From an uncultured Dokdonia sp. (lineage in GTDB: Bacteria; Bacteroidota; Bacteroidia; Flavobacteriales; Flavobacteriaceae), in the NCBI GenBank assembly GCA_947503305.1, contig CANNDF010000002.1:372001-436000 (forward strand): a stretch of 64,000 nt of DNA, in the 5' to 3' direction. Shown one piece after another: positions 1-64,000 of the stretch (the first letter of the stretch is position 1; every line of letters starts with the position of its first letter). The position numbers and the translations under genes are program-made. The notes below the pieces were generated by a model. That model had not been told where the DNA came from. It did no database searches and saw nothing but the letters and a program-made list of their open reading frames with translations.

Positions 1-495
1 AAACATCTGCTTTAAAAAAATAGGCTCAAATAAAAATTGATAGTAATTATACTCAAGTTCGTTTTCTTTAGGACTATCACGTCCTATCCCATAAAATAAA
101 CGCGGATAGTTTTGAAATAACAAATTACCCTCTATTACCCATTTTTCTTGATTTGTAAATACCTCGAAACCAGAATAAAATATAAACTGATTATTGAGTG
201 TATATCGTACAGACATAGGAATATTAGAAGCTCTTGTCTCTTCACCACTACCATTAAATTTAAAAAGATATTTAGCTCCAGTTCCTATAGCTAGGTTTGT
301 TTCTGGGCTATAAGTCATCACTGGTGCTGCAATAAACTTTTGTAAATACAGTGTCGAATCTTTCTGATGTGCCTTTTTATTAGGGTAAAAAGTGAAGAAC
401 TCTGCTATTTTTTCCAAATTTTGACCTTGTACCCATTGAAAATTAAAAATAATTAGAGCAAATAGAATAACGTTTCTTATACTGATTAACTTCAT
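1..495 (-). CDS. Truncated outer-membrane beta-barrel protein (BamA/surface-antigen-like), N-terminal part
   Basis: An open frame runs without a stop from the ATG at 493-495 to the window edge, so only the first 165 residues are present. It begins with a signal peptide ending near VQGQ (about residues 1-25). The following stretch, with APVMTYSPETNLAIG and then alternating beta-strand-like segments (YTLNNQFIFYSGFEVF, NYPRLFYGIGRDS), is typical of flavobacterial outer-membrane proteins of the BamA/TamA barrel type. The function is unknown; it could be any member of this barrel class. The 3' end lies outside the window. The strand is supported by the signal peptide and the fully open frame. Confidence 0.7.
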   Translation of the reverse strand, partial: MKLISIRNVILFALIIFNFQWVQGQNLEKIAEFFTFYPNKKAHQKDSTLYLQKFIAAPVMTYSPETNLAIGTGAKYLFKFNGSGEETRASNIPMSVRYTLNNQFIFYSGFEVFTNQEKWVIEGNLLFQNYPRLFYGIGRDSPKENELEYNYYQFLFEPIFLKQMF

Positions 496-661
496 TATAG
501 ATTAGATATTGGTACTGCAAGTTTAACATCTTTTTCATTTAGAATATGACTAAATGGTAAATTTTAACTTATAGTAAAGTCTTTTTAAGCCCATTTACAT
601 GGTGTGTAAAACGTAAGTCTATTTTTTTTATTAAATTGATTAGAATTTAAATCAAAACATT

Positions 662-742
662 ATGGGTGTAGGAGCAATTTTTTTCGGGAGTCTAGCAATT
701 TGCTTAGTACTAGGTATTATAGCAATGATTCAAGGAGAATAA
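662..742 (+). CDS. Putative 26-residue single-pass membrane microprotein
   Basis: The frame starts at ATG 662 and stops at TAA 740-742. The product is 26 residues: a short polar start, one continuous hydrophobic helix (FFGSLAICLVLGIIAMI) and a polar QGE tail. That composition is what a small membrane protein looks like, and it lies in a 465-bp gap between two minus-strand genes where no larger gene fits. There is no recognisable Shine-Dalgarno, which is normal here. A hydrophobic run this short can arise by chance, so this stays a candidate. Confidence 0.35.
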   Translation: MGVGAIFFGSLAICLVLGIIAMIQGE

Positions 743-960
743 TTCAATAATCATTAAAATAAAAACTATAAAATCAACTCATTTTAACGCGTTAAGCAAC
801 TACGAATTACCAAAATCTTCTATAAGTATTCAAGGCAGAAGAGGTACTCTTACTGTTCTGGATACCGATATGAAATCTATTGTAAAACAAGATTAACTTA
901 TTATTTTAAAGTCCATTTCTACTACAGAAATAGACTTTTATAATATATAGCTTTTTGCAA
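743..960. other. Intergenic stretch with an ATG-less open frame and a hairpin
   Basis: A plus-strand frame is open from 729 to the TAA at 894-896 and encodes a protein-like tail of about 50 residues including SSISIQGRRGTLTVLD, but it has no ATG except nine codons before its end. It would need an ATT/ATC start or be the remnant of a larger gene. It is followed by a 12-bp hairpin at 908-938 (arms AAAGTC-c-ATTTCT and AGAAAT-a-GACTTT) with only a weak T-run, which could end a plus-strand transcript or lie 3' of the minus-strand lipase gene. Confidence 0.3.
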
Positions 961-2679
961 TTACTTAATCCCTAAAGCCTTTTCAAGGTATAGCAATCCT
1001 TCATTATTATTTACTTTTAAACCCGTATTGATAAATTTCATCATATCATTGTAGGCTTTAAAACTTTTGTCCTTCCCATAATTCTTAGGTATAGTAGCTG
1101 CTTCTGGATACACACATGTAAATGCATGAAGAGTACCTTTGGATCCTGATTTGATACCAAAACTAGTATTGTCTGTAGTCGTTACAGAGTACTTAGTATA
1201 AATTAATTTTGGAAGATCTATATATTTACTTTGCTTGTCTTTTTCTGTTTGAAAACTCCAGGTGATTGGAGTTTCAATTGTTTTACTTTCAAAAATTTGG
1301 AGTTCAGGCACATTAATACAAGCTCCACTACAATTACATCCCGAACAAAAATTATTACCTTGACATAGTCCGTAACCAAATAACATTGCTATATCATTAC
1401 CAACGGCTGTATTATGGTTTCCAGAGAGAAAAGGTTGTTCTTGAACATTGTCAAATGCTACAATATTAAACTCATTATCTTTACTATTCAACTGTAAAAA
1501 ACTCACTAATTGTGCAACCCCCGAGTTATCTACAGCACCTCCATCTGCAAGTCTAACCATTATACTATCACGAAGATGATCTATTGTCATTTCATATGGA
1601 CTTTTAAAAGTAACTGTTGAATTTGCAAAGCTAAATGCCGGAGCTAGATTCTGTGCTTCATAAGACGCTTCCCAATATCCAGATATATTATCACTTGCTG
1701 CAAAGCCAAGAGCTGCACTAGAAGCAGCGGCTGCATGTATTACTTGTACATTATCGTTTTTTAATGGGTTTTGAAAATGATTATTTCTTTCCTTCCAGCC
1801 AGATTTAAAATTGTTAGTGTAGCCTATTTTAAATTTCAATTTATCAACACCTGTCCCTGCAGCAGGGAGAAATGGCGGAGTCTTTATATTTAAATTTTTG
1901 CTTTTACCGATACTGGAAAAGGTTACAGGAGTAACATTTGTAGTTACCCCATTATCACATGTAGATTGATTATATCCATTTAGTTTAGGCTTTGATGAAA
2001 GACATGCTTGATAATACCTTTTTGCGTGTTCTTCAAATAAATCTTCTTCGTTTAATACAACATTGCTCGTTAACATAGTTGCAGCAAGTAATAATGATTT
2101 TTCAGTAGCCCATGATTGACGTTTATCACTAAGGGTTGTTTTTATATTCAGATAATTATTGTATACTAGATTTTCTACAGCGCTTGCCCAATTAATATTC
2201 TTTTCTGAATAACTTTCCAATACACAGGTAGAAAAAGCACCTCCACTTACATCTTGACATGATAAACCTAGAAAAGTTGCACTGTCAAAAAGATTTTGCT
2301 GTACTCCTAACCATCCTCCATTGCCCTTTGTGTTGCCCCAAGTATCAATAGTGTTTTTTTCAATTTCAGATACAAATTTTTGAGAATACATAAGCATTGT
2401 ACTAAACCAGCTTCCCCCTGAGTTTGAACCTATACTCTCTACATTTTTAAATACATTATCCAATTTGTGTCCATTATCTTCCAGTAAAGATATTGTCCAT
2501 GCTGTATGTGCTGTATGTGCACGCCAACCACCTCCTGCAAAGGCTACATGTATATTATTTATAGGAATACTTTTTTCTTCTACATCTATCTGAGTGTTTT
2601 CTTTAGAAATATTTTTGGTACAACTTATACATAAAAATGTTACTGTAAGAAATATACTTAGTCTTTTGAGTTTTGGCAT
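961..2679 (-). CDS. cPLA2/patatin-like phospholipase lipoprotein
   Basis: A predicted lipid-anchored acyl hydrolase of 572 residues. I chose the ATG at 2677-2679 because it gives a standard lipoprotein signal (MPKLKRLSIFLTVTFLCISC, Cys20); two upstream ATGs at 2751 and 2712 only add a polar extension. The catalytic region shows the cPLA2/patatin dyad layout: glycine-rich oxyanion loop AGGGWRA (residues 48-54), nucleophile motif SNSGGSWFST with Ser87, and the Asp motif LADGGAVDNSG. This pattern resembles the lysophospholipase/cPLA2 catalytic domain more than classical GxSxG patatins. A Cys-rich segment (CQGNNFCSGCNCSGAC) sits near the C-terminus. The probable role is hydrolysis of phospholipid or lysophospholipid in the cell envelope; the substrate is not known. 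Confidence 0.75.
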   Translation of the reverse strand: MPKLKRLSIFLTVTFLCISCTKNISKENTQIDVEEKSIPINNIHVAFAGGGWRAHTAHTAWTISLLEDNGHKLDNVFKNVESIGSNSGGSWFSTMLMYSQKFVSEIEKNTIDTWGNTKGNGGWLGVQQNLFDSATFLGLSCQDVSGGAFSTCVLESYSEKNINWASAVENLVYNNYLNIKTTLSDKRQSWATEKSLLLAATMLTSNVVLNEEDLFEEHAKRYYQACLSSKPKLNGYNQSTCDNGVTTNVTPVTFSSIGKSKNLNIKTPPFLPAAGTGVDKLKFKIGYTNNFKSGWKERNNHFQNPLKNDNVQVIHAAAASSAALGFAASDNISGYWEASYEAQNLAPAFSFANSTVTFKSPYEMTIDHLRDSIMVRLADGGAVDNSGVAQLVSFLQLNSKDNEFNIVAFDNVQEQPFLSGNHNTAVGNDIAMLFGYGLCQGNNFCSGCNCSGACINVPELQIFESKTIETPITWSFQTEKDKQSKYIDLPKLIYTKYSVTTTDNTSFGIKSGSKGTLHAFTCVYPEAATIPKNYGKDKSFKAYNDMMKFINTGLKVNNNEGLLYLEKALGIK

Positions 2680-2766
2680 TTTATTATATTGAAATGGCAG
2701 TGAGTTTTTCATGGTATATTGATGGTTAGGTATTTGATAATTAATAGCCAAAGACTATGTGAGTGG

Positions 2767-2782
2767 TAACTTCTAGAAGTTA
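2767..2782. promoter_or_regulatory. 16-bp perfect palindrome in the divergent region upstream of the lipase and AraC genes
   Basis: The sequence TAACTTCTAGAAGTTA is a perfect palindrome lying 88 bp upstream of the lipase start and 250 bp upstream of the divergent AraC-type regulator. Dimeric regulators often bind such sites, so it is a candidate operator. Nothing else in the 352-bp gap (2680-3031) was recognised. No functional evidence exists. Confidence 0.3.
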
Positions 2783-3031
2783 TTGCGCTAAATCTATTAT
2801 ATTTTCTTAATGCATCATAGGGTGTTTCTACGTAGTTTTATACTTGTTTTTAGGAATTATAAGAAGTATATAGGTGTAAGTAAATTTATAATACATCGTG
2901 TTTCTACTTATCAAACATTAAAATTTTGGCAATAATTACATGCTGAAACTTTTTTACTTTCTAGGTATCTTTACGGGAATTTATATTCGTAATATTTACA
3001 TTTTATTTTAAAAGCCTGTTATAATTTTTAT

Positions 3032-4144
3032 ATGGGAAATATCTCCATAGATTCTTTTCATTTTTATTTTTTGATGGCTGCCCTGCAGGGGGTTATTTTG
3101 GCATTCATTATTATTTTCCAGAAGCCAAAGCGTTTTCCAAATATTTTTTTTGGGATCCTTATTGCACAATTTTCATTGGCCCTATTAAATCTTGTTCTTG
3201 AGGAACGTATTCATGCTTTTAATGCCTTATTTCCTATTCCTTTGAGTTATGGGATGGCACTAGGGCCTCTTGCATACTTTCATGTAAAAACAATGAGTAG
3301 TCCTAAGTTTATATTTAATAAGAAAATAGCTATACATTTTTTGCCTGCACTTCTTTTTGAATTCATTTTTTCAACGCTATTCTTTACCTATTGTCGTTTT
3401 CATATGGACTGGGCAGAGGCAAACGTAAATACAATTAATTTCATTTTCTTAATTCAAGCGTTACTGACGATGCTACATATGTTTATATATAGTTATTATA
3501 CATATGGTGTTATTAAGAATTCTATTTTTAAGCCTGAAGATATAGGGATAAAGATTCGTAAGTGGTTACGGCAATTTAGTGTATTTGGGTTGTTGATATT
3601 AGTGTTTCTAGCGGGTACTATATTTATATCAATATTTAATCTAGATAAGGTTGCCGATGGGGCAAGAATAAGACATCCGCTTTCGGCTTTGTTATGTATC
3701 GTTATTTATTGGCTAGGATATCAATATTTATTAAAACATAGCTCAGTAGTATATAATTACTTAACACGCCTTAGTGGGATGCGGTATTCTGACCAAGAAG
3801 TAATAGCACGCAAAAAACAATTGAGTACATTACTAAATGACAAAGAAGTATATAAGAATAAATCTTTAAGTGTTCAAGAATTAGCAAAAGATATGGGCTG
3901 GCCTGTGCGAGATGTTTCTTTTATTATTGGAGAAGCTTTTGATACAAATTTTAATGATCTTATTAATAGATATAGAATTAATGCATTTAAAAATGCTATT
4001 ACTAAAAATGAACATAAGAAATATTCTATTCTTGGAATTGCAGAAGAGGTTGGCTTTAGTTCTAAAGCATCATTCTATAGGGCATTTAAAAAAGAGTGTG
4101 GGCAAACACCTAGTGAGTTTTTGGCATCAAAATACCCTAAATGA
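3032..4144 (+). CDS. Membrane-anchored AraC-family transcriptional regulator
   Basis: A 370-residue protein with about seven hydrophobic helices in the first 240 residues (for example FLMAALQGVILAFIIIF and FGLLILVFLAGTIFISIF) followed by an AraC/XylS double helix-turn-helix domain (about 265-365). The second helix-turn-helix carries the usual signature ILGIAEEVGFSSKASFYRAFKKECGQTPSEF. This is the flavobacterial class in which a polytopic membrane domain replaces the soluble ligand-binding domain. It lies 84 bp before the alpha/beta-hydrolase gene on the same strand and may regulate it or the divergent lipase. The ligand and targets are unknown. Confidence 0.85.
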   Translation: MGNISIDSFHFYFLMAALQGVILAFIIIFQKPKRFPNIFFGILIAQFSLALLNLVLEERIHAFNALFPIPLSYGMALGPLAYFHVKTMSSPKFIFNKKIAIHFLPALLFEFIFSTLFFTYCRFHMDWAEANVNTINFIFLIQALLTMLHMFIYSYYTYGVIKNSIFKPEDIGIKIRKWLRQFSVFGLLILVFLAGTIFISIFNLDKVADGARIRHPLSALLCIVIYWLGYQYLLKHSSVVYNYLTRLSGMRYSDQEVIARKKQLSTLLNDKEVYKNKSLSVQELAKDMGWPVRDVSFIIGEAFDTNFNDLINRYRINAFKNAITKNEHKKYSILGIAEEVGFSSKASFYRAFKKECGQTPSEFLASKYPK

Positions 4145-4228
4145 GTTTCATATCCTGATTTGAGACCATCATAACTTGTTAGATTATTAGTGGCACAACT
4201 ACTTTAGCCACAAATAATTTTAGTATAG

Positions 4229-5719
4229 ATGAAAATAACAAGGATACTTATTGCAATTACAATATTTAGTGTATGTAATACATTAACAGCACAACAAAGC
4301 AAAGATTTTTTAAAGAAGAATGATACTATTTTTTTATCATCCTCAAAAACTAAAATCTTTGCAGAAGTCGGTTCACTAAAGGTTCCAGAGAACAGAAAAG
4401 ATAAAAATTCAAGATGGATAACTATAAACTATGTTCGTCTTAAAAGCACGAGCACGACCCCTAAAGCGCCTTTGATTTATTTAGAAGGAGGAGGAAGTGC
4501 TAGCACCCATAAGGTTTTAGATCCTTATTATCTTGATGATTGGATACCTTATCTTGCTATTTCTGATGTAATTTTATTTGACCAAAGAGGTACTACAGAT
4601 CAAGATGTATTATGGATTTCTAATATACCGTACCCAGAGAATTTTTTAGTAACACAAGAGGCTGCTGGTGACCATTGGAAAGCAATGGGAAAAAAAGCGC
4701 TTCATGATTTTGAAAAAAGAGGTGTAGATGTAACTGGCTATACCGTGTATGAAAGTGCTAAGGATATAGAAGCATTACGTATTGCTTTAAAGATCGATAA
4801 GATATCAATAGTAGGGTTTAGTTTTGGCACTCATTTAGGTCTTGCACTTATTAAATTATATGAGGATAGTATCGCAAGTGCTGTTTTAGCTGGCGTAGAT
4901 GGGCTCGATGAGTCATTTAATTATCCAGGACTTTTGGATATGCATTTCAAAAAAATAGATAAATTGTTTCAAGATCATATGGAGTCAAGCGCTAAATTGC
5001 CAAACTTATATACACTGCTAGAGCGTGCTATGTGGCAATTAGAAAATGAACCTATGAATGTAACTGTTTTACATCCATTATCTAGGGAACCTATGACTAT
5101 AAAAGTGGGACCTTTTGGGCTATCGTTGATCATAAGGTTAGATATAGATGATACCAGTGACATACCTATTATACCTCGACTATTGTACACTATATCAAAA
5201 AGGGATACATCTGTTTTACAATGGTTTGTACAGAAAAGGATTGCATATGCATTTGCTATTCCTGGGAATGGATTGACACAAGGTATTGCATCGGGTGTAT
5301 CTACCAGACGATGGAGAAAAATCGATCGAGAAGAAGATAGGAGTATTTTTAAAAATGTTGTTAATTTTCCATTTTATGATATTAAGGAAATATGGCCTAC
5401 GGTTTCTCTAGAAGTTGATACTAGAAAAAAGGATAAAAATGACATTAGAACCTTATTGTTAAGTGGAGATTTAGATTGTAGAACACCTCCTTCTCAGGCA
5501 GAAGCGTTGTATGATAAATTCAATAATATACAGGCGCATATTGTTGTTAAAAATGCGGGTCATGAACAAATACTAACCAATGAGGAGGTTAAAAGAACAA
5601 TATTGTCTTTCTTGTCAGGAAATGAAGTAAGTAAGTCTTTTCCTTCTAATGATGAAATTGTATTTATCCCATTTACAGGGAAGAGTGAAAAAGTATCACA
5701 TCCATCTATAGAAGAATAA
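4229..5719 (+). CDS. Secreted alpha/beta hydrolase (S33 peptidase-like)
   Basis: A 496-residue protein with an N-terminal signal peptide (MKITRILIAITIFSVCNTLTAQ). The alpha/beta-hydrolase core shows an oxyanion strand (PLIYLEGGGSAS), an arginine-containing DQRGT motif as in prolyl-aminopeptidase-like S33 enzymes, the nucleophile elbow GFSFGTH, and the acid and histidine near the C-terminus (SGDLDCRTPPSQ and NAGHEQIL). The cap between them is long, as in tripeptidyl-aminopeptidase-type members. It probably acts in the periplasm or outside the cell on peptides or esters; the substrate is unknown. The next gene begins 98 bp downstream behind a structured leader. Confidence 0.8.
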   Translation: MKITRILIAITIFSVCNTLTAQQSKDFLKKNDTIFLSSSKTKIFAEVGSLKVPENRKDKNSRWITINYVRLKSTSTTPKAPLIYLEGGGSASTHKVLDPYYLDDWIPYLAISDVILFDQRGTTDQDVLWISNIPYPENFLVTQEAAGDHWKAMGKKALHDFEKRGVDVTGYTVYESAKDIEALRIALKIDKISIVGFSFGTHLGLALIKLYEDSIASAVLAGVDGLDESFNYPGLLDMHFKKIDKLFQDHMESSAKLPNLYTLLERAMWQLENEPMNVTVLHPLSREPMTIKVGPFGLSLIIRLDIDDTSDIPIIPRLLYTISKRDTSVLQWFVQKRIAYAFAIPGNGLTQGIASGVSTRRWRKIDREEDRSIFKNVVNFPFYDIKEIWPTVSLEVDTRKKDKNDIRTLLLSGDLDCRTPPSQAEALYDKFNNIQAHIVVKNAGHEQILTNEEVKRTILSFLSGNEVSKSFPSNDEIVFIPFTGKSEKVSHPSIEE

Positions 5720-5747
5720 TTGCCTAAGAATTAACAAAGAAGTAAGA

Positions 5748-5817
5748 GGGTTTATCAAGGTATTGTTTTATATCTTGCATCAAAATGATAAGAAATAATC
5801 TGATAAACCCAACTTAG
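5748..5817 (+). promoter_or_regulatory. Structured leader with a 10-codon upstream ORF before a TTG-start gene
   Basis: A perfect 10-bp inverted repeat (GGGTTTATCA at 5748-5757, TGATAAACCC at 5801-5810) brackets a 43-nt loop. Inside it, ATG 5785-5787 opens a 10-codon frame ending in TAG 5815-5817, directly abutting the TTG start of the next gene at 5818. The second arm of the stem overlaps the end of this mini-frame. Folding could hide the TTG start, and translation of the mini-frame could open it. The geometry is visible in sequence; the function is inference. Confidence 0.4.
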
Positions 5818-6774
5818 TTGAAAATAATCCCCGGTATTTTTTTTGGTATATTTCTTATATACTCTAATTTGTTAAATGCACAACGACTACGAGTAGATGG
5901 TGGATTTCTTATTAAAGCAGAGATTACACTCGGAAATCAAAATCAATGGTTGCGTATAGGAGCTTTTGGATTTGGGACTTTAAATTATGGAGATGCATCA
6001 TTAGAGAGTGGATTATCGTTTGCTTCCTATCAATTTCTAAAAAGGCACACAAAAAAAAGTACAGGACTAGCATACTCCTATGAATTTTTTGCACTCGCTG
6101 GAATTGGGAAAAATTCAAACCTATTAGGTTCATCTGTGTCTAAACTAAATAGAGAAATTATTTTTAACCCTAATGGGGAAGGTGGGTTTAATGGATTGGG
6201 TTTTGGGTTTAGTAAAGATCATTTACCAAAAGAATTAAAGAGCTACGGTATTAAAAACGGCCAATTTTTAATGCGCTTTAGCAATGCAGATCATAGTGTT
6301 CATGCCCTATTTACAAATGATTTTAAATTTGGAACTATATTTAATGGAGAACGTAGTGATTATGCAACTACTGGAGCTCTTACGTTAGGTGTGACGAATA
6401 TTAATGACTTCCAAAGTGTATATCAAGCGGGTGTTGCTATAGAGTTGTTTACTCCACAACCCGATTATTCCAAAACCCCTAGAAATCCTTTGAATTCTGA
6501 CGATGGACGTAAGAATGTATGGTATATGTTACCTCCATTTAAAGACCTTTTTTATTCCAATCTTTATGCATTTGGTACTTATCAAGATGAATATTATACA
6601 GTCAGTACCAGTATAGGAGTAAATAGTCAACGGTTAGGTGCATTTGTACAAAATACCTTACATGATGGGTTTGGATTAAATCCACGATTCCCATGGGATG
6701 TGACAAAGAAAGATGCTCTTTATATACAAGCAACAGGAAGTATTAACTATACCTTAGACTCAGACAATGATTAG
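5818..6774 (+). CDS. Secreted protein of unknown function with beta-rich sequence
   Basis: A 318-residue protein with a signal peptide (IPGIFFGIFLIYSNLLNAQ). The start is TTG at 5818, because an in-frame TAG immediately precedes it and no usable ATG follows in the signal peptide. The remainder is beta-rich, with repeated aromatic/glycine strands (WLRIGAFGFGTLNYGD, NGERSDYATTGALTLGV). I see a weak resemblance to Bacteroidota proteins labelled polymorphic toxin type 23, but that label is uncertain and no toxin partner is nearby. It overlaps the downstream LRR lipoprotein gene by 8 bp, so the two are probably co-translated and work together. Confidence 0.6.
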   Translation: MKIIPGIFFGIFLIYSNLLNAQRLRVDGGFLIKAEITLGNQNQWLRIGAFGFGTLNYGDASLESGLSFASYQFLKRHTKKSTGLAYSYEFFALAGIGKNSNLLGSSVSKLNREIIFNPNGEGGFNGLGFGFSKDHLPKELKSYGIKNGQFLMRFSNADHSVHALFTNDFKFGTIFNGERSDYATTGALTLGVTNINDFQSVYQAGVAIELFTPQPDYSKTPRNPLNSDDGRKNVWYMLPPFKDLFYSNLYAFGTYQDEYYTVSTSIGVNSQRLGAFVQNTLHDGFGLNPRFPWDVTKKDALYIQATGSINYTLDSDND

Positions 6775-7699
6775 ACATATGTATATTACATTGTTTCTGC
6801 TAGTACTTTTTTCTAGCTGTAAAACCTATGAAACCTTTTATGGAGTAACAGATACATTAGATACATATGATGCTAGCAGTAAGCGATTAGATTTAAGTTA
6901 TGAAAACCACAATATAGTTCCCGAAGAATTTAATTCTTTGAAAGATTTAAAAATGTTAAACCTTTCTGGAAACACGGCTGTTAATGTGGAGGAGGTGTTA
7001 AAATCACTTCCAAATCCAGAAAAATTAGAAGTTCTTATTCTTGATAGTCTTGATCTAAGGAATTTACCTAAAGGCCTTTCGTCTTTTAAGTCCTTAAAGC
7101 AATTATCTCTTTCATACAACCCTAGATTAGAGTTGAAAGACGTATTTACTCAATTAAGTACAATTCCTATAGAATTTTTAAACTTGAAAGGAAACAATAT
7201 TCAACAATTACCAGAGACTATAAAGTACATAACAACTCTTAAGGATCTTAATCTATCATATAATGAATTACATGATGCAAAGAGTTATGAATATCTAGGA
7301 AAACTTCCTCTGCTATACTCATTATGGATAGATCATAATAACTTAACAGAATTACCAAAAACGGTAGGTCTCATAAACCAAATCACATATTTCTATATAG
7401 ATAATAATACATTAGTGTCCTTGCCCAGAGAAATAGAAGGGATGAAGAAATTAAGAGTATTACATGCGGGATATAATAATTTTACAACACTACCTGAGGA
7501 GTTTATAAAAATGTCCAATCTAATTATGGTACATATTAACAATAACCAAATAGCGTCTATTTCTAGAAAATATGAAACAGAGAAATACGCAATGTTGGCT
7601 CTTTTATTAGATCATAATCCTATTCCCGAAAGCGAGAAAATATGGGCAGAAAAGATTTTTAAGAAATTCTTCCTTTTGTCATTTGAACAGCAATATTAA
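6767..7699 (+). CDS. Leucine-rich-repeat lipoprotein
   Basis: A 310-residue protein with a lipoprotein signal ending LVLFSSC, followed by about eight leucine-rich repeats with the LxxLxLxxNxL pattern (LKMLNLSGNTAV, LKDLNLSYNELH, LYSLWIDHNNLTELP and others). LRR solenoids are usually protein-binding scaffolds; here it would be lipid-anchored to the envelope. The start could be ATG 6767 or ATG 6779; both give a working signal peptide. The 8-bp overlap with the preceding secreted protein suggests a functional pair. The binding partner is unknown. Confidence 0.8.
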   Translation: MIRHMYITLFLLVLFSSCKTYETFYGVTDTLDTYDASSKRLDLSYENHNIVPEEFNSLKDLKMLNLSGNTAVNVEEVLKSLPNPEKLEVLILDSLDLRNLPKGLSSFKSLKQLSLSYNPRLELKDVFTQLSTIPIEFLNLKGNNIQQLPETIKYITTLKDLNLSYNELHDAKSYEYLGKLPLLYSLWIDHNNLTELPKTVGLINQITYFYIDNNTLVSLPREIEGMKKLRVLHAGYNNFTTLPEEFIKMSNLIMVHINNNQIASISRKYETEKYAMLALLLDHNPIPESEKIWAEKIFKKFFLLSFEQQY

Positions 7700-7761
7700 A
7701 AGATGTTTAATGTTTTCTTTTGTATTAAAATATTTAAATTTGATATCTGTAAAAATGATAG

Positions 7762-8295
7762 ATGCAACCAGATCAACTTATAGAGAAATTTCAACAAAAG
7801 GACGAAAGTGCTTTTGCAAAAATCTATGAGTTATATAGTGAGAGTATCTTTGGAATTATTTATAGTGTATTACATAATCAGGAACTTTCTGAAGAAGTAC
7901 TTCAGGATGTATTTTTAAAAGCATGGAATAATGCTGCATCCTATACCCCTGAAAAAGGGCGTTTCTTTACTTGGCTACTTAATATAGCTCGCAATGCAGC
8001 AATAGACAAAACACGCTCTAAAGCCTTTAAGAATAGTAAACAAAACCAGAATGCCGCTTATTTCGTAGATATTCTGGAGGAAAAAAGTAGTTTTTCTTCA
8101 AGGATAGATGCTATAGGAATTAAAAAATATATTGAGGTACTAGAGCCTATCTGTAAAAAAGTGATTCATTTACTTTTTTTTAAAGGATATACACAAAAAG
8201 AGACAGCAGAAGCTTTAGAAATCCCTTTAGGAACTGTAAAGACGCGTAATAGGATTTGTATTAATAAATTAAGAGAAGTATTGGATATAAAGTGA
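7762..8295 (+). CDS. ECF-type RNA polymerase sigma factor
   Basis: A 177-residue group 4 sigma factor. Region 2 is visible at about residues 23-90 (AKIYELYSESIFGIIYSV, EEVLQDVFLKAWNNAASY, GRFFTWLLNIARNAAIDKTRS) and region 4 at about 125-175, with the helix-turn-helix KGYTQKETAEALEIPLGTVKTRNR. A TAAATTTG element at 7735-7742 fits a housekeeping -7 box. Its stop overlaps the GTG start of the downstream anti-sigma gene (GTGA), the usual coupling of a sigma factor and its inhibitor. The stress or signal it answers to is not visible. Confidence 0.9.
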   Translation: MQPDQLIEKFQQKDESAFAKIYELYSESIFGIIYSVLHNQELSEEVLQDVFLKAWNNAASYTPEKGRFFTWLLNIARNAAIDKTRSKAFKNSKQNQNAAYFVDILEEKSSFSSRIDAIGIKKYIEVLEPICKKVIHLLFFKGYTQKETAEALEIPLGTVKTRNRICINKLREVLDIK

Positions 8296-9089
8296 TTAAT
8301 AGCCAGGAGTATATCGATTCAGGGGTTTTAGAACTCTATGTCTACGGAACACTTTCCGAAGCAGAAAGCCGTGAGGTTACTCGTTTGATAGCTGAGCATC
8401 CAGAGCTTTTAGTAGAAGTAGAACGTATAGAAAAAGGACTACAGCAATTATCAAATGCTACAGCTCCGTATACGCCCTCTGATTTTAAATCAATTTATCA
8501 TAAAATAAAAACCCAAAATGGAGAGAATGTTATTCCGCTTTCGCGAAAGCGTACTCCACTTACTTCATATCTTGGATGGGCTGCCGCATTAGTATTACTT
8601 GCTGGTTTAGGATATCAATTTGCACAAAATAAAAAGCTAGAAGATAAAATCACAGATATCCAGCGCGAACAAGTGTTACAAGAAGGCAGAACCCAAATGA
8701 CACAAGAACGACTTGTGCAAACTGAGACATTATTGGATGCCTTACGTAATAAAGACATTATAACAGTACCATTGAAAGCACAAGAAATTGCTCCTGATGC
8801 ATATGCTGCTGTCTATTGGGATAAAGATGCTTCAAAAACGTATGTGGATGTACGCGGTTTACCACAACCTCCAAAAGGGAAGGTATATCAATTATGGTCT
8901 TTAACACTAGATCCGCTTACTCCTACAAATATGGGGGTGTTAGATCAATATGATACGCGTGGCACACAACTTTTTGAAATTGATAATCCAAATACGTCTC
9001 AAGCATTTGGAATTACATTGGAACCTAAAGGAGGTAGTGATACCCCTACTTTAGAAGAACTTTATGTCTTAGGTGTTGTAGAACCCTAA
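8292..9089 (+). CDS. RskA-type membrane anti-sigma factor
   Basis: A 265-residue protein with a cytoplasmic N-terminal domain (about 1-90), one transmembrane helix (YLGWAAALVLLAGLGYQFA, about 93-112), a short coiled region, and a C-terminal anti-sigma-K factor RskA domain (about 160-265) with the typical KVYQLWSL and PKGG...PTLEELYVLG segments. It presumably sequesters the sigma factor encoded immediately upstream and releases it after an envelope signal. The start is GTG 8292, overlapping the sigma stop codon. A copy of the GCTTTCGCGAAAGC palindrome lies inside the frame and encodes LSRKR just before the transmembrane helix. Confidence 0.85.
   Translation: MINSQEYIDSGVLELYVYGTLSEAESREVTRLIAEHPELLVEVERIEKGLQQLSNATAPYTPSDFKSIYHKIKTQNGENVIPLSRKRTPLTSYLGWAAALVLLAGLGYQFAQNKKLEDKITDIQREQVLQEGRTQMTQERLVQTETLLDALRNKDIITVPLKAQEIAPDAYAAVYWDKDASKTYVDVRGLPQPPKGKVYQLWSLTLDPLTPTNMGVLDQYDTRGTQLFEIDNPNTSQAFGITLEPKGGSDTPTLEELYVLGVVEP
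8537..8550. repeat. GCTTTCGCGAAAGC palindrome, copy 1 (inside anti-sigma gene)
   Basis: A perfect 14-bp copy read in frame as LSRK within the RskA-type anti-sigma factor. The right flank continues as GTAC, matching the extended form of the repeat. Confidence 0.9.
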
Positions 9090-9121
9090 TCTACTATACG
9101 TACAAATAGTATCTAAAATAG

Positions 9122-9150
9122 AGAAGTTTCTATCAAAAAGAACTTCTTTT
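9122..9150 (+). terminator. Rho-independent terminator after the sigma/anti-sigma operon
   Basis: Arms AGAAGTT (9122-9128) and AACTTCT (9141-9147) are followed by a T-run, 32 bp after the anti-sigma stop codon. Confidence 0.6.
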
Positions 9151-9215
9151 ATTAACACCTATTCATGGTATTATATTTTGGGATTAAATAGAAGTAATCT
9201 AAGTATGTATTGTAT

Positions 9216-9265
9216 CTATTAATTATATGTCTATTATGTTAATATAATAAACATATAATTAATAG
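9216..9265. repeat. Long AT-rich inverted repeat
   Basis: A perfect 15-bp inverted repeat (CTATTAATTATATGT at 9216-9230 and its complement at 9251-9265) with a second nested repeat (TATTAT/ATAATA) in the 20-nt loop. It lies between the convergent anti-sigma and TPR genes. It may be an mRNA-stabilising or terminating hairpin; no function is shown. Confidence 0.5.
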
Positions 9266-9266
9266 A

Positions 9267-9304
9267 AAACGTCCTATCTCATATACTGGGAAGATAGAAC
9301 GTTT
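9267..9304 (-). terminator. Terminator of the DUF4331/TPR unit
   Basis: Read on the minus strand, arms AAACGT-t-CTATCT and AGATAG-g-ACGTTT enclose a 12-nt loop and run into TTTTCTATT. It lies 42 bp after the stop of the TPR lipoprotein gene. Confidence 0.6.
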
Positions 9305-9345
9305 AACTAAACAAAATCAAAAACCAACTTTTTAATTCATCTTTT

Positions 9346-10623
9346 TCATAAATTTTTAATGGCTCTAGTAGTCATAGGCCCTAATTCATAACTGGCTTCT
9401 AATAATTCTTTTTTAATAGGAGTTACTCTGTCATATAAGTCATTTGCTTTATAGATCTCTGCAAGGTGATATTGTGCTAGAGGTTCATACGTTTTATCTA
9501 TAATATGTTTTTCTGCAATATCTAACGCTTTTTGATATTCCCCTTTTTGCTGGTAGACATAGGCTAGTAAATCATATGATAGAGGTGTAGGTCTATTATT
9601 AACCTCTTTTTCTGCAATTCTAAGCGCCTGATCAAAATCTTGCCTTTCATTTATAAGTACTTCTACCGTATATGCATTATACATATCTCCATATGCAGGA
9701 TTTTGTATAGCATCAAAATAGGCTTTTATATATTTTTCTTTAAGATTTTTATGGTTTTGATAATCAGCTATTTCAGCTTTTAGCAGGTAATAATCTGGAC
9801 TTTGATGGTAATCTTGAATAGCATCTAGTATTCGTAATGCTTCCTCAGGGTTTTTTTCATAAGAATACGTAATCCAAGCAATCCCTTTTTTTGCATAAGC
9901 ATTTGTAGGATCTATAGATAATGACTTTATGTAAAAATCATAGGAATCTTTAATACGACCTGCATGTCCATAATAATCTGCAAGATTTGTATATGTCCAT
10001 AATTGGAGCTCTTTGTTTTTACTACGATTAACAATGGCCATTGCACGTTCCATAAAATGAATAGTTGCATCTAGGTCCCCTGTATAATCTTTCCATTTGG
10101 CTAAACGGATGAGGTAATTAAAGTCTGAAAAATCTGTCAGTTTTTCAAGATAGTTTTGAGCAGATTTGTAGTTGCCTAACTCCATTGCAACATCAAATTG
10201 CATAAGTTGAGTAGCTCTTTTGCCTTTGTCTATTTTTTCAGCATTTTTTAATGCTTGTTGGGCTTCTTTAAACCGGTGTTGAGAGATTAGATTTTGTGCT
10301 AATGATCGCAGATATCCATCTTTCCCTATAGCAGCTTTTTGTACTGCTTTTTGGAGTGTAATTTCAGCTTTTTTAAGGTTTTCTATATTTCCTGTTGTTT
10401 GAAATAAGTTTGTGTATTGTTGCGCACTTTTCCCTAAAGAAATGATCTGCATACTATCGTTTTTAATTCTGGAATTCCAAAATGCTAAATCTTTTTTTGA
10501 CTGTTTATTTGTTATAGTATTTTGATTTACTGGTATAATACTATAATCTTTTGTATCTGTAATTTGTTGTTTTTGACAAGAATAAAGAAAGCAGATACAT
10601 AAGAAGAGGTATATCGTTTTCAT
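9346..10623 (-). CDS. TPR-repeat lipoprotein
   Basis: A 425-residue protein with a lipoprotein signal (MKTIYLFLCICFLYSC, Cys16). From about residue 75 to the end it consists of tandem tetratricopeptide repeats, recognisable from segments such as ALKNAEKIDKGKRATQLMQF, DSYDFYIKSLSIDPTNAYAKKG and YQQKGEYQKALDIAEKHI. TPR solenoids mediate protein-protein contacts. It is the last gene of a minus-strand unit with two DUF4331 proteins, 95 bp downstream of the second, so it probably acts with them in the envelope. The process is unknown. Confidence 0.8.
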   Translation of the reverse strand: MKTIYLFLCICFLYSCQKQQITDTKDYSIIPVNQNTITNKQSKKDLAFWNSRIKNDSMQIISLGKSAQQYTNLFQTTGNIENLKKAEITLQKAVQKAAIGKDGYLRSLAQNLISQHRFKEAQQALKNAEKIDKGKRATQLMQFDVAMELGNYKSAQNYLEKLTDFSDFNYLIRLAKWKDYTGDLDATIHFMERAMAIVNRSKNKELQLWTYTNLADYYGHAGRIKDSYDFYIKSLSIDPTNAYAKKGIAWITYSYEKNPEEALRILDAIQDYHQSPDYYLLKAEIADYQNHKNLKEKYIKAYFDAIQNPAYGDMYNAYTVEVLINERQDFDQALRIAEKEVNNRPTPLSYDLLAYVYQQKGEYQKALDIAEKHIIDKTYEPLAQYHLAEIYKANDLYDRVTPIKKELLEASYELGPMTTRAIKNL

Positions 10624-10718
10624 ATGATATGGTTTTGATAATGGTATGTTTGATTACGAGTATTGTGTATTTATAATTGGGGTTTGTAATTTGTATAAAC
10701 CCCAATATTTATAGTTAT

Positions 10719-11351
10719 CTAGCTATGAGGTACTTCTAAGTATGGAAATGTAGCAGTAGGGGTTTCTCCCGCAGCACTTACTCCATCTGATACGAGAATA
10801 GGAAGATCAGGAGTACCGTCCCCATCAAGATCTTGTCCGTTAAAACGATCTCCATTTTCTCCTCCAAAAAAGAGAATTAATGAAATATCGATCACGTCAT
10901 CTGTTAAGTTCCTACCTGTCAATATATTACCTCCTCCAAAATACGTTGTAGGTGCATCTGGTGCTACTTGTAATACATCTGCCGAAAGTATTGTAGTAAG
11001 AGTGACTGCATCAAGCCCTAATATGTTGGTTTCATACTCTACACCAAAGGCAGCGTGTAAGTCTATAGCGCGTTGTAAAAATGTAGGCTGAAATGTAGCT
11101 ATTTGTTCAGATGGGATTGTTACATTAAATGCGTTTTCTGTCGCAGCATCTGGACTTAAAACCGTATTAATACCTGGGCGCCCCATTTGATCTTCTTGAA
11201 TAAAAGTTCCGCTAAAATCAATAACAATCGGATCATCATCTGTTATAATTACATCATCTGTTGGAATAATAGCATCATCATCATCGCTACAACTATTGAA
11301 TCCTATCATAGCAATTAATATAAAGAGTGTTTTAAAATTTATAAGTTTCAT
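10719..11351 (-). CDS. DUF4331-family lipoprotein
   Basis: A 210-residue protein. I take the ATG at 11349-11351 as the start, because it gives the lipoprotein signal MKLINFKTLFILIAMIGFNSC followed by an acidic linker (SDDDDAIIPTDD); an upstream ATG at 11399 lies inside the neighbouring gene. The mature part contains QEDQMGRPGINTVL and DVIDISLILFFGGENGDRFNGQDLDGDGTPD, as in the C-terminal portion of DUF4331 proteins. It follows another DUF4331 gene by 20 bp. The pair seems to divide the N-terminal-like and C-terminal-like parts of the family between two exported proteins. The biochemical role of the family is not established. Confidence 0.7.
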   Translation of the reverse strand: MKLINFKTLFILIAMIGFNSCSDDDDAIIPTDDVIITDDDPIVIDFSGTFIQEDQMGRPGINTVLSPDAATENAFNVTIPSEQIATFQPTFLQRAIDLHAAFGVEYETNILGLDAVTLTTILSADVLQVAPDAPTTYFGGGNILTGRNLTDDVIDISLILFFGGENGDRFNGQDLDGDGTPDLPILVSDGVSAAGETPTATFPYLEVPHS

Positions 11352-11371
11352 AATACGTTTTTTAAGAGGTT

Positions 11372-12043
11372 TTATTGTTGTCTTTTTGCTTCTAACCAAG
11401 CATTAAATACTTGAACTCCTGTACCTGCAGGGTGTGGAAATGTACTTCCTAATAAATTATTTGGGATTTCGATAACTACTGATAGGACATTTGTGTTGTC
11501 AAAATCATCATTCCCTGGATTATTAAATCCATTAGGAGCTTCTCCCGCAACTACAGCATTAAATTGATTGAAATCAAAAAAGAATGGGTCTTCTCGTAAT
11601 CCAGCAAAATAGGATATACCATCTGTAGTTGTTGTTAATGCATTTTCTCCTGTAGAAATATCTACTTGTCCAGTAAATTGAGCATTTTCATCTATGGTAC
11701 TATTAAGCCCTGTAGTACTTGGCGTATATGGACCAAAGAAATACATAATACCATCCCTTGGTATTGCTTGTACGATTAGATCTTCAATGAGATCACCGTC
11801 ATTATCAATGTTTATTTCTAACAGTACATTTTCATCAAATGTAGCATCCGTACCAGGAGGTAATAGTCCTTGCACACTTGCTACAAATACTGTGTTGTTT
11901 TGATCTGCTCCCTCAAAAGCATAGAAATCAGTAATATCTGCAGTAGTTCCTCCTACTGCTGGGGCTTCTAAGTGATCTGCTGCGATCAATGCTAGTGCGA
12001 TAGCAATAAAACTACCGATGGCCATTAAACTTGTTTTTTTCAT
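11372..12043 (-). CDS. DUF4331-family exported protein
   Basis: A 223-residue protein starting with a signal peptide (MKKTSLMAIGSFIAIALALIAA) and then DHLEAPAVGGTTADITDFYAF, the hallmark N-terminal segment of DUF4331. It lacks a lipobox, so it is probably periplasmic. Acidic, Asp/Asn-rich loops (NIDNDGDLIEDL) suggest metal binding, but that is inference. It is the first gene of the minus-strand unit continuing with a DUF4331 lipoprotein and a TPR lipoprotein. It is divergent from the O-antigen-ligase-like gene at 12168. Confidence 0.75.
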   Translation of the reverse strand: MKKTSLMAIGSFIAIALALIAADHLEAPAVGGTTADITDFYAFEGADQNNTVFVASVQGLLPPGTDATFDENVLLEINIDNDGDLIEDLIVQAIPRDGIMYFFGPYTPSTTGLNSTIDENAQFTGQVDISTGENALTTTTDGISYFAGLREDPFFFDFNQFNAVVAGEAPNGFNNPGNDDFDNTNVLSVVIEIPNNLLGSTFPHPAGTGVQVFNAWLEAKRQQ

Positions 12044-12167
12044 AATAGTTGTTTTAAAAAGTTGTTTTATGGCGAGACTTACGAAGATGATTGGAAGATG
12101 GTTTTATGGTAAATGTTAAAATTTTATTAATGAAAAACTGTTTGTATGTTTATCATGTTTTTAAGTT

Positions 12168-14609
12168 GTGTTTCTTAATTGGGAGAAAAAACCTAATTTA
12201 GTCAACTACCTAAAACCATTAATTGTGGGAGATAACAAAACCAAGATAGATTTGTTTGTACCTAAGGCATTAACGATGCTTTATTTAATTATTGGACTTA
12301 TTCCTCGATTTGAAGCTGTAGATCCTATAGGTTCACAATGGTTTTATTTCTCGATAATTAACCTATTAGGTCTATTCTATATTTATGCAAACCGTAATGA
12401 AATTGCACATTTTAAAAAACAAAAACATATTATTACGTTCTTTTGTTTTTACCTTCTTTTTTTTATTGCAAGTTGCGTATCCTTAGTGGGTGCTATTAAT
12501 CTCTCAGAAGGGGTTAAAGATATTTCTAGAATTGTTATCACAATGATAGCGGCTATGAATTTATTTTTAATTTTTAAGATAGCTCCAAAAGCTTTATTTG
12601 GTTTTATTGTTAAAGTCAGCCATTTTATTGTCATTATTATTGCTATACAGGTGTTATACGTTTTTTTAAATGACATTAGTGTCTCAAGAAACTCCACACT
12701 TTTAAAAGAAACTGCGCTTACTTTTGGAACTCAAAATGCTACAGCAGCATCACTGGTAATTCAAATTCCTTTTTTATTATGGGGATTACTCAAACATGCT
12801 TCAAAATGGAAGATATTTAGTAATATTTCATTATTATTAGGAGTATCTGCGTTACTTCTTATAGGAGCGCGAACTGCTATGCTTAGTGCAATTATTTATA
12901 CTATTCTATTTCTTATATATATAATTATTGATGGCTTACGTCAAAAAAATATTTTACAAAATGTAAAATTTATAATAGTTCCTTTTTTAGCCATTGTTTT
13001 TGTTTCATATTTCTTTGCTATTAATATTAATAGGATTGATAAATCAAGCCCCAATACATTTAGTAATATGTTATTTGCTCCTGTTTTAAAGCCTGACAAG
13101 GTGGATAAAGAAAAGCAAAAAAAGCAAAAAGGTTTTGTGAGTTATGATAGTGGGCGGATCATATATTATGAAATGGCTTTAGATGATTTTAAGTCAAGTC
13201 CTCTTATGGGTGTAGGTGTAGGAAATTGGAAACTCACAAATAAAGACAAATTTTTTGCAATAGCTAAGAAGGACAAATTTGTATATCCATTACGTGTTCA
13301 TAATGATTTTTTACAAGTTCTTGCAGAAGTAGGAATGGTAGGTTTTTTATCTTATGTGATTATTTTTTTAACACTTATATTCTGTATTCTTAAATTATTT
13401 TTTAAGAATCAAAAAAATGATGATCGATGGATGTATACAGTGATTATATTTACTCTTTTAGGCTATGGCCTTGATGCTTTGATTAACTTTCCATTAGAAC
13501 GAACACCTATACAAGGTCATTTTGTTATTATAGCATCGTTAATACTTGCTTTTTTTTATACATATCAACAAACAGAGAGTCAATCAAAAATAAAAGTGAG
13601 ATTGCCTATTCTTATTACTATAGGAATATTTGGTCTTGGAGCTTCTATTATTTCTTTTGTAAAGTATCAATCCTATGTAACTCAGAATTATGTGCTCGCA
13701 GATACTTCAGGTAAAAACTTAATGAAAGACAGTTATGTGTACTCTTATGATAAAATTCTGAAAGACCTTTCTGGCTTTTTTAATATTGCAGGAGTAGGAA
13801 GGCCTAATGAACATGTAAAAGGCATGTATGCTATGAGTGAAGGACGTATAGATAAAGCGCTTGATCATCTTGATAAATCGATTAGTCAAGCACCTAATCA
13901 TTATGAATCTAAAATGCTTAAAGGGATTATTTATGGTCAACGAAAAATAGATAACGATAGTGCTATTTTTTATGCAAAGCAAGGATTTGAAAAGTATCCA
14001 GCTATTAAAAATAACTATGTTATTTTACTTAATGCATATAGAGCTCAAGGTGATACTGTAAACTATTTTAAAACATTTGACAGGCGTTTAGAGCTTTTTC
14101 CTGATGATGTAAGTCAATGGAAATTAAAGAGTCAACGAATCATGGAATTCTATAAGGATACTGATAGCGCAATAGATGTAATAGAGGAGGGGTTAAGTCA
14201 TAATCCTGATGATGTATCGTTACTAGAATTTAAAGAGAAATATACTGCAAAAAATAATGCAGGAGATATAACTACATGGTATAATAATGCGTTTGAATAT
14301 ATTCAAGAAAAAAAATACAAAGAAGCAAAAGTAGAGTTTTTAAAGATCCTCAAGGTGACTCCTTCAAATAATCCGACATTATTGAACTTAGGGATTATTG
14401 AAATTAAACTAAAACAATACGATGATGTTATTGTTCATCTTACCAAAGTTATAAATTCAAAGAAATATAAAGATGGTCGTGCCGAGTATAATAGGGGATT
14501 GGCTTATGAAAGACTTGGTCAAAAAGAAAAAGCGGCTCAAGATTATAATAGAAGTAAAAAATTAGGTTACAAACTTGCATTAAAGTTACCAGAAAGTAAA
14601 TTAAAATAA
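12168..14609 (+). CDS. O-antigen ligase/polymerase-like membrane protein with C-terminal TPR domain
   Basis: An 813-residue protein. The first ~450 residues hold about ten to twelve transmembrane helices and a large periplasmic loop with the Wzy/WaaL signature (VHNDFLQVLAEVGMVGFLSYVIIF). The remaining ~300 residues are tetratricopeptide repeats (GRIDKALDHLDKSISQAPNHYESKMLKG, KYKEAKVEFLKILKVTPSNNPTLLNLG). The architecture fits a glycan polymerase or ligase, or a related glycosyl-transfer enzyme, with a TPR interaction tail. The start is GTG at 12168, because an in-frame stop lies just upstream and the next ATG is at codon 37. The following gene starts at the base after its stop. No other polysaccharide genes are nearby, so the glycan is unknown. 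Confidence 0.75.
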   Translation: MFLNWEKKPNLVNYLKPLIVGDNKTKIDLFVPKALTMLYLIIGLIPRFEAVDPIGSQWFYFSIINLLGLFYIYANRNEIAHFKKQKHIITFFCFYLLFFIASCVSLVGAINLSEGVKDISRIVITMIAAMNLFLIFKIAPKALFGFIVKVSHFIVIIIAIQVLYVFLNDISVSRNSTLLKETALTFGTQNATAASLVIQIPFLLWGLLKHASKWKIFSNISLLLGVSALLLIGARTAMLSAIIYTILFLIYIIIDGLRQKNILQNVKFIIVPFLAIVFVSYFFAININRIDKSSPNTFSNMLFAPVLKPDKVDKEKQKKQKGFVSYDSGRIIYYEMALDDFKSSPLMGVGVGNWKLTNKDKFFAIAKKDKFVYPLRVHNDFLQVLAEVGMVGFLSYVIIFLTLIFCILKLFFKNQKNDDRWMYTVIIFTLLGYGLDALINFPLERTPIQGHFVIIASLILAFFYTYQQTESQSKIKVRLPILITIGIFGLGASIISFVKYQSYVTQNYVLADTSGKNLMKDSYVYSYDKILKDLSGFFNIAGVGRPNEHVKGMYAMSEGRIDKALDHLDKSISQAPNHYESKMLKGIIYGQRKIDNDSAIFYAKQGFEKYPAIKNNYVILLNAYRAQGDTVNYFKTFDRRLELFPDDVSQWKLKSQRIMEFYKDTDSAIDVIEEGLSHNPDDVSLLEFKEKYTAKNNAGDITTWYNNAFEYIQEKKYKEAKVEFLKILKVTPSNNPTLLNLGIIEIKLKQYDDVIVHLTKVINSKKYKDGRAEYNRGLAYERLGQKEKAAQDYNRSKKLGYKLALKLPESKLK

Positions 14610-15143
14610 ATGAAAACACTATTAGGAATAGGTTCTAGAATAAAGCATGCTAAACTAGGTATAGGAGTAGTGACCAATGTAACCTCAGAAATGTATTGGG
14701 TAACATTTATAGAAGATGGATTAGAGACTATCACTTTTGATGATGATTATGAGGTAATAGATGCTGTAGAAGACGAGGTGGATACGGTAAGTTTTTATGA
14801 GGTAGAAAAAAGTTTGAGAGATCTTTTAAAACGATATAGTGATATATCAGAGATTGTTCCAATTGGAGATAAGTGGAGGGGAGGTACAATGACATTAAAT
14901 CCTAAAGACAGTAACTTAAGTAGTAAAGAGATTCCTATAGAAACCTTTTTTCATAAAATTGTGATGGTACGAGATCGTCTGCGAGTTATGGAACAAAAAA
15001 TAAATGCAAGTAAGACTCTTGATGATCAAGATAAAGTAGATCTACAGCAATACATTACACGCGTATATGGGAGTCTGACTACTTTTAATATCCTTTTTAA
15101 AAATAACTCTCAAAGTTTTAAAGGAGATAGTTCTAAGAAATAG
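14610..15143 (+). CDS. Conserved protein with an SH3/Tudor-like N-terminus
   Basis: A 177-residue cytoplasmic protein with no signal peptide. The N-terminal ~50 residues (GIGSRIKHAKLGIGVVTNV...YWVTFIEDGLETITFDDDYEVI) resemble the small beta-barrels that follow helicases or occur in CarD-like proteins, which bind nucleic acid or RNA polymerase. The C-terminal half is helical with FFHKIVMVRDRLRVMEQKINAS. I recognise it only as a conserved flavobacterial protein. It starts immediately after the stop of the O-antigen-ligase-like gene and is followed 29 bp later by the peptidase, so it is within an operon. DNA or RNA binding is a guess from the fold. Confidence 0.6.
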   Translation: MKTLLGIGSRIKHAKLGIGVVTNVTSEMYWVTFIEDGLETITFDDDYEVIDAVEDEVDTVSFYEVEKSLRDLLKRYSDISEIVPIGDKWRGGTMTLNPKDSNLSSKEIPIETFFHKIVMVRDRLRVMEQKINASKTLDDQDKVDLQQYITRVYGSLTTFNILFKNNSQSFKGDSSKK

Positions 15144-15172
15144 AACTTTAATTTATACGTTGTCTATAGTAT

Positions 15173-16012
15173 ATGATTGCATTTCTACAAGGACATACAC
15201 AAGAATATGCCTGGCTTGCTCCCTATGCACTTGGATTAATAGGTTTTTGGGTATTGTATATGTTTTTTCAGTTGTATGAAAGCTGGTATGCAAACAGAAG
15301 TGATCGGTTGTTGTATAGAGATTTATGGATATATAGAACGCTTTCGCGAAAGCAAAAAAACATTCTTTCTCAAGAGTTTCATTTTTACAATTTATTAAGT
15401 TCTAAAGAGCAACGACGTTTTGAACATCGGGTAGCCACATTTATAAAAGATAAAGAGTTTATAGGAAGAGATAATCTTGTGATTACTGACCAAATGAAAG
15501 TACTTATTGCAGCTATGGGGTGTATGCTTACCTTTGGGAGAAAACATTATATCTACAGATTAGTAGATTATGTCTTGATATATCCTAAAGCTTTTTATAG
15601 TACTGCAAATGATGCCTACCATAAAGGAGAATTTAATCCTAGAGAAAGGGCTCTAGTACTCTCTTGGGAGGACTTTGTTTACGGCTATCGTATTACAGAT
15701 GATAATCTGAATCTAGGGATACATGAATTTATGCATGCTTTACAGTTAGATGCAAAACAAAGTACAGATATTGATGCGCTACGTTTTGAGAGGCAGTTTC
15801 AAAAGATTTTGCGTAGGCTTACCGATCAAGATTTAAAAGAAAAGCTTGATCAAGTAAAATACTTTAGGGCATATGCTTTTACAAATCAATTTGAATTTAT
15901 GGCTGTGCTTGCAGAGTATTTTATAGAATCTCCTAAGGATTTTAAAACACATTTCCCTCAATTATATAGTTATAAAAAACGCTTACTCAATTTTGATTTT
16001 GCAGGATATTGA
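15173..16012 (+). CDS. MtfA-like zinc metallopeptidase (M90 family)
   Basis: A 279-residue protein with one N-terminal transmembrane helix (about 15-37) and a soluble domain with the metal-binding motif HEFMH in GIHEFMHALQLDA. A downstream Glu-containing helix (FEFMAVLAEYFIESPKDF) supplies the third ligand, as in MtfA (Mlc titration factor A) peptidases. E. coli MtfA is soluble and linked to Mlc control, so the membrane anchor differs; no Mlc homologue is visible here. A copy of the GCTTTCGCGAAAGC palindrome is read in frame as TLSRKQ at about residue 56-61. The substrate is unknown. Confidence 0.8.
   Translation: MIAFLQGHTQEYAWLAPYALGLIGFWVLYMFFQLYESWYANRSDRLLYRDLWIYRTLSRKQKNILSQEFHFYNLLSSKEQRRFEHRVATFIKDKEFIGRDNLVITDQMKVLIAAMGCMLTFGRKHYIYRLVDYVLIYPKAFYSTANDAYHKGEFNPRERALVLSWEDFVYGYRITDDNLNLGIHEFMHALQLDAKQSTDIDALRFERQFQKILRRLTDQDLKEKLDQVKYFRAYAFTNQFEFMAVLAEYFIESPKDFKTHFPQLYSYKKRLLNFDFAGY
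15340..15353. repeat. GCTTTCGCGAAAGC palindrome, copy 2 (inside peptidase gene)
   Basis: A perfect 14-bp copy read in frame as LSRK in the MtfA-like peptidase, between the membrane helix and the catalytic domain. Confidence 0.9.
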
Positions 16013-16103
16013 TAGTTAACCCTAAAAACACTAGAATAGTTGTAGAGCAGAGTAACTTTTTTTAAATTGCTATTGAAAGATTAATATATAGAAACCTTTA
16101 TAA

Positions 16104-16808
16104 ATGGATAATTTTGAACAACCACATATAGTACCAGTAAGTAGTTTATCTGATGAGCATCGTGTTGCTTTTTATAGAAAGACATATACACATGTAGCAC
16201 TTGCAGTACTACTTTTTATTGTAGTAGAATATTTCTTTTTTCAATCTGATGCTATAGTTTCTTTTGCAATTTCTTTACTCGGTGGATGGAGCTGGCTTAT
16301 TTTATTAGGTGCGTTTATGTTAGTAACTAATTATGCAGAGAATTTGGCACTTAAATCTCAAGATAAGAATGTTCATTACCTCGCTCTTTTTATTTATGTA
16401 ATTGCAGAGGCTTTTATATTTATTCCATTGTTATTAATGGCTTTTAGTATGATAGATGGTATAGCCTTACTTCAAAAAGCAGCCGTAATGACAATTGCAC
16501 TTTTTGCGGGACTATCGGCAGTGGTATTATTTACAAAAAAAGACTTTTCTTTTTTACGATCTATACTTACTATAGGATTCTTTATAGCTATAGGTCTTAT
16601 AGTTGCTGGAGTGATTTTTGGATTTGACCTTGGACTTTGGTTTAGTGTTGGAATGATTGCTTTGGCAGCAGGATCTATCTTATATTCTACTTCAAATATG
16701 GTCCATAAATACCATGAAGAACAGTATGTCGCCGCAGCATTGGGTTTATTTGCATCACTTATGTTACTATTCTGGTATATTCTTAGAATTTTCTTATCCA
16801 GAGATTAA
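16104..16808 (+). CDS. Bax inhibitor-1 (BI-1/YccA) family membrane protein
   Basis: A 234-residue protein with about seven transmembrane helices and a short polar N-terminus, followed by FYRKTYTHVALAVLLFIVVEYFFF, which is characteristic of the BI-1/TMBIM family. Some bacterial homologues (BsYetJ) are pH-sensitive calcium leak channels; whether that holds here is not known. It lies 91 bp after the peptidase gene and is the last gene before a strong bidirectional terminator. Confidence 0.8.
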   Translation: MDNFEQPHIVPVSSLSDEHRVAFYRKTYTHVALAVLLFIVVEYFFFQSDAIVSFAISLLGGWSWLILLGAFMLVTNYAENLALKSQDKNVHYLALFIYVIAEAFIFIPLLLMAFSMIDGIALLQKAAVMTIALFAGLSAVVLFTKKDFSFLRSILTIGFFIAIGLIVAGVIFGFDLGLWFSVGMIALAAGSILYSTSNMVHKYHEEQYVAAALGLFASLMLLFWYILRIFLSRD

Positions 16809-16830
16809 ACAGGAAAATTTATATAATAAA

Positions 16831-16865
16831 AAAAGAGCCTATCTAACTTAGATAGGCTCTTTTTT
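16831..16865. terminator. Bidirectional terminator between convergent genes
   Basis: Arms GAGCCTATCT (16834-16843) and AGATAGGCTC (16849-16858) have an A-run before and a T-run after, serving both the BI-1 gene and the convergent beta-propeller gene. Confidence 0.9.
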
Positions 16866-16881
16866 AAATTTTACATATAAA

Positions 16882-18009
16882 TCAATCTTGTTGAACAATT
16901 AGTTTTTGAACTTTCTTAGTATCATTATTTGTTACTATTTCCATAAAATAAACACCGTTTGAATGCCCCTTTGCATCCCAAATTGTTGTAGTACTAATCT
17001 CTTTTATAGATGTTATATGTTGTCCTAAAAGATTATAAATCTCAATATTTTTAATTTGTGATATATTCTCAGTATTATGTACTGTAAATACACTGCCCAG
17101 TGTCGGAGTTATCTCTATATTCTCAATTGCTACATTTTCTACTGAGAGGGGTTCAAAAACCCGTCTTACAATAGCATTTGGAGTTAATAAATTTCCTGCC
17201 CCACTTTCTATAAAAGTACCTATAAAAGTGCCATCACTACTGTATTGATTTACAGCACTATTATTGCCATCACCAATTAGGATATCTCCGTTGGGTAGAA
17301 AATCAAAACCTTCTGCAAAGTTTATTCCTGTGATAAAATCTCCTAAATAATTTCCTTCGCTATCAAACCTTTTTACTGCCCCCCCGTTATAGTCTATTAC
17401 AATTAAATCACCGTTATCTTCAAACCAGATATTGGTTGGGCCTAATAAGTTAGAATCTATGAAGGTTTCTATAAAATTGCCATCACTATCAAATTTTTCT
17501 ACAGAGTCTCCGGTAAATGAAGCAACATATAAATTTCCTTCACTGTCCCAATCAATACCTATACTTTGTGGTACACCTACATCTGTAAATTCATCTACAA
17601 AAGTACCATCTAGCTCGTATCTGAATACAGTGCCATTACCTTGCCATTGTAATACATATAATAGATTGTCATCGCCTATTTTCATACGAGTAGGGCCTCC
17701 GATTCCTGAAGCAAAGTTTTCTATAAAGTCCCCAGTTGTAGAGTTATGAGTGGTTATTAAACCACTATTAAGACTGGAGATTAATACAATGCCATCGTTT
17801 TCTAAAAAAATAATGTCTTGAGGCCATTCAATGTTATCATCTATAAATACTTCAGGATTGTCACCATTTTCATCAAACTTTAGTATTTGCCATGGTGGAT
17901 TATTAAAATTTCCAGCATCGCTTACATAAATAGCAACCTCTTCTTGCGCTATAAGGATATTGGTAAATAGACTAATAAATAGTACGTATAGTAGTTGTTT
18001 AGTTTTCAT
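16882..18009 (-). CDS. Secreted NHL/beta-propeller protein with T9SS sorting domain
   Basis: A 375-residue protein with a signal peptide (MKTKQLLYVLFISLFTNILIAQ). About six to seven repeats of the NHL/six-bladed type (IGIDWDSEGNLYVASFTGDSVEKFDSDG) occupy residues 25-290. The last ~75 residues form a type IX secretion type A sorting domain (IKNIEIYNLLGQHI ... GVYFMEIVTNNDTKKVQKLIVQ), cleaved on export in known systems. The protein is therefore secreted or surface-displayed. Such propellers bind ligands or carbohydrate, but nothing identifies the partner here. Confidence 0.85.
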   Translation of the reverse strand: MKTKQLLYVLFISLFTNILIAQEEVAIYVSDAGNFNNPPWQILKFDENGDNPEVFIDDNIEWPQDIIFLENDGIVLISSLNSGLITTHNSTTGDFIENFASGIGGPTRMKIGDDNLLYVLQWQGNGTVFRYELDGTFVDEFTDVGVPQSIGIDWDSEGNLYVASFTGDSVEKFDSDGNFIETFIDSNLLGPTNIWFEDNGDLIVIDYNGGAVKRFDSEGNYLGDFITGINFAEGFDFLPNGDILIGDGNNSAVNQYSSDGTFIGTFIESGAGNLLTPNAIVRRVFEPLSVENVAIENIEITPTLGSVFTVHNTENISQIKNIEIYNLLGQHITSIKEISTTTIWDAKGHSNGVYFMEIVTNNDTKKVQKLIVQQD

Positions 18010-18091
18010 TTGATTGTATGTTTTTATGTTATGAAAACTAAAGTAAATCTTATAAGATCATAAGTTGTCCAGAATTATAAACCTTACCTAA

Positions 18092-19216
18092 TTACGACAA
18101 AGTTTTACCTTTATGAGATTCTTGATATTGAAGAGGAGTACACCCATACTTATCTTTAAATGTATTATAAAATGTTGTACGACTATTGAATCCCAGATCA
18201 TAATACATAGACGAAATACTTGTGTATGTACTTTTCTTAAGAAGTTTAGAAGCTTCTTTTATACGATATGCGTTTATAAACTGATTAAAGTTTGTATTTG
18301 CTTTTTCATTAATAAGCTGTGATACAATATGTATTGGGAGTCCTATGGCTGTAGCAATATCTATAAGTCGTAAATCACTATTTAAATGTGGTTTTGAATC
18401 TTCCATATATGTTATGAGTTTGGAATAAAACTCATTTTTTGTATCAGGACTCAATTCTGATTTGTCTTTTTTTGAGGGCTGAAATAGATTTGTAAATAGC
18501 TCTCCATTAAAAATTTTAGGTTCTGTATATGCCATATAGCCTACCCCATAAATACCTATAGCCATTGTAAAGCTTATTGCGTAATCCCATAATGGATTGA
18601 AGAAAGAAAATTTTACTAAAACATAATAGCTTATATAGGCCACTACAAAAGTGCTAAATAGTAATATCAAAAATCGAACCCATCGATCTCGTAATTGTGT
18701 TGCTTGACTTTTTTTTGGAGGATTATATATTTTTATAAAATCAAGTGTAATTATAATATAACAAATAAGAACAGCGATACCTACCCATGGAGAACGTATA
18801 GGCCAGTATATTTTAAATAGTATTTCGTCTCTTACAGTGTCGTACGCCGAGTAACCTTTGGTTTTTATGTAATAAATAACAGAGAGGATGGCTATGAATA
18901 ACGGTAATATAAAATGAATCAGATTTGATTTATATTCTTTAGTATAGAACTTAAGAATGTAGATATAAAATAATGGGCCAAATAGAAAGTACCATACATC
19001 ATCAAAAAAATATGCATATGGATATATGGTCCTGTATCTTGTCCAAATTAAGACATACTGAATAAGAATTAATGAAAATCCTAAAGTTATAAGTGCGATA
19101 GGCCAGTTATTTTTACGTCCATTTTTATCTGTAAATAAGAGTACCGATAAAAAAGTCCCTATAGCACTAACGACTAAAAATAAAGTAGTCCATGTATCAA
19201 AAGAGGGGGCTTGCAT
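18092..19216 (-). CDS. Membrane-anchored AraC-family transcriptional regulator
   Basis: A 374-residue protein with six to seven transmembrane helices in residues 8-245 and a C-terminal AraC helix-turn-helix domain (about 270-368: LRLIDIATAIGLPIHIVSQLINEKANTNFNQFINAYRIKEASKLL then YDLGFNSRTTFYNTFKDKYGCTPLQYQ). It has the same architecture as the regulator at 3032-4144. It is transcribed away from rpe and lies 82 bp upstream of the secreted beta-propeller gene on the same strand, which it might regulate. The signal is unknown. Confidence 0.85.
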   Translation of the reverse strand: MQAPSFDTWTTLFLVVSAIGTFLSVLLFTDKNGRKNNWPIALITLGFSLILIQYVLIWTRYRTIYPYAYFFDDVWYFLFGPLFYIYILKFYTKEYKSNLIHFILPLFIAILSVIYYIKTKGYSAYDTVRDEILFKIYWPIRSPWVGIAVLICYIIITLDFIKIYNPPKKSQATQLRDRWVRFLILLFSTFVVAYISYYVLVKFSFFNPLWDYAISFTMAIGIYGVGYMAYTEPKIFNGELFTNLFQPSKKDKSELSPDTKNEFYSKLITYMEDSKPHLNSDLRLIDIATAIGLPIHIVSQLINEKANTNFNQFINAYRIKEASKLLKKSTYTSISSMYYDLGFNSRTTFYNTFKDKYGCTPLQYQESHKGKTLS

Positions 19217-19251
19217 ATACTATCATATTCTGATAGTAATATACTTATAAA

Positions 19252-19911
19252 TTAATTGATTAACGTTTTTAAATCTTTTATTGTAGTTATAGGGTCTGAA
19301 GATTTGAAAACATAACTTCCTGCTACCAATACATCTGCTCCAGCCTCTACGAGTTGTTTGGCATTTTTATTAGTGACTCCTCCGTCTATCTCTATAAGTG
19401 TAGAAGCCCCTTTTTTAGTAATTAATTCTTTTAGAGCAATTACTTTATTATATGTATTTTCAATAAAACTTTGACCTCCAAATCCTGGATTTACGCTCAT
19501 AATACATACCATATCTATATCTTGAATTACGTCTTCAAGTAGTTGTATACTCGTGTGTGGATTAAGAGCTACACCTGCTTTCATACCTGTAGATTTAATA
19601 GCTTGTAATGTGCGATGTAAATGAGTGCATGCTTCATAATGTACAGTAAGAATATCACTTCCTAAATCTGCAAATGTTTGTATATACCTATCTGGATCTA
19701 CAATCATGAGATGTACATCTATTGTCTTTTTTGCATGCTTGGCAATATCTCGTAGTACAGGCATTCCAAAGGAAATGTTAGGAACAAAAACACCATCCAT
19801 GATATCTATATGAAACCAGTCTGCATCACTGGTATTAATCATTTCAACATCTCTTTGTAAGTTAGCAAAATCTGCAGCAAGAACAGAAGGGGCAATTAAT
19901 TTATTAGTCAT
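19252..19911 (-). CDS. rpe: Ribulose-phosphate 3-epimerase
   Basis: Interconverts ribulose 5-phosphate and xylulose 5-phosphate in the pentose phosphate pathway. It is 219 residues from the ATG at 19909-19911, the normal family length; an ATG eight codons upstream (19935) would add an atypical extension. Family motifs are present: IAPSVLAADF, WFHIDIMDGVFVPN with a catalytic Asp, DVHLMI, MSVNPGFGGQSF and IDGGV. A minus-strand TAGTTTTG element at 19933-19940 fits a promoter -7 box 22 bp upstream of the start. The gene stands alone between an AraC regulator and a BLUF gene. Confidence 0.95.
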   Translation of the reverse strand: MTNKLIAPSVLAADFANLQRDVEMINTSDADWFHIDIMDGVFVPNISFGMPVLRDIAKHAKKTIDVHLMIVDPDRYIQTFADLGSDILTVHYEACTHLHRTLQAIKSTGMKAGVALNPHTSIQLLEDVIQDIDMVCIMSVNPGFGGQSFIENTYNKVIALKELITKKGASTLIEIDGGVTNKNAKQLVEAGADVLVAGSYVFKSSDPITTIKDLKTLIN

Positions 19912-19964
19912 TATGATATCGTTTATGAGATACAAAACTAACTCTTTTTATTTATTGATATCTT

Positions 19965-20369
19965 CTAACTTAAAAAGGAATTTACTGTATTTGATAAGAC
20001 TTCTATTTCTTTTGAATTTAAGTGCTTTAGTAAATTAATATATGCTCTTAATTTTGGAGTATTGTTTTTTTGGAGTACAGAAGTAAATCCAGCTTCGTAT
20101 CCTTGGAAATATTGATTTGATATTTTACTTTCAAAGAGAGTCATGACATTTTTATGTCTTACATCTTGCATTATTTTAGAGTAGTATAACTCTTTTATTT
20201 GGGATTCTTCTCCTTCAAAGTATTGTAGAAAGTTACCATCATTATGTAATAAAATCCCACTGATGCCAGATTGGTTATTTTTATTGGCGGTATAATTAAA
20301 GAGCTCTTCAAGATCATTCTTGGATAATGATTGATCAGAGGTACTTACATAACAAATGGCATAATACAT
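19965..20369 (-). CDS. BLUF-domain blue-light photoreceptor
   Basis: A 134-residue protein from the ATG at 20367-20369; an upstream ATG at 20435 would start inside the rpoD terminator. It is a stand-alone BLUF domain. The FAD-interacting residues expected in this family are visible: the Tyr of YAICYVSTS, the Asn of ANKNNQSGISGILL, and the Gln of GNFLQYFEGE. A C-terminal helical tail of about 40 residues follows. No effector domain is fused, so it must signal through a partner protein. It lies just downstream of rpoD, separated by a strong terminator, so it has its own promoter. Confidence 0.85.
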   Translation of the reverse strand: MYYAICYVSTSDQSLSKNDLEELFNYTANKNNQSGISGILLHNDGNFLQYFEGEESQIKELYYSKIMQDVRHKNVMTLFESKISNQYFQGYEAGFTSVLQKNNTPKLRAYINLLKHLNSKEIEVLSNTVNSFLS

Positions 20370-20407
20370 ATACTGGGGGTTCGTTTTATAAGTTAAGGTA
20401 CAAAAAA

Positions 20408-20432
20408 AATCCCCGGTAATCAGCCGGGGATT
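20408..20432 (-). terminator. Terminator of rpoD
   Basis: On the minus strand, a GC-rich stem AATCCCCGG/CCGGGGATT with a 7-nt loop runs into a T-run (ATTTTTTTTG). It sits 58 bp beyond the rpoD stop. Confidence 0.9.
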
Positions 20433-20489
20433 CATTCATCAATCAAAAAACGAACAGTTATGATAAACTGTTGTTATTGTTACTTAGGA

Positions 20490-21353
20490 TTATCCTAAGT
20501 ATGTCTTTAATATTTTACTACGTGATGTATGTTTTAATCTACGTATTGCTTTTTCTTTAATTTGACGTACACGCTCACGTGTAAGGTCAAAAGTTTCTCC
20601 TATTTCTTCAAGAGTCATTGGATGTTGGTCACCTAGGCCAAAATACAATCTAATCACATCTGCCTCACGAGGTGTCAATGTTTCTAATGCTCTTTCTATT
20701 TCTGTACGTAATGACTCATGTAATAATTCACGGTCAGGGTTTGGCGACTCTCCAGAGCGTAATACATCATATAAGTTCGAATCTTCTCCTTCAACAAGAG
20801 GAGCATCCATACTTACGTGACGACCAGAGTTTTTCATAGACTCTTTTACGTCGTTAATGGTCATATCAAGCTCTTTTGCAATTTCCTCAGCACTAGGTGG
20901 ACGTTCATGTGCTTGTTCTAGAAATGCATATGTCTTGTTTATTTTATTAATCGATCCAATTTTATTAAGCGGCAGACGAACAATACGTGATTGTTCTGCA
21001 AGCGCTTGAAGGATAGATTGACGAATCCACCATACGGCGTAAGATATGAATTTAAATCCACGTGTCTCATCAAAACGTTGTGCAGCTTTAATTAATCCTA
21101 GGTTTCCCTCATTAATTAAATCTGGTAACGTTAATCCTTGGTTTTGATATTGCTTTGCTACAGATACTACAAAACGTAAGTTAGCTTTAGTAAGTTTTTC
21201 AAGTGCTCTTTGATCACCTGCTTTTATACGCTGTGCTAATTCTACCTCTTCATCTGCTGTGATAAGGTCTACTTTTCCAATTTCTTGTAGGTATTTGTCA
21301 AGGGAAGCAGTCTCACGATTTGTTACCTGCTTGGTAATTTTGAGTTGTCTCAT
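20490..21353 (-). CDS. rpoD: Primary sigma factor RpoD (Bacteroidota type)
   Basis: A 287-residue housekeeping sigma-70 factor. Region 1.2 ([20 protein letters not shown]), region 2 ([35 protein letters not shown]), region 3 and region 4 ([28 protein letters not shown]) are all present. Region 1.1 and the non-conserved insert of proteobacterial RpoD are absent, which is the known form in Bacteroidota and matches their unusual -33/-7 promoters. The gene is monocistronic with its own terminator. The start ATG at 21353 directly precedes [10 protein letters not shown], the conserved beginning. Confidence 0.95.
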
Positions 21354-21465
21354 TTAAAAAATCAACTTTGGGTTTGAGTATATTCACTTGTTATACGTAT
21401 TAAAGTCGCATAATGTTACAATAACATTACGTTTTTTTTAAATAATGTGAATTAGGAGGGTATAT

Positions 21466-21479
21466 GCTTTCGCGAAAGC
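21466..21479. repeat. GCTTTCGCGAAAGC palindrome, copy 3 (intergenic)
   Basis: A perfect core within the longer perfect palindrome TATGCTTTCGCGAAAGCATA, between rpoD and the HTH regulator gene and only 8 bp from the latter's stop codon. Confidence 0.9.
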
Positions 21480-21486
21480 ATACTTA

Positions 21487-22485
21487 TTAAAATAAAATTA
21501 AATCTTGATTGATATTAATTCTTTCTATGACGATATCTATCTTTTGTTGCATTTTATTAAAAAACTGAGCCCTGTCTTTTTCTCCAGCATTTACTAGAAG
21601 TTTAGAGTTTTTCATTTGCTTTTTAAAGAAAAATTCAAGCTCATTGCAAGTAGGTTGATGCTGTACTTTTAAATATGTGAGGACTGTAAATGGTGTAAAA
21701 AAAACCTTCTTATATTGAGTTTTTACCATTATGGTATTACTCATTGTAAGTAAGTCACTTTTATATAGACGGTAGGTAGCATTATTTTTTGATTTGATAA
21801 TTGTTTGTTCTATAGTTTGTTGTTCTACGTGTGAGACTATATTTTTGAGATCTTCACATATGAATAGTGCATTCTTTTTATCAAGTAGGCCAGTTTCAAA
21901 ATAATAGAAAATTTGTTGTAGGGTTCCATGAATGGTATTATCATTCCAAAACTCGGTAATATCTATATAATTGTACGTCTCTCCAAGTGTAAAAGCGCTA
22001 TCTAAAAGTGATTTTGGGATTTTTTTTATAAAATCAGTAAATGTTGTTTTGGCCATTGTGCCATCTTCATTTAAAAATTTCAACCATACATACATTTTAT
22101 ATCGAGTTATATAAGAATCTGTAAGTGTATAGAATAAAGGGATGTCTTTAGCAGAATAAATAATAGAGGCACTCTTCATTTTTGTTAATGGAGCAAGATT
22201 TTCAAGAGATTTTTTGAAATAATTTTCTAGACCTGCAATATCAAGTATACGAGGGGATTTTTCAGTCAGCAATGTATTTTGCTCTCCTACTTCGTAAAGT
22301 TTATTAAGAGATATTTTGTAATGTTTTGCAAGAATGATAGCTTCTTCTAGAGAAAGTCCCGTTTTATTATTTACTCGTCTATATGCGGCGTCATAACTTA
22401 AATTTAAAATACCAGATATTTCTTCAATAAGGGATCGTTCTTTAGGAATATGTGATCGGATATAATCTATAAATTGAATTTGCAT
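21487..22485 (-). CDS. Helix-turn-helix regulator of unknown specificity
   Basis: A 332-residue cytoplasmic protein. The N-terminal ~65 residues (RSLIEEISGILNLSYDAAYRRVNNKTGLSLEEAIILAKHYKISLNKL) form a helix-turn-helix of the XRE/BetR style. The remaining 260 residues are mixed alpha/beta with no motif I recognise. It is divergent from a small outer-membrane protein gene at 22620, and the shared upstream region contains a TTTGTA-N5-TACAAA palindrome. It may control that neighbour or itself. Proteins of this shape are common in flavobacteria, but no function is established. Confidence 0.65.
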   Translation of the reverse strand: MQIQFIDYIRSHIPKERSLIEEISGILNLSYDAAYRRVNNKTGLSLEEAIILAKHYKISLNKLYEVGEQNTLLTEKSPRILDIAGLENYFKKSLENLAPLTKMKSASIIYSAKDIPLFYTLTDSYITRYKMYVWLKFLNEDGTMAKTTFTDFIKKIPKSLLDSAFTLGETYNYIDITEFWNDNTIHGTLQQIFYYFETGLLDKKNALFICEDLKNIVSHVEQQTIEQTIIKSKNNATYRLYKSDLLTMSNTIMVKTQYKKVFFTPFTVLTYLKVQHQPTCNELEFFFKKQMKNSKLLVNAGEKDRAQFFNKMQQKIDIVIERININQDLILF

Positions 22486-22518
22486 AAAAACAGTTTTGTA
22501 ATTGGATAACGTTTAAAA

Positions 22519-22535
22519 TTTGTAAAAAATACAAA
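22519..22535. promoter_or_regulatory. Palindromic candidate operator between divergent genes
   Basis: TTTGTA at 22519-22524 and TACAAA at 22530-22535 flank five A residues, 34 bp from the HTH regulator start and 85 bp from the divergent membrane protein. It is a plausible autoregulatory site; no direct support. Confidence 0.3.
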
Positions 22536-22619
22536 ATGTTGTATCGAATTTCCTTTCAAATTCAATATAATTTATGAATATCACAAGTACATTAGTTTTA
22601 AATCTTTAATACTTTGGAT

Positions 22620-23135
22620 ATGAAAACAGTACATTTATTTATTTTAATAGGCTTTGGTCTTTTATTTTCAAGTCACATAAATGGACAAAATGACCAATTA
22701 AAAAATGAAGTGAAGTTAAATATCCCTCTTTCATTAGCGGGATATGTAGAAGGAAGTTATGAGTACATTCTAAGTAATACTTCGGCTATAGGTATTTCCT
22801 TGGGTGTTGCTTATGATGAAGAGTTTTATTTTGAATATGCAGCAATTCCATATTATAGATTTTATTTTGGAAAAAAAGAAGCTGCAGGATTTTTTATAGA
22901 AGGGAATGGCGCCTTTTATGCGCAAGAAACTGATTTTTTTGATATCGGAATACTATCGGAAAGTGATGATACGGCTATTGGTATTGGATTGGGGATGGCT
23001 ATAGGGGTGAAGATATTTAATAAAAATGGATGGGTATTTGAAGCTTTTGGAGGTGCAGGTAGAAACTTTAGCAATGAAGATATAATCGATAGTGCGTATC
23101 CTAGATTAGGATTGAATTTAGGGAAACGGTTTTAA
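22620..23135 (+). CDS. Small outer-membrane beta-barrel protein
   Basis: A 171-residue protein with a signal peptide (MKTVHLFILIGFGLLFSSHINGQ). It then shows about eight alternating strands rich in aromatic and glycine residues (AGYVEGSYEYIL, AAIPYYRFYFGKKEAAGFFIEGNGAF, GWVFEAFGGAGR), ending in the outer-membrane-type terminal residues LGLNLGKRF. It looks like a DUF3575-like eight-stranded barrel. I start at ATG 22620; a TTG two codons upstream is possible. A TACTTTG element sits directly before the start codon. The role is unknown. Confidence 0.65.
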   Translation: MKTVHLFILIGFGLLFSSHINGQNDQLKNEVKLNIPLSLAGYVEGSYEYILSNTSAIGISLGVAYDEEFYFEYAAIPYYRFYFGKKEAAGFFIEGNGAFYAQETDFFDIGILSESDDTAIGIGLGMAIGVKIFNKNGWVFEAFGGAGRNFSNEDIIDSAYPRLGLNLGKRF

Positions 23136-23201
23136 ATACAGATTTTTGTTTTGATCATATAAATTTTAAATAATTACTTCTGTATACTTAAAAGTAATTA
23201 T

Positions 23202-24704
23202 TTAAAATTTATATGACATCCCAAATTGAAATCCTACATAATAAGGCCTGAAGTTACCTACATTGTCTGTATAGGGGTTAAGTTGGTATTTAAATATGGG
23301 CTCTGCATTAAGTCTCCAATGTTTTGTAAAATTATAATGCGCACCTAAGCTAAAGTTTAATGCAAGACTTAAGTCTTTAAGACTTGTTTCTCTACCAATA
23401 AGGATATTTGCACCATTATCTGCAGTAGCAAATACTTGATTATTTGTAAGAACAAATAGACTTATTCCTGGATTTAAGCTTAGTGAAACGCGTTTATTTA
23501 AAAACCTATATTGATAATCTACTGGAACTTCTATATAAGAAATATCCTGTTCGATACTTACTACTTGATTTTCATTAAAAAATGATAAAGCTTCTGGACT
23601 TGTTTCAATACCTCCTTGGCCTAGATTTTGAGGGTTAATACCAGAGAGTTGAAAAATATTAATATTATCATCATTTATAAATACTTGAAAGTCATCTGTT
23701 CGGTATTTTAGTGGGGCAATACCTATACCAAAACGTATACTAGATTTTTCTGATAATTTATAGTCTGCTCGTATTCCATACCCTATAGTGCTTATAGCAT
23801 CTCTTGGATTATCAATAAGGCGATTATCGATAGAAGATCCTTTTGTGAGAGAACCATAACTTATAAGACTTGTATATGGAGAAATAGCAAATTTATAAGT
23901 GACAGCTTCTTCTCTATCTTTAGCCTTTTCCTCTTCTGTTCTTGGCAGTTTAGGTAGTTTGTTTTTTTTAGTTTTCTCTTCAGATGTTGCTACTGCTTCT
24001 ATTGATTTTTTTTCTTCTATAGCTTTGATTTCATTTTTTCTTGCTTCTATAGAATCTAACCACTTTTTTAGAACTATTTGATTTTCTTCTTTTTGATATG
24101 CTATAGCATCATCAAGTTCTTTTTTTATTTTTTGTAGATAACTGTTTTTTGCTTCTTGCTCTTTACGTCTCTTTTCTTCCTGTGATCGGGAAATATGATT
24201 TTTAAGATTTGCTAGATTAGAAGATCGTTTTGTATATAATTTTGTTTCTTTTTCTTTTTGAAATCTAGTAGTTAAACTAGTTGAATTGTTCTCCTTTTGA
24301 GGTGTTATTATAGTTTGTGTTTGAGAAGCTCTGTTATTGATATCTTCAGTATTGCTGGTTATGGTATTTTCTTCAAAAGTGATAGTGTTTTTATTTGTAA
24401 TGCTATTATTAGAAGGCGCTGTGTTTTTAGGAGCTGTAGTTGGGTTAGAGTTTGCTTCTACAATTTCATGGTTATCTATCGATGAATTGATTTCTTGGGC
24501 ACTCCATGGTTGCCATGCCCATAGTGCTATAAAAATTCCTATTGTAGCTAATCCTCCAAAATAAAGCCATAGAGGAGCTATTCTTCGATCGCGTTTTTGA
24601 TCAAGTTCCGAAGCAATATTATCCCATAAGCCAGCATTTGGTGCTTGTTCAAAATTTTTGAACCGCTCATTAAATAATTTGCCTATATCTTTTTTATTAC
24701 CCAT
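23202..24704 (-). CDS. Envelope-spanning protein: anti-sigma-like N-terminus, TM helix, coiled linker, C-terminal OM beta-barrel
   Basis: A 500-residue protein encoded directly after, and overlapping by 8 bp, an ECF sigma gene. Residues 1-42 are cytoplasmic and match the start of the paralogue at 26541-27197 (DIGKLF, AGLWDNIASELDQKRDRR). One transmembrane helix follows (about 43-64), then a low-complexity Ser/Thr/Asn region, then a highly charged, probably coiled-coil stretch (about 170-265). Residues ~270-500 are a typical porin-like beta-barrel (SYGSLTKGSSIDNR, IGYGIRADYKLSEKSSIRFGIGIAPL, LNAEPIFKYQLNPYTD). The predicted topology links sigma binding in the cytoplasm to the outer membrane. 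The anti-sigma role is inferred from gene order and the shared N-terminus. Confidence 0.7.
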   Translation of the reverse strand: MGNKKDIGKLFNERFKNFEQAPNAGLWDNIASELDQKRDRRIAPLWLYFGGLATIGIFIALWAWQPWSAQEINSSIDNHEIVEANSNPTTAPKNTAPSNNSITNKNTITFEENTITSNTEDINNRASQTQTIITPQKENNSTSLTTRFQKEKETKLYTKRSSNLANLKNHISRSQEEKRRKEQEAKNSYLQKIKKELDDAIAYQKEENQIVLKKWLDSIEARKNEIKAIEEKKSIEAVATSEEKTKKNKLPKLPRTEEEKAKDREEAVTYKFAISPYTSLISYGSLTKGSSIDNRLIDNPRDAISTIGYGIRADYKLSEKSSIRFGIGIAPLKYRTDDFQVFINDDNINIFQLSGINPQNLGQGGIETSPEALSFFNENQVVSIEQDISYIEVPVDYQYRFLNKRVSLSLNPGISLFVLTNNQVFATADNGANILIGRETSLKDLSLALNFSLGAHYNFTKHWRLNAEPIFKYQLNPYTDNVGNFRPYYVGFQFGMSYKF

Positions 24705-25248
24705 TTGCTATAGAATTTTTTTGGGTGATTTTATAGGTTGTAATCTTTTGTTTGAGTATCATTTTTGCTCTATGTAAATTAGATTTTGAGGTTCCGATAC
24801 TGATACCTAAAATCTCGCTTATTTTTACATGAGTATAATTATCAAGTTCATATAGGTTAAATACTAATCGATATCTGCTTGGAAGTTCTTGTATAAATAC
24901 AAGCATTTCTTGCAAACTAATAGTCAGTTCATCAGTGTCAACCTCTGTTTCTTCTTTTAAGTGTTGATCAGTAATAGACTCTATATATGGTTCTTTTTTA
25001 TAGCGATCAATTGCTTTATTGATCGTTATACGTTTCATCCATCCTTCAAAAGATCCTTTATTATTATAGGATTTAATCTTTTGAAATATGTTAATGAATG
25101 AGTCTTGTAAATTATCTTCTGCTTCTTCTTGGTTTTTACAATATTTCAAACAAAGCGCAAACAGTCTGTCTTTATATTGTGTATAAAGGATACGTTGTGC
25201 ATTGCGATCTTGTTTTTTGCACTTCTCTATAAGTTGCGGTATGTTCAA
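24697..25248 (-). CDS. ECF RNA polymerase sigma factor (module A)
   Basis: A 183-residue ECF sigma factor. Region 2 covers about residues 22-85 (YKDRLFALCLKYCKNQEEAEDNLQDSFINIFQKI, GSFEGWMKRITINKAIDRYK), and region 4 about 115-170 (LPSRYRLVFNLYELDNYTHVKISEILGISIGTSKSNLHRAK). It is clearly paralogous to the sigma factor at 27201-27746. Its promoter region carries GCAACC-N15-GTCTAT (25344-25370), the same arrangement found before two neighbouring genes. This suggests that the product, or its paralogue, drives its own expression. It overlaps the downstream membrane protein by 8 bp. Confidence 0.9.
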   Translation of the reverse strand: MNIPQLIEKCKKQDRNAQRILYTQYKDRLFALCLKYCKNQEEAEDNLQDSFINIFQKIKSYNNKGSFEGWMKRITINKAIDRYKKEPYIESITDQHLKEETEVDTDELTISLQEMLVFIQELPSRYRLVFNLYELDNYTHVKISEILGISIGTSKSNLHRAKMILKQKITTYKITQKNSIANG

Positions 25249-25272
25249 CGCTACTTTGATTAGTTGGTCATT

Positions 25273-25312
25273 CTATTATAGTTAGTTAATATATAGTAAA
25301 ATACTATAATAG
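25273..25312. promoter_or_regulatory. 10-bp inverted repeat in the sigma A leader
   Basis: CTATTATAGT (25273-25282) and its complement ACTATAATAG (25303-25312) with a 20-nt spacer lie between the predicted ECF promoter and the sigma gene start, so the transcript could fold here. The function is unknown. Confidence 0.35.
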
Positions 25313-25343
25313 TATATGACTTTTTACCTCATATACCTATCTC

Positions 25344-25372
25344 ATAGACTTAAAAAATAAAAAGGGTTGCGT
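25344..25372 (-). promoter_or_regulatory. Candidate ECF-type promoter of sigma A operon
   Basis: On the minus strand, GCAACC (complement of 25365-25370), 15 bp, then GTCTAT (complement of 25344-25349), preceded by AC. ECF promoters usually have an AAC-containing -35 and a GTC-type -10 with about this spacing. Two more copies with identical spacing lie at 26479-26507 and 27786-27814. It predicts a 5' leader of about 90 nt. Confidence 0.65.
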
Positions 25373-25380
25373 TAAAGCAT

Positions 25381-25410
25381 AAAAAAAGATGCCAAAAGGC
25401 ATCTTTTTTT
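25381..25410 (-). terminator. Terminator of the module A lipoprotein gene
   Basis: Symmetric hairpin with arms AAAAAAAGATGCC and GGCATCTTTTTTT and an AAAA loop, 20 bp beyond the lipoprotein stop. Confidence 0.9.
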
Positions 25411-25429
25411 ATATATACTTATATAATTT

Positions 25430-26398
25430 TTACTGTTTTGTAAGTTTATACGTAGTGACTTCTGGACTTGCACAGTCAGATTGAACATCATTAAGAAATG
25501 TTATAAAAAATTCGGAGTCATCATTTACATCATAATTTGCAGGATTTTCTGCAGGGCCAAAATAATCTGCACCATTTCCACAAGCACAGTTACTCTCTTG
25601 AATAGGCACTACTATCTCACCACATACGAATAGGAAGTTAAAGTCATTAAGTGTAGAGCAATAATCTGGGTAATTTGGTGTAAAGAATAAACGTTCTGTA
25701 TCCGTATCACCTACAAGAACCTCTACAACTGTACCATCTGCAAATGTTGGTCCATCTACATAGGGAGTTATCTCTTCTAGTAAATAATTACCTACAAAAG
25801 AAGTGGTTTCAAGATCACATACTACAGGTGTAGTATATTGAAATGGTGAATTAAAAAAGCCTCCGGTAATAATTCCCCCAGCATTATCTGCAGAAAAAGT
25901 ACGACCATCAGTTAAATTTAAAGCAAATCTTGTTGTAAAGAAATCACCTCCAAAAAGTGCATTTGGCGTAAGATTAACAGCGCTTAAGAGTTCTCCACCA
26001 TCAATAGAAAATTCAGTTCTCGGTAGCCCAAAAGGGCCATCAGTAAATAACTCTAAAGGGATTGTGCCAAGAAAAACCTCTTCTAGAACAGCAGAAGAAC
26101 TATCTCCTACTTCAGGTGAGCCATCTGTAAAAGATGTATATACATCTACACTTTCTAGTAAAGCACCCTCTTCTATATCTTGTTCTTCTAAAACAATAGA
26201 TAACCTTGAGTTTTCACCAATTGTTGTCTGTCCATTTTCTATAGCAATAGGGATAGAGTTTTCTCTAATCTCTATAGTTCGAAGAACTGCTCCTGACTCT
26301 ACATTTTCAGATACAGTCTCTGTGATTTTCTCATCACTATCACAAGAGAATAATATTCCGCCAAGAAGAGCAATGATTGTAAAATTTCTGAATTTCAT
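25430..26398 (-). CDS. Lipoprotein paralogue A, unknown function
   Basis: A 322-residue protein with a lipoprotein signal (MKFRNFTIIALLGGILFSC, Cys19). The N-terminal ~180 residues align with the lipoprotein at 27948-28499: ESGAVLRT with DNGAVVQV, VDVYTSFTDGSPEVGDSSSAV with MDVFVTFIDNSEDAGDSSNAI, and LTDGRTFSADN with LTDGRVFSSNN. It has an extra C-terminal part of about 130 residues with six cysteines (VPIQESNCACGNGADYFGP). It is monocistronic, with its own terminator and an ECF-type promoter 80 bp upstream. It is probably a surface or periplasmic target of the neighbouring sigma factors. Function not known. Confidence 0.75.
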   Translation of the reverse strand: MKFRNFTIIALLGGILFSCDSDEKITETVSENVESGAVLRTIEIRENSIPIAIENGQTTIGENSRLSIVLEEQDIEEGALLESVDVYTSFTDGSPEVGDSSSAVLEEVFLGTIPLELFTDGPFGLPRTEFSIDGGELLSAVNLTPNALFGGDFFTTRFALNLTDGRTFSADNAGGIITGGFFNSPFQYTTPVVCDLETTSFVGNYLLEEITPYVDGPTFADGTVVEVLVGDTDTERLFFTPNYPDYCSTLNDFNFLFVCGEIVVPIQESNCACGNGADYFGPAENPANYDVNDDSEFFITFLNDVQSDCASPEVTTYKLTKQ

Positions 26399-26478
26399 AT
26401 GATTGATTTATTTAATAGGATATAAAGTTACATTAAAATATACAAAGAGCTTTTGTTTATGTAAGTACTCTTTATTAG

Positions 26479-26507
26479 ATAGACTCAAAAAAAAGAAAGG
26501 GTTGCGT
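26479..26507 (-). promoter_or_regulatory. Candidate ECF-type promoter of lipoprotein A
   Basis: On the minus strand, ACGCAACC followed by 15 bp and GTCTAT (complement of 26479-26484). The -35 and -10 hexamers are identical to those at 25344-25372. It lies 80 bp upstream of the lipoprotein ATG. Confidence 0.65.
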
Positions 26508-26540
26508 CTATATAAAAAGTTAATTTTTAATAAAACTATA

Positions 26541-27197
26541 TTAATAATCAATTTTAATTGAATCTTGTTTATACTCATTAGCGCGCATGACAGAATCAAT
26601 TACTCTTTTGTCCATACTACTCATCTCTTGACCATCTTTACTGTTATAATAGTAGTAGATTTTTCTTGTTGTGCTAGCTTGTGGAATACTATTTTTTTCT
26701 TTTTCTAGTGATTCTTTTGAGACGTTTAATTTTACAGGTTTTGTTTTTTGCTTTTTTATTTGTCTTTGCGGAGTCTGAATCGTTTTAGAAAAATCAGTAT
26801 TACTTTCGTTATATTTTATAATTTGTGTTTCAATGCTATCCTTAATTCTATTTATTTCTATTTCTATATCATTATCTGTATTGATAATTGCTTTTCTATT
26901 GGATAGTTCATTAGAAGAAGTTTTTATACTGTCATCAGGTACAATTATTTTTTCTTGAGATTGTATTTCTTTAGATTCATTAGATGGAAGAAGAGTGGTT
27001 TCATTTAAAATGGAGAATCCAATTAATGTAAGTAGAAGTGCAAGTACACCAAACTTTATAAAAAATACAATCCTTCTTTTTTTTCTTTTCTTATGTAAGG
27101 AGTCTTGTATTTCAGGCCAAGAATCTTTTTCGAAAGGCTTTTCAACAGTATGAAGCTTTTCTTTGATAAGATCTCCTATATCTTCATGTAAGTCCAT
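26541..27197 (-). CDS. Single-pass membrane protein, probable anti-sigma factor (module B)
   Basis: A 218-residue protein located 3 bp after an ECF sigma gene. It has a cytoplasmic N-terminus (DIGDLIKEKL, DSWPEIQDSLHKKRKKRR) matching the first 40 residues of the protein at 23202-24704. A transmembrane helix (about 43-64) and a charged periplasmic domain rich in Lys, Ser and Thr follow. Unlike its paralogue it ends without a beta-barrel. Gene order and the shared N-terminus suggest that it holds the adjacent sigma factor at the inner membrane. No recognised anti-sigma domain is present, so this rests on context. Confidence 0.65.
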   Translation of the reverse strand: MDLHEDIGDLIKEKLHTVEKPFEKDSWPEIQDSLHKKRKKRRIVFFIKFGVLALLLTLIGFSILNETTLLPSNESKEIQSQEKIIVPDDSIKTSSNELSNRKAIINTDNDIEIEINRIKDSIETQIIKYNESNTDFSKTIQTPQRQIKKQKTKPVKLNVSKESLEKEKNSIPQASTTRKIYYYYNSKDGQEMSSMDKRVIDSVMRANEYKQDSIKIDY

Positions 27198-27200
27198 AGG

Positions 27201-27746
27201 TTATATATTCATTTTTTCGACACTGGTATATGATAGTATCTTATTTTTTAAAATTTGTTTTGCACGGTGTAAATTTGATTTAGATGTGCCTTCTGAAATT
27301 GATAACATTGTTGCAATTTCTTTGTGTGAATAGTCATCTAATTGGTATAGATTAAATACTAACTGGTACTTGTCTGGCAATTCTTGAATTGCTTTAAAAA
27401 TATAATCTATAGGGACATCTATATCATTTCGCTCTATAGTAATTTGCGTGTCCTCACTTTCTATCTGAAAAGGAAGATTGGTAGTTTTCTTTTTTCTAAA
27501 TTTATCTACAGCTTTATTTATTGCAATACGTTTTATCCAACCTTCAAAAGACCCTTTGCTTGTGTACTTATGGATGGTTTCAAAAATGATAATAAATACA
27601 TCATGTACATTATCTTCAGCTTCACTGGTACTTCTACAATATTTTAAAGAAGTTGTATATATAAAGTCTTTATACCTCAAAAAGAGTAGTTTCTGAGATT
27701 TAGGGTCATTTTTTTTGCAACCTGCTATTAATTGTAATGTTTCCAA
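27201..27746 (-). CDS. ECF RNA polymerase sigma factor (module B)
   Basis: A 181-residue ECF sigma factor and close paralogue of that at 24697-25248, sharing LKYCR, EAEDN, GSFEGWIKRIAINKAVD, LPDKYQLVFNLYQLDDYSHKEIA and EGTSKSNLHRAKQILK. Regions 2 and 4 are complete. Upstream lies GCAACC-N15-GACTAT (27786-27812), only about 35 nt before the start, matching the module A promoters. The membrane protein follows after 3 bp. The two sigma factors may recognise the same promoters, because region 4 is strongly conserved between them. Confidence 0.9.
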   Translation of the reverse strand: METLQLIAGCKKNDPKSQKLLFLRYKDFIYTTSLKYCRSTSEAEDNVHDVFIIIFETIHKYTSKGSFEGWIKRIAINKAVDKFRKKKTTNLPFQIESEDTQITIERNDIDVPIDYIFKAIQELPDKYQLVFNLYQLDDYSHKEIATMLSISEGTSKSNLHRAKQILKNKILSYTSVEKMNI

Positions 27747-27785
27747 TAATTTAATATTCAGTCTATAGCTATTAAACTTACCTTA

Positions 27786-27814
27786 ATAGTCTTGATAGTT
27801 TATAAAGGTTGCGT
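27786..27814 (-). promoter_or_regulatory. Candidate ECF-type promoter of sigma B operon
   Basis: On the minus strand, ACGCAACC, 15 bp, GACTAT (complement of 27786-27791). It differs from the other two copies by one base in the -10. Confidence 0.6.
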
Positions 27815-27871
27815 ATAGATACTTTATTTTTTGTAAAAACGTGTATAAGGTAGTCATTAAAGATTATAATC

Positions 27872-27885
27872 GCTTTTGCGAAAAC
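27872..27885. repeat. Degenerate palindrome copy (GCTTTTGCGAAAAC)
   Basis: Two mismatches from GCTTTCGCGAAAGC, in the gap between sigma B and the module B lipoprotein. It may be a decayed copy. Confidence 0.5.
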
Positions 27886-27896
27886 AAACAAATAAA

Positions 27897-27922
27897 AAAC
27901 GCCTTTCTTAAGAAAGGCGTTT
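27897..27922 (-). terminator. Terminator of the module B lipoprotein gene
   Basis: A perfect 26-bp palindrome with arms AAACGCCTTTCTT and AAGAAAGGCGTTT, continuing into a T-run on the minus strand. Confidence 0.85.
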
Positions 27923-27947
27923 GCTGAAAATATTGATTATAATATTT

Positions 27948-28499
27948 TTATAAAACGTTTATGTTAATAATAAAATCACTTGAAAGTCCACCGTTATTGC
28001 CTATGTTATTTGATGAAAATACTCGACCATCTGTAAGGGTAAGTTCAAGGCGTATTACAAAGAGATCACCAGGTTCTATCCCTTCAAGAGTATTATTGGT
28101 TATAACTAAAAAATCTTCTGTATTTACCAATAAGTTAAATACTGGAAAATTATTTTCGCCAGGATTAAAGGCATCATTTTGAATCGTACTTAATAGTACC
28201 TCTTGATCTACGATCGCATTGCTACTATCACCTGCATCTTCAGAATTATCAATAAAGGTTACAAATACATCCATCGTATCTAATAAACTTCCGTTTTGAG
28301 AATCCCTATATTCTAATGTTGTATTTAGAGCTCCTTCAAGATTATCACTAAATAATGTATTGCTATTTGTATCTGTAACTTGAACAACGGCTCCGTTATC
28401 AAGGGATTCTATTAAGTTATTAACGTTCGAATCATCATCTCCACAGCTTGTAAAAGCGACTGCTAGTAGTGTCGCACATAGTAATTTTTTAATTTTCAT
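27948..28499 (-). CDS. Lipoprotein paralogue B, unknown function
   Basis: A 183-residue protein from the ATG at 28497-28499, which gives the lipoprotein signal MKIKKLLCATLLAVAFTSC; an ATG 14 codons upstream only adds a second hydrophobic run. It is a shorter paralogue of the lipoprotein at 25430-26398 and corresponds to that protein's N-terminal part. It is followed by its own terminator and then by the sigma B gene, repeating the order lipoprotein, sigma, membrane protein. No copy of the GCAACC-N15-GTCTAT motif was found upstream. Function unknown. Confidence 0.75.
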   Translation of the reverse strand: MKIKKLLCATLLAVAFTSCGDDDSNVNNLIESLDNGAVVQVTDTNSNTLFSDNLEGALNTTLEYRDSQNGSLLDTMDVFVTFIDNSEDAGDSSNAIVDQEVLLSTIQNDAFNPGENNFPVFNLLVNTEDFLVITNNTLEGIEPGDLFVIRLELTLTDGRVFSSNNIGNNGGLSSDFIININVL

Positions 28500-28644
28500 A
28501 TATACATGTTTTAATATTAATAACAGTAAAATACTAAACAAAGTAATTACTTACTTTAAAAGCATTGGAAACTATTATCGGGAATTACTATATATGGGTT
28601 AAATAGATAAATTATGTCTATTTACACAGTAATTAAATAGCATA

Positions 28645-28680
28645 AAAAAGAGGCTTACTATACTAAATAAGCCTCTTTTT
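28645..28680 (-). terminator. Terminator of pnp
   Basis: Arms AAAAAGAGGCTTA and TAAGCCTCTTTTT with a 10-nt loop, immediately 3' of the pnp stop. Confidence 0.9.
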
Positions 28681-28694
28681 ATATATAAAAAAAA

Positions 28695-30926
28695 TTAATC
28701 TTTTTTACGATCTCTATTTCTATTATCTCGACCACCACCTCGGTTATCACGGCCTTTTCCACCACGATCATTGTTTTCTCTTGGTGGACGAGGTTTCCAT
28801 CCTTCTGGTTTTTCTAATAATGCTTTGCGAGATACTTTTTCTTTACGTGTTCTAGAATCTATACCAAAGTATTTTACTTCTAGTTCTTCTCCCATAGAAA
28901 GTACATCACTTGCATTTTCTGTACGAACCCATGCAATTTCAGATACGTGAAGTAATACTTCATTTCCTGGAGCGTCTAGGTATTCTACTACAGCACCAAA
29001 GTCAAGCATTTTAATTACTTTTACTTTGTATGTATTTCCAACTACTGGCTTAAATGTAATAGAATCTATCTTAGCTAAAACAGCATTAATACCGTCTTGA
29101 CCTGTTCCTAAAATCTCAACAATACCTTCTTCAGTAACAGGATCTTCGTTGATTACAATAGTACATCCCGTTTCTTTCTGAAGTTCTTGTATTACTTTTC
29201 CTCCAGGACCTATAAGAGCTCCGATGTATTCATTTGCAATACGAGCAGTCACCATTTTTGGTGCATGTGATTTCACATCTTCACGAGGTGCTTCGATCGT
29301 ATCCGTAAGTTTTTCTAAGATATGTAGACGTCCATCTCTAGCTTGTTGTAATGCATTTACAAGAATTTCATAGGAAAGACCTTTGACTTTAATATCCATT
29401 TGACAAGCTGTAATACCATCAGCTGTTCCAGTTACTTTAAAGTCCATATCTCCAAGATGATCTTCATCACCTAAGATATCTGAAAGTACAGCATATTTTC
29501 CAGAATCTGCATCAGAAATCAATCCCATTGCTATACCAGAAACTGGTTTTTTCATTTGAACCCCAGCATCCATCATTGCCATAGTTCCAGCACAAACAGT
29601 TGCCATAGAAGAAGAACCATTAGATTCTAATACTTCAGATACAACACGTACAGTATATGGACAATCATCTGGCACCATTCCTTTAAGAGCACGTTGCGCA
29701 AGATTACCATGTCCTACTTCACGACGAGAAGTTCCACGTATTGGTCTTGCTTCTCCAGTACAAAAAGGAGGGAAGTTGTAATGTAGATAGAAAGTTTCTT
29801 CTCCTTCATAAGAAGGCATATCGATTTGATTTGCTTCTCTAGAAGTTCCTAATGTCACAGTGGCAAGTGCTTGTGTTTCTCCACGTGTAAATACAGAAGA
29901 TCCATGTGTAGAGGGTAAATAATCTACTTCACACCAGATAGGGCGAATGTCAGTGGTTTTACGACCATCTAGACGAAGACCTTCGTTTAAGGTAAGGTCA
30001 CGTACAGCGGCTTTTTCAGCCTTACGGTAATATTTTGATACAAGATCACCAAGATCCTCTAACTCTTCTTCTGAGAAGGTAGCTGTAATTTCTTCTTTGA
30101 TTTCACCAAATGCAGCACCACGTTCTTGCTTTGAAGATCCTCCTTTTGCAACAGCATATACTTTATCATATGCCATGTCATGGATTTTCTTTTGTAAATC
30201 TTCATCCTCTCTTTCTGGTTCGTACTCACGTACCTCTTTCTTTCCGAAAGCAATTGCAAGACGTTCTTGAGCAGCACATTGTACTTTGATAGCTTCATGT
30301 GCAAATTTGATAGCTTCGGTCATTTCTTCTTCAGAAATTTCATCCATTTCGCCTTCAACCATCATTACACTATCTGCAGATGCGCCGATCATCATATCGA
30401 TATCAGATTCTGCTAGTTGTGCTCTTGAAGGGTTAATTACAAACTCGCCATTTACACGTCCTACTCTCGCTTCTGAGATGGCACATTCAAACGGAAAATC
30501 AGATAATTGTATTGCTGCAGATGCAGCAAGTCCAGCCATAGCGTCTGGCATAACATCTTCATCATGAGACATTAATTGAATCATCACTTGTGTTTCTGAG
30601 TGATAATCTTTTGGGAATAATGGACGTAAAACACGATCTACTAGACGCATTGTTAATACTTCTCCATCACTTGGACGTGCTTCTCTTTTAAAGAACCCAC
30701 CTGGATAACGTCCTGCTGCTGCAAATTTTTCACGGTAATCTACGGTAAGTGGTAAAAAATCTACATCTGCTTGCTTGTAGTTGGATACTACTGTACATAG
30801 TAGCATACACTTTCCAGATTGCACAACAACACTTCCATGTGCTTGTTTTGCAAGTTTTCCTGTTTCTAGTGTGATCTCACGACCATCACCGAGGTCTATT
30901 ACCTCTTTGTAAACCTTTGGAATCAT
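28695..30926 (-). CDS. pnp: Polynucleotide phosphorylase
   Basis: A phosphorolytic 3'-5' exoribonuclease of 743 residues. Two RNase PH-like cores are present (about 1-230 and 310-540, with [27 protein letters not shown] and the second core [17 protein letters not shown]), then a KH domain ([25 protein letters not shown], about 555-610) and an S1 domain (about 620-690). An unusually basic, Arg/Gly/Asn-rich tail ([21 protein letters not shown]) may help RNA binding. It lies downstream of rpsO, as in many bacteria, with its own terminator and a structured 5' leader. Confidence 0.97.
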
Positions 30927-30948
30927 AAATTATTAGTTTTTCATTTAT

Positions 30949-31004
30949 GATCTGACTATTCAGACCTAATTTATTGTCTGTTCAACATATTTCTTTGGTT
31001 GAAC
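30949..31004 (-). promoter_or_regulatory. Hairpins in the pnp leader
   Basis: Two stem-loops lie in the 224-bp rpsO-pnp gap: TCTGA/TCAGA with a 4-nt loop (30951-30964) and GTTCAAC/GTTGAAC with an 11-nt loop (30980-31004). In E. coli this gap carries the RNase III site for PNPase autocontrol, so leader structure here could serve similar autoregulation. That is analogy only. Nothing else was recognised in the gap apart from the repeat and terminator listed separately. Confidence 0.35.
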
Positions 31005-31103
31005 GCGTGTTGTTGTGTTGTAGTTGTAGTTGCGTGACACCAATGAAAAACTAGCTATTTAGCTTTCTCTGCCTCATGTATATAGAGGGCTTGTGTTGTT
31101 TCC

Positions 31104-31117
31104 GCTTTCGCGAAAGC
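31104..31117. repeat. GCTTTCGCGAAAGC palindrome, copy 4 (rpsO-pnp gap)
   Basis: A perfect 14-bp copy, 8 bp beyond the rpsO terminator. Confidence 0.9.
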
Positions 31118-31125
31118 ATAAAAAA

Positions 31126-31142
31126 GGGGGCATAAAGCCCCC
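31126..31142 (-). terminator. Terminator of rpsO
   Basis: On the minus strand, GGGGGC-TTTAT-GCCCCC is followed directly by a T-run; it starts 8 bp after the rpsO stop. Confidence 0.85.
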
Positions 31143-31150
31143 AATAATTT

Positions 31151-31420
31151 TTATTTTCTAATACCTAACTCCTTAATAATAGCACGGTATCTTAAAATGT
31201 CTTTCTTGATTAAATAATCAAGTAGTGAACGACGCTTACCTACTAATTTTACTAATGAACGCTCAGTATTATAATCTTTACGATTATTTTTTAAGTGCTC
31301 AGTTAAGTGATTGATACGGTGTGTAAACAATGCGATTTGCCCTTCAGCTGAACCAGTATCGTTTTTTCCTTTACCGTGTTTTTCGAAAATTTCTTCTTTA
31401 ACTTCTTTTGTTAAATACAT
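31151..31420 (-). CDS. rpsO: 30S ribosomal protein S15
   Basis: An 89-residue protein with the S15 signature (GSAEGQIALFTHRINHLTEHLKNNRKDYNTERSLVKLVGKRRSLLDYLIKKD). It binds 16S rRNA in the 30S platform. Length is standard for the family. A minus-strand TATCTTTG element at 31474-31481 matches the TAnnTTTG -7 consensus 53 bp upstream. The pnp gene follows on the same strand. Confidence 0.97.
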   Translation of the reverse strand: MYLTKEVKEEIFEKHGKGKNDTGSAEGQIALFTHRINHLTEHLKNNRKDYNTERSLVKLVGKRRSLLDYLIKKDILRYRAIIKELGIRK

Positions 31421-31473
31421 TCCAATATTATTTAAATGATTTTTATGTATATGATAGTTTATCTATCAGCGCG

Positions 31474-31481
31474 CAAAGATA
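31474..31481 (-). promoter_or_regulatory. Candidate rpsO promoter -7 element
   Basis: TATCTTTG on the minus strand is an exact TAnnTTTG match; no clear -33 TTG at the usual distance. Confidence 0.45.
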
Positions 31482-31593
31482 CTATTTTCTTTTGAAATAG
31501 TCTTTTGTAAAAAAAAAATAGTTCTCTATTAAACTTTTGAGAGAGAAACCAGTCCAAGGTGCAATCTGAATCATAAATAAAAAATCATTAATT

Positions 31594-32424
31594 ATGAAAA
31601 ATCAAATTTTAACGATGTCTTTTTTTACAACGCTTTTTTTATCATTCATCTCTTGTAGCTCTGATGATAATGAATCATTAGATACTATTGCATCAACTCC
31701 GGATATTGCAGAGTTGCGTCTCGCTATTCAAGCAGATACGACAGAAGAACAGAGTTTTGCTATTATAGAAAATGCTTATGTAGAAAGTGAAGAAGTAACA
31801 AGAAATGGATTAAATAGTTTCTTTCCAGATTGTGCTACTGTTACAGTAAATCCTAATGGGGATTTAAGCGGTACTATTACTGTAAGTTTTGAAGATAACT
31901 GTATGCTTAACAATGGAGCAATTGTATCAGGAGGTGTTCTAATTAATTATGAAAGCCCTGATAATGGATCACGTACGATTACTTATGAATATCAGGACTT
32001 AACATACAATGGAAATGTTATTTCTGGCGGTGGTACTTTAGTACGTACACTAGAAAATACTCAAGGAAACCCCCAATCACAACTCAATGCATCTGTTTCT
32101 GTATTTTTTGTAGAACAAGATGTAACTGCTACGCGTTCTGTTAATAGATTAAGAGAATGGGTAGAAGGAGTAGGTTCTGGAACATGGTTAGATAATGCTT
32201 TTAATATTTCTGGTAATTGGGATACCTCTTTTAGTTCTGGATTTAATAGATCTGGTGTAACAGATACTGTTTTAAGACGTGAGGCTAGTTGCCCAAATAT
32301 TGTGAGTGGGGTTCTAGCAATCACTCAAAATAATTTTGAAGGTACGCTGGATTATGGAGATGGCACCTGTGATTCGATAGCAGTTATTACAATCAATGGC
32401 GTCGACTATACGATTGAATTATAG
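31594..32424 (+). CDS. Lipoprotein of unknown function
   Basis: A 276-residue protein with a lipoprotein signal (MKNQILTMSFFTTLFLSFISC, followed by SSDDNES). The mature part is beta-rich with three repeated-looking segments built on ITVSFEDNC, TITYEYQDLTYNGNVISGGGTLVRT and GTLDYGDGTCDSIAVITINGVDYTI. Four cysteines could form disulfides. I recognise it only as a flavobacterial lipoprotein type. It is convergent with gldA and shares a terminator with it. Confidence 0.7.
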   Translation: MKNQILTMSFFTTLFLSFISCSSDDNESLDTIASTPDIAELRLAIQADTTEEQSFAIIENAYVESEEVTRNGLNSFFPDCATVTVNPNGDLSGTITVSFEDNCMLNNGAIVSGGVLINYESPDNGSRTITYEYQDLTYNGNVISGGGTLVRTLENTQGNPQSQLNASVSVFFVEQDVTATRSVNRLREWVEGVGSGTWLDNAFNISGNWDTSFSSGFNRSGVTDTVLRREASCPNIVSGVLAITQNNFEGTLDYGDGTCDSIAVITINGVDYTIEL

Positions 32425-32440
32425 CAGAATTTCATACACT

Positions 32441-32477
32441 TAAAAAGCATCTTAGGGTATCTCTAAGGTGCTTTTTT
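32441..32477. terminator. Terminator between the lipoprotein gene and gldA
   Basis: Arms AAAAGCATCTTAG and CTAAGGTGCTTTT (one G-T pair) followed by a T-run. The right arm overlaps the gldA 3' end. Confidence 0.75.
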
Positions 32478-33371
32478 TGTTGAGGTAAGTTCTAAAAATA
32501 ATCCTTCTAGTGTGGCATTTTTTTGATTGAGTTGTAAGATTTTAAGCTCATTATCATGTGCAAAATCAAATACCTTAGCTCTCATATCTTCTTCAGTAGA
32601 AAAGGTAATCTCGTAGATAAAGTCGTGTGTGTTTTTTACTGAAGCAACTTTATCTAGTCGTTCTAGTGCAATGGTTTCTACACGATAGTCAAACTCTACA
32701 ATAATGATTTGCTGGTGTCCTGCTCGTAATTCACTTAAGTTCTTATCTGCAACTATTGTCCCTTTGTTTATAATGATTACACGATCACATATAGCTTCTA
32801 CTTCTTGCATTATATGAGTACTCATTAAAATTGTTTTTTCTTTGCCTATATCTTGTATGAGACTCCTTATTTCTAACAATTGTTTTGGGTCTAATCCAGT
32901 TGTAGGTTCGTCTAGGATTAATACTTCTGGATCGTGTAATAGTGCATTTGCAAGTCCCACACGCTGTCTATAACCTTTGGATAATTGGCCTATTTTTTTA
33001 TGAGATTCTGGTAGTAAGCCTGTAATGGTAATAATTTCTTGAACACGCTTTTTAGATACCTTATGAATACTCGCATTAAAATTTAAATATTCTCTAACAT
33101 ACATTTCCAGATACAGTGGATTATGTTCTGGTAAATATCCAACAGATTTTCGGACATTTTGAGGATCTAAAGCTGTGTCAAAGCCATAAACAATTGCTTG
33201 CCCTTCTGAAGGTAATAAGTAGGTTGTTAAGATTTTCATCATAGTGCTTTTTCCTGCCCCATTTGGACCGAGAAAACCTACAATTTCTCCTTTGTTTAAT
33301 GTAAAAGATACACCCTGAAGTGCATTCTGATTACCATATGTTTTTGTAATGTCTTTAACTATGATGGACAT
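32463..33371 (-). CDS. gldA: Gliding-motility ABC transporter ATP-binding protein GldA
   Basis: A 302-residue ABC ATPase with Walker A GPNGAGKST, signature LSKGYRQRVGLA, Walker B EVLILDEPTTGLDP and the H-loop STHIMQEVEAICDRV. The length, the C-terminal extension of about 80 residues and the presence in a flavobacterium match GldA, which works with GldF and GldG in gliding motility and surface protein biogenesis. gldF and gldG are not in the window. A minus-strand TAGATTTG element at 33387-33394 could be its promoter -7 box. Confidence 0.85.
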   Translation of the reverse strand: MSIIVKDITKTYGNQNALQGVSFTLNKGEIVGFLGPNGAGKSTMMKILTTYLLPSEGQAIVYGFDTALDPQNVRKSVGYLPEHNPLYLEMYVREYLNFNASIHKVSKKRVQEIITITGLLPESHKKIGQLSKGYRQRVGLANALLHDPEVLILDEPTTGLDPKQLLEIRSLIQDIGKEKTILMSTHIMQEVEAICDRVIIINKGTIVADKNLSELRAGHQQIIIVEFDYRVETIALERLDKVASVKNTHDFIYEITFSTEEDMRAKVFDFAHDNELKILQLNQKNATLEGLFLELTSTKKAP

Positions 33372-33546
33372 AAATAGGACTTTTTACAAATCTAACGAAT
33401 AAGAGTCATAAAGATTTCATAAAACAGCCGGGTTTTATATAGAACTTTAGCTATTGTTATTTGATAATCTAATATAGATGTAAAATAGTAATGATTTTAT
33501 TTTGTGTAAGTTAAAGTAAAATTTTAATAAAAAATTAATATGGATG

Positions 33547-33576
33547 TTGATCGCCTTATTTTTTTTTCTACTTTTA
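33547..33576 (+). promoter_or_regulatory. Candidate promoter of the aromatic amino-acid operon
   Basis: TTG (33547-33549), 19 bp, TACTTTTA (33569-33576), close to the Bacteroidota TTG-N19-TAnnTTTG pattern with a final A for G. It would start transcription about 12 nt before the leader-peptide ATG. Confidence 0.5.
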
Positions 33577-33593
33577 CAACTTAACAATTCATA

Positions 33594-33668
33594 ATGTTAA
33601 CAAAGGTTTATTACTATAACAGCTATTTCTTTTTCTTCGGGCAGAAGAAAACAGGACGGTTGTGGTGA
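33594..33668 (+). CDS. Attenuator leader peptide rich in Tyr and Phe
   Basis: A 24-codon frame from ATG 33594 to TGA 33668. Its residues include Tyr at 6, 7, 8 and 11, Phe at 12-15 and Trp at 24, so nine of 24 codons specify aromatic residues. It lies directly upstream of a transcription terminator and of genes for phenylalanine and tyrosine synthesis. This is the layout of leader peptides in ribosome-mediated attenuation: scarcity of charged tRNA-Tyr or tRNA-Phe would stall the ribosome on codons 6-15. It was found by reading the leader; the aromatic run is very unlikely by chance. Confidence 0.85.
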   Translation: MLTKVYYYNSYFFFFGQKKTGRLW

Positions 33669-33722
33669 TAAATAACACTCAAAAACTCTAAAAGTCCTGA
33701 TTACCGATCAGGACTTTTTTTT
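33631..33722 (+). promoter_or_regulatory. Attenuator with antiterminator and intrinsic terminator
   Basis: The terminator stem has arms AAAAGTCCTGAT (33690-33701) and ATCAGGACTTTT (33707-33718), a 5-nt loop and a T8 tract ending at 33722, 40 bp before pheA. Upstream, CAGGAC (33652-33657) can pair with GTCCTG of the terminator's 5' arm, giving an antiterminator. TTTTCTTC over the Phe codons (33631-33638) can pair with GAAGAAAA (33644-33651), a competing hairpin next to CAGGAC. A ribosome stalled at Tyr/Phe codons would mask the first arm and favour readthrough. The pairings are visible; the switching is inferred. Confidence 0.75.
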
Positions 33723-33762
33723 GTGCTTTTTTTAACGAAAACGTTGTACTAGAAAGAATATT

Positions 33763-34587
33763 ATGACAAAAAATGTAGCAATACAAGGAACTTTGGGGTC
33801 TTTCCATCATAAGGTGGCTCAGGAGTTTTTTACTCCAGAAATAAAGGTCGAGGAGTGTATGTCATTTCCAATATTGGCAGACTGTTTAGTTTCTGGTAAG
33901 GTGACAGATGCGGTTATGGCAATAGAAAATTCTATAGCGGGCGCTATTTTACCTAATTATGCCTTACTAGATCAATATAATCTAAATATTGAAGGAGAGT
34001 TTTATCTAGATGTTCATCATAATCTTATGGGTTTACAGGGCCAGAGTATAGACGATATAAATGAAGTATGGTCGCATCCCATGGCACATTTACAGTGCCG
34101 TAATTTTTTTAGAGATTATCCACATATTAAGCTTGTAGAAGATACGGATACTGCTGGGGTTGCCCGCGAGATTCAAAAAAGGAATTTAAAAGGTATAGGT
34201 GCCATTGCTAGTGTTACTGCTTCTGAGATCTATAATTTGGAAATTATTGCTCCTCAAATCCAAACTATAAAAGAGAATGCGACTCGCTTTTTTATTTTAA
34301 ATACAGATAAGAAAAGCATAAATGATAAGGTTGATAAGGCTTCTTTACGATTTACAACAGATCATAAACGAGGAAGTCTTGCTACTATTCTTAATGTAAT
34401 GAGTGATTTTAAGCTCAATTTGACAAAAATCCAATCAATGCCTATTATAGAAACTCCATGGAAATATGCTTTTTTTGTAGATGTCACTTTTGAAGCCTAT
34501 GAGGATTATATAAAAGCAAAGAAAGTCTTAACCATTATGGCGACAGATTTTAAAGTTTTAGGAGAATATAAAAATCGAAAAAAATGA
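33763..34587 (+). CDS. pheA: Prephenate dehydratase
   Basis: Converts prephenate to phenylpyruvate in phenylalanine synthesis. It has 274 residues: a PDT catalytic domain (about 1-185; IQGTLGSFHHKVAQEF, AVMAIENSIAGAILPNY, ENATRFFIL) and a C-terminal ACT domain (about 195-270; SLATILNVMSDFKLNLTKIQSMPI) for allosteric control by phenylalanine. There is no fused chorismate mutase; that activity is on the DAHP synthase three genes downstream. It is the first structural gene of the operon, 40 bp after the attenuator terminator, and overlaps the aminotransferase gene by 4 bp (ATGA). Confidence 0.95.
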   Translation: MTKNVAIQGTLGSFHHKVAQEFFTPEIKVEECMSFPILADCLVSGKVTDAVMAIENSIAGAILPNYALLDQYNLNIEGEFYLDVHHNLMGLQGQSIDDINEVWSHPMAHLQCRNFFRDYPHIKLVEDTDTAGVAREIQKRNLKGIGAIASVTASEIYNLEIIAPQIQTIKENATRFFILNTDKKSINDKVDKASLRFTTDHKRGSLATILNVMSDFKLNLTKIQSMPIIETPWKYAFFVDVTFEAYEDYIKAKKVLTIMATDFKVLGEYKNRKK

Positions 34588-35726
34588 TGCAACCTGCAGA
34601 TCGATTATTAGAAACAAAAGAATACTACTTTTCACGCAAGCTTAAAGAGGTTCGATCTCTTGCAATAGAAGGTCATCCTATAATTAATATGGGCATTGGA
34701 AGTCCAGATATGCCTGCTCCAGATGAGGTTGTTCATGCTTTAAAAGAAGGACTTGGTCATCCAAATACACATCAATATCAAAGTTATATAGGACTTCCAG
34801 AATTACGAGATGCTATTGCTCAATTTTATAAACAACACTATGGAGTATTAGTAAACCCACTTTCAGAAATATTACCATTAATGGGTTCTAAAGAAGGGAT
34901 CATGCACATTAGTATGGCCTTCTTGAATCCAGGAGATAAAGTGTTAATCCCTAATCCAGGATACCCTACATATAGCGCAGTAACAAAACTGGTTGAAGCA
35001 GTACCAGTGACTTATGACCTTGATGCAAATCATCAATGGCTACCCGATTTAGAGCAGTTGTCTAATCAGGATCTTACAGATGTAAAAATTATGTGGATAA
35101 ACTATCCACATATGCCTACTGGCGTAAATGCGGATACGTCGTTTTTTAAAAAACTAATAGCCTTTGCAAAAGCACATGCTATTTTAATTGTTAATGATAA
35201 TCCCTACAGTTTTGTTTTGAATGATCATCCTACATCAATATTAAATATTGAAGGTGCAAAGGAAGTAGCAATAGAATTGAATTCTTTGAGTAAAACCTTT
35301 AATATGGCAGGATGGCGCGTAGGGATGGTATTGGGCGATTCAGAATATATCGCTCATATTTTAAAAGTAAAATCGAATATGGATAGCGGGATGTTTTACG
35401 GGATCCAGAAAGGAGCTATTGCGGCATTACAAATGTCAAAAGAATGGTTTGAGAAGATAAATCTAGTATACAAAAGACGTAGAGATCTTATATATACACT
35501 AGCTCAGAAGTTAGATTGTAGCTTTACTCGTGATGGAGTTGGAATGTTTGTTTGGGCAAAACTACCTGAGGGTATACATGCAGAAAAATTTATAAATGAA
35601 ATTTTATACCAAAAATATGTTTTTATTACTCCAGGCACCATTTTTGGAACTCAAGGGGAGGGGTATATACGATTTAGTCTTTGTGTTACAGAAGACCAAA
35701 TACAGGAAGCGATTGATCGGTTTTAG
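34584..35726 (+). CDS. PLP-dependent aminotransferase (class I/II), probably aromatic
   Basis: A 380-residue fold-type I aminotransferase with INMGIGSPDMPAP near the N-terminus, the NPGYPTY segment, and the PLP lysine in SLSKTFNMAGWRVG. Position between pheA and tyrA, with a 4-bp overlap with pheA, implies the last transamination of phenylpyruvate and 4-hydroxyphenylpyruvate, or transamination of prephenate. Similar sequences also include LL-diaminopimelate aminotransferases, so the substrate is inferred from context. After its stop there is a copy of the GCTTTCGCGAAAGC palindrome and a 70-bp gap before tyrA. Confidence 0.85.
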   Translation: MMQPADRLLETKEYYFSRKLKEVRSLAIEGHPIINMGIGSPDMPAPDEVVHALKEGLGHPNTHQYQSYIGLPELRDAIAQFYKQHYGVLVNPLSEILPLMGSKEGIMHISMAFLNPGDKVLIPNPGYPTYSAVTKLVEAVPVTYDLDANHQWLPDLEQLSNQDLTDVKIMWINYPHMPTGVNADTSFFKKLIAFAKAHAILIVNDNPYSFVLNDHPTSILNIEGAKEVAIELNSLSKTFNMAGWRVGMVLGDSEYIAHILKVKSNMDSGMFYGIQKGAIAALQMSKEWFEKINLVYKRRRDLIYTLAQKLDCSFTRDGVGMFVWAKLPEGIHAEKFINEILYQKYVFITPGTIFGTQGEGYIRFSLCVTEDQIQEAIDRF

Positions 35727-35729
35727 TAC

Positions 35730-35743
35730 GCTTTCGCGAAAGC
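35730..35743. repeat. GCTTTCGCGAAAGC palindrome, copy 5 (within the aromatic operon)
   Basis: A perfect core with flanks TAC and ATAC, 3 bp after the aminotransferase stop, inside a probable operon. Confidence 0.9.
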
Positions 35744-35796
35744 ATACTTAAAATTTTAATTGGAATGTCAATAGAAAAGAGAATTAACGATTTATA

Positions 35797-36648
35797 ATGA
35801 AGAAAATATATATCATTGGTGTAGGGTTAATAGGAGGGTCTTTTGCAAAAGATCTTCGATCGCATATGCCTGATGCAACTATATTAGGAATAGATACAAA
35901 TCCAGAACATATTAATGAAGCTAAAGCTATAGGTTTTATTGATGAAGAAGGAGAATTATATGATCTTAAGAATGCAGATTTAGTAGTGCTATCTATACCT
36001 GTAGATATAGCAACACGTGTTTTGCCTGATGTGTTAGATCGTATAGGTGAAGAAACATTAGTGATTGATATGGGGTCTACAAAAGAGGCAATATGTAAAT
36101 GTGTGACGGATCATAAAATGCGTAGAAATTTTTTAGCCTGCCATCCTATTGCTGGGACAGAATTTTCTGGACCAAGTGCAGCTATTGATGGACTATATAG
36201 TGGAAAGACAAATATTATTTGTGAAGTAGAAAAAACGACATTTAAATTACAAGAGAAGGCTCTCGCTTTATTTACATCTATGGGTATGCGTATACGATAT
36301 ATGGACCCAGTATCTCATGACAAACATATTGCATATATGTCCCATCTATCCCATATAAGTTCTTTTATGTTAGGAAAAACGGTCATAGATAAAGAAAAAA
36401 ATGAACGAGATATTTTTGATATGGCAGGAAGTGGATTTGCGTCTACAGTACGACTAGCAAAAAGTAACCCTACCACATGGACCTCTATCTTCCAGCAGAA
36501 TAAAGAAAACATCTTAGAAACCCTTGAAGAATATATAGCAAATCTGGAACAATTTAAAAAACTGATGGAGACAGATAATTTTCAGGGAGTCTATCAGGAA
36601 ATGAAAAATACAAATCATATTAAAGAAATATTAAAAGGAATTAAATAA
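35797..36648 (+). CDS. tyrA: Prephenate dehydrogenase
   Basis: Oxidative decarboxylation of prephenate to 4-hydroxyphenylpyruvate for tyrosine. It has 283 residues with the Rossmann motif GVGLIGGSFAKDL at the N-terminus, the Asp of ILGIDTN for NAD(H) specificity, ACHPIAGTEFSGP, the catalytic-histidine region, and SHDKHIAYMSHLSHISSFML. There is no ACT domain, so feedback control probably rests on the attenuator and on other enzymes. It lies between the aminotransferase and the DAHP synthase/chorismate mutase genes. Confidence 0.93.
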   Translation: MKKIYIIGVGLIGGSFAKDLRSHMPDATILGIDTNPEHINEAKAIGFIDEEGELYDLKNADLVVLSIPVDIATRVLPDVLDRIGEETLVIDMGSTKEAICKCVTDHKMRRNFLACHPIAGTEFSGPSAAIDGLYSGKTNIICEVEKTTFKLQEKALALFTSMGMRIRYMDPVSHDKHIAYMSHLSHISSFMLGKTVIDKEKNERDIFDMAGSGFASTVRLAKSNPTTWTSIFQQNKENILETLEEYIANLEQFKKLMETDNFQGVYQEMKNTNHIKEILKGIK

Positions 36649-36661
36649 GTCAAAACTGGCA

Positions 36662-36669
36662 TAAATTTG
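36662..36669 (+). promoter_or_regulatory. TAnnTTTG element directly before aroF
   Basis: TAAATTTG ends 7 bp before the ATG of the DAHP synthase gene. If used, it would give an almost leaderless transcript that escapes the upstream attenuator. No -33 TTG at the standard distance is clear. Confidence 0.35.
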
Positions 36670-36676
36670 CAGAATT

Positions 36677-37759
36677 ATGGAAAATAAAAAAGAACTTAGA
36701 AATTGGTTAGATGCTTTTGGGTTAGATCACCCTTTAGTTATCGCAGGCCCTTGTAGTGCAGAGACAGAAGCGCAGGTACTCAAGATTGCTCATCAACTAA
36801 AAGATAGCGATGCTACTGTATTACGTGCTGGTATTTGGAAACCAAGGACACGTCCAGGTAATTTTGAAGGGGTTGGTGCTTTAGGGTTAAAATGGTTGCA
36901 AAAAGCCAAAGAAGAAACGGGAATGCTTACGACTACAGAGGTTGCAAATTCTCATCACGTAGAACTTGCATTAGAACATGATGTAGATATTCTATGGATA
37001 GGAGCTCGTACCACTGTTTCCCCTTTTATTGTACAAGATATTGCAGATGCTCTTAAAGGTACAGATAAGACAGTACTCATTAAGAACCCAGTGAATCCAG
37101 ATTTATCTTTGTGGTTAGGGGCAGTAGAGCGTTTTTATACAGCAGATGTTAAGAATCTGGGAGTAATTCATAGAGGTTTTTCTACTTATGAAAAAACGCG
37201 ATATAGAAACAATCCAGAATGGCAAATTGCTATTGATTTACAAAATCGCTTTCCAGATCTTCCATTAATTCTTGATCCATCTCATATTGCAGGACGTAGA
37301 GATATTATACATGATTTGAGTCAGACAGCGCTTGATCTTAATTATGATGGACTTATGGTAGAAACTCATCATGATCCTGATAATGCGTGGAGTGATGCTG
37401 CACAGCAAATTACCCCTGAGACTTTAATTCAGATGACAATTGACCTTAAAATACGAGAAGAAGAAGGTAAAGAAATTGAGTATAACAATAAATTGAATAC
37501 CCTACGTACACAAATTGATGTTGTAGATCATCAACTTATAGAAAGTCTTGGAAAACGTATGAAGATATCTGATGATATTGGATTACTTAAAAAAGAGAAT
37601 AATGTTTCTATACTTCAAACAAAACGATGGAATGAAATTCTAGGAAAGATGATTCTGGAAGGAGAACAACATAATCTAAGTGAAGAATTTATCTTGCGTG
37701 TATTTAAAGCGATACATCAAGAATCCATTAATCATCAGAAAAAAGTTGCTCAACTCTAA
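36677..37759 (+). CDS. aroF: Bifunctional DAHP synthase / chorismate mutase
   Basis: A 360-residue fusion. The N-terminal ~260 residues are a type I-beta DAHP synthase (LVIAGPCSAE, RAGIWKPRTRPGNFEG, LIKNPVNPD, ILDPSHIAGRR, DGLMVETHHDPDNAWSDA), catalysing the first shikimate-pathway step. Residues ~275-355 are an AroQ-type chorismate mutase (LRTQIDVVDHQLIESLGKRMKISDDIGLLKKEN). The order DAHP synthase then mutase is the one seen in other Bacteroidota, the reverse of Bacillus AroA. The mutase supplies the activity missing from this organism's PheA and TyrA. It is the last gene of the operon and ends in a strong terminator. Confidence 0.93.
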   Translation: MENKKELRNWLDAFGLDHPLVIAGPCSAETEAQVLKIAHQLKDSDATVLRAGIWKPRTRPGNFEGVGALGLKWLQKAKEETGMLTTTEVANSHHVELALEHDVDILWIGARTTVSPFIVQDIADALKGTDKTVLIKNPVNPDLSLWLGAVERFYTADVKNLGVIHRGFSTYEKTRYRNNPEWQIAIDLQNRFPDLPLILDPSHIAGRRDIIHDLSQTALDLNYDGLMVETHHDPDNAWSDAAQQITPETLIQMTIDLKIREEEGKEIEYNNKLNTLRTQIDVVDHQLIESLGKRMKISDDIGLLKKENNVSILQTKRWNEILGKMILEGEQHNLSEEFILRVFKAIHQESINHQKKVAQL

Positions 37760-37776
37760 TATATAATGGGAATAAT

Positions 37777-37814
37777 AAAAAAGAGCGACACCAGTACTGG
37801 TGTCGCTCTTTTTT
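37777..37814. terminator. Bidirectional terminator after the aromatic operon
   Basis: A 38-bp perfect palindrome; each arm is an A-run then GAGCGACACCAGT, and the right arm ends in a T-run. It serves aroF and the convergent gene at 37827. Confidence 0.95.
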
Positions 37815-37826
37815 ATAGTGGTTACT

Positions 37827-38282
37827 TTATTGTTTTGGTCTTTTAAAAATATATCGGGTAATAAAGATTCCTTTCCCATCTCCTTTACCTCCTTCACTTT
37901 CAACTGCACTTGCAACAAATGCCAGATCCCATCCTTCTTCTAGCATTGTATTTATTTTTGATTGTATCACAGCATCATTTGCGGCAATATTTTGGAAGCG
38001 GATTCCTCCTAGATTATAGAAATTCAAAAGTTTTGTTTCGTCATAGCCTTTTACACGTATTTCGGCACGTTTTGACTTATTACGATCTTTTTCATCTTCA
38101 CTTTTTGTAGTTGTAAACTCTTTGTAATCTCTAGTGTCATTTGCAGATATTAACCTTGATCTACCTAGCCCGTTAGGTACTATAGACTCTACACTTGTGA
38201 CTACTTTTACTTCATATTGCTGTGCCTGCATGTCAACTGATAAGAGTGCTATAATAGCTACTCCAAGTAAAATTTTCTTCAT
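37827..38282 (-). CDS. Small exported protein, DUF4177-like
   Basis: A 151-residue protein with a signal peptide (MKKILLGVAIIALLSVDMQAQ). The C-terminal part, SKINTMLEEGWDLAFVASAVESEG ... GIFITRYIFKRP, resembles the LNxLGxEGWELV core of DUF4177 proteins. The middle is basic and polar. It is exported to the periplasm or beyond; the role is unknown. It is divergent from rsgA, with an 84-bp gap. Confidence 0.65.
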   Translation of the reverse strand: MKKILLGVAIIALLSVDMQAQQYEVKVVTSVESIVPNGLGRSRLISANDTRDYKEFTTTKSEDEKDRNKSKRAEIRVKGYDETKLLNFYNLGGIRFQNIAANDAVIQSKINTMLEEGWDLAFVASAVESEGGKGDGKGIFITRYIFKRPKQ

Positions 38283-38366
38283 TGCCTTTGGTTTTAATGG
38301 TTATACCTTACCAAAATAGATAAATTTCTTGGTAAAAAGTACCTATTTTTGTAACAACTTATCTAT

Positions 38367-39317
38367 ATGACAGGAATAGTATATAAATCTACGGGAAGTT
38401 GGTATACCGTTAAAACAGAAAGGGGTGTATGGTATGAGTGCCGTATAAAAGGAAAATTCAGGATAAAAGGTATCAAAAGTACAAATCCTGTTGCAGTAGG
38501 GGATGTCGTAGATTTTGAGTTAGATACTAAAAGTGATATAGAAACAGGAGTCATTACAAACATTCACGATCGGGAAAATTATATTATTAGGAAATCAGTA
38601 AACCTTTCAAAGCAAACACATATTATTGCTTCTAATGTAGATCAGGTATTTCTCTTAATAACATTAAATAACCCACCTACTTTTACAGCTTTTATTGATC
38701 GCTTTCTCATCACTGCAGAAGCTTATGATATTAAAGCAATTTTATTGTTTAATAAAATTGATACATATACAGAAGATGAGTTGCTAGAGGTTAAGTTTTT
38801 AGCAGCGATGTATAGAGAGATAGGTTATGAATGTATAGGTATTTCTGCGTTAAAAGAAACAAATGTACAAGATGTCAAAGATGTAATGCGAGGTAAGGTT
38901 AATATGTTTACAGGTCATAGTGGTGTGGGAAAGTCTACCTTAGTAAATGCTATAGAACCCTCATTAGATCTCAAAACTAAAGCTATAAGTGAACAACATA
39001 TGCAAGGACAGCATACGACTACTTTTGCAGAGATGTATGATTTGAGTTTTGATGCTAAGATTATAGATACTCCAGGCATAAAAGGGTTTGGGATAGTAGA
39101 TATGGAACGGGAAGAAATAGGAGATTATTTTCCAGAATTTTTTGCCCTCAAAAGTGACTGTAAATTTAATAACTGCTTGCATCTGGAAGAACCTAAATGT
39201 GCGGTAAAAGATGCCTTAGATAATGATGAGCTACATTGGTCTAGATATAAAAGCTATGTACAGATTATGGAAGGAGATGAAGAACAGTATCGTAAAGACC
39301 AATATGCATTAGATTAA
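38367..39317 (+). CDS. rsgA: Ribosome small-subunit-dependent GTPase A
   Basis: A circularly permuted GTPase of 316 residues that checks late 30S assembly. An OB-fold N-terminus (about 1-80) precedes the permuted G domain: NKID (G4) comes before the P-loop GHSGVGKSTLVN and DTPGIKGFG (G3). A C-terminal zinc motif (CKFNNCLHLEEPKC) follows. A TATTTTTG element lies at 38344-38351. The dtd gene begins 4 bp after its stop, so the two form an operon. Confidence 0.95.
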   Translation: MTGIVYKSTGSWYTVKTERGVWYECRIKGKFRIKGIKSTNPVAVGDVVDFELDTKSDIETGVITNIHDRENYIIRKSVNLSKQTHIIASNVDQVFLLITLNNPPTFTAFIDRFLITAEAYDIKAILLFNKIDTYTEDELLEVKFLAAMYREIGYECIGISALKETNVQDVKDVMRGKVNMFTGHSGVGKSTLVNAIEPSLDLKTKAISEQHMQGQHTTTFAEMYDLSFDAKIIDTPGIKGFGIVDMEREEIGDYFPEFFALKSDCKFNNCLHLEEPKCAVKDALDNDELHWSRYKSYVQIMEGDEEQYRKDQYALD

Positions 39318-39320
39318 TTT

Positions 39321-39773
39321 ATGAAAGTTACGATACAACGTGTTACAGAAGCATCTGTAACTATAGACAAAAATATAAAATCTTCCATAGGGAAAGGGTT
39401 TTTAATCTTTTTAGGGATTACACATGATGATGATAAGGAAGATATAGAATGGCTTACCAACAAAATAGTTGGATTACGTATTTTCAGTGATGAACACAAT
39501 GCTATGAATTTGTCTATTACTGATATCGGTGGAGATATATTAGTAATAAGCCAGTTTACATTGCATGCAAGTACAAAAAAAGGGAATCGCCCTTCATTTC
39601 TCAAAGCAGCAAAACCAGATATTGCAATTCCTATTTATGAAATGTTTTTGAATACGCTTTCGCGAAAGCTAACAAAAAAAGTATTTTCAGGTGAGTTTGG
39701 CGCCGATATGGAGGTACGCTTACTTAATGATGGTCCAGTAACTATAAATATTGATTCAAAAAAAAAGGAGTAA
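39321..39773 (+). CDS. dtd: D-aminoacyl-tRNA deacylase
   Basis: Removes D-amino acids, and Gly mischarged on tRNA-Ala, from tRNA. It has 150 residues with the DTD motifs QRVTEASVTID, a SQFTLHA active-site segment and the GPVTI motif near the C-terminus (NDGPVTINIDS). The length is normal. A palindrome copy inside the gene encodes TLSRKL in the segment before the last strands, a site that seems to tolerate insertions. Co-transcribed with rsgA. Confidence 0.93.
   Translation: MKVTIQRVTEASVTIDKNIKSSIGKGFLIFLGITHDDDKEDIEWLTNKIVGLRIFSDEHNAMNLSITDIGGDILVISQFTLHASTKKGNRPSFLKAAKPDIAIPIYEMFLNTLSRKLTKKVFSGEFGADMEVRLLNDGPVTINIDSKKKE
39656..39669. repeat. GCTTTCGCGAAAGC palindrome, copy 6 (inside dtd)
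   Basis: A perfect 14-bp copy read in frame as LSRK within dtd. Confidence 0.9.
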
Positions 39774-39820
39774 ATTTTTGTAAGTAAATTTCTTACACTT
39801 ATATTTCAAAAAAATTATTA

Positions 39821-41728
39821 ATGCGCTTATTTTTATATTGTTGCATACTATTGCAACCTATGTTATTTTTTGGTCAGGAAGGCTTAAAATATCAGTCAAT
39901 TCTTATTGATGAAACGCTTAAAAAAAATGCACATAGCATTTTAAGAAATGAACGATTAGAAGTTACGATACCCAATCAACGTACGATAGAGTTTGATAAT
40001 TATCGCGTGGTTACAGTATTTAATAAAAAAGGAAATTCAGATGTAGATGCCTATGCTCATTACGACAAAGAGACTCGTATTAAGAAAATGGAAGCTACAA
40101 TCTATGATAAGTTTGGTAAAGAGATAAAAAAGTATAAAAAAAGTGATTTCAAAGACGTGAGTGCTGTTAGTGGCGGAACGCTCTTCTCAGATTCACGAGT
40201 AAAATATCTTGAGTACACCCCTACATCATATCCATATACTGTAGAATATCATTATACAACAACGAGTACAAATACTGCATTTATACCTGGATGGGTACCT
40301 AATGGTTCCTATAATGCAAGTACTGAGAAAAGTAGTTACACAATTAATTATAATCAAGACGTGCTTGCTCTAAAGTATAAAGTTATAAATTCTTCAGATC
40401 AGATCACCATAAAAGAATCTCCTGGTCAAATAAGTGTATCTATAGAAAATTATGAAGCACTGGTTCCAGAAGCATACAGCCCGGGATTTGAAAATATATC
40501 CCCCAAAATTCTTTTTGCTTTGGATAAATTTCACTTAGCTGGAGTAGATGGCGATGCAAAAGATTGGGAAAGCTTTGGGATGTGGATTAATAATTATCTA
40601 TTGAGTGGAACACAAGAAGTTCCAGAAGAGACCAAAATGGAGGTATTACGTCTGGTAGAAGGAGAAACTGACACTGTAGAAAAAGCCCGTAAGATATATG
40701 AATACGTTCAAGAGAAAACAAGGTATATAAGTGTTCAAGTAGGTATAGGTGGTTGGAAACCGATGCTCGCTTCAGAAGTGGATGCATTAGGATATGGAGA
40801 TTGTAAAGCTCTTACAAATTATACAAAATCCCTTCTGGACGTTGCTGAAATCCCTTCCTACTATACGGTACTATATGCGGGTAAGGAAAAAAAAGACATA
40901 CAACCAGATTTTACTTCTATGCAAGGAAATCATGCTATATTAAGTATACCAAATGATGATGATTATATTTGGTTAGAATGTACAAGTCAAGAAATTCCTT
41001 TTGGATTTATAGGTGATTTTACAGACGATAGAGATGTTGTTATTATAACACCTGAAGGTGGGAAAATTGTACACACAGATGTATATGATTATAAAGAAAA
41101 CACGCAAGATTTAAAAGGCAGTTATACTATTACCCTAGAAGGAAGTATAGAGGCTCAGGTTGAAATGAATTCTAAAGGGATTCAATATGATGATCGCTAT
41201 TTGGTTGAAAATCAAATAGAAAAAGATCAAAAGGATCACTATTATGATTTTTGGGATTACGTTAATAATATGGAGATACAATCCATTGCTGTAGAAAACG
41301 ATAAGAATGAGATTGTTCTTACTGAAAAAGTTGCATTTAAAGCAGATAATTATGCCTCTTTTGCTGGTGATGAAATGTTGGTAAGCTTAAATGCATTTAA
41401 CAGATCTACCTATGTTCCAAAACGATATAGGAATAGAAAATATGGAGTAAGAATAGACAGAGGATTTATAGATACAGATAGTGTTAGTGTTACAATTCCA
41501 AAAGAATATAGCCTGCCAGAATCTATAGAAAATATTCATGTAGAAAGTGAATTTGGAACCTATGATGTAGAGTATACTTTAGGTGAAGATAATACCATTT
41601 CTTACATCAGGAAATATGTATTTCTTGATGGGGAATTTCCAAAAGAAAAATATAGTGACTTTAGGAAATTTCTAAAGAAGATAGCGCGCTATGATAGTCA
41701 GAAAATAGTATTAACAAAAATTGAATAA
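39821..41728 (+). CDS. DUF3857 / transglutaminase-like exported protein (catalytic residues present)
   Basis: A 635-residue protein with a signal peptide (MRLFLYCCILLQPMLFFG). It contains a DUF3857 beta domain (about 45-200), then a transglutaminase-like core with Cys328 in GYGDCKAL and His371 in GNHAIL, and Glu386 (WLECTS) where an Asp is usual, then a DUF3858-like C-terminal beta domain. It is the only one of three tandem paralogues that keeps the Cys and His. It may be a peptidase or transferase in the periplasm; the activity is unproven. The next gene starts 10 bp after its stop. Confidence 0.75.
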   Translation: MRLFLYCCILLQPMLFFGQEGLKYQSILIDETLKKNAHSILRNERLEVTIPNQRTIEFDNYRVVTVFNKKGNSDVDAYAHYDKETRIKKMEATIYDKFGKEIKKYKKSDFKDVSAVSGGTLFSDSRVKYLEYTPTSYPYTVEYHYTTTSTNTAFIPGWVPNGSYNASTEKSSYTINYNQDVLALKYKVINSSDQITIKESPGQISVSIENYEALVPEAYSPGFENISPKILFALDKFHLAGVDGDAKDWESFGMWINNYLLSGTQEVPEETKMEVLRLVEGETDTVEKARKIYEYVQEKTRYISVQVGIGGWKPMLASEVDALGYGDCKALTNYTKSLLDVAEIPSYYTVLYAGKEKKDIQPDFTSMQGNHAILSIPNDDDYIWLECTSQEIPFGFIGDFTDDRDVVIITPEGGKIVHTDVYDYKENTQDLKGSYTITLEGSIEAQVEMNSKGIQYDDRYLVENQIEKDQKDHYYDFWDYVNNMEIQSIAVENDKNEIVLTEKVAFKADNYASFAGDEMLVSLNAFNRSTYVPKRYRNRKYGVRIDRGFIDTDSVSVTIPKEYSLPESIENIHVESEFGTYDVEYTLGEDNTISYIRKYVFLDGEFPKEKYSDFRKFLKKIARYDSQKIVLTKIE

Positions 41729-41738
41729 ACAGAACGAG

Positions 41739-43745
41739 ATGACAAGATTTTTACTTACGTTAGTGAGTGTATGCTTTATAAGCAATACGCACTTTGCACA
41801 AAACTATAAATATGGGAAAATTTCAAAAGAAGAGCTTGAAGCTACGTCACATTCACTAGACTCAGAAGCAAACGCAGCCGTTTTGTATAGAAAGGCAAGT
41901 ACAAAATTTGTGTATGACGAAGAAGATGGCTTTATGGTAAGGACGGAATTCCAAGAACGTATTAAAATATATAATAAAGATGGATATAAGTATGCTACCC
42001 AAGAAATAGGGCTATATAAATCAGGTAATGCTGTTGAGCAAGCTAATAACCTAAAAGCAGTTACTTATAATTTGGTAGATGGAAGTATTAAAGAAAGTAA
42101 ACTACAGAGTAAAGGGATTTTTGATGAAGAGCGAAGTAAATCCCTCAAAGTGAAAAAATTTACAATGCCAGATATTCAAGATGGTTGTATCATAGAATAT
42201 AAATACTCTTTTGTATCTCCATTTATTTCTAGAATAGATGAATTTCGTTTTCAAGAAGAAATACCTGTAGATAAAGTGGATATGCAATTTTTTGCTCCTG
42301 AGTATTTAGTATATAGAACACATGGGAAAGGATCACTCCCTTTAAATATAAAAAATGAAAAGAAAGGCCGTACAATACGTTTCAAATATCAATCAGGAGG
42401 AGTGAGTAGACCCGATGGTGGGAGAAACGCTTCTGAACTTGACTTAATAGAAAATGGATATATCGTAAATCTAGAAAATGTACCAGCTATAAAAGAAGAA
42501 CCTTTTACGGGAAACCTAAATAATTATATGTCTGCACTTCAGTTTGAACTGTCATATACTAAATTTCCAAATGCGCCTTTACGTACCTATACAACCTCAT
42601 GGGAAGATGTAGCTAAGAAAATCTATAAGTCAGAAGCTTTTGGAGAAGAGCTCGAATTGACAAAGTATTATAGAGATGATATAGAAGCTCTTTTATCAGG
42701 AGTATCCGATCCTAAAGAAAAAATTGCCAAAATATATGCCTTCATAAAAACAAAGATGAGCTGGAATGAGTATTATGGAGTGTATGTAGATAAAGGAGTT
42801 AAAAAAGCATACAAAGAAGGGGTGGGAAACATAGCCGATATCAATCTCATGTTTATTTCTATGCTCAATTATGCAGGGATAGAAGCAAGTCCGGTGCTTA
42901 TCAGTACAAAATCTAACGGAATCCCCTTTTTTCCTACTCGAAGCGGATTTAATTATGTGGTCGCTGGAGTCAAGATAAATGGAGGTTTATTCTTATTGGA
43001 CGGAGCAGATAAATATGGAACTATTGGAATTTTAAAAACAAACCTTCTTAACTGGAAAGGAAGAATGGTGAAAAAGGACGGAAGTTCACGACTTGTAGAT
43101 TTATACCCTCCTAAACCTGCAGTCCATAATAGTTTTATGAATATCGAAATAAGCGACGATCTTACGATTACCGGAAATTCTAAAAATAGATTTTCAGGAC
43201 ATTATGCCAGAAATCAAAGAGGAGTTTTTGGAGATTTAAGTGAAGATGAACAAGTAGAAAAAATGGAAGAAAGGTATGCTTCTATTGAAACTATAGATCA
43301 TTCATTTAAGGATATGAAAGATATTCACAAACCGTTATCTCTAGAATATAACTTCGAAGATGAAGCGCATATAGAAGAGATAGGAGACAAAATATATATC
43401 ACACCGCTATTTCACCTTGCGACAGAAAAAAATTACTTTACAGCAGAAGATAGAGCATATCCAGTAGACTTTACATATCCATGGACTGATAAATATAATG
43501 TCTCTATTAAAATACCTGAGGGATATAAAGTAGAATCACTTCCGGAGAGTTTAAATGTTAATTTATCGGAAGGTATGGGCTCCTACAGATACGGAGTTTC
43601 TGAGGCTATGGGGAAAATTTCAATAGCTGTTCAAAATGCAATCAAAACCCCTGTTATTGGAGCCGAATACTATAAAGATCTTCAGCAGTATTATAAAATG
43701 ATTGTAGAAAAAGAAAACGAAAAAATTGTTCTTGTAAAATCATAA
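41739..43745 (+). CDS. DUF3857 / transglutaminase-fold protein, catalytic residues lost (paralogue 2)
   Basis: A 668-residue exported protein from ATG 41739 (signal MTRFLLTLVSVCFISNTHFAQ). A TTG at 41721 overlapping the previous gene is less likely. It aligns through DUF3857 and transglutaminase-like domains with its neighbours. However, the active-site GDCKAL is GNIADI here (Cys replaced by Ile365), and the His position is Tyr in FNYVVAG; LLDGADKY keeps the Asp. It is therefore probably non-catalytic and may serve as a binding or scaffold subunit. It lies 4 bp before paralogue 3. Confidence 0.75.
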   Translation: MTRFLLTLVSVCFISNTHFAQNYKYGKISKEELEATSHSLDSEANAAVLYRKASTKFVYDEEDGFMVRTEFQERIKIYNKDGYKYATQEIGLYKSGNAVEQANNLKAVTYNLVDGSIKESKLQSKGIFDEERSKSLKVKKFTMPDIQDGCIIEYKYSFVSPFISRIDEFRFQEEIPVDKVDMQFFAPEYLVYRTHGKGSLPLNIKNEKKGRTIRFKYQSGGVSRPDGGRNASELDLIENGYIVNLENVPAIKEEPFTGNLNNYMSALQFELSYTKFPNAPLRTYTTSWEDVAKKIYKSEAFGEELELTKYYRDDIEALLSGVSDPKEKIAKIYAFIKTKMSWNEYYGVYVDKGVKKAYKEGVGNIADINLMFISMLNYAGIEASPVLISTKSNGIPFFPTRSGFNYVVAGVKINGGLFLLDGADKYGTIGILKTNLLNWKGRMVKKDGSSRLVDLYPPKPAVHNSFMNIEISDDLTITGNSKNRFSGHYARNQRGVFGDLSEDEQVEKMEERYASIETIDHSFKDMKDIHKPLSLEYNFEDEAHIEEIGDKIYITPLFHLATEKNYFTAEDRAYPVDFTYPWTDKYNVSIKIPEGYKVESLPESLNVNLSEGMGSYRYGVSEAMGKISIAVQNAIKTPVIGAEYYKDLQQYYKMIVEKENEKIVLVKS

Positions 43746-43749
43746 GTAA

Positions 43750-45750
43750 ATGAAATATTATTGCCTGGGTATATCATTGCTATTCTGTATTGTAACTATA
43801 AAAGCTCAAGACTTTAAGTTAGGTAAGCTTAAAAAAGAGCATTTTAATATTGAGCTTACAGAAGAACAAAGCGAAGCCCCAGCAGTATATTTAAGTAAGA
43901 ATAGACGTACTCATTTTGAATATAAAGACAATCTAGACGGATGGTTATTATATACAACGGTACATAATGTCATAAAAATCAACAACCCTGATGGATTTTC
44001 CTATGGTACAAAAAAAATTAGACTATATAATGAAGGCAGAGGGGAAGAGATTATTAAGAAAGTAGAAGCATATTCATATAATATCAAAGGAGGGGAAGTT
44101 GAGCGTCTAAAAATTGAAAAAGAAAATATTATAGAAAGAGGTGTTAATAGAAACTTAAAAGAAATGTCTATTGTTTTACCATTAGTAAAAGTAGGCACTA
44201 TTATAGAATATGCATATACAATTGAATCCTCATACTGGGCAATAGATGATGTCGTTTTACAAGAAGATATTCCAGTAAGGGAAGCATTTGCCAAAATAGA
44301 AATTCCTCAGTTTTTTGACTATAATACATTTGAAAAAGGCTACTTAAGTGTAAAGCCTAAACGTTATACAGAACAACGTAATGAAAATTTTAGTAGAGAA
44401 CAAAAGAATCCTTTTGGCGGACGTACCAATCGTACCTTATTTGCAAATATGAAATATGAAGAAGCAGTAACAGAGTATAAACTTGAAAATATAGCTGCTA
44501 TTCAAGAGGAAGAATTTGTAAATAATATAAATAATTATAGAGCTTCTATTATATATGAACTAGCTGCAGTAGAATTTTCAATAGGTAATCGAGAAGGAAG
44601 AGCCAAAACATGGGATGAGGTTTCTAAATTTATTAACACAAGATTAAAAGATAAAATAACAAGTGCTAATTTTCTTGATGAAGTAACTATAGAGTTGAAA
44701 GAGAAGTCTAATTCATATTGGGATCGGGTATATAATACGTATGCCTATATACAGAAGGAAATGACTTGGGATAAAAATGAGAATATTTATAGATCTCAGA
44801 ATTTAAAAAAAGCATTTAAAGAAAAAAAAGGAAGCGCATTTGAAGTCAACTTACTATTGGTTTCTCTACTTAAAAAAATGGGTTTAAATGCGGTCCCGGT
44901 AATGGCAAGTACAAAGGGATATGGTGTCCCTATTTATCCTACTGTAAGTGGCTTTGATTATGTATTGGCAGCTGTAGTTTATAATGACGAATGGTTATTA
45001 CTAGATGCCACAGGAAAAAACCTATATCCAGGCCTGTTGCCAGAACGTATAATGAATTGGGAGGGGCGATTAATAAAAGAAAATGGAACTTCTCAGGCGA
45101 TAAGTTTATTCTCAAAAAAATATGCAGAAAATAAATCAATGATGATTGCAACTATTGATAGTAATGGTTCAATTTCTGGGAATTGTAGACAACGCTATTC
45201 TAATAATGAAGGATTGTATATGCGAGATACATTTGTAGGTTTAACCCCTAATCAACAGCAAGCTGTATTTAAAGATTTTGTTGATGTAGAAACTGTAGAA
45301 AACATAAAATTTTCACTTGAAGATTTATCAAAACCTGTATCTATTACATTTGCTTTTAAAACAGATAAATATATTGAGATTATAGATGATAAGCTATATA
45401 TTTCTCCTCAACTCTTTTTAGAAAAATCTCAAAACCCCTTTAAAAAACAAGATCGAAAATTACCTATAGATTTTAGATTTCCTAGAGCTGTAGAAAATAG
45501 CATTACATTGTCTATACCTGAAGGGTATGTAATAGAGAGTATCCCAGGGGCTATTGATGTTCAATTACCTGATGGGCTAGGCTCTTATAAAATTGTTTTT
45601 AAACAACTTAGTGAAACAAGTATACAACTATTAAGTTCTTTTAAAATGAATATCACACTAGTTGAAGCAACCGCATATAATGATATTAAAAATTTCTATG
45701 CAGAAATTGTTGCCAAAGAAAAAGAAAAAGTAGTTTTGGTAAAAAAATAA
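43750..45750 (+). CDS. DUF3857 / transglutaminase-fold protein, catalytic residues lost (paralogue 3)
   Basis: A 666-residue exported protein (signal MKYYCLGISLLFCIVTIKAQ). It has the same layout as paralogue 2 and is closest to it: shared motifs include WDxV, PVxxSTKxxGxPxxPTxSGFxYVxA and LLxDxxxK. The catalytic Cys is Ala363 (GSAFEVN) and the His is Tyr (FDYVLAA), so an enzymatic role is unlikely. The three genes probably form one complex or successive duplications under one promoter. The next gene (MazG-like) begins 2 bp later. Confidence 0.75.
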   Translation: MKYYCLGISLLFCIVTIKAQDFKLGKLKKEHFNIELTEEQSEAPAVYLSKNRRTHFEYKDNLDGWLLYTTVHNVIKINNPDGFSYGTKKIRLYNEGRGEEIIKKVEAYSYNIKGGEVERLKIEKENIIERGVNRNLKEMSIVLPLVKVGTIIEYAYTIESSYWAIDDVVLQEDIPVREAFAKIEIPQFFDYNTFEKGYLSVKPKRYTEQRNENFSREQKNPFGGRTNRTLFANMKYEEAVTEYKLENIAAIQEEEFVNNINNYRASIIYELAAVEFSIGNREGRAKTWDEVSKFINTRLKDKITSANFLDEVTIELKEKSNSYWDRVYNTYAYIQKEMTWDKNENIYRSQNLKKAFKEKKGSAFEVNLLLVSLLKKMGLNAVPVMASTKGYGVPIYPTVSGFDYVLAAVVYNDEWLLLDATGKNLYPGLLPERIMNWEGRLIKENGTSQAISLFSKKYAENKSMMIATIDSNGSISGNCRQRYSNNEGLYMRDTFVGLTPNQQQAVFKDFVDVETVENIKFSLEDLSKPVSITFAFKTDKYIEIIDDKLYISPQLFLEKSQNPFKKQDRKLPIDFRFPRAVENSITLSIPEGYVIESIPGAIDVQLPDGLGSYKIVFKQLSETSIQLLSSFKMNITLVEATAYNDIKNFYAEIVAKEKEKVVLVKK

Positions 45751-45752
45751 AG

Positions 45753-46082
45753 ATGGATATTCAGAATGCTCAAAAAGCTGTTGATGATTGGATCAAAAAT
45801 CATGGAGTACGATATTTTAATGAGCTTACCAATATGGCACAGCTTACAGAAGAAGTAGGCGAAGTAGCTCGAATTATTGCTAGGCGTTATGGCGAACAAA
45901 GTGAGAAAGAAAGTGATAAAGGAAAGGATCTAGGAGAAGAACTGGCTGATGTTATGTTTGTTGTATTGTGCCTGGCAAATCAAACAGGAGTAAATCTACA
46001 AGAAGCTTTTGATAAGAAGCTTGACATAAAAGCAAAACGAGATCATGACCGTCATCATGCAAATAAGAAGCTCAAATCATAA
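45753..46082 (+). CDS. MazG-like nucleotide pyrophosphohydrolase
   Basis: A 109-residue all-alpha NTP pyrophosphohydrolase of the MazG/DCTPP superfamily. The metal-binding motifs EEVGEVAR (EExxE) and GEELADVMFVV (ExxD) are present. It likely hydrolyses non-canonical nucleoside triphosphates to monophosphates. The C-terminus is basic (AKRDHDRHHANKKLK). It is tightly spaced between the DUF3857 triplet and aroA, so it is probably co-transcribed with both. The specific nucleotide is not known. Confidence 0.85.
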   Translation: MDIQNAQKAVDDWIKNHGVRYFNELTNMAQLTEEVGEVARIIARRYGEQSEKESDKGKDLGEELADVMFVVLCLANQTGVNLQEAFDKKLDIKAKRDHDRHHANKKLKS

Positions 46083-46088
46083 ATACGT

Positions 46089-47342
46089 ATGCTTCTTAAA
46101 ATAAAAAATAATAAACCCAGTTTAAAAGGTCGTATTAAAGTCACAGGCTCTAAAAGCGAGACCAATAGGCTATTATTGTTACAATCCCTTTTTGATACTA
46201 TTACTATTAAAAATATATCAAATAGTGATGACGCTGCAGTAATGGAAAAAGCACTTACTTCTACAGAAGAAATTATTGATATCCATCATGCAGGTACCGC
46301 AATGCGTTTCTTAACAGCCTATTTTTCTATTCAAGATGGTAGAAAAACAATATTGACAGGAAGTCAACGTATGCAAGAACGCCCTATAGGAATATTAGTT
46401 GATGCATTACGATCATTGGGCGCGCAGATTACGTATAAAAAAAATGAGGGATATCCACCTATAGAAATAAAAGGAAAGGTGCTTACAAAGGGTCATGTTA
46501 CATTAAAAGCAAATGTAAGTAGTCAGTATATATCTGCTTTAATACTCATAGGAGCTTCATTTCCTGAAGGTTTAACAATAACATTAGATGGGAAAATAAC
46601 ATCAGTCCCCTATATTAATATGACACTCCAGCTGTTATTACAAATAGGGATTAAAGCAAACTTTATAGGGCAGGAAATCCAGATTTTTCCACATGCTTCT
46701 CCTATAGATAAAAAGGAAGTTACGGTAGAGTCTGATTGGAGTAGTGCTTCATATTACTATAGTATGATGGCAATAATGCTTTCGCAAAAGCCTACTGTTT
46801 CCAGTCAAATTACAATATCTAGTTACCGAAAAGATAGTCTTCAGGGGGATGCGGTATTGAGAAAAATTTATAAAGAACTGGGAGTATTATCTCGATTTAC
46901 AGAAAATAAACTAGAATTATATTTAAATCCAGAAGTCAATCTGCCAGAAATATTAAAATTAGATTTAAGTAATAGCCCTGATATAGCTCAAACAATAGCA
47001 GTCACATGCTTAGGAATGGGTATAGCGTGTGACTTAACTGGGCTACATACGCTAAAAATTAAAGAAACTGACCGACTAGAAGCATTGAAAACTGAAATTA
47101 CAAAGCTTGGAGGCGATATTGAAGTTACAAATACGTCTCTTCATTTGAAGGCACAAAAGACAACTCTTAATAGAAATGTTACCATCGCAACCTATCATGA
47201 CCATAGGATGGCTATGGCCTTTGCGCCTTTAGGATTGTGCGTTCCTATTCTGATAGAAGATGCAGGGGTCGTTTCAAAATCATATCCAGGATTTTGGGAA
47301 GATTTGAAAACTTTAGGATTTGAACAAGAGATAATTCATTAA
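46089..47342 (+). CDS. aroA: 3-phosphoshikimate 1-carboxyvinyltransferase (EPSP synthase)
   Basis: Transfers enolpyruvate from PEP to shikimate 3-phosphate. It has 417 residues with KSETNRLLLL at the N-terminus (substrate Lys and Arg), AGTAMRFLTAYFS, QERPIGILVDAL and the C-terminal DHRMAMAFAPLG. It lies apart from the other shikimate genes, 6 bp after the MazG-like gene. A one-mismatch copy of the palindrome (46778-46791) is read in frame as LSQKP. Slightly shorter than E. coli AroA but complete. Confidence 0.93.
   Translation: MLLKIKNNKPSLKGRIKVTGSKSETNRLLLLQSLFDTITIKNISNSDDAAVMEKALTSTEEIIDIHHAGTAMRFLTAYFSIQDGRKTILTGSQRMQERPIGILVDALRSLGAQITYKKNEGYPPIEIKGKVLTKGHVTLKANVSSQYISALILIGASFPEGLTITLDGKITSVPYINMTLQLLLQIGIKANFIGQEIQIFPHASPIDKKEVTVESDWSSASYYYSMMAIMLSQKPTVSSQITISSYRKDSLQGDAVLRKIYKELGVLSRFTENKLELYLNPEVNLPEILKLDLSNSPDIAQTIAVTCLGMGIACDLTGLHTLKIKETDRLEALKTEITKLGGDIEVTNTSLHLKAQKTTLNRNVTIATYHDHRMAMAFAPLGLCVPILIEDAGVVSKSYPGFWEDLKTLGFEQEIIH
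46778..46791. repeat. Degenerate palindrome copy (GCTTTCGCAAAAGC, inside aroA)
   Basis: One mismatch from the perfect core, read in frame as LSQK. Confidence 0.7.
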
Positions 47343-47346
47343 TTAC

Positions 47347-47378
47347 TTGACAACCCCTATGTCGAGATTGTATATTTG
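47347..47378 (+). promoter_or_regulatory. Canonical Bacteroidota promoter before queA
   Basis: TTG (47347-47349), 21 bp, TATATTTG (47371-47378), matching the -33 TTG / -7 TAnnTTTG consensus, 65 bp before the queA ATG. Confidence 0.65.
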
Positions 47379-47443
47379 CGACTTTGCAAAATATGCTTAG
47401 TGCACATCTTGCACATAATCTAAACCAAAAATAGTATACACGA

Positions 47444-48493
47444 ATGAAATTATCTCATTTCAATTTTGATCTTCCTAGTGAATTACTAGCAGAACGCCCA
47501 GCAGAAAATCGTGATGAATCACGTCTTATGGTACTTAATAGAAAAACACAAACCATAGAACATAAAATGTTCAAAGACTTGATTGATTATTTTGAGCCAG
47601 AAGATGTAATGGTTCTTAATAATACAAAAGTATTTCCAGCACGCTTATATGGGAATAAAGAAAAAACAGGAGCACGTATAGAGGTATTTCTTTTGAGAGA
47701 ACTAAATTCTGAAACGCGCCTATGGGATGTATTAGTAGATCCTGCACGTAAGATTAGAATAGGGAATAAGCTATATTTTGGAGATGATGAAAGTTTAGTA
47801 GCAGAGGTTATTGACAATACGACATCACGTGGACGTACCCTTAGATTCCTATATGATGGATCTTATGAAGAATTTAGAAATAAATTAACTCAATTAGGAG
47901 AAACTCCATTACCTAAGTATATAAAGAGGGAAGTAGAACAAGAAGATGAAGAACGTTATCAGACAATATATGCAAAAGAAGAAGGAGCAGTTGCTGCACC
48001 AACAGCAGGATTACATTTTTCTAAGCACTTATTAAAACGCCTTGAAATCAAAGGAGTAAACTTTGCGGAAGTAACTTTACACGTAGGACTAGGGACTTTT
48101 AGCCCTGTAGAAGTAGAAGATCTGTCAAAACATAAAATGGATAGTGAAGAGGCTTATATACGCAAACCAGCGACTACTATAATTAACAAAGCTATCGCAG
48201 AAAAACGACGTGTATGTGCTGTAGGTACTACATCAATGCGTGTCCTTGAGAGTGCTGTATCTAGTGCTAATACTTTAAACGAATTTGGAGGTTGGACAAA
48301 TAAATTTATTTTTCCTCCTTATGATTTTAGTATTGCAAATTGTATGATTACTAATTTCCATACACCAAAATCTACATTACTAATGATGGTTTCTGCTTTT
48401 GCAGGTCATGATTTTATGAAGGAAGCATATGCAGAAGCAATTAAAGAAGGGTATAAATTTTATTCTTATGGAGATGCTATGTTGATTATATAA
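47444..48493 (+). CDS. queA: S-adenosylmethionine:tRNA ribosyltransferase-isomerase
   Basis: Transfers the ribosyl moiety of SAM to preQ1-tRNA in queuosine synthesis. It has 349 residues with the QueA signatures [55 protein letters not shown] and [19 protein letters not shown]. Own promoter and terminator. No preQ1 riboswitch was recognised upstream. Confidence 0.95.
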
Positions 48494-48519
48494 TCTTATC
48501 ATAAATAATATATATAAAG

Positions 48520-48550
48520 AAACTCGAGTATATAGTACTTGAGTTTTTTT
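48520..48550 (+). terminator. Terminator of queA
   Basis: Arms AAACTCGAGTA and TACTTGAGTTT (one G-T pair), 5-nt loop, T-run. Confidence 0.85.
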
Positions 48551-48552
48551 AT

Positions 48553-48566
48553 GCTTTCGCGAAAGC
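48553..48566. repeat. GCTTTCGCGAAAGC palindrome, copy 7 (queA-rlmN gap)
   Basis: A perfect core in TATGCTTTCGCGAAAGCATA, between the queA terminator and the rlmN -7 element, where a -33 region would lie. Confidence 0.9.
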
Positions 48567-48581
48567 ATACATCTAAAGGCT

Positions 48582-48589
48582 TAAATTTG
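48582..48589 (+). promoter_or_regulatory. rlmN promoter -7 element
   Basis: TAAATTTG ends 4 bp before the GTG start, so a transcript from it would be essentially leaderless. Confidence 0.4.
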
Positions 48590-48593
48590 CAAC

Positions 48594-49634
48594 GTGAGTA
48601 CAAAGAAGAAAGACATACGAAAACTATCCAAAGACGAATTACGAGATTTTTTTATCTCCGAAGGCGATAAGCCTTTTCGAGGGAATCAAGTATATGAATG
48701 GTTATGGCAAAAAGGAGCGCATAATTTTGAGGATATGACAAATATCTCAAAAGAAACCCGAGCACTTTTAGATTCCTATTTTGTAATCAACCATATCAAG
48801 GTAGATCATATGCAACGTAGTAATGACGGTACGATAAAGAACGCAGTAAAATTACATGATGGACTTGTAGTAGAATCTGTTCTTATTCCAACGTCTAAAA
48901 GAACTACAGCATGTGTTTCTTCTCAAGTGGGATGTAGTTTGAATTGTAAGTTTTGTGCCACTGCCAGATTAAAGCGTATGCGTAATCTCAATCCAGATGA
49001 GATTGTAGATCAAGTAGTGGTGATTGATAGGCAGAGTAGATTATATCATGATATGCCACTCTCAAATATTGTTTTTATGGGCATGGGTGAACCATTGATG
49101 AATTATAATAATGTTTTAAAAGCAATAGATAAAATTACTTCTCCAGAAGGTTTGGGAATGTCTCCCAAACGAATAACAGTATCTACTTCGGGAGTTCCTA
49201 AAATTATAAAGAAAATGGCAGATGAAAATGTAAAGTTTAATCTTGCAGTTTCATTACACTCTGCACTGGACGATGTACGTACAGAAATAATGCCATTCAA
49301 TGAGAAAATGCCTTTAATAGAACTTAAGGAAGCTTTACAATATTGGTATACTAAGACAAAAAAGAAGATCACCTATGAATATGTAGTTTGGGATGGTATA
49401 AATGATCGTTTGATTGATATTAATGCATTGCTAGACTTTTGTAAAGCAGTACCTAGCAAAGTAAATCTCATAGAATACAATCCAATAGATGATGGACAAT
49501 TTCAACAAGCTTCTCCAGAAGCGATAGATAAATATGTGTCTATTCTAGAAACTAATGGAATTACTGTAACAGTGCGAAGATCTCGGGGTAAAGATATAGA
49601 TGCAGCCTGTGGACAACTAGCAAATAAGCAGTAA
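48594..49634 (+). CDS. rlmN: Dual-specificity rRNA/tRNA methyltransferase RlmN
   Basis: A radical-SAM enzyme methylating C2 of A2503 in 23S rRNA and A37 in some tRNAs. It has 346 residues, with the radical-SAM cysteines in CSLNCKFCATARLKRMRNL, FMGMGEPLMNYNNV, TVSTSGVPKIIKKM and the C-terminal AACGQLA containing the second catalytic cysteine. The start is GTG at 48594; no in-frame ATG precedes it. It appears to be transcribed from a promoter ending just before the start. Confidence 0.95.
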   Translation: MSTKKKDIRKLSKDELRDFFISEGDKPFRGNQVYEWLWQKGAHNFEDMTNISKETRALLDSYFVINHIKVDHMQRSNDGTIKNAVKLHDGLVVESVLIPTSKRTTACVSSQVGCSLNCKFCATARLKRMRNLNPDEIVDQVVVIDRQSRLYHDMPLSNIVFMGMGEPLMNYNNVLKAIDKITSPEGLGMSPKRITVSTSGVPKIIKKMADENVKFNLAVSLHSALDDVRTEIMPFNEKMPLIELKEALQYWYTKTKKKITYEYVVWDGINDRLIDINALLDFCKAVPSKVNLIEYNPIDDGQFQQASPEAIDKYVSILETNGITVTVRRSRGKDIDAACGQLANKQ

Positions 49635-49677
49635 GCAAGTGTATATAAAAAGACCATTTCCTTATATTTGATTATAC

Positions 49678-50655
49678 ATGAAAGTTGTAGCACAGATTAA
49701 AGAGCCTATATCCTATGAGATGGAACTTTTTGAAGAAAAGTTTGCACTATCAATGCGCTCAAAAGTAGCATTACTTAACCGAATCACACATTATATTGTT
49801 AATAGAAAGGGGAAACAAATGAGACCTATGTTTGTCTTCCTCACTGCAAAAATGCTAGGTAATGGAGAAGTAAATGATAGGACATATAGAGGGGCTTCAG
49901 TAATAGAACTTATCCATACAGCTAGTCTTGTACATGACGATGTAGTAGATGATAGTAATAGAAGACGCGGTTTTTTTTCACTTAATGCATTATGGAAAAA
50001 TAAGATAGCCGTTTTAGTAGGAGATTTTTTGTTTTCAAAAGGATTACTTCTTTCTATTGATAATGAAGATTTTGATTTACTGCAGATTATATCTGTAGCT
50101 GTTAGAGAGATTAGTGAAGGAGAGTTATTACAAATTGAAAAAGCTAGAAAATTAGATATCACAGAAGATATTTACTATGAGATAATTCGCCAAAAAACAG
50201 CAACTCTAATCGCTGCATGTTGCGCTCTTGGAGCTTGTGCTGTACACTCTAGTAAAGAAGAGGTAGAAAAAATGAGGCATTTTGGAGAACTCATAGGAAT
50301 TGCATTCCAAATTAAGGATGATCTTTTTGATTATGGAGACGATAAAATAGGAAAACCTACGGGAATAGATATTAAAGAGCAAAAAATGACATTACCTCTT
50401 ATTTATGTATTAAATACCGTAGGTGTTAAAGAAAAAAACTGGCTTATCAATAGTATTAAAAACCATAATACAAATAAGAAAAGAGTCAAAGAAGTTATTT
50501 CCTTTGTAAAGAATAATGGCGGACTTGAATACGCCACTTCCCAAATGAAAAAGAGGCAGCAAGAAGCATTAGAAATATTGTATAGTTACCCTGCATCACA
50601 GTATAGAGATTCTCTAGAGTTGATGGTAAATTATGTAATTGACCGTAAAAAATAA
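49678..50655 (+). CDS. Polyprenyl diphosphate synthase
   Basis: A trans-isoprenyl chain-elongating enzyme, likely for the menaquinone side chain. It has 325 residues with the first Asp-rich motif LVHDDVVDDSNRRRG, GDFLFSKG, and the second motif KDDLFDYGDDK. Residues just before the first Asp motif are small, which favours long-chain products, but chain length is not predictable here. A TATATTTG element at 49663-49670 ends 7 bp before the ATG. It leads into the cysQ gene after 12 bp. Confidence 0.9.
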   Translation: MKVVAQIKEPISYEMELFEEKFALSMRSKVALLNRITHYIVNRKGKQMRPMFVFLTAKMLGNGEVNDRTYRGASVIELIHTASLVHDDVVDDSNRRRGFFSLNALWKNKIAVLVGDFLFSKGLLLSIDNEDFDLLQIISVAVREISEGELLQIEKARKLDITEDIYYEIIRQKTATLIAACCALGACAVHSSKEEVEKMRHFGELIGIAFQIKDDLFDYGDDKIGKPTGIDIKEQKMTLPLIYVLNTVGVKEKNWLINSIKNHNTNKKRVKEVISFVKNNGGLEYATSQMKKRQQEALEILYSYPASQYRDSLELMVNYVIDRKK

Positions 50656-50667
50656 AGAGTATATATA

Positions 50668-51459
50668 ATGAACGATTATTTAAAGATAGCAATACAAGGA
50701 GCAATTGAAGGAGGAAAGGCTATTATGGATATATATGCTACAGATTTTGATATTATTGTTAAAGAGGATGAGTCTCCACTAACTCTTGCAGATCAAAAAG
50801 CAAATAGGATAATTAATTCATACTTGACACAAACAGATATTCCTATTATCAGTGAAGAGAATAAACAAATTGATTATTCAGAAAGAAAAAAATGGAAGCG
50901 TTGTTGGATTGTAGATCCATTAGATGGGACAAAAGAATTTATAAAACGCAATGGAGAATTTACAGTAAATATTGCACTTATAGAAGAAGGAGTTCCCCTT
51001 TTAGGAGTAATATATGTTCCAGTATCTAAGACTCTTTATTTCACAGAAAGTCTCGAAAAAGGATCTTATAAATTTAAAGTTGAAGAAGGACTAGAGAGTA
51101 ATCTAGAAGATATTATAGAAAAAGCAATAAAGATATCTCCAGCTTCAAAAAGTGAACCTGTAAAAATAGTAGGGAGTCGTTCACATCTTAATGATGATAC
51201 AAAAGTATTTATTTCTGAGATTGAAAAAGAAAAAGAAGTAAGTATCGTCTCCAAAGGGAGCTCTTTAAAATTTTGTGTAGTTGCAGAAGGTCAAGCCCAT
51301 ATCTATCCTCGTTTTGCACCTACAATGGAATGGGATACTGCAGCAGGACATGCCATATGTAAATCAGCCGGTGTAGAGGTGATAAATCAAGAAACACAAA
51401 AACCGCTTACCTATAATAAAGAAAACTTATTAAATCCTCATTTCTTAGTGAGCTGTTAA
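50668..51459 (+). CDS. cysQ: 3'(2'),5'-bisphosphate nucleotidase CysQ
   Basis: Hydrolyses PAP (and PAPS) to AMP, removing the inhibitor left by sulfotransferase or PAPS reductase. It has 263 residues of the inositol-monophosphatase fold: metal motifs DESPLTLADQKAN, SEENK, WIVDPLDGTKEF and EWDTAAGHAI. It heads the sulfate-activation cluster and is followed after 2 bp by the DUF2061 gene. Without cysH nearby, PAP produced by sulfotransferases is a likely substrate. Confidence 0.93.
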   Translation: MNDYLKIAIQGAIEGGKAIMDIYATDFDIIVKEDESPLTLADQKANRIINSYLTQTDIPIISEENKQIDYSERKKWKRCWIVDPLDGTKEFIKRNGEFTVNIALIEEGVPLLGVIYVPVSKTLYFTESLEKGSYKFKVEEGLESNLEDIIEKAIKISPASKSEPVKIVGSRSHLNDDTKVFISEIEKEKEVSIVSKGSSLKFCVVAEGQAHIYPRFAPTMEWDTAAGHAICKSAGVEVINQETQKPLTYNKENLLNPHFLVSC

Positions 51460-51461
51460 TT

Positions 51462-51911
51462 ATGAAACAGTACAAAGAGGAATCACATTTAAGAAGTATA
51501 TTAAAAGGTATTACATGGCGTATTATCGCAACCATAGATACAATACTACTTGTTCTTTTATTTACATGTCTGTATGGTAATTGTAGTGCTGAGAATGCTT
51601 TTAAGATTATAACAATAGATTTTATAATCAAATTAGCTTTTTACTATATACATGAACGTTTATGGCAAAAAAGACGGAAAGAAAAAGTTTCAAAGAAGGA
51701 AACACTTTATAAATCAATCTCTTGGCGTATTATCGCAACGGGTTTATTATTTGTCATTTCCGGATTTGTTTTAGGTACTTATAGTGGAGTTGCCCTTTTT
51801 ATTGCTTTAGCAGAGTTAATCACTAAATTTGTGTTATACTATTTTCATGAACGATTATGGTTACGATTACCACTCGGTTATATCCGTAATCGTATCTTTA
51901 AGAGATTTTAA
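51462..51911 (+). CDS. DUF2061 tandem membrane protein
   Basis: A 149-residue integral membrane protein made of two DUF2061 repeats, each with the signature (K)GITWRIIATIDTILLVLLF or KSISWRIIATGLLFVISG and ending in a YYxHERLW motif (residues about 12-70 and 85-140). DUF2061 genes are frequently found among sulfate-activation genes, as here between cysQ and cysC, but the biochemical role is not established. Intergenic gaps of 2 and 8 bp put it in the cys operon. Confidence 0.9.
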   Translation: MKQYKEESHLRSILKGITWRIIATIDTILLVLLFTCLYGNCSAENAFKIITIDFIIKLAFYYIHERLWQKRRKEKVSKKETLYKSISWRIIATGLLFVISGFVLGTYSGVALFIALAELITKFVLYYFHERLWLRLPLGYIRNRIFKRF

Positions 51912-51919
51912 CGATAAAC

Positions 51920-52522
51920 ATGCAGGAAAATATCATTCCACATAAATTTAGTATCACTACAGAACAACACAGAGCGATAAAGAAGCATACTTCTTTTTTG
52001 ATTTGGTTTACAGGTTTGTCTGGTTCAGGAAAATCTACAATTGCAAATGCTGTAAATGAATCTTTGATCAATAAAAGTATACACACATGTATTCTAGATG
52101 GAGATAGTGTAAGAAAGGGATTGAATAGTGATTTGACGTTTTCTCCAGATGGGAGAAGAGAAAATATCAGACGCATTGCAGAGGTTGCTAATCTCATGAT
52201 TACCCATGCAGGTTTAGTTGTATTAGGGGCATTTATCTCACCTTACGAAAGAGATAGATTGCGGATAAAACAAATAGTAGGGGAAGAAAATTATATTGAG
52301 ATTTATATAAGCACTCCTCTTGAAGTGTGTGAAAAACGAGATGTAAAAGGGTTGTACAAAAAGGCAAGGGCAGGAGTTATAAAAGATTTTACGGGTATAG
52401 ATGCTCCTTATGAAATTCCTGAAAACCCTTCATTAGAAATTGATGCAACAAAATATACTATAGAAGAAGCATCTACACTGATCTTAAATCATATAGAAAA
52501 TAAGCTGAATACAAATGGGTAA
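51920..52522 (+). CDS. cysC: Adenylylsulfate (APS) kinase
   Basis: Phosphorylates APS to PAPS. It has 200 residues with the P-loop GLSGSGKSTIANAV, LDGDSVRKGLNSDL, REDN-like GRRENIRRIAEVA and the lid region KGLYKKARAGVIKDFTGIDAPYE. It precedes cysD with an 8-bp overlap. Together with CysD and CysN it makes PAPS from sulfate and ATP. Confidence 0.95.
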   Translation: MQENIIPHKFSITTEQHRAIKKHTSFLIWFTGLSGSGKSTIANAVNESLINKSIHTCILDGDSVRKGLNSDLTFSPDGRRENIRRIAEVANLMITHAGLVVLGAFISPYERDRLRIKQIVGEENYIEIYISTPLEVCEKRDVKGLYKKARAGVIKDFTGIDAPYEIPENPSLEIDATKYTIEEASTLILNHIENKLNTNG

Positions 52523-53420
52523 ATATTATTTAAATTATCTGGATGAATTAGAATCTGAAGCAATTTTTATCTTGAGGGAAGTAGCAGCACAGTTTGAAAA
52601 TCCAGTCATTCTTTTTTCTGGGGGTAAGGACTCTATTTTGGTTACTCATTTGGCAAAAAAAGCGTTTTATCCTTCAAAGATTCCATTCCCATTAGTACAT
52701 GTAGATACGGGACATAATTTTCCTGAAACAATACAATTTAGAGATCAATTAGTTAAAGAATTAGGTGTTCAATTGATTGTAGGTTCTGTACAGGAGTCTA
52801 TTAATACAGGACGCGTTGCCGAAGAAAAAGGAAAACATGCAACTCGTAATGCATTGCAAATCACGACCTTGTTAGATACTATAGAATCTCATGGGATCGA
52901 TTGTGCAATAGGAGGAGGGAGACGTGATGAGGAGAAAGCAAGAGCAAAAGAGCGATTCTTTTCTCATCGGGATGATTTTGGATCTTGGGATCCAAAGAAC
53001 CAGCGACCAGAATTATGGAATATTTTAAATGGGAAACATTTTGAGGGAGAGCATTTCAGAGCATTTCCAATAAGTAATTGGACAGAAATGGATGTTTGGA
53101 ATTATATACTTAGAGAGAATATAAGTGTCCCATCACTATATTTTGCACATCAGAGAGATGTTGTATGGAGGAATGATTCTTGGATCCCTGTATCTGAATA
53201 TTTAAACAAGCGTGAAGGAGAAGAGGTGCATTCTAAGAAAGTACGTTTTAGAACTTTAGGAGATATTACCATCACTGGTGGTTTAGAAAGTGATGCAGAT
53301 ACACTAGCAAAGATAGTCGCAGAAGTTGCTATGATGAAACAGACAGAACGAGGTAACCGTACAGATGATAAGCGAAGTGAGTCTGCTATGGAAGATAGGA
53401 AGAAACAAGGGTATTTTTAA
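52515..53420 (+). CDS. cysD: Sulfate adenylyltransferase subunit 2
   Basis: The catalytic ATP-pyrophosphatase subunit of ATP sulfurylase, making APS. It has 301 residues with the PP-loop FSGGKDSILVTHLAKKAF, HVDTGHNFPETI, GGGRRDEEKARAKER and the C-terminal RTLGDITITGGLESDADTLAKIV. It normally forms a heterodimer with CysN, whose gene here lies immediately downstream on the opposite strand. A palindrome copy occupies the 33-bp gap between the two stops. Confidence 0.95.
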   Translation: MGKYYLNYLDELESEAIFILREVAAQFENPVILFSGGKDSILVTHLAKKAFYPSKIPFPLVHVDTGHNFPETIQFRDQLVKELGVQLIVGSVQESINTGRVAEEKGKHATRNALQITTLLDTIESHGIDCAIGGGRRDEEKARAKERFFSHRDDFGSWDPKNQRPELWNILNGKHFEGEHFRAFPISNWTEMDVWNYILRENISVPSLYFAHQRDVVWRNDSWIPVSEYLNKREGEEVHSKKVRFRTLGDITITGGLESDADTLAKIVAEVAMMKQTERGNRTDDKRSESAMEDRKKQGYF

Positions 53421-53422
53421 AA

Positions 53423-53436
53423 GCTTTCGCGAAAGC
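53423..53436. repeat. GCTTTCGCGAAAGC palindrome, copy 8 (cysD/cysN junction)
   Basis: A perfect core with right flank GTAC, 3 bp after the cysD stop and in the 33-bp space between the convergent cysD and cysN stops. Confidence 0.9.
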
Positions 53437-53453
53437 GTACTAAGAAAACATCT

Positions 53454-54710
53454 TTAAAGTATCATACCCGCAGCTACAGTATCATGTGTTGCATCGTCTA
53501 TTAGTATAAAGCTCCCAGTAATACGGTTATCACGGTACTCGTCAATCATTAATGGACGTGTCGTTCTTATTTTTACCCGACCAATATCGTTCATCAATAA
53601 GTCTTTATTCTCCTCCTCTCTTTGATAGGTGTCTATATCAATTTTGTACAGGACTTCTTTAATCATCGCTTTTTGCTCATTCGAAGTGTGTAGTATTGTA
53701 TACTTAGTTCGTGGACGTGCGGTATTGGTGTGTAACCAACAAATCATCGCGTCAAACTCTTGAGTAGGGGTAGGAGTATTATTGGTTTTTACAATCATAT
53801 CTCCTCTACTTATATCAATATCGTCTTCAAGCGTTATAGAGACAGACATGGGGGCGTATGCTTCTTGTAGGGATTCTTTATTGGTGTCAATCGTTTTTAT
53901 TGTAGATGTAAATCCAGAGGGTAAAATAGTAACTTTATCATTAGGTCTGAAAATTCCGCTTGCAACACGACCCGCATATCCTCTGTAGTCAAGAAACTCT
54001 TTACTTTGAGGTCTTAATACAGTTTGGACTGGAAAACGAGCATCTATTTTATTAATATCACTACTGATATGCATATGCTCTAACGTATGCAATAATGGGG
54101 CATCTTGAAACCATGGCATATTATGAGATCTATTTACTACATTATCACCATCTAATGCGCTTATAGGAATAAAGCGTATGTCTTTTACATATAGTTTTGA
54201 AGAAAACTCTTCAAATTGCGAACGAATATTTTCATACACTTCTTCTGAGTATGCGACTAAATCCATTTTATTTATGCATACGATGATATGTGGGATTTGT
54301 AGAAGTGATGCGATAAAAGCATGCCTTTTAGTTTGTTCAATAATACCGTTACGAGCATCTATTAAGATTAAAGCTACGTTTGCCGTAGATGCGCCTGTAA
54401 CCATATTACGTGTATATTGAATATGACCTGGTGTATCTGCAATTATAAATTTACGCTTAGGAGTTGTAAAATAACGATAGGCGACATCGATTGTGATTCC
54501 TTGTTCTCTTTCATCTCTTAAGCCATCTGTAAATAATGCAAGATCTACTTTTTCATGCCCTTTACGTTTACTGATCGAAGTTATAGATGCTAATTGATCT
54601 TCAAAAATAGCTTTAGAATCATATAACAATCTTCCAATAAGTGTACTTTTTCCATCATCTACACTTCCAGCAGTAGTAAAACGTAATAGTTGATTATTAT
54701 CTATGGTCAT
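53454..54710 (-). CDS. cysN: Sulfate adenylyltransferase subunit 1 (GTPase)
   Basis: The EF-Tu-like GTPase subunit that drives ATP sulfurylase. It has 418 residues with G1 GSVDDGKSTLIGRLL, G3 DTPGHIQYTRNMVTGAS, G4 NKMD, and two beta-barrel domains (VLRPQSKEFLDYRGYAGRVASG). No fused APS kinase, consistent with the separate cysC. Its orientation is convergent to cysD, whereas the pair is normally co-directional, so it is now transcribed from its own promoter. Confidence 0.95.
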   Translation of the reverse strand: MTIDNNQLLRFTTAGSVDDGKSTLIGRLLYDSKAIFEDQLASITSISKRKGHEKVDLALFTDGLRDEREQGITIDVAYRYFTTPKRKFIIADTPGHIQYTRNMVTGASTANVALILIDARNGIIEQTKRHAFIASLLQIPHIIVCINKMDLVAYSEEVYENIRSQFEEFSSKLYVKDIRFIPISALDGDNVVNRSHNMPWFQDAPLLHTLEHMHISSDINKIDARFPVQTVLRPQSKEFLDYRGYAGRVASGIFRPNDKVTILPSGFTSTIKTIDTNKESLQEAYAPMSVSITLEDDIDISRGDMIVKTNNTPTPTQEFDAMICWLHTNTARPRTKYTILHTSNEQKAMIKEVLYKIDIDTYQREEENKDLLMNDIGRVKIRTTRPLMIDEYRDNRITGSFILIDDATHDTVAAGMIL

Positions 54711-54747
54711 TGAATATAGTTAGAGAAGTAAATATAAAAAGCTCATG

Positions 54748-54775
54748 AAAAAAGCGATCCGAAGATCGCTTTTTT
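54748..54775 (-). terminator. Terminator of the T9SS protein gene
   Basis: Arms AAAAAAGCGATC and GATCGCTTTTTT with a CGAA loop. Confidence 0.9.
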
Positions 54776-54797
54776 AATTTATAGAAAATTGTAATAA

Positions 54798-55622
54798 TTA
54801 TCTTTTCATTACTTTAATTGCTTGCTGCTTACCTTCTACAGCAACAGTAGCGATATAGATACCAGTACTTAATCTATTAAGATCTACAGTTTCAGTAAGA
54901 TTAGAAAGTCTTTGAGAAATTACTTCTTGACCTGCTAAGTTGTGAACTGTTACACTCTCAATAGGAGTTCTAGCACTTAATGTTAATACATTATTAGATA
55001 CAAAAGAAGAGAAACCTTCTATAATGTTATCTTCTAAAGAAAGTATACCATCACCCGCTTCGATTCCAGTATCGGCAGTAGCTTCATATGCAAAATCTTT
55101 TACAGTGATTGAACCTACACCTCCAGCTCCATTAGAAGCAACATCCATACGTACCCATCCGAAATGATTTGCACCACTGATGTCAAATGAAACACCTAAA
55201 AATCCGTCAGTAACCTCACCACACCACTGGCTATTAGGATAACATGCATAAAAATACAAGTCACCTCTTCCTCCAGCTCCAGTAAGTTCAGCAGCTCCGT
55301 CTATTAGAGTTCCTTCACTTAAGTTAGATGGATAATCAAATCCACCACCTGTAGATGAACCAACAAAAGCATTAGAATTTGCAGATGTAGATGTTCCAGG
55401 AAATGCTACTGCAGCAGGTCCTCCTGTAAATGTGTTAAGAGCTATAGATATATCTGTAGTGCCATCACCATCAAAATCTATCTCTAGAGCTTCAGGATCT
55501 ACGTCTAAGACTGCATCATCTATGTCTGTGTACATAACTTGCCCAGAAGCACTGGCTGCACCTAAAATAGCAGCAGACATTACTCCGTAGTTAAGAATTT
55601 TTTTCGAAGTAGTTTTTTTCAT
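54798..55622 (-). CDS. Secreted protein with T9SS type A sorting domain
   Basis: A 274-residue protein with a signal peptide (ILNYGVMSAAILGAASASGQ). The body (residues ~30-195) has an Asp-rich segment (EIDFDGDGTTDISIAL) and a Gly/Ser-rich beta region ending in HFGWVRMDVASNGAGGVGSITVKDFAYE, a motif also seen at the ends of other secreted flavobacterial proteins. The last ~75 residues form a type IX sorting domain (NNVLTLSARTPIESVTVHNLAGQEV ... GIYIATVAVEGKQQAIKVMK). Its function outside the cell is unknown. It is divergent from the phosphodiesterase-sulfotransferase pair. Confidence 0.8.
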   Translation of the reverse strand: MKKTTSKKILNYGVMSAAILGAASASGQVMYTDIDDAVLDVDPEALEIDFDGDGTTDISIALNTFTGGPAAVAFPGTSTSANSNAFVGSSTGGGFDYPSNLSEGTLIDGAAELTGAGGRGDLYFYACYPNSQWCGEVTDGFLGVSFDISGANHFGWVRMDVASNGAGGVGSITVKDFAYEATADTGIEAGDGILSLEDNIIEGFSSFVSNNVLTLSARTPIESVTVHNLAGQEVISQRLSNLTETVDLNRLSTGIYIATVAVEGKQQAIKVMKR

Positions 55623-55646
55623 AATTAGTTAAGTTTTTACTAAGTT

Positions 55647-55660
55647 AAACAACGTTGTTT
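55647..55660. promoter_or_regulatory. 14-bp palindrome in the divergent promoter region
   Basis: AAACAACGTTGTTT lies 25 bp from the T9SS gene start, between it and the divergent sulfotransferase-fusion unit. Candidate operator. Confidence 0.3.
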
Positions 55661-55768
55661 TGTTACGCTTTGTAGAAAAGAAATTAAATAAAATTCTACA
55701 AAATGATTTCGAATATACAAACAATCTAATACATTAGCAATTTTAACGATAAATTATTGAGAGTCGAT

Positions 55769-55939
55769 ATGAGTGATAAACCTAAAAAAATAACCATAGA
55801 CCCTTCTGAAATTCCTATAGAAAGCTCTTTAGGGTTGCTTGCAATCGGGGATGTAGCCTTTACTGCATGGAGAGATATTAAGAAGAAGCATAAAGTAAAT
55901 GACGAAGGTGTTCATAGTGTCAAAAATGAAAATGAATAA
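55769..55939 (+). CDS. 56-residue conserved-looking small protein
   Basis: A small protein from ATG 55769; an in-frame TTG four codons earlier is less likely. It has a charged N-terminus (MSDKPKKITIDPSEIPIESS), a short hydrophobic helix (LGLLAIGDVAFTAW) and a charged tail (RDIKKKHKVNDEGVHSV). Its TAA directly abuts the ATG of the phosphodiesterase-TPR-sulfotransferase gene at 55940, so the two are translationally coupled. It probably assists or anchors that large protein. I do not recognise the family. Confidence 0.6.
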   Translation: MSDKPKKITIDPSEIPIESSLGLLAIGDVAFTAWRDIKKKHKVNDEGVHSVKNENE

Positions 55940-58480
55940 ATGGGAAAAAAGAAATTATTACTTATAGGTTGGGATGCCGCAGATTGGAAAATTATAGGGC
56001 CTTTACTCGCAAAAGGACACATGCCAGCGTTAAAAAAAATTATAGATAATGGAGTGTATGGTAATATGGCAACCATGAATCCCCCTTTTTCTCCTATGCT
56101 ATGGTCTTCTGTAGCTACAGGAAAAACTCCAGATAAACACGGTGTCCTTGGATTTATTGAAATAATGCCTGACTTAGGAGGTGTGCGACCTGTCACTACG
56201 AATTCCAGAAAAAGTAGAGCCGTATGGAATATACTACACAATAAAGGATATAAATCTAATCTGGTAGGTTGGTGGCCTAGTTATCCAGCAGAACCTATCA
56301 ATGGAACTGTTATATCTGATAAATTTCAAAAAGTAAATGCAGATCCGTTAAAACCTAACCCAATTGTAGATGGTGTCCTTCATCCAGAGAACATACGAAA
56401 AGAGTTTGTCAATCTGAGAATGTTCCCTTATGAAATAACAGAGCAACATATTTTGCCCTTTTTTCCTCTTGCAAGAAAAATTGATCAGGAAAAGGATAAA
56501 TCTCTCGAAGGATTTTCCAAAATGATGGCTCAAAATACCTCTGTGCATAATGCTGCTACACGATTATTGCGAACATCAGATTGGGATTTTATGGCTATAT
56601 ATTATGATCTTATAGATCACTTTTGTCATACATTCATGAAATATCATCCACCTAAGTTAGATGGAATTGATCAAGATAAATATGATATCTATAATGGAGC
56701 TATTGTAGGGTCATATCGTTTTCAAGATATGATGTTAGAACGCAAGTTAGAATTAATAGACGATGATACGACAGTAATCGTAATGTCTGATCATGGTTTT
56801 GAAGCTGGGAATAAAAGGATTTTAAAAATGCCTAGTGTACAAGCTGCTCCAGCTTTAGAACATAGACAGTTTGGGATGTTTGCAGCTATGGGACCAGGCA
56901 TAAAAAAGAATGAAAAAATATTTGGTCTTGGTCTTGTAGATCTTGCACCTACTATCTTACATTATTTTGACCTTCCTGTTGGAAAAGATATGGATGGAAA
57001 AGTAATATCTGAAATGTTTGAAGAACCCAAACCCCCTACATATATAGACAGTTGGGAGACTGTAGAGGGAGATTTTGGAGAATTGAATAAAGATGAATTG
57101 CCCTCTGCGCTTTCAGATCAGGAAGCTATGGAACAACTTATAGAACTAGGATATATAGAACGACCAGATGAAAAAAAGGAGACAGCTATATTAAAAACCA
57201 GATGTGATTTAAAGCACAATTTGGCAAAGGTGTATTTAGGTAGAAAAGATTATGAGAAATCTAGAGAGCTCTTATTAGAGTTAATTCTAGAAGAAGAACC
57301 TATCGATGTATCTGCTTATTATATTGATTTGATTACAATAAGTTTAAAAACAAAGAATTACGAAGAAGCAAATGAATACCTTGAGAAGGTTAAATCTATT
57401 GAGTCTAAAGTAAAATATAATTTGTTTTTTGCAGAAGCAGAAATCCTAAAAGGAACGGGTCGAGTCAAAAAGGCATTGGAGCTTTTGGAAAAAATGTCAA
57501 AGGATAGGAATGATGCTGAGATATGGTATCGAATAGGAGAGGCAAACTATAAGTTGGCTCGATTTGAAGATGCAAAAGATGCTTTTGAAAAGGCAATTGA
57601 AATAGAACCTGATAGTGCAAAATATCATAGAGGAATTGCAACAGCATTAATAGAATTAGGAGCCTATGAAGATGCTGTAGAACATGCATTTACGAGTATT
57701 GAATTGGTTAAGTATTACCCTGCTGCTCATTATGTATTAGGAAGAGCTCTAGAGAAAATGGGTGATCTAGAAAATGCAAAACTAGCTTATGAAACTGCAG
57801 AGCGATTACGACCTCAGAATTATGAACGTACTAGAAAAGCTAGAGAAAATGTTGAAGAATTACTTGCCTTGCCTAAAGATGAAATCGGAAAGCAAAACTA
57901 TAAGCATAGAAAAGGACAAATTGTAATTGTTTCTGGTTTACCAAGGTCTGGCACCTCTCTAATGATGCAAATGTTAGCAAAAGGAGGAAGTACGATTCTT
58001 ACCGATGAAAATAGAAAAGCAGATGAATCCAACCCTAAAGGGTATTATGAATACGATCCTGTAATGAGTATTCATAAGGATAATTCCTGGTTAGGAAAGG
58101 CGAAGGATAAATCTGTAAAAATAGTAGCTCCGTTATTAAAATATCTCGACCCTAAATATAGATATAAAGTGATTTTCATGACTCGTGACCTTAATGAAGT
58201 TGTGAGGTCACAGCAGGTGATGAGAGGGAAAGATCCTAATGTATTATCATTAAAACTTTTGGAAGCTTATCATAAGCTTTTAAAAACAGTTGACTTATGG
58301 AGAAATAGTGAGCCTGGTGTAGAAATGATTTATGTAAACTATAAAGACGCCCTGGATACTCCTTCAGAAGTTTTGGATAAAGTTATTGAGTTTATAGGTG
58401 AGGATTTAGATAAAGAAGAAATGATTAAATGTGTAGATAAGAATCTATACAGAAATAGAGCTAGCCAAGCGACATCATAG
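55940..58480 (+). CDS. Fusion protein: type I phosphodiesterase, TPR repeats and sulfotransferase
   Basis: An 846-residue protein with no signal peptide. Residues ~1-365 are an alkaline-phosphatase-superfamily phosphodiesterase (Asp12 in GWDAAD, probable nucleophile Ser51 in PPFSPMLW, the HGV segment, DLIDHFCH, and the metal motif MSDHGFEAG). Residues ~425-640 are TPR repeats (AEIWYRIGEANYKLARFEDAKDAFEKAIEIEPDS). Residues ~655-846 form a sulfotransferase domain with a PAPS-binding loop GLPRSGTSLMMQM and a 3'-phosphate motif FMTRDLNEVVRSQQV. The cys genes upstream would supply PAPS and clear PAP. The acceptor is unknown. The sulfotransferase assignment rests on the two motifs. Confidence 0.8.
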   Translation: MGKKKLLLIGWDAADWKIIGPLLAKGHMPALKKIIDNGVYGNMATMNPPFSPMLWSSVATGKTPDKHGVLGFIEIMPDLGGVRPVTTNSRKSRAVWNILHNKGYKSNLVGWWPSYPAEPINGTVISDKFQKVNADPLKPNPIVDGVLHPENIRKEFVNLRMFPYEITEQHILPFFPLARKIDQEKDKSLEGFSKMMAQNTSVHNAATRLLRTSDWDFMAIYYDLIDHFCHTFMKYHPPKLDGIDQDKYDIYNGAIVGSYRFQDMMLERKLELIDDDTTVIVMSDHGFEAGNKRILKMPSVQAAPALEHRQFGMFAAMGPGIKKNEKIFGLGLVDLAPTILHYFDLPVGKDMDGKVISEMFEEPKPPTYIDSWETVEGDFGELNKDELPSALSDQEAMEQLIELGYIERPDEKKETAILKTRCDLKHNLAKVYLGRKDYEKSRELLLELILEEEPIDVSAYYIDLITISLKTKNYEEANEYLEKVKSIESKVKYNLFFAEAEILKGTGRVKKALELLEKMSKDRNDAEIWYRIGEANYKLARFEDAKDAFEKAIEIEPDSAKYHRGIATALIELGAYEDAVEHAFTSIELVKYYPAAHYVLGRALEKMGDLENAKLAYETAERLRPQNYERTRKARENVEELLALPKDEIGKQNYKHRKGQIVIVSGLPRSGTSLMMQMLAKGGSTILTDENRKADESNPKGYYEYDPVMSIHKDNSWLGKAKDKSVKIVAPLLKYLDPKYRYKVIFMTRDLNEVVRSQQVMRGKDPNVLSLKLLEAYHKLLKTVDLWRNSEPGVEMIYVNYKDALDTPSEVLDKVIEFIGEDLDKEEMIKCVDKNLYRNRASQATS

Positions 58481-58497
58481 ATTAAAAATAGCACAAC

Positions 58498-58535
58498 AAA
58501 AAAGCCGTTTTGATTATTTTCAGAACGGCTTTTTT
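58498..58535. terminator. Bidirectional terminator
   Basis: Arms AAAAAAGCCGTT and AACGGCTTTTTT with a 14-nt loop between the convergent sulfotransferase-fusion gene and accD. Confidence 0.9.
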
Positions 58536-58578
58536 ATGATTGGAATTTTTTATAATCTTCCTTATAGCATATTTTTAT

Positions 58579-59436
58579 TTATGCTCTAACAGGTCTATTT
58601 AAAATTAAATCTAGATACAGGTTTATCTTATCTTTAAGTTCTTGTCTTGGAGTAATAAAATCCAAGAAACCGTGTTCTTGTACAAATTCTGCTGTTTGAA
58701 ACCCTTCAGGAAGTTCTTTGCCTGTTGTGTCCCTTACAACGCGAGGGCCAGCAAAACCTATTAATGCACCAGGCTCTGAAATATTAATATCGCCTAGCAT
58801 TGCAAAAGAAGCAGTAGTTCCTCCAGTAGTAGGATCTGTAGATAAGGATATATATGGGATATTAGCATCTGCAAGTTGTGCTAGTTTTGCCGATGTTTTG
58901 GCGAGTTGCATTAGCGATAATGCAGCCTCCATCATCCGTGCTCCTCCTGATTTTGAAATGATCATAAAGGGGATATTATGTTCTAGAGAGTAATTTGCAG
59001 CACGCGCTATTTTTTCTCCTACCACACTTCCCATAGATCCTCCTATAAAACGAAAATCCATACACGCAATTACAATGTCTTCACCTTTAGATTTTCCAAC
59101 AGCCGTACGAACAGCATCTTTGAGCCCCGTTTTCTCTTGAGCGTCTTTTAAACGATCAGAATACTTCTTTTTATCTTCAAATTTTAAAGGGTCTTTAGAA
59201 GTAAGATTTTTGTCTAGTTCTGTAAACGTATTGTCATCAAAAAGAATTTCAAAATATTCTTTACTTCCTATACGTACGTGATATCCATCTTCTGGACTGA
59301 TGTAGAAGTTTTTTTCAAGTTCTTCTGTATCAACTATTTTTCCAGTAGGTGATTTATACCACAGCCCTTTGGGGGTGTCTTTTTTTTCTTCTGTAGGAGT
59401 TTGAATTCCTTTGTCTTTTCTCTTAAACCAAGCCAT
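58579..59436 (-). CDS. accD: Acetyl-CoA carboxylase carboxyltransferase subunit beta, without zinc-ribbon cysteines
   Basis: The beta subunit of the carboxyltransferase that makes malonyl-CoA. It has 285 residues with the crotonase-like core ([74 protein letters not shown]). The N-terminal segment that normally carries a four-cysteine zinc ribbon is present but reads [18 protein letters not shown] and then [10 protein letters not shown], so none of the four Cys remains. This may be a lineage trait. It is 48 bp upstream of fbaA's stop on the same strand. Confidence 0.92.
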
Positions 59437-59466
59437 ATGAGAGAGTATTTATGAGTATATGTTTAT

Positions 59467-59480
59467 GCTTTCGTGAAAGC
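59467..59480. repeat. Degenerate palindrome copy (GCTTTCGTGAAAGC)
   Basis: One mismatch from the perfect core, in the 48-bp accD/fbaA gap; flanks TAT and GTAC match the extended form. Confidence 0.75.
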
Positions 59481-59484
59481 GTAC

Positions 59485-60552
59485 TTATAATGTATTAACA
59501 TTATTTAAATCTTCAAAAGCTTTTTCTAGTCGAGCGCGCATAGTCCCTTCTGCTTTGCGTAACCAAACACGAGGGTCGTAGTATTTTTTGTTTGGAGAAT
59601 CATCCCCATCAGGATTACCAATTTGCGATTTTAGATATGCGGCATTTTCATTAAAATAATCACGTATACCTTCGGCAGTAGCATATTGAAGATCAGTATC
59701 TATATTCATTTTTATAACACCATAGCTTATACCTTCTCGTATTTCTTCTACTGTAGATCCACTTCCTCCATGAAATACAAAATCTATATGATTGTTTTCT
59801 ACACCATACTTTTTTGTGATATGTTCTTGAGAATTTTTAAGAATTTTTGGAGTTAATTTTACATTACCAGGCTTGTATACACCATGTACATTTCCAAAAG
59901 CGGCAGCAATTGTAAACTGATCACTTACTTTAGAAAGTTCTTCATACGCATAGGCAACTTCTTCTGGTTGTGTGTATAATTTTGAATCATCCACATCACT
60001 ATTATCTACTCCATCTTCTTCACCACCTGTGATACCCAACTCTATCTCTAAAGTCATATCCATTTTCTCCATACGTTCAAGATATCTTTTACAGATTTCT
60101 ATATTTTCTTCTATAGGCTCTTCACTAAGATCTATCATATGCGAACTGAATAATGAGTGTCCATGTTCTTTATAATAAGCTTCACTAGCATCCAGCATTC
60201 CATCAATCCATGGGAGTAATTTTTTTGCGCAATGGTCTGTATGTAAAATGACAGTAGCGCCATATGCTTTTGCAAGTTCATGTACATGTTTTGCTCCTGC
60301 AACAGCACCAGCAACAGCGGCTTTTTGATTATCGTTATTTAAACCTTTTCCTGCATTGAATTGTGCACCACCGTTACTAAATTGTATGATTACGGGTGCA
60401 TTAAGTGCAGCCGCAGTTTCTAGAACAGTGTTGATACTATTTGAGCCTATAACATTTACTGCTGGAAGTGCAAATCCCTTTTCTTTTGCATAATTAAAAA
60501 TTTCTTGCACTTTGTATCCGGTAGCAACTCCAGGAGATATAGAATGAGCCAT
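59485..60552 (-). CDS. fbaA: Class II fructose-bisphosphate aldolase
   Basis: Zinc-dependent aldolase of glycolysis and gluconeogenesis, 355 residues. The zinc ligands and active-site segments are visible: LHTDHCAKKLLPW, SSHMIDLSEEP, LEIELGITGGEEDGVDNS, GNVHGVYKPGNVKL, FHGGSGSTVEEIREGISYGVIKMNIDTDLQ. The length and the loop EDGVD fit the type A (E. coli FbaA) class. It is transcribed ahead of accD. Confidence 0.95.
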   Translation of the reverse strand: MAHSISPGVATGYKVQEIFNYAKEKGFALPAVNVIGSNSINTVLETAAALNAPVIIQFSNGGAQFNAGKGLNNDNQKAAVAGAVAGAKHVHELAKAYGATVILHTDHCAKKLLPWIDGMLDASEAYYKEHGHSLFSSHMIDLSEEPIEENIEICKRYLERMEKMDMTLEIELGITGGEEDGVDNSDVDDSKLYTQPEEVAYAYEELSKVSDQFTIAAAFGNVHGVYKPGNVKLTPKILKNSQEHITKKYGVENNHIDFVFHGGSGSTVEEIREGISYGVIKMNIDTDLQYATAEGIRDYFNENAAYLKSQIGNPDGDDSPNKKYYDPRVWLRKAEGTMRARLEKAFEDLNNVNTL

Positions 60553-60657
60553 ATTTTTAGTTTCAGTTGATAAGCCGTAAAAATAAGAAATTATATAGTA
60601 TAATGATCTAGTAAGTATAAAGGATTACGATAACGTTTGAATACAATCATACACTTC

Positions 60658-63222
60658 TTAAAATGGGTAGTTAATCCCTATATTGTATACAGCATTTGAA
60701 AAATTAAAGTCTCTAAACCAACGATTACTAGAATTTTGTGCAGGATCAAAAACTTTAAAACCAGTATCAAATCTAAGTACAAAAAAATCAAAATCCCACC
60801 GTACTCCAAATCCAGAACCTATAGCAATATCTTCTAAGCTTTGAAATCCTGTAAACTGAGATCCAGGATCTTCTACATTATCAAAAATATTCCAGATGTT
60901 ACCAGCATCTACAAATAAAGCACCTTTTAACGGACCGAGTAAATTAAAACGGTGCTCTACATTAAAAGCTAGTTTCATGTTTGCTTCATTAAATTCATTA
61001 GGACTTCCACTACTTCCTGGTCCTAAGTCATATGCTCTATAAGCTCTATGGTCGTTAGAACCTCCTGCAAAAAAACTTCGTGTAAACGGGATACTATTTG
61101 AATTCCCATAGGGAATGGCAATACCTCCAAAAGTACGCACAGCAAGAATGTTATTATTACCAAGATCCCAATGCTTTGTGAAGTCTATTTCGGTTTTTAC
61201 ATATTGCGAAAACACAACGCCAAAAAGCCTGGAGTTATTATCATCATTCTTAGGAGCATTGGCAATATTTGCTGCAAAAGCGAGTACATTACCTGCGAGT
61301 TCGAGTCGCGTTCTTAATCTAGAAAACGTATTGTCAAAAAGATTCTCTCGTGTATTATAAATATAGGATAAGTTGAGAGCTAAGATGAGGTTGTCTTCCG
61401 TCAAACGATCTTGACGCTCACGAATGGCGTTAATTTCAGAAAGTTCTTCGTTTGAATATCCACTTACGATACCATTATTTACATCGCTTAGTAAAGAGTT
61501 GGCTCCTGTAGGGATGTCAAGGATATTATTTCCATTATCATCTAGTGTAAAATAATCAGGATTTATATTTTCAATATTTGCCGTAGCAAGATCATTTAAA
61601 TCATCAAAACTGTTTCTGTAAATATTAAAGTAATTATTTGGATTAAGATTGCGTACATATTGCGCATCTATAAGATCAAATCGATAACTACTTGTAGATG
61701 AAGGACTCCAGTTATAGGTAAGCCCTCCTGCAACACTTTGCTTATCGAGACCTATATTTTGTTGTACACTGAGTCCTAAATTAAAACGGGTATTAGGTTG
61801 CCATTCGGCAGGGATAATTTTATTAGTTTTAATAGGGAAAAAGATTCTTGGGAATGTAAGACTTACATCTGCACCGATCTCTGTGATATTAAAGAAACTA
61901 TCACTGTCATTTGCCGCGTCATCTGAAGCTCCTATACTACCTCTTCCAGATATCTCCAGTGTTTCTGCACCTCTGAATATATTACGAATTAATAATGACC
62001 CAAACCCTGCCACTCCTATATCTTGAATATTTGATGTAGAAACATCAAAATCTGCTCGAAGCTTATATTTTTCTAAAGGCGTAAGACGTATACTGGCTAT
62101 TAAATCTGTTCCAGTACTATCTGCAGGATCCTCTTGATATTGAATACTCGGATATTTAAACGTGTTTAATCGACTTAATCGTGTAAGTGTCTGTGTGCGA
62201 TCAATATCTCTATAGATAGCACCTGGTTTTAAAGGAATAATATCTGTAATAGCATTTGTCCTATAGTTTAATTTATCATAAGCAAAAAAGTTAAATCCTT
62301 CTGCAGTTATAGAATCGTTATAAATATTATTTCTATTTGCATAGCTATAATCAGTTATAATATTGATCTTACTTACTTTATGTACCTTAAAAGGAAAATC
62401 AATGACAGAATCATTAATCGTTTGCTTCCTGTTATCTATAATGAGTTCAATATTAGCAGTATTTCCTGTATCGACAGTATCAATGACCGCCCGTATACGA
62501 TCTAACTCAAAATGATATAAACCATTATTTCTGAATAGATATTCTAGACGTCGGGTTTCAGCATTGAATTTAAGGGTTTGATAACGTTCTCCTTTTTTAA
62601 GAAAAGAATTACGTTTATAGGCTTGATAAATAGAATCTGCAATAGGTGATGCTATAATTGGATTTATAGAATCTATGATATACGGTTTATGCCGTTTTAC
62701 TTTATAATCGACTGTTGCACGCTGGTTACTGTCTCGTTTTATCTCATAAGCAACTTCTGTATTAAAGTATCCATTATTTATATAGAATTGAGCAAGTCGA
62801 TTTGCAGACTTCTGCGAGATATTATCGTTTACAACTGCTGGAGCCTCACCAGCTTTTTTAATGCCAGAATTAAAATCTTTTTTAAAGCGTCTAAAGGATT
62901 CTACCTGTTTTCTAGAAAGTAAACGGGTCCAAAAATTGCGTCGGATATCATTTTTAGCTCGCTGAGCACTGAGTATAGAGTCTATATCAGGACGAGCCCA
63001 ATTATAAATATACAAACGTAAAGGTGCTCCAAGTAGTTTAGTATTAGGCTTTTGATATAAAAAATTATAAATGCGCTGGTCAGTTACCTTTTCTTCATCT
63101 ACTGTAATTGTATTTTTAGTAAGTAGATGATCATCCTTAGAAACTCGTTTGGTAGCATCACAACCCAAAAGTAAGAGGGATAGAAGTATAAATAGTGATA
63201 TTTTTGTAAACGTATGTTTCAA
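60658..63222 (-). CDS. BamA/TamA-family outer-membrane lipoprotein
   Basis: An 854-residue Omp85-superfamily protein with an N-terminal lipoprotein signal (FILLSLLLLGC, then DATKRVSKDDHLL). POTRA-like modules occupy about residues 100-400 (LAQFYINNGYFNTEVAYEI, LEYLFRNNGLYHFEL, LTRLSRLNTFKYPSI). A barrel of about 16 strands follows, with the conserved FFAGGSNDHRAY (L6 loop RxxRG-type variant) and ending in NAVYNIGINYPF. The likely role is assembly or translocation of outer-membrane proteins. A minus-strand TATTTTTG element at 63242-63249 fits its promoter. Divergent from the methyltransferase gene. Confidence 0.9.
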   Translation of the reverse strand: MKHTFTKISLFILLSLLLLGCDATKRVSKDDHLLTKNTITVDEEKVTDQRIYNFLYQKPNTKLLGAPLRLYIYNWARPDIDSILSAQRAKNDIRRNFWTRLLSRKQVESFRRFKKDFNSGIKKAGEAPAVVNDNISQKSANRLAQFYINNGYFNTEVAYEIKRDSNQRATVDYKVKRHKPYIIDSINPIIASPIADSIYQAYKRNSFLKKGERYQTLKFNAETRRLEYLFRNNGLYHFELDRIRAVIDTVDTGNTANIELIIDNRKQTINDSVIDFPFKVHKVSKINIITDYSYANRNNIYNDSITAEGFNFFAYDKLNYRTNAITDIIPLKPGAIYRDIDRTQTLTRLSRLNTFKYPSIQYQEDPADSTGTDLIASIRLTPLEKYKLRADFDVSTSNIQDIGVAGFGSLLIRNIFRGAETLEISGRGSIGASDDAANDSDSFFNITEIGADVSLTFPRIFFPIKTNKIIPAEWQPNTRFNLGLSVQQNIGLDKQSVAGGLTYNWSPSSTSSYRFDLIDAQYVRNLNPNNYFNIYRNSFDDLNDLATANIENINPDYFTLDDNGNNILDIPTGANSLLSDVNNGIVSGYSNEELSEINAIRERQDRLTEDNLILALNLSYIYNTRENLFDNTFSRLRTRLELAGNVLAFAANIANAPKNDDNNSRLFGVVFSQYVKTEIDFTKHWDLGNNNILAVRTFGGIAIPYGNSNSIPFTRSFFAGGSNDHRAYRAYDLGPGSSGSPNEFNEANMKLAFNVEHRFNLLGPLKGALFVDAGNIWNIFDNVEDPGSQFTGFQSLEDIAIGSGFGVRWDFDFFVLRFDTGFKVFDPAQNSSNRWFRDFNFSNAVYNIGINYPF

Positions 63223-63259
63223 GCGGGCGTCATTAATAAATCAAAAATACATCTTAATA

Positions 63260-63991
63260 GTGTTAAGCAAAAGTAATATCAAACGAATAACGGCATTGAC
63301 TCAAAAAAAGTACCGACAACGAGAGGGTGTTTTTGTGGCAGAGGGTATAAAAGTAATTAATGAGTTGCTAGAGTCAAGTTTTGATCTAGAAGTATTATAT
63401 AGTATTGATGAGTACGCTTTCGCGAAAGCGCAACCAGAAAAAATAACTGCAACAGAACTTAAAAAAATAAGCTTCCTTAAAACACCTCAGACTGCTCTGG
63501 CATTGTTTAAAATTCCGAATGCTAAATCATTGGAGAGATACGGAGTTACTGTCGTACTAGATGATATACGAGATCCGGGTAACTTAGGAACGATTATTAG
63601 ACTTTGTGATTGGTTTGGAATATCCAGTTTGGTATGTTCAAAACAAACCGTAGATTGTTACAATCCTAAAGTTGTACAGGCAACTATGGGATCTCTTTCA
63701 AGAGTATCCATTATATATACAGATATTGAAGTTTATTTAAAAGAAGAAAAAAGACCTATTTACGGAACGTTTATGAATGGGGAAAATTTGTATACTACTT
63801 CTGTATCTGGAGACAGTGTTATTGTAATGGGTAATGAAGCAAACGGGATATCATCTCTTATAGAAAATCTAGTTACAAAACGTATTGCCATACCACGTTT
63901 TGGGAAGCTTCAAAAAACAGAAAGCCTTAATGTAGCAACAGCGACAGCAATATGTTTAAGCGAGTTTAAAAGGCAGGCTATTGAAAAGTAA
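63260..63991 (+). CDS. TrmH/SpoU-family RNA 2'-O-methyltransferase
   Basis: A 243-residue SPOUT methyltransferase starting at GTG 63260, which gives the normal N-terminus (LSKSNIKRITALTQKKYRQREGVFVAEG). An open frame extends further upstream but would run into the divergent gene. SpoU motifs are present: DIRDPGNLGTIIRLCDWFG, VMGNEANGIS and IPRFGKLQKTESLNVATATAICLSEF. It is probably an rRNA or tRNA ribose methyltransferase (RlmB-like or TsnR-like); the position methylated cannot be told. It contains a palindrome copy read as YAFAKAQ. Confidence 0.9.
   Translation: MLSKSNIKRITALTQKKYRQREGVFVAEGIKVINELLESSFDLEVLYSIDEYAFAKAQPEKITATELKKISFLKTPQTALALFKIPNAKSLERYGVTVVLDDIRDPGNLGTIIRLCDWFGISSLVCSKQTVDCYNPKVVQATMGSLSRVSIIYTDIEVYLKEEKRPIYGTFMNGENLYTTSVSGDSVIVMGNEANGISSLIENLVTKRIAIPRFGKLQKTESLNVATATAICLSEFKRQAIEK
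63416..63429. repeat. GCTTTCGCGAAAGC palindrome, copy 9 (inside methyltransferase gene)
   Basis: A perfect core read in frame as AFAKA, a different frame from the LSRK copies; left flank GTAC matches the extended form. Confidence 0.9.
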
Positions 63992-64000
63992 AATTCAAAA

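What the first reader, a model, noticed from the sequence alone, without database searches (positions are those of the whole stretch)
33547..33722. Ribosome-mediated attenuator controlling a Phe/Tyr biosynthesis operon
Seen directly: a 24-codon ORF with Tyr at 6, 7, 8, 11, Phe at 12-15 and Trp at 24; a 12-bp terminator with a T8 tract ending 40 bp before pheA; CAGGAC (33652-33657), able to pair with GTCCTG of the terminator; and a competing hairpin, TTTTCTTC with GAAGAAAA, located on the Phe codons. Known: this is the classical layout for attenuation of amino-acid operons in Proteobacteria. In Flavobacteriia the mechanism is far less documented, and coupling between transcription and translation there is not well tested. 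Inference: Tyr or Phe starvation stalls the ribosome at codons 6-15 and favours readthrough into pheA, the aminotransferase, tyrA and aroF.
Basis: partly seen in the sequence, partly recalled or inferred. Interest (0 to 1): 0.87.

Follow-up and report, generated by a model that had tools for sequence, protein, structure and literature searches.

The report
Aromatic leader-peptide attenuator before pheA
A short coding stretch full of tyrosine and phenylalanine codons, followed by an RNA stop signal, most likely lets the cell switch on its Phe/Tyr-making genes only when those amino acids run short; the principle is textbook, but its reach in this bacterial group looks wider than usually described.

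Summary
Window 33594-33668 encodes MLTKVYYYNSYFFFFGQKKTGRLW; an intrinsic terminator (33690-33722 with its T tract) ends 40 bp before pheA. Of 80 related loci, 79 have a Tyr/Phe-rich leader ORF upstream of pheA; the 80th contig starts inside the leader. In each of 78 aligned sequences a segment at or just past the end of the leader ORF can pair with the terminator's 5' arm, although the arm differs between lineages. Folding with a masked ribosome frees that segment when the ribosome stands on the aromatic codons. Outside the family, 20 of 38 examined pheA upstream regions of the same class carry such a leader. The same genome has leaders with His codons before hisG, Trp codons before trpE and Thr/Ile codons before thrA. 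This is classical ribosome-mediated attenuation. Prior art: a 2021 Flavobacterium psychrophilum transcriptome paper reports a structured 5' element before pheA, found in other genera, and clues for leader-peptide attenuation before amino-acid operons. Added here: the joint Tyr/Phe (often Trp) codon set, the matching antiterminator, the spread within the class and the sister leaders.

The parts
33547..33576 (+). promoter-like element (TTG ... TACTTTTA), Bacteroidota type; a transcript would start about 10 nt before the leader ATG (inferred)
   Evidence: pattern match in the window; same arrangement ending within 50 nt of the leader ATG in 60 of 77 sequences against 6% of mononucleotide shuffles. 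Consensus recalled; the pattern was loosened by eye after a stricter form matched 3 of 76.
33594..33668 (+). leader ORF MLTKVYYYNSYFFFFGQKKTGRLW; control codons Tyr 6, 7, 8, 11 and Phe 12-15
   Evidence: Tyr/Phe-rich counterpart in 79 of 80 related loci
33606..33673 (+). competing hairpin (1:2): outer stem 33606-33620/33659-33673, inner stem 33627-33638/33644-33651+33653-33656; sequesters the antiterminator segment
   Evidence: leader without terminator more stable than dinucleotide shuffles (mean z -2.85, 75 of 78 below -1) and than random synonymous recodings with uniform codon choice (mean z -2.14, 71 of 78 below -1). Column-wise covariation of the inner stem was not above control.
33652..33657 (+). 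antiterminator segment CAGGAC (region 2), inside the end of the leader ORF
   Evidence: pairs with GTCCTG 33694-33699; the corresponding hexamer pairs 6 of 6 in 68 of 78 and 5 of 6 in 10 of 78 sequences (site picked by pairing, controls)
33690..33722 (+). intrinsic terminator (regions 3:4) with T8
   Evidence: found in 78 of 78 aligned sequences; changes on both sides that keep the pair at 6 of 12 pairs
33763..34587 (+). pheA, prephenate dehydratase (first regulated gene)
   Evidence: below the NCBIfam cut-off; PF00800 over its cut-off
34584..35726 (+). PLP-dependent aminotransferase
   Evidence: best matches are LL-DAP and related aminotransferases, below cut-off
35797..36648 (+). tyrA, prephenate dehydrogenase
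   Evidence: over cut-off (NF006307)
36677..37759 (+). aroF-like DAHP synthase with C-terminal chorismate mutase part
   Evidence: matches below cut-offs; order pheA-AT-tyrA-aroF in 78 of 80 loci, the other two showing AT only or AT+tyrA

Best explanation
Ribosome-mediated transcription attenuation. The leader ORF is translated close behind RNA polymerase. With enough charged Tyr- and Phe-tRNA the ribosome reaches the stop codon and covers CAGGAC (33652-33657), so the terminator 33690-33722 forms and transcription stops. When charged Tyr- or Phe-tRNA is scarce, the ribosome stalls on codons 6-15, which breaks the hairpin that hides CAGGAC. CAGGAC then pairs with GTCCTG (33694-33699), the terminator cannot form, and pheA, the aminotransferase, tyrA and the DAHP synthase/chorismate mutase gene are transcribed. 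Without translation the hairpin forms and the terminator stays on. Shown: ORF, codons, terminator, alternative pairings and their conservation. Inferred: translation of the leader, coupling, termination in vivo, response to starvation.
For: Leader in 79 of 80 loci. All 78 aligned leaders have at least 3 Phe and at least 2 Tyr codons; 45 of 78 have Trp somewhere. Terminator 78 of 78. Antiterminator complementarity score: own 17.0; 13.8 over all swaps between loci and 10.9 for shuffled segments; 12.3 for 3964 swaps between different terminator cores. Stall simulation, 78 sequences: mean antiterminator probability 0.89 with the ribosome on F/Y/W codons (766), 0.47 on other codons (1098), 0.00 at the stop, the last by construction because the mask then covers the segment; in the window 0.99-1.00 on every Tyr/Phe codon and 0.01 with no ribosome. 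RNA structure more stable than synonymous recoding. Class level: 30 of 48 upstream regions have a leader with at least 7 aromatics in 10 residues, 0 of 48 on the reverse strand, 0.5% of Markov resamples; where a terminator was found, strong segment:arm pairing in 19 of 25 (12 of 15 outside the own family) against 3.6% of shuffles. Same genome: hisG leader with HHHH, trpE leader with WWW, thrA leader with Thr/Ile, the first two with a terminator and an alternative pairing.
Against: No expression data. On the MAFFT alignment the antiterminator columns are paired in 63.5% of cells, above all 500 shuffles but not above a one-column slide (64.3%); the aligner shifts the segment between lineages. 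The inner competing stem shows no column-wise covariation above control. On the PheA tree independent pairs on supported branches are 1, 1 and 2 for three columns, none going the other way, too few for a test. The simulation uses equilibrium folding and an assumed 14-nt ribosome edge; early non-aromatic codons give the antiterminator too, and the no-ribosome state is not closed in many relatives (mean 0.57) nor in the own hisG leader (0.86). Fewer than 6 aromatics in 15 of 48 class-level regions; no terminator found for 8 of 33 class-level leaders.
Confidence: 0.92

Rival explanations
1. The leader RNA binds a metabolite, tRNA or protein directly (riboswitch, T-box, TRAP-like) and the short ORF is incidental.
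For: The leader has strong structure outside the terminator.
Against: No Rfam family reaches its gathering score in this region. Below gathering, 26 weak matches were listed: the lowest E-value is drum on the minus strand (25.1 bits, gathering 43, E 0.0055); PyrR, Thr_leader and Phe_leader follow at E 0.16, 0.25 and 0.61, all well under gathering. What is conserved is the reading frame with its aromatic codons, while arm sequences drift. Sister operons carry the cognate codon instead.
Confidence: 0.04
2. The ORF makes a functional small protein (microprotein) and the terminator merely ends its gene.
For: The peptide is alignable across the family.
Against: Y, F and W interchange and the tail and stop position vary; folding is more stable than synonymous recodings; the peptide tail coincides with the antiterminator segment in most loci; leaders in other families keep the aromatic run and the pairing although arms often differ.
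Confidence: 0.03
3. General stall sensor: any slowing of translation in the leader gives readthrough, with little amino-acid specificity.
For: In the simulation, masks at early non-aromatic codons also free the antiterminator.
Against: Aromatic codons occupy the last positions that still free it (fraction 0.90-1.00 at -27 to -15 nt from the segment), and other operons of the genome use other codons.
Confidence: 0.05

Closest known systems
pheA (pheL) attenuator of enterobacteria, Rfam Phe_leader RF01859
   Same: leader ORF with Phe codons, competing hairpins, terminator before pheA (layout recalled)
   Different: Recalled: pheL carries Phe codons and no Tyr; here Tyr and Phe (often Trp) together, and the operon includes tyrA and a DAHP synthase gene. 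RF01859 scores 18.9 bits against a gathering score of 55, so it is not a member of that sequence family.
Structured 5' elements upstream of pheA and hisG in Flavobacteriaceae (ISME Commun. 2021, PMC9723704; passages read)
his, trp and thr operon attenuators of Proteobacteria (recalled)
   Same: cognate codon run plus alternative hairpins; seen here in the same genome before hisG and trpE, with a codon run alone checked before thrA
   Different: different phylum and sequences; common or separate origin was not tested

Membership tests
ribosome-mediated (leader-peptide) transcription attenuators | short ORF with codons cognate to the operon's product | tested here: met
ribosome-mediated (leader-peptide) transcription attenuators | intrinsic terminator between leader ORF and first gene | tested here: met
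ribosome-mediated (leader-peptide) transcription attenuators | antiterminator exclusive with the terminator and coupled to ribosome position | tested here: met
   (computed only; the column-wise test was inconclusive)
ribosome-mediated (leader-peptide) transcription attenuators | leader translated; readthrough rises on starvation for the cognate amino acid | not testable with these tools
   needs expression data
Rfam Phe_leader RF01859 | match at gathering score | tested here: not met
   18.9 bits against 55

The most novel reading that the evidence does not exclude
Leader-peptide attenuation is a general control of amino-acid operons in this bacterial class, and its pheA leader is a joint sensor for Tyr, Phe and in many species Trp. 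Because the leader ORF starts about 10 nt from a probable transcript end, ribosomes must enter it without a usual binding site and follow the polymerase closely, so transcription and translation would be tightly coupled in this group.
Probability: 0.6. Interest if true: 0.6.

Novelty: new member of a known kind. Interest (0 to 1): 0.4.

Why it matters
It gives a concrete, easily tested handle on whether RNA polymerase and ribosome are coupled in Bacteroidota. It extends classical attenuation to a joint Tyr/Phe leader found in many families of the class, with three sister leaders in one genome as built-in controls.

Tried and rejected
Column-wise covariation of the antiterminator on the MAFFT alignment is blurred by one-column shifts between lineages; I turned to per-sequence pairing with swap and shuffle controls. 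Inner competing stem by covariation: no signal. Tree-based independent pairs: too few events. A strict promoter pattern matched 3 of 76 upstream regions; a looser one, chosen after looking at the sequences, matched 60 of 77. ilvD: 8 loci examined (of 10 matches); one clear Ile/Leu/Val-rich leader (L225), two weak ones including the own genome, none in five, two of these being shorter loci whose anchor was estimated. trpE: 16 of 34 matches examined (the strong ones); 11 with WWW, one with WW, four without, all four being shorter loci where my anchor was probably off. hisG: 16 of 16 loci with at least 3 His (16 of 21 genomes had a hisG match). thrA: 3 of 4 fetched regions with a Thr/Ile-rich ORF; the gene start was estimated and no terminator was looked for. 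Other classes of the phylum: 30 of 103 pheA matches examined, the best-scoring ones, 28 of them from other classes and 15 of those 28 from one family; none of the 28 has more than 4 aromatics in 10 residues. This was measured from the start of the domain match, so proteins with a distant gene start are not fairly tested. One search was wrong for minus-strand loci and was redone. In one search, 110 of 149 genomes gave no PheA match and were not examined; (family model, 102 of 118) suggests that the protein search was insensitive.

Papers: PMC9723704, PMC2864571, PMC6429828 and PMC2965389 were read as passages only; other papers were seen in search listings. PMC2864571 lists a pheA motif, but for Actinobacteria. 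A 2004 FEMS paper by Vitreschak et al. was seen only as a reference entry; from recall its abstract already mentions attenuators in Bacteroidetes/Chlorobi. 'Leader peptide' + 'tyrosine codons' + 'attenuation' found no paper, 'ribosome-mediated attenuation' + 'Bacteroidetes' none; the other six searches brought up no closer paper than PMC9723704 by their listings. All within the held library only.

Full report
What is there. Window 33594-33668 is a 24-codon ORF, MLTKVYYYNSYFFFFGQKKTGRLW; 33690-33722 is a strong intrinsic terminator; pheA starts at 33763 and is followed on the same strand by an aminotransferase, tyrA and a DAHP synthase/chorismate mutase gene. The gene upstream (gldA, 32463-33371) is on the other strand, so the terminator does not end an upstream plus-strand gene. 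The coordinates in the finding check out. Among 813 ATG ORFs of 12-60 aa in the window, this is the only one with 8 F/Y in 10 residues.

Structure. Folded alone, the leader makes one long hairpin whose 5' side is the Tyr and Phe codons. The outer stem (33606-33620 / 33659-33673) holds Tyr codons 6-8 against the stop-codon region; the inner stem (33627-33638 / 33644-33651 + 33653-33656) holds the Phe codons against a purine stretch and AGGA of CAGGAC. CAGGAC is the best ungapped partner of the terminator's 5' arm in the stretch between the Phe run and the terminator. Phe codons, CAGGAC and the terminator thus form the chain 1:2, 2:3, 3:4 of a classical attenuator.

Relatives. One scan of species genomes kept the best 80 pheA loci (60-77% PheA identity; nearly all titled as Flavobacteriaceae genera, a few MAGs with broader or other titles). 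An aromatic leader ORF was found automatically in 77 and by eye in two more (L051 with a GTG start; L032 about 600 nt upstream, behind repeats). The last (L054) starts inside the leader and keeps the segment and terminator. The counts below use 78 sequences: the window and 77 loci, leaving out those three. Each has at least 3 Phe and at least 2 Tyr codons; 45 of 78 have Trp. A terminator was found in 78 of 78, with changes on both sides that keep the pair at six of twelve pairs. A segment at the end of the leader ORF (in a few loci just past its stop) follows the arm: GTCCTG with CAGGAC, GTTCTG with CAGAAC, GTCCCG with CGGGAC, GTCTCG with CGAGAC or CGAGGC, GTTCCG with CGGAAC, CGGAGC or CGGGAC, ATCCCG with CGGGAT; six of six pairs in 68 of 78 and five of six in 10 of 78 (site chosen by pairing). 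The pairing score is 17.0 against 13.8 for all swaps and 10.9 for shuffles and 12.3 for swaps between different cores.

Results that do not help. The column test of 2:3 pairing on the MAFFT alignment gives 63.5% paired cells: above every one of 500 shuffles, but no better than a one-column slide at 64.3%. The inner stem does not covary above control. On a PheA tree the arm core changes at least ten times, but independent pairs per column are 1, 1 and 2 on supported branches, too few for a test, though none contradicts.

Switch logic. Masking the RNA up to a ribosome (edge assumed 14 nt past the first base of the A-site codon) and folding the transcript before the last terminator arm exists gives, for the window, antiterminator probability 0.99-1.00 at every Tyr and Phe codon, 0.66 at Gly16, 0.00 from codon 17 to the stop, and 0.01 with no ribosome. 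Over 78 sequences the mean is 0.89 on F/Y/W codons, 0.47 on other codons and 0.00 at the stop, where the mask covers the segment by construction. The mean without ribosome is 0.57, so the closed ground state of the window is not general. The codons at -27 to -15 nt from the segment, the last positions that still free it, are aromatic in 90-100%. The fold is more stable than random synonymous recodings of the same peptides (71 of 78 with z below -1), so RNA structure, not only peptide, is kept.

Depth. I examined 48 further pheA upstream regions: 38 genomes matched other than the own one, and 10 more of the same class, order or family (fetched). Thirty have an ORF (ATG, GTG or TTG) with at least 7 aromatics in 10 residues: 10 of 10 in the own family and 20 of 38 outside; reverse strand 0 of 48, Markov resamples 0.5%. 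Three more have 6; 15 have fewer. Of the 33 with at least 6, the script found a terminator in 25, and in 19 of those (12 of 15 outside the own family) the leader end pairs strongly with its arm, against 3.6% of shuffles. Outside the family the paired segments are often longer and different, for instance GCCGGGA with TCCCGGC and AGGCGGGA with TCCCGCCT. In 28 loci from other classes of the phylum no comparable leader was seen, with the limits told under Tried and rejected.

Sister leaders in the same genome. Before hisG lies MKVTQIHHHHFTLVAQAW, before trpE MKNNTIHIWWWKAQQSLS, and about where expected before thrA MNTQSHIFIFSTIITSGTGTPMGL. The first two are followed by a terminator hairpin. In hisG the leader end (TCAAGCG) pairs with the terminator's 5' arm (CGTTTGA); in trpE it (GTCGTAAG) pairs with CTTACGAC, the loop of the terminator and its flanking bases. 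The simulation gives the alternative pairing with the ribosome on the His codons (0.99) or Trp codons (0.92-0.99) and none at the stop; with no ribosome it is 0.86 for hisG, so that leader is not closed by itself, and 0.07 for trpE. One genome thus uses one design with the codon matched to the pathway.

Initiation. A Bacteroidota-type promoter-like pair (TTG at 33547, TACTTTTA at 33569-33576) lies just before the leader; a loosened pattern ends within 50 nt of the leader start in 60 of 77 sequences against 6% of shuffles. The pattern was loosened after a strict form matched 3 of 76. If real, the 5' UTR is only about 10 nt.

Known or new. [quoted passage not shown] I file this as a new member of a known kind: mechanism textbook, element very probably already noticed, details (joint Tyr/Phe/Trp codon set, matching antiterminator, spread in the class, sister leaders) added here.

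Noticed in passing
window 31418-31481 (-): S15-Flavobacteria ribosomal protein leader (RF03161, 74.5 bits, E 2e-8), immediately upstream of an 89-aa ORF at 31151-31420 (-) that I take to be rpsO (name recalled, not searched).
   Followed up: no
L147, L161, L234 (own genome): Leader ORFs with cognate codon runs before hisG (HHHH), trpE (WWW) and thrA (Thr/Ile).
   Followed up: partly
L032, about 100-500 nt upstream of pheA: In Gelidibacter salicanalis repeats, each with a GC-rich hairpin (by eye), lie between the attenuator and pheA; Kordia loci L024, L027, L036, L049 and L070 also have long stretches (109-427 nt) there.
   Followed up: no
L105: Two aromatic-rich short ORFs upstream of pheA (at -342 and -180), possibly a double attenuator.
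   Followed up: no
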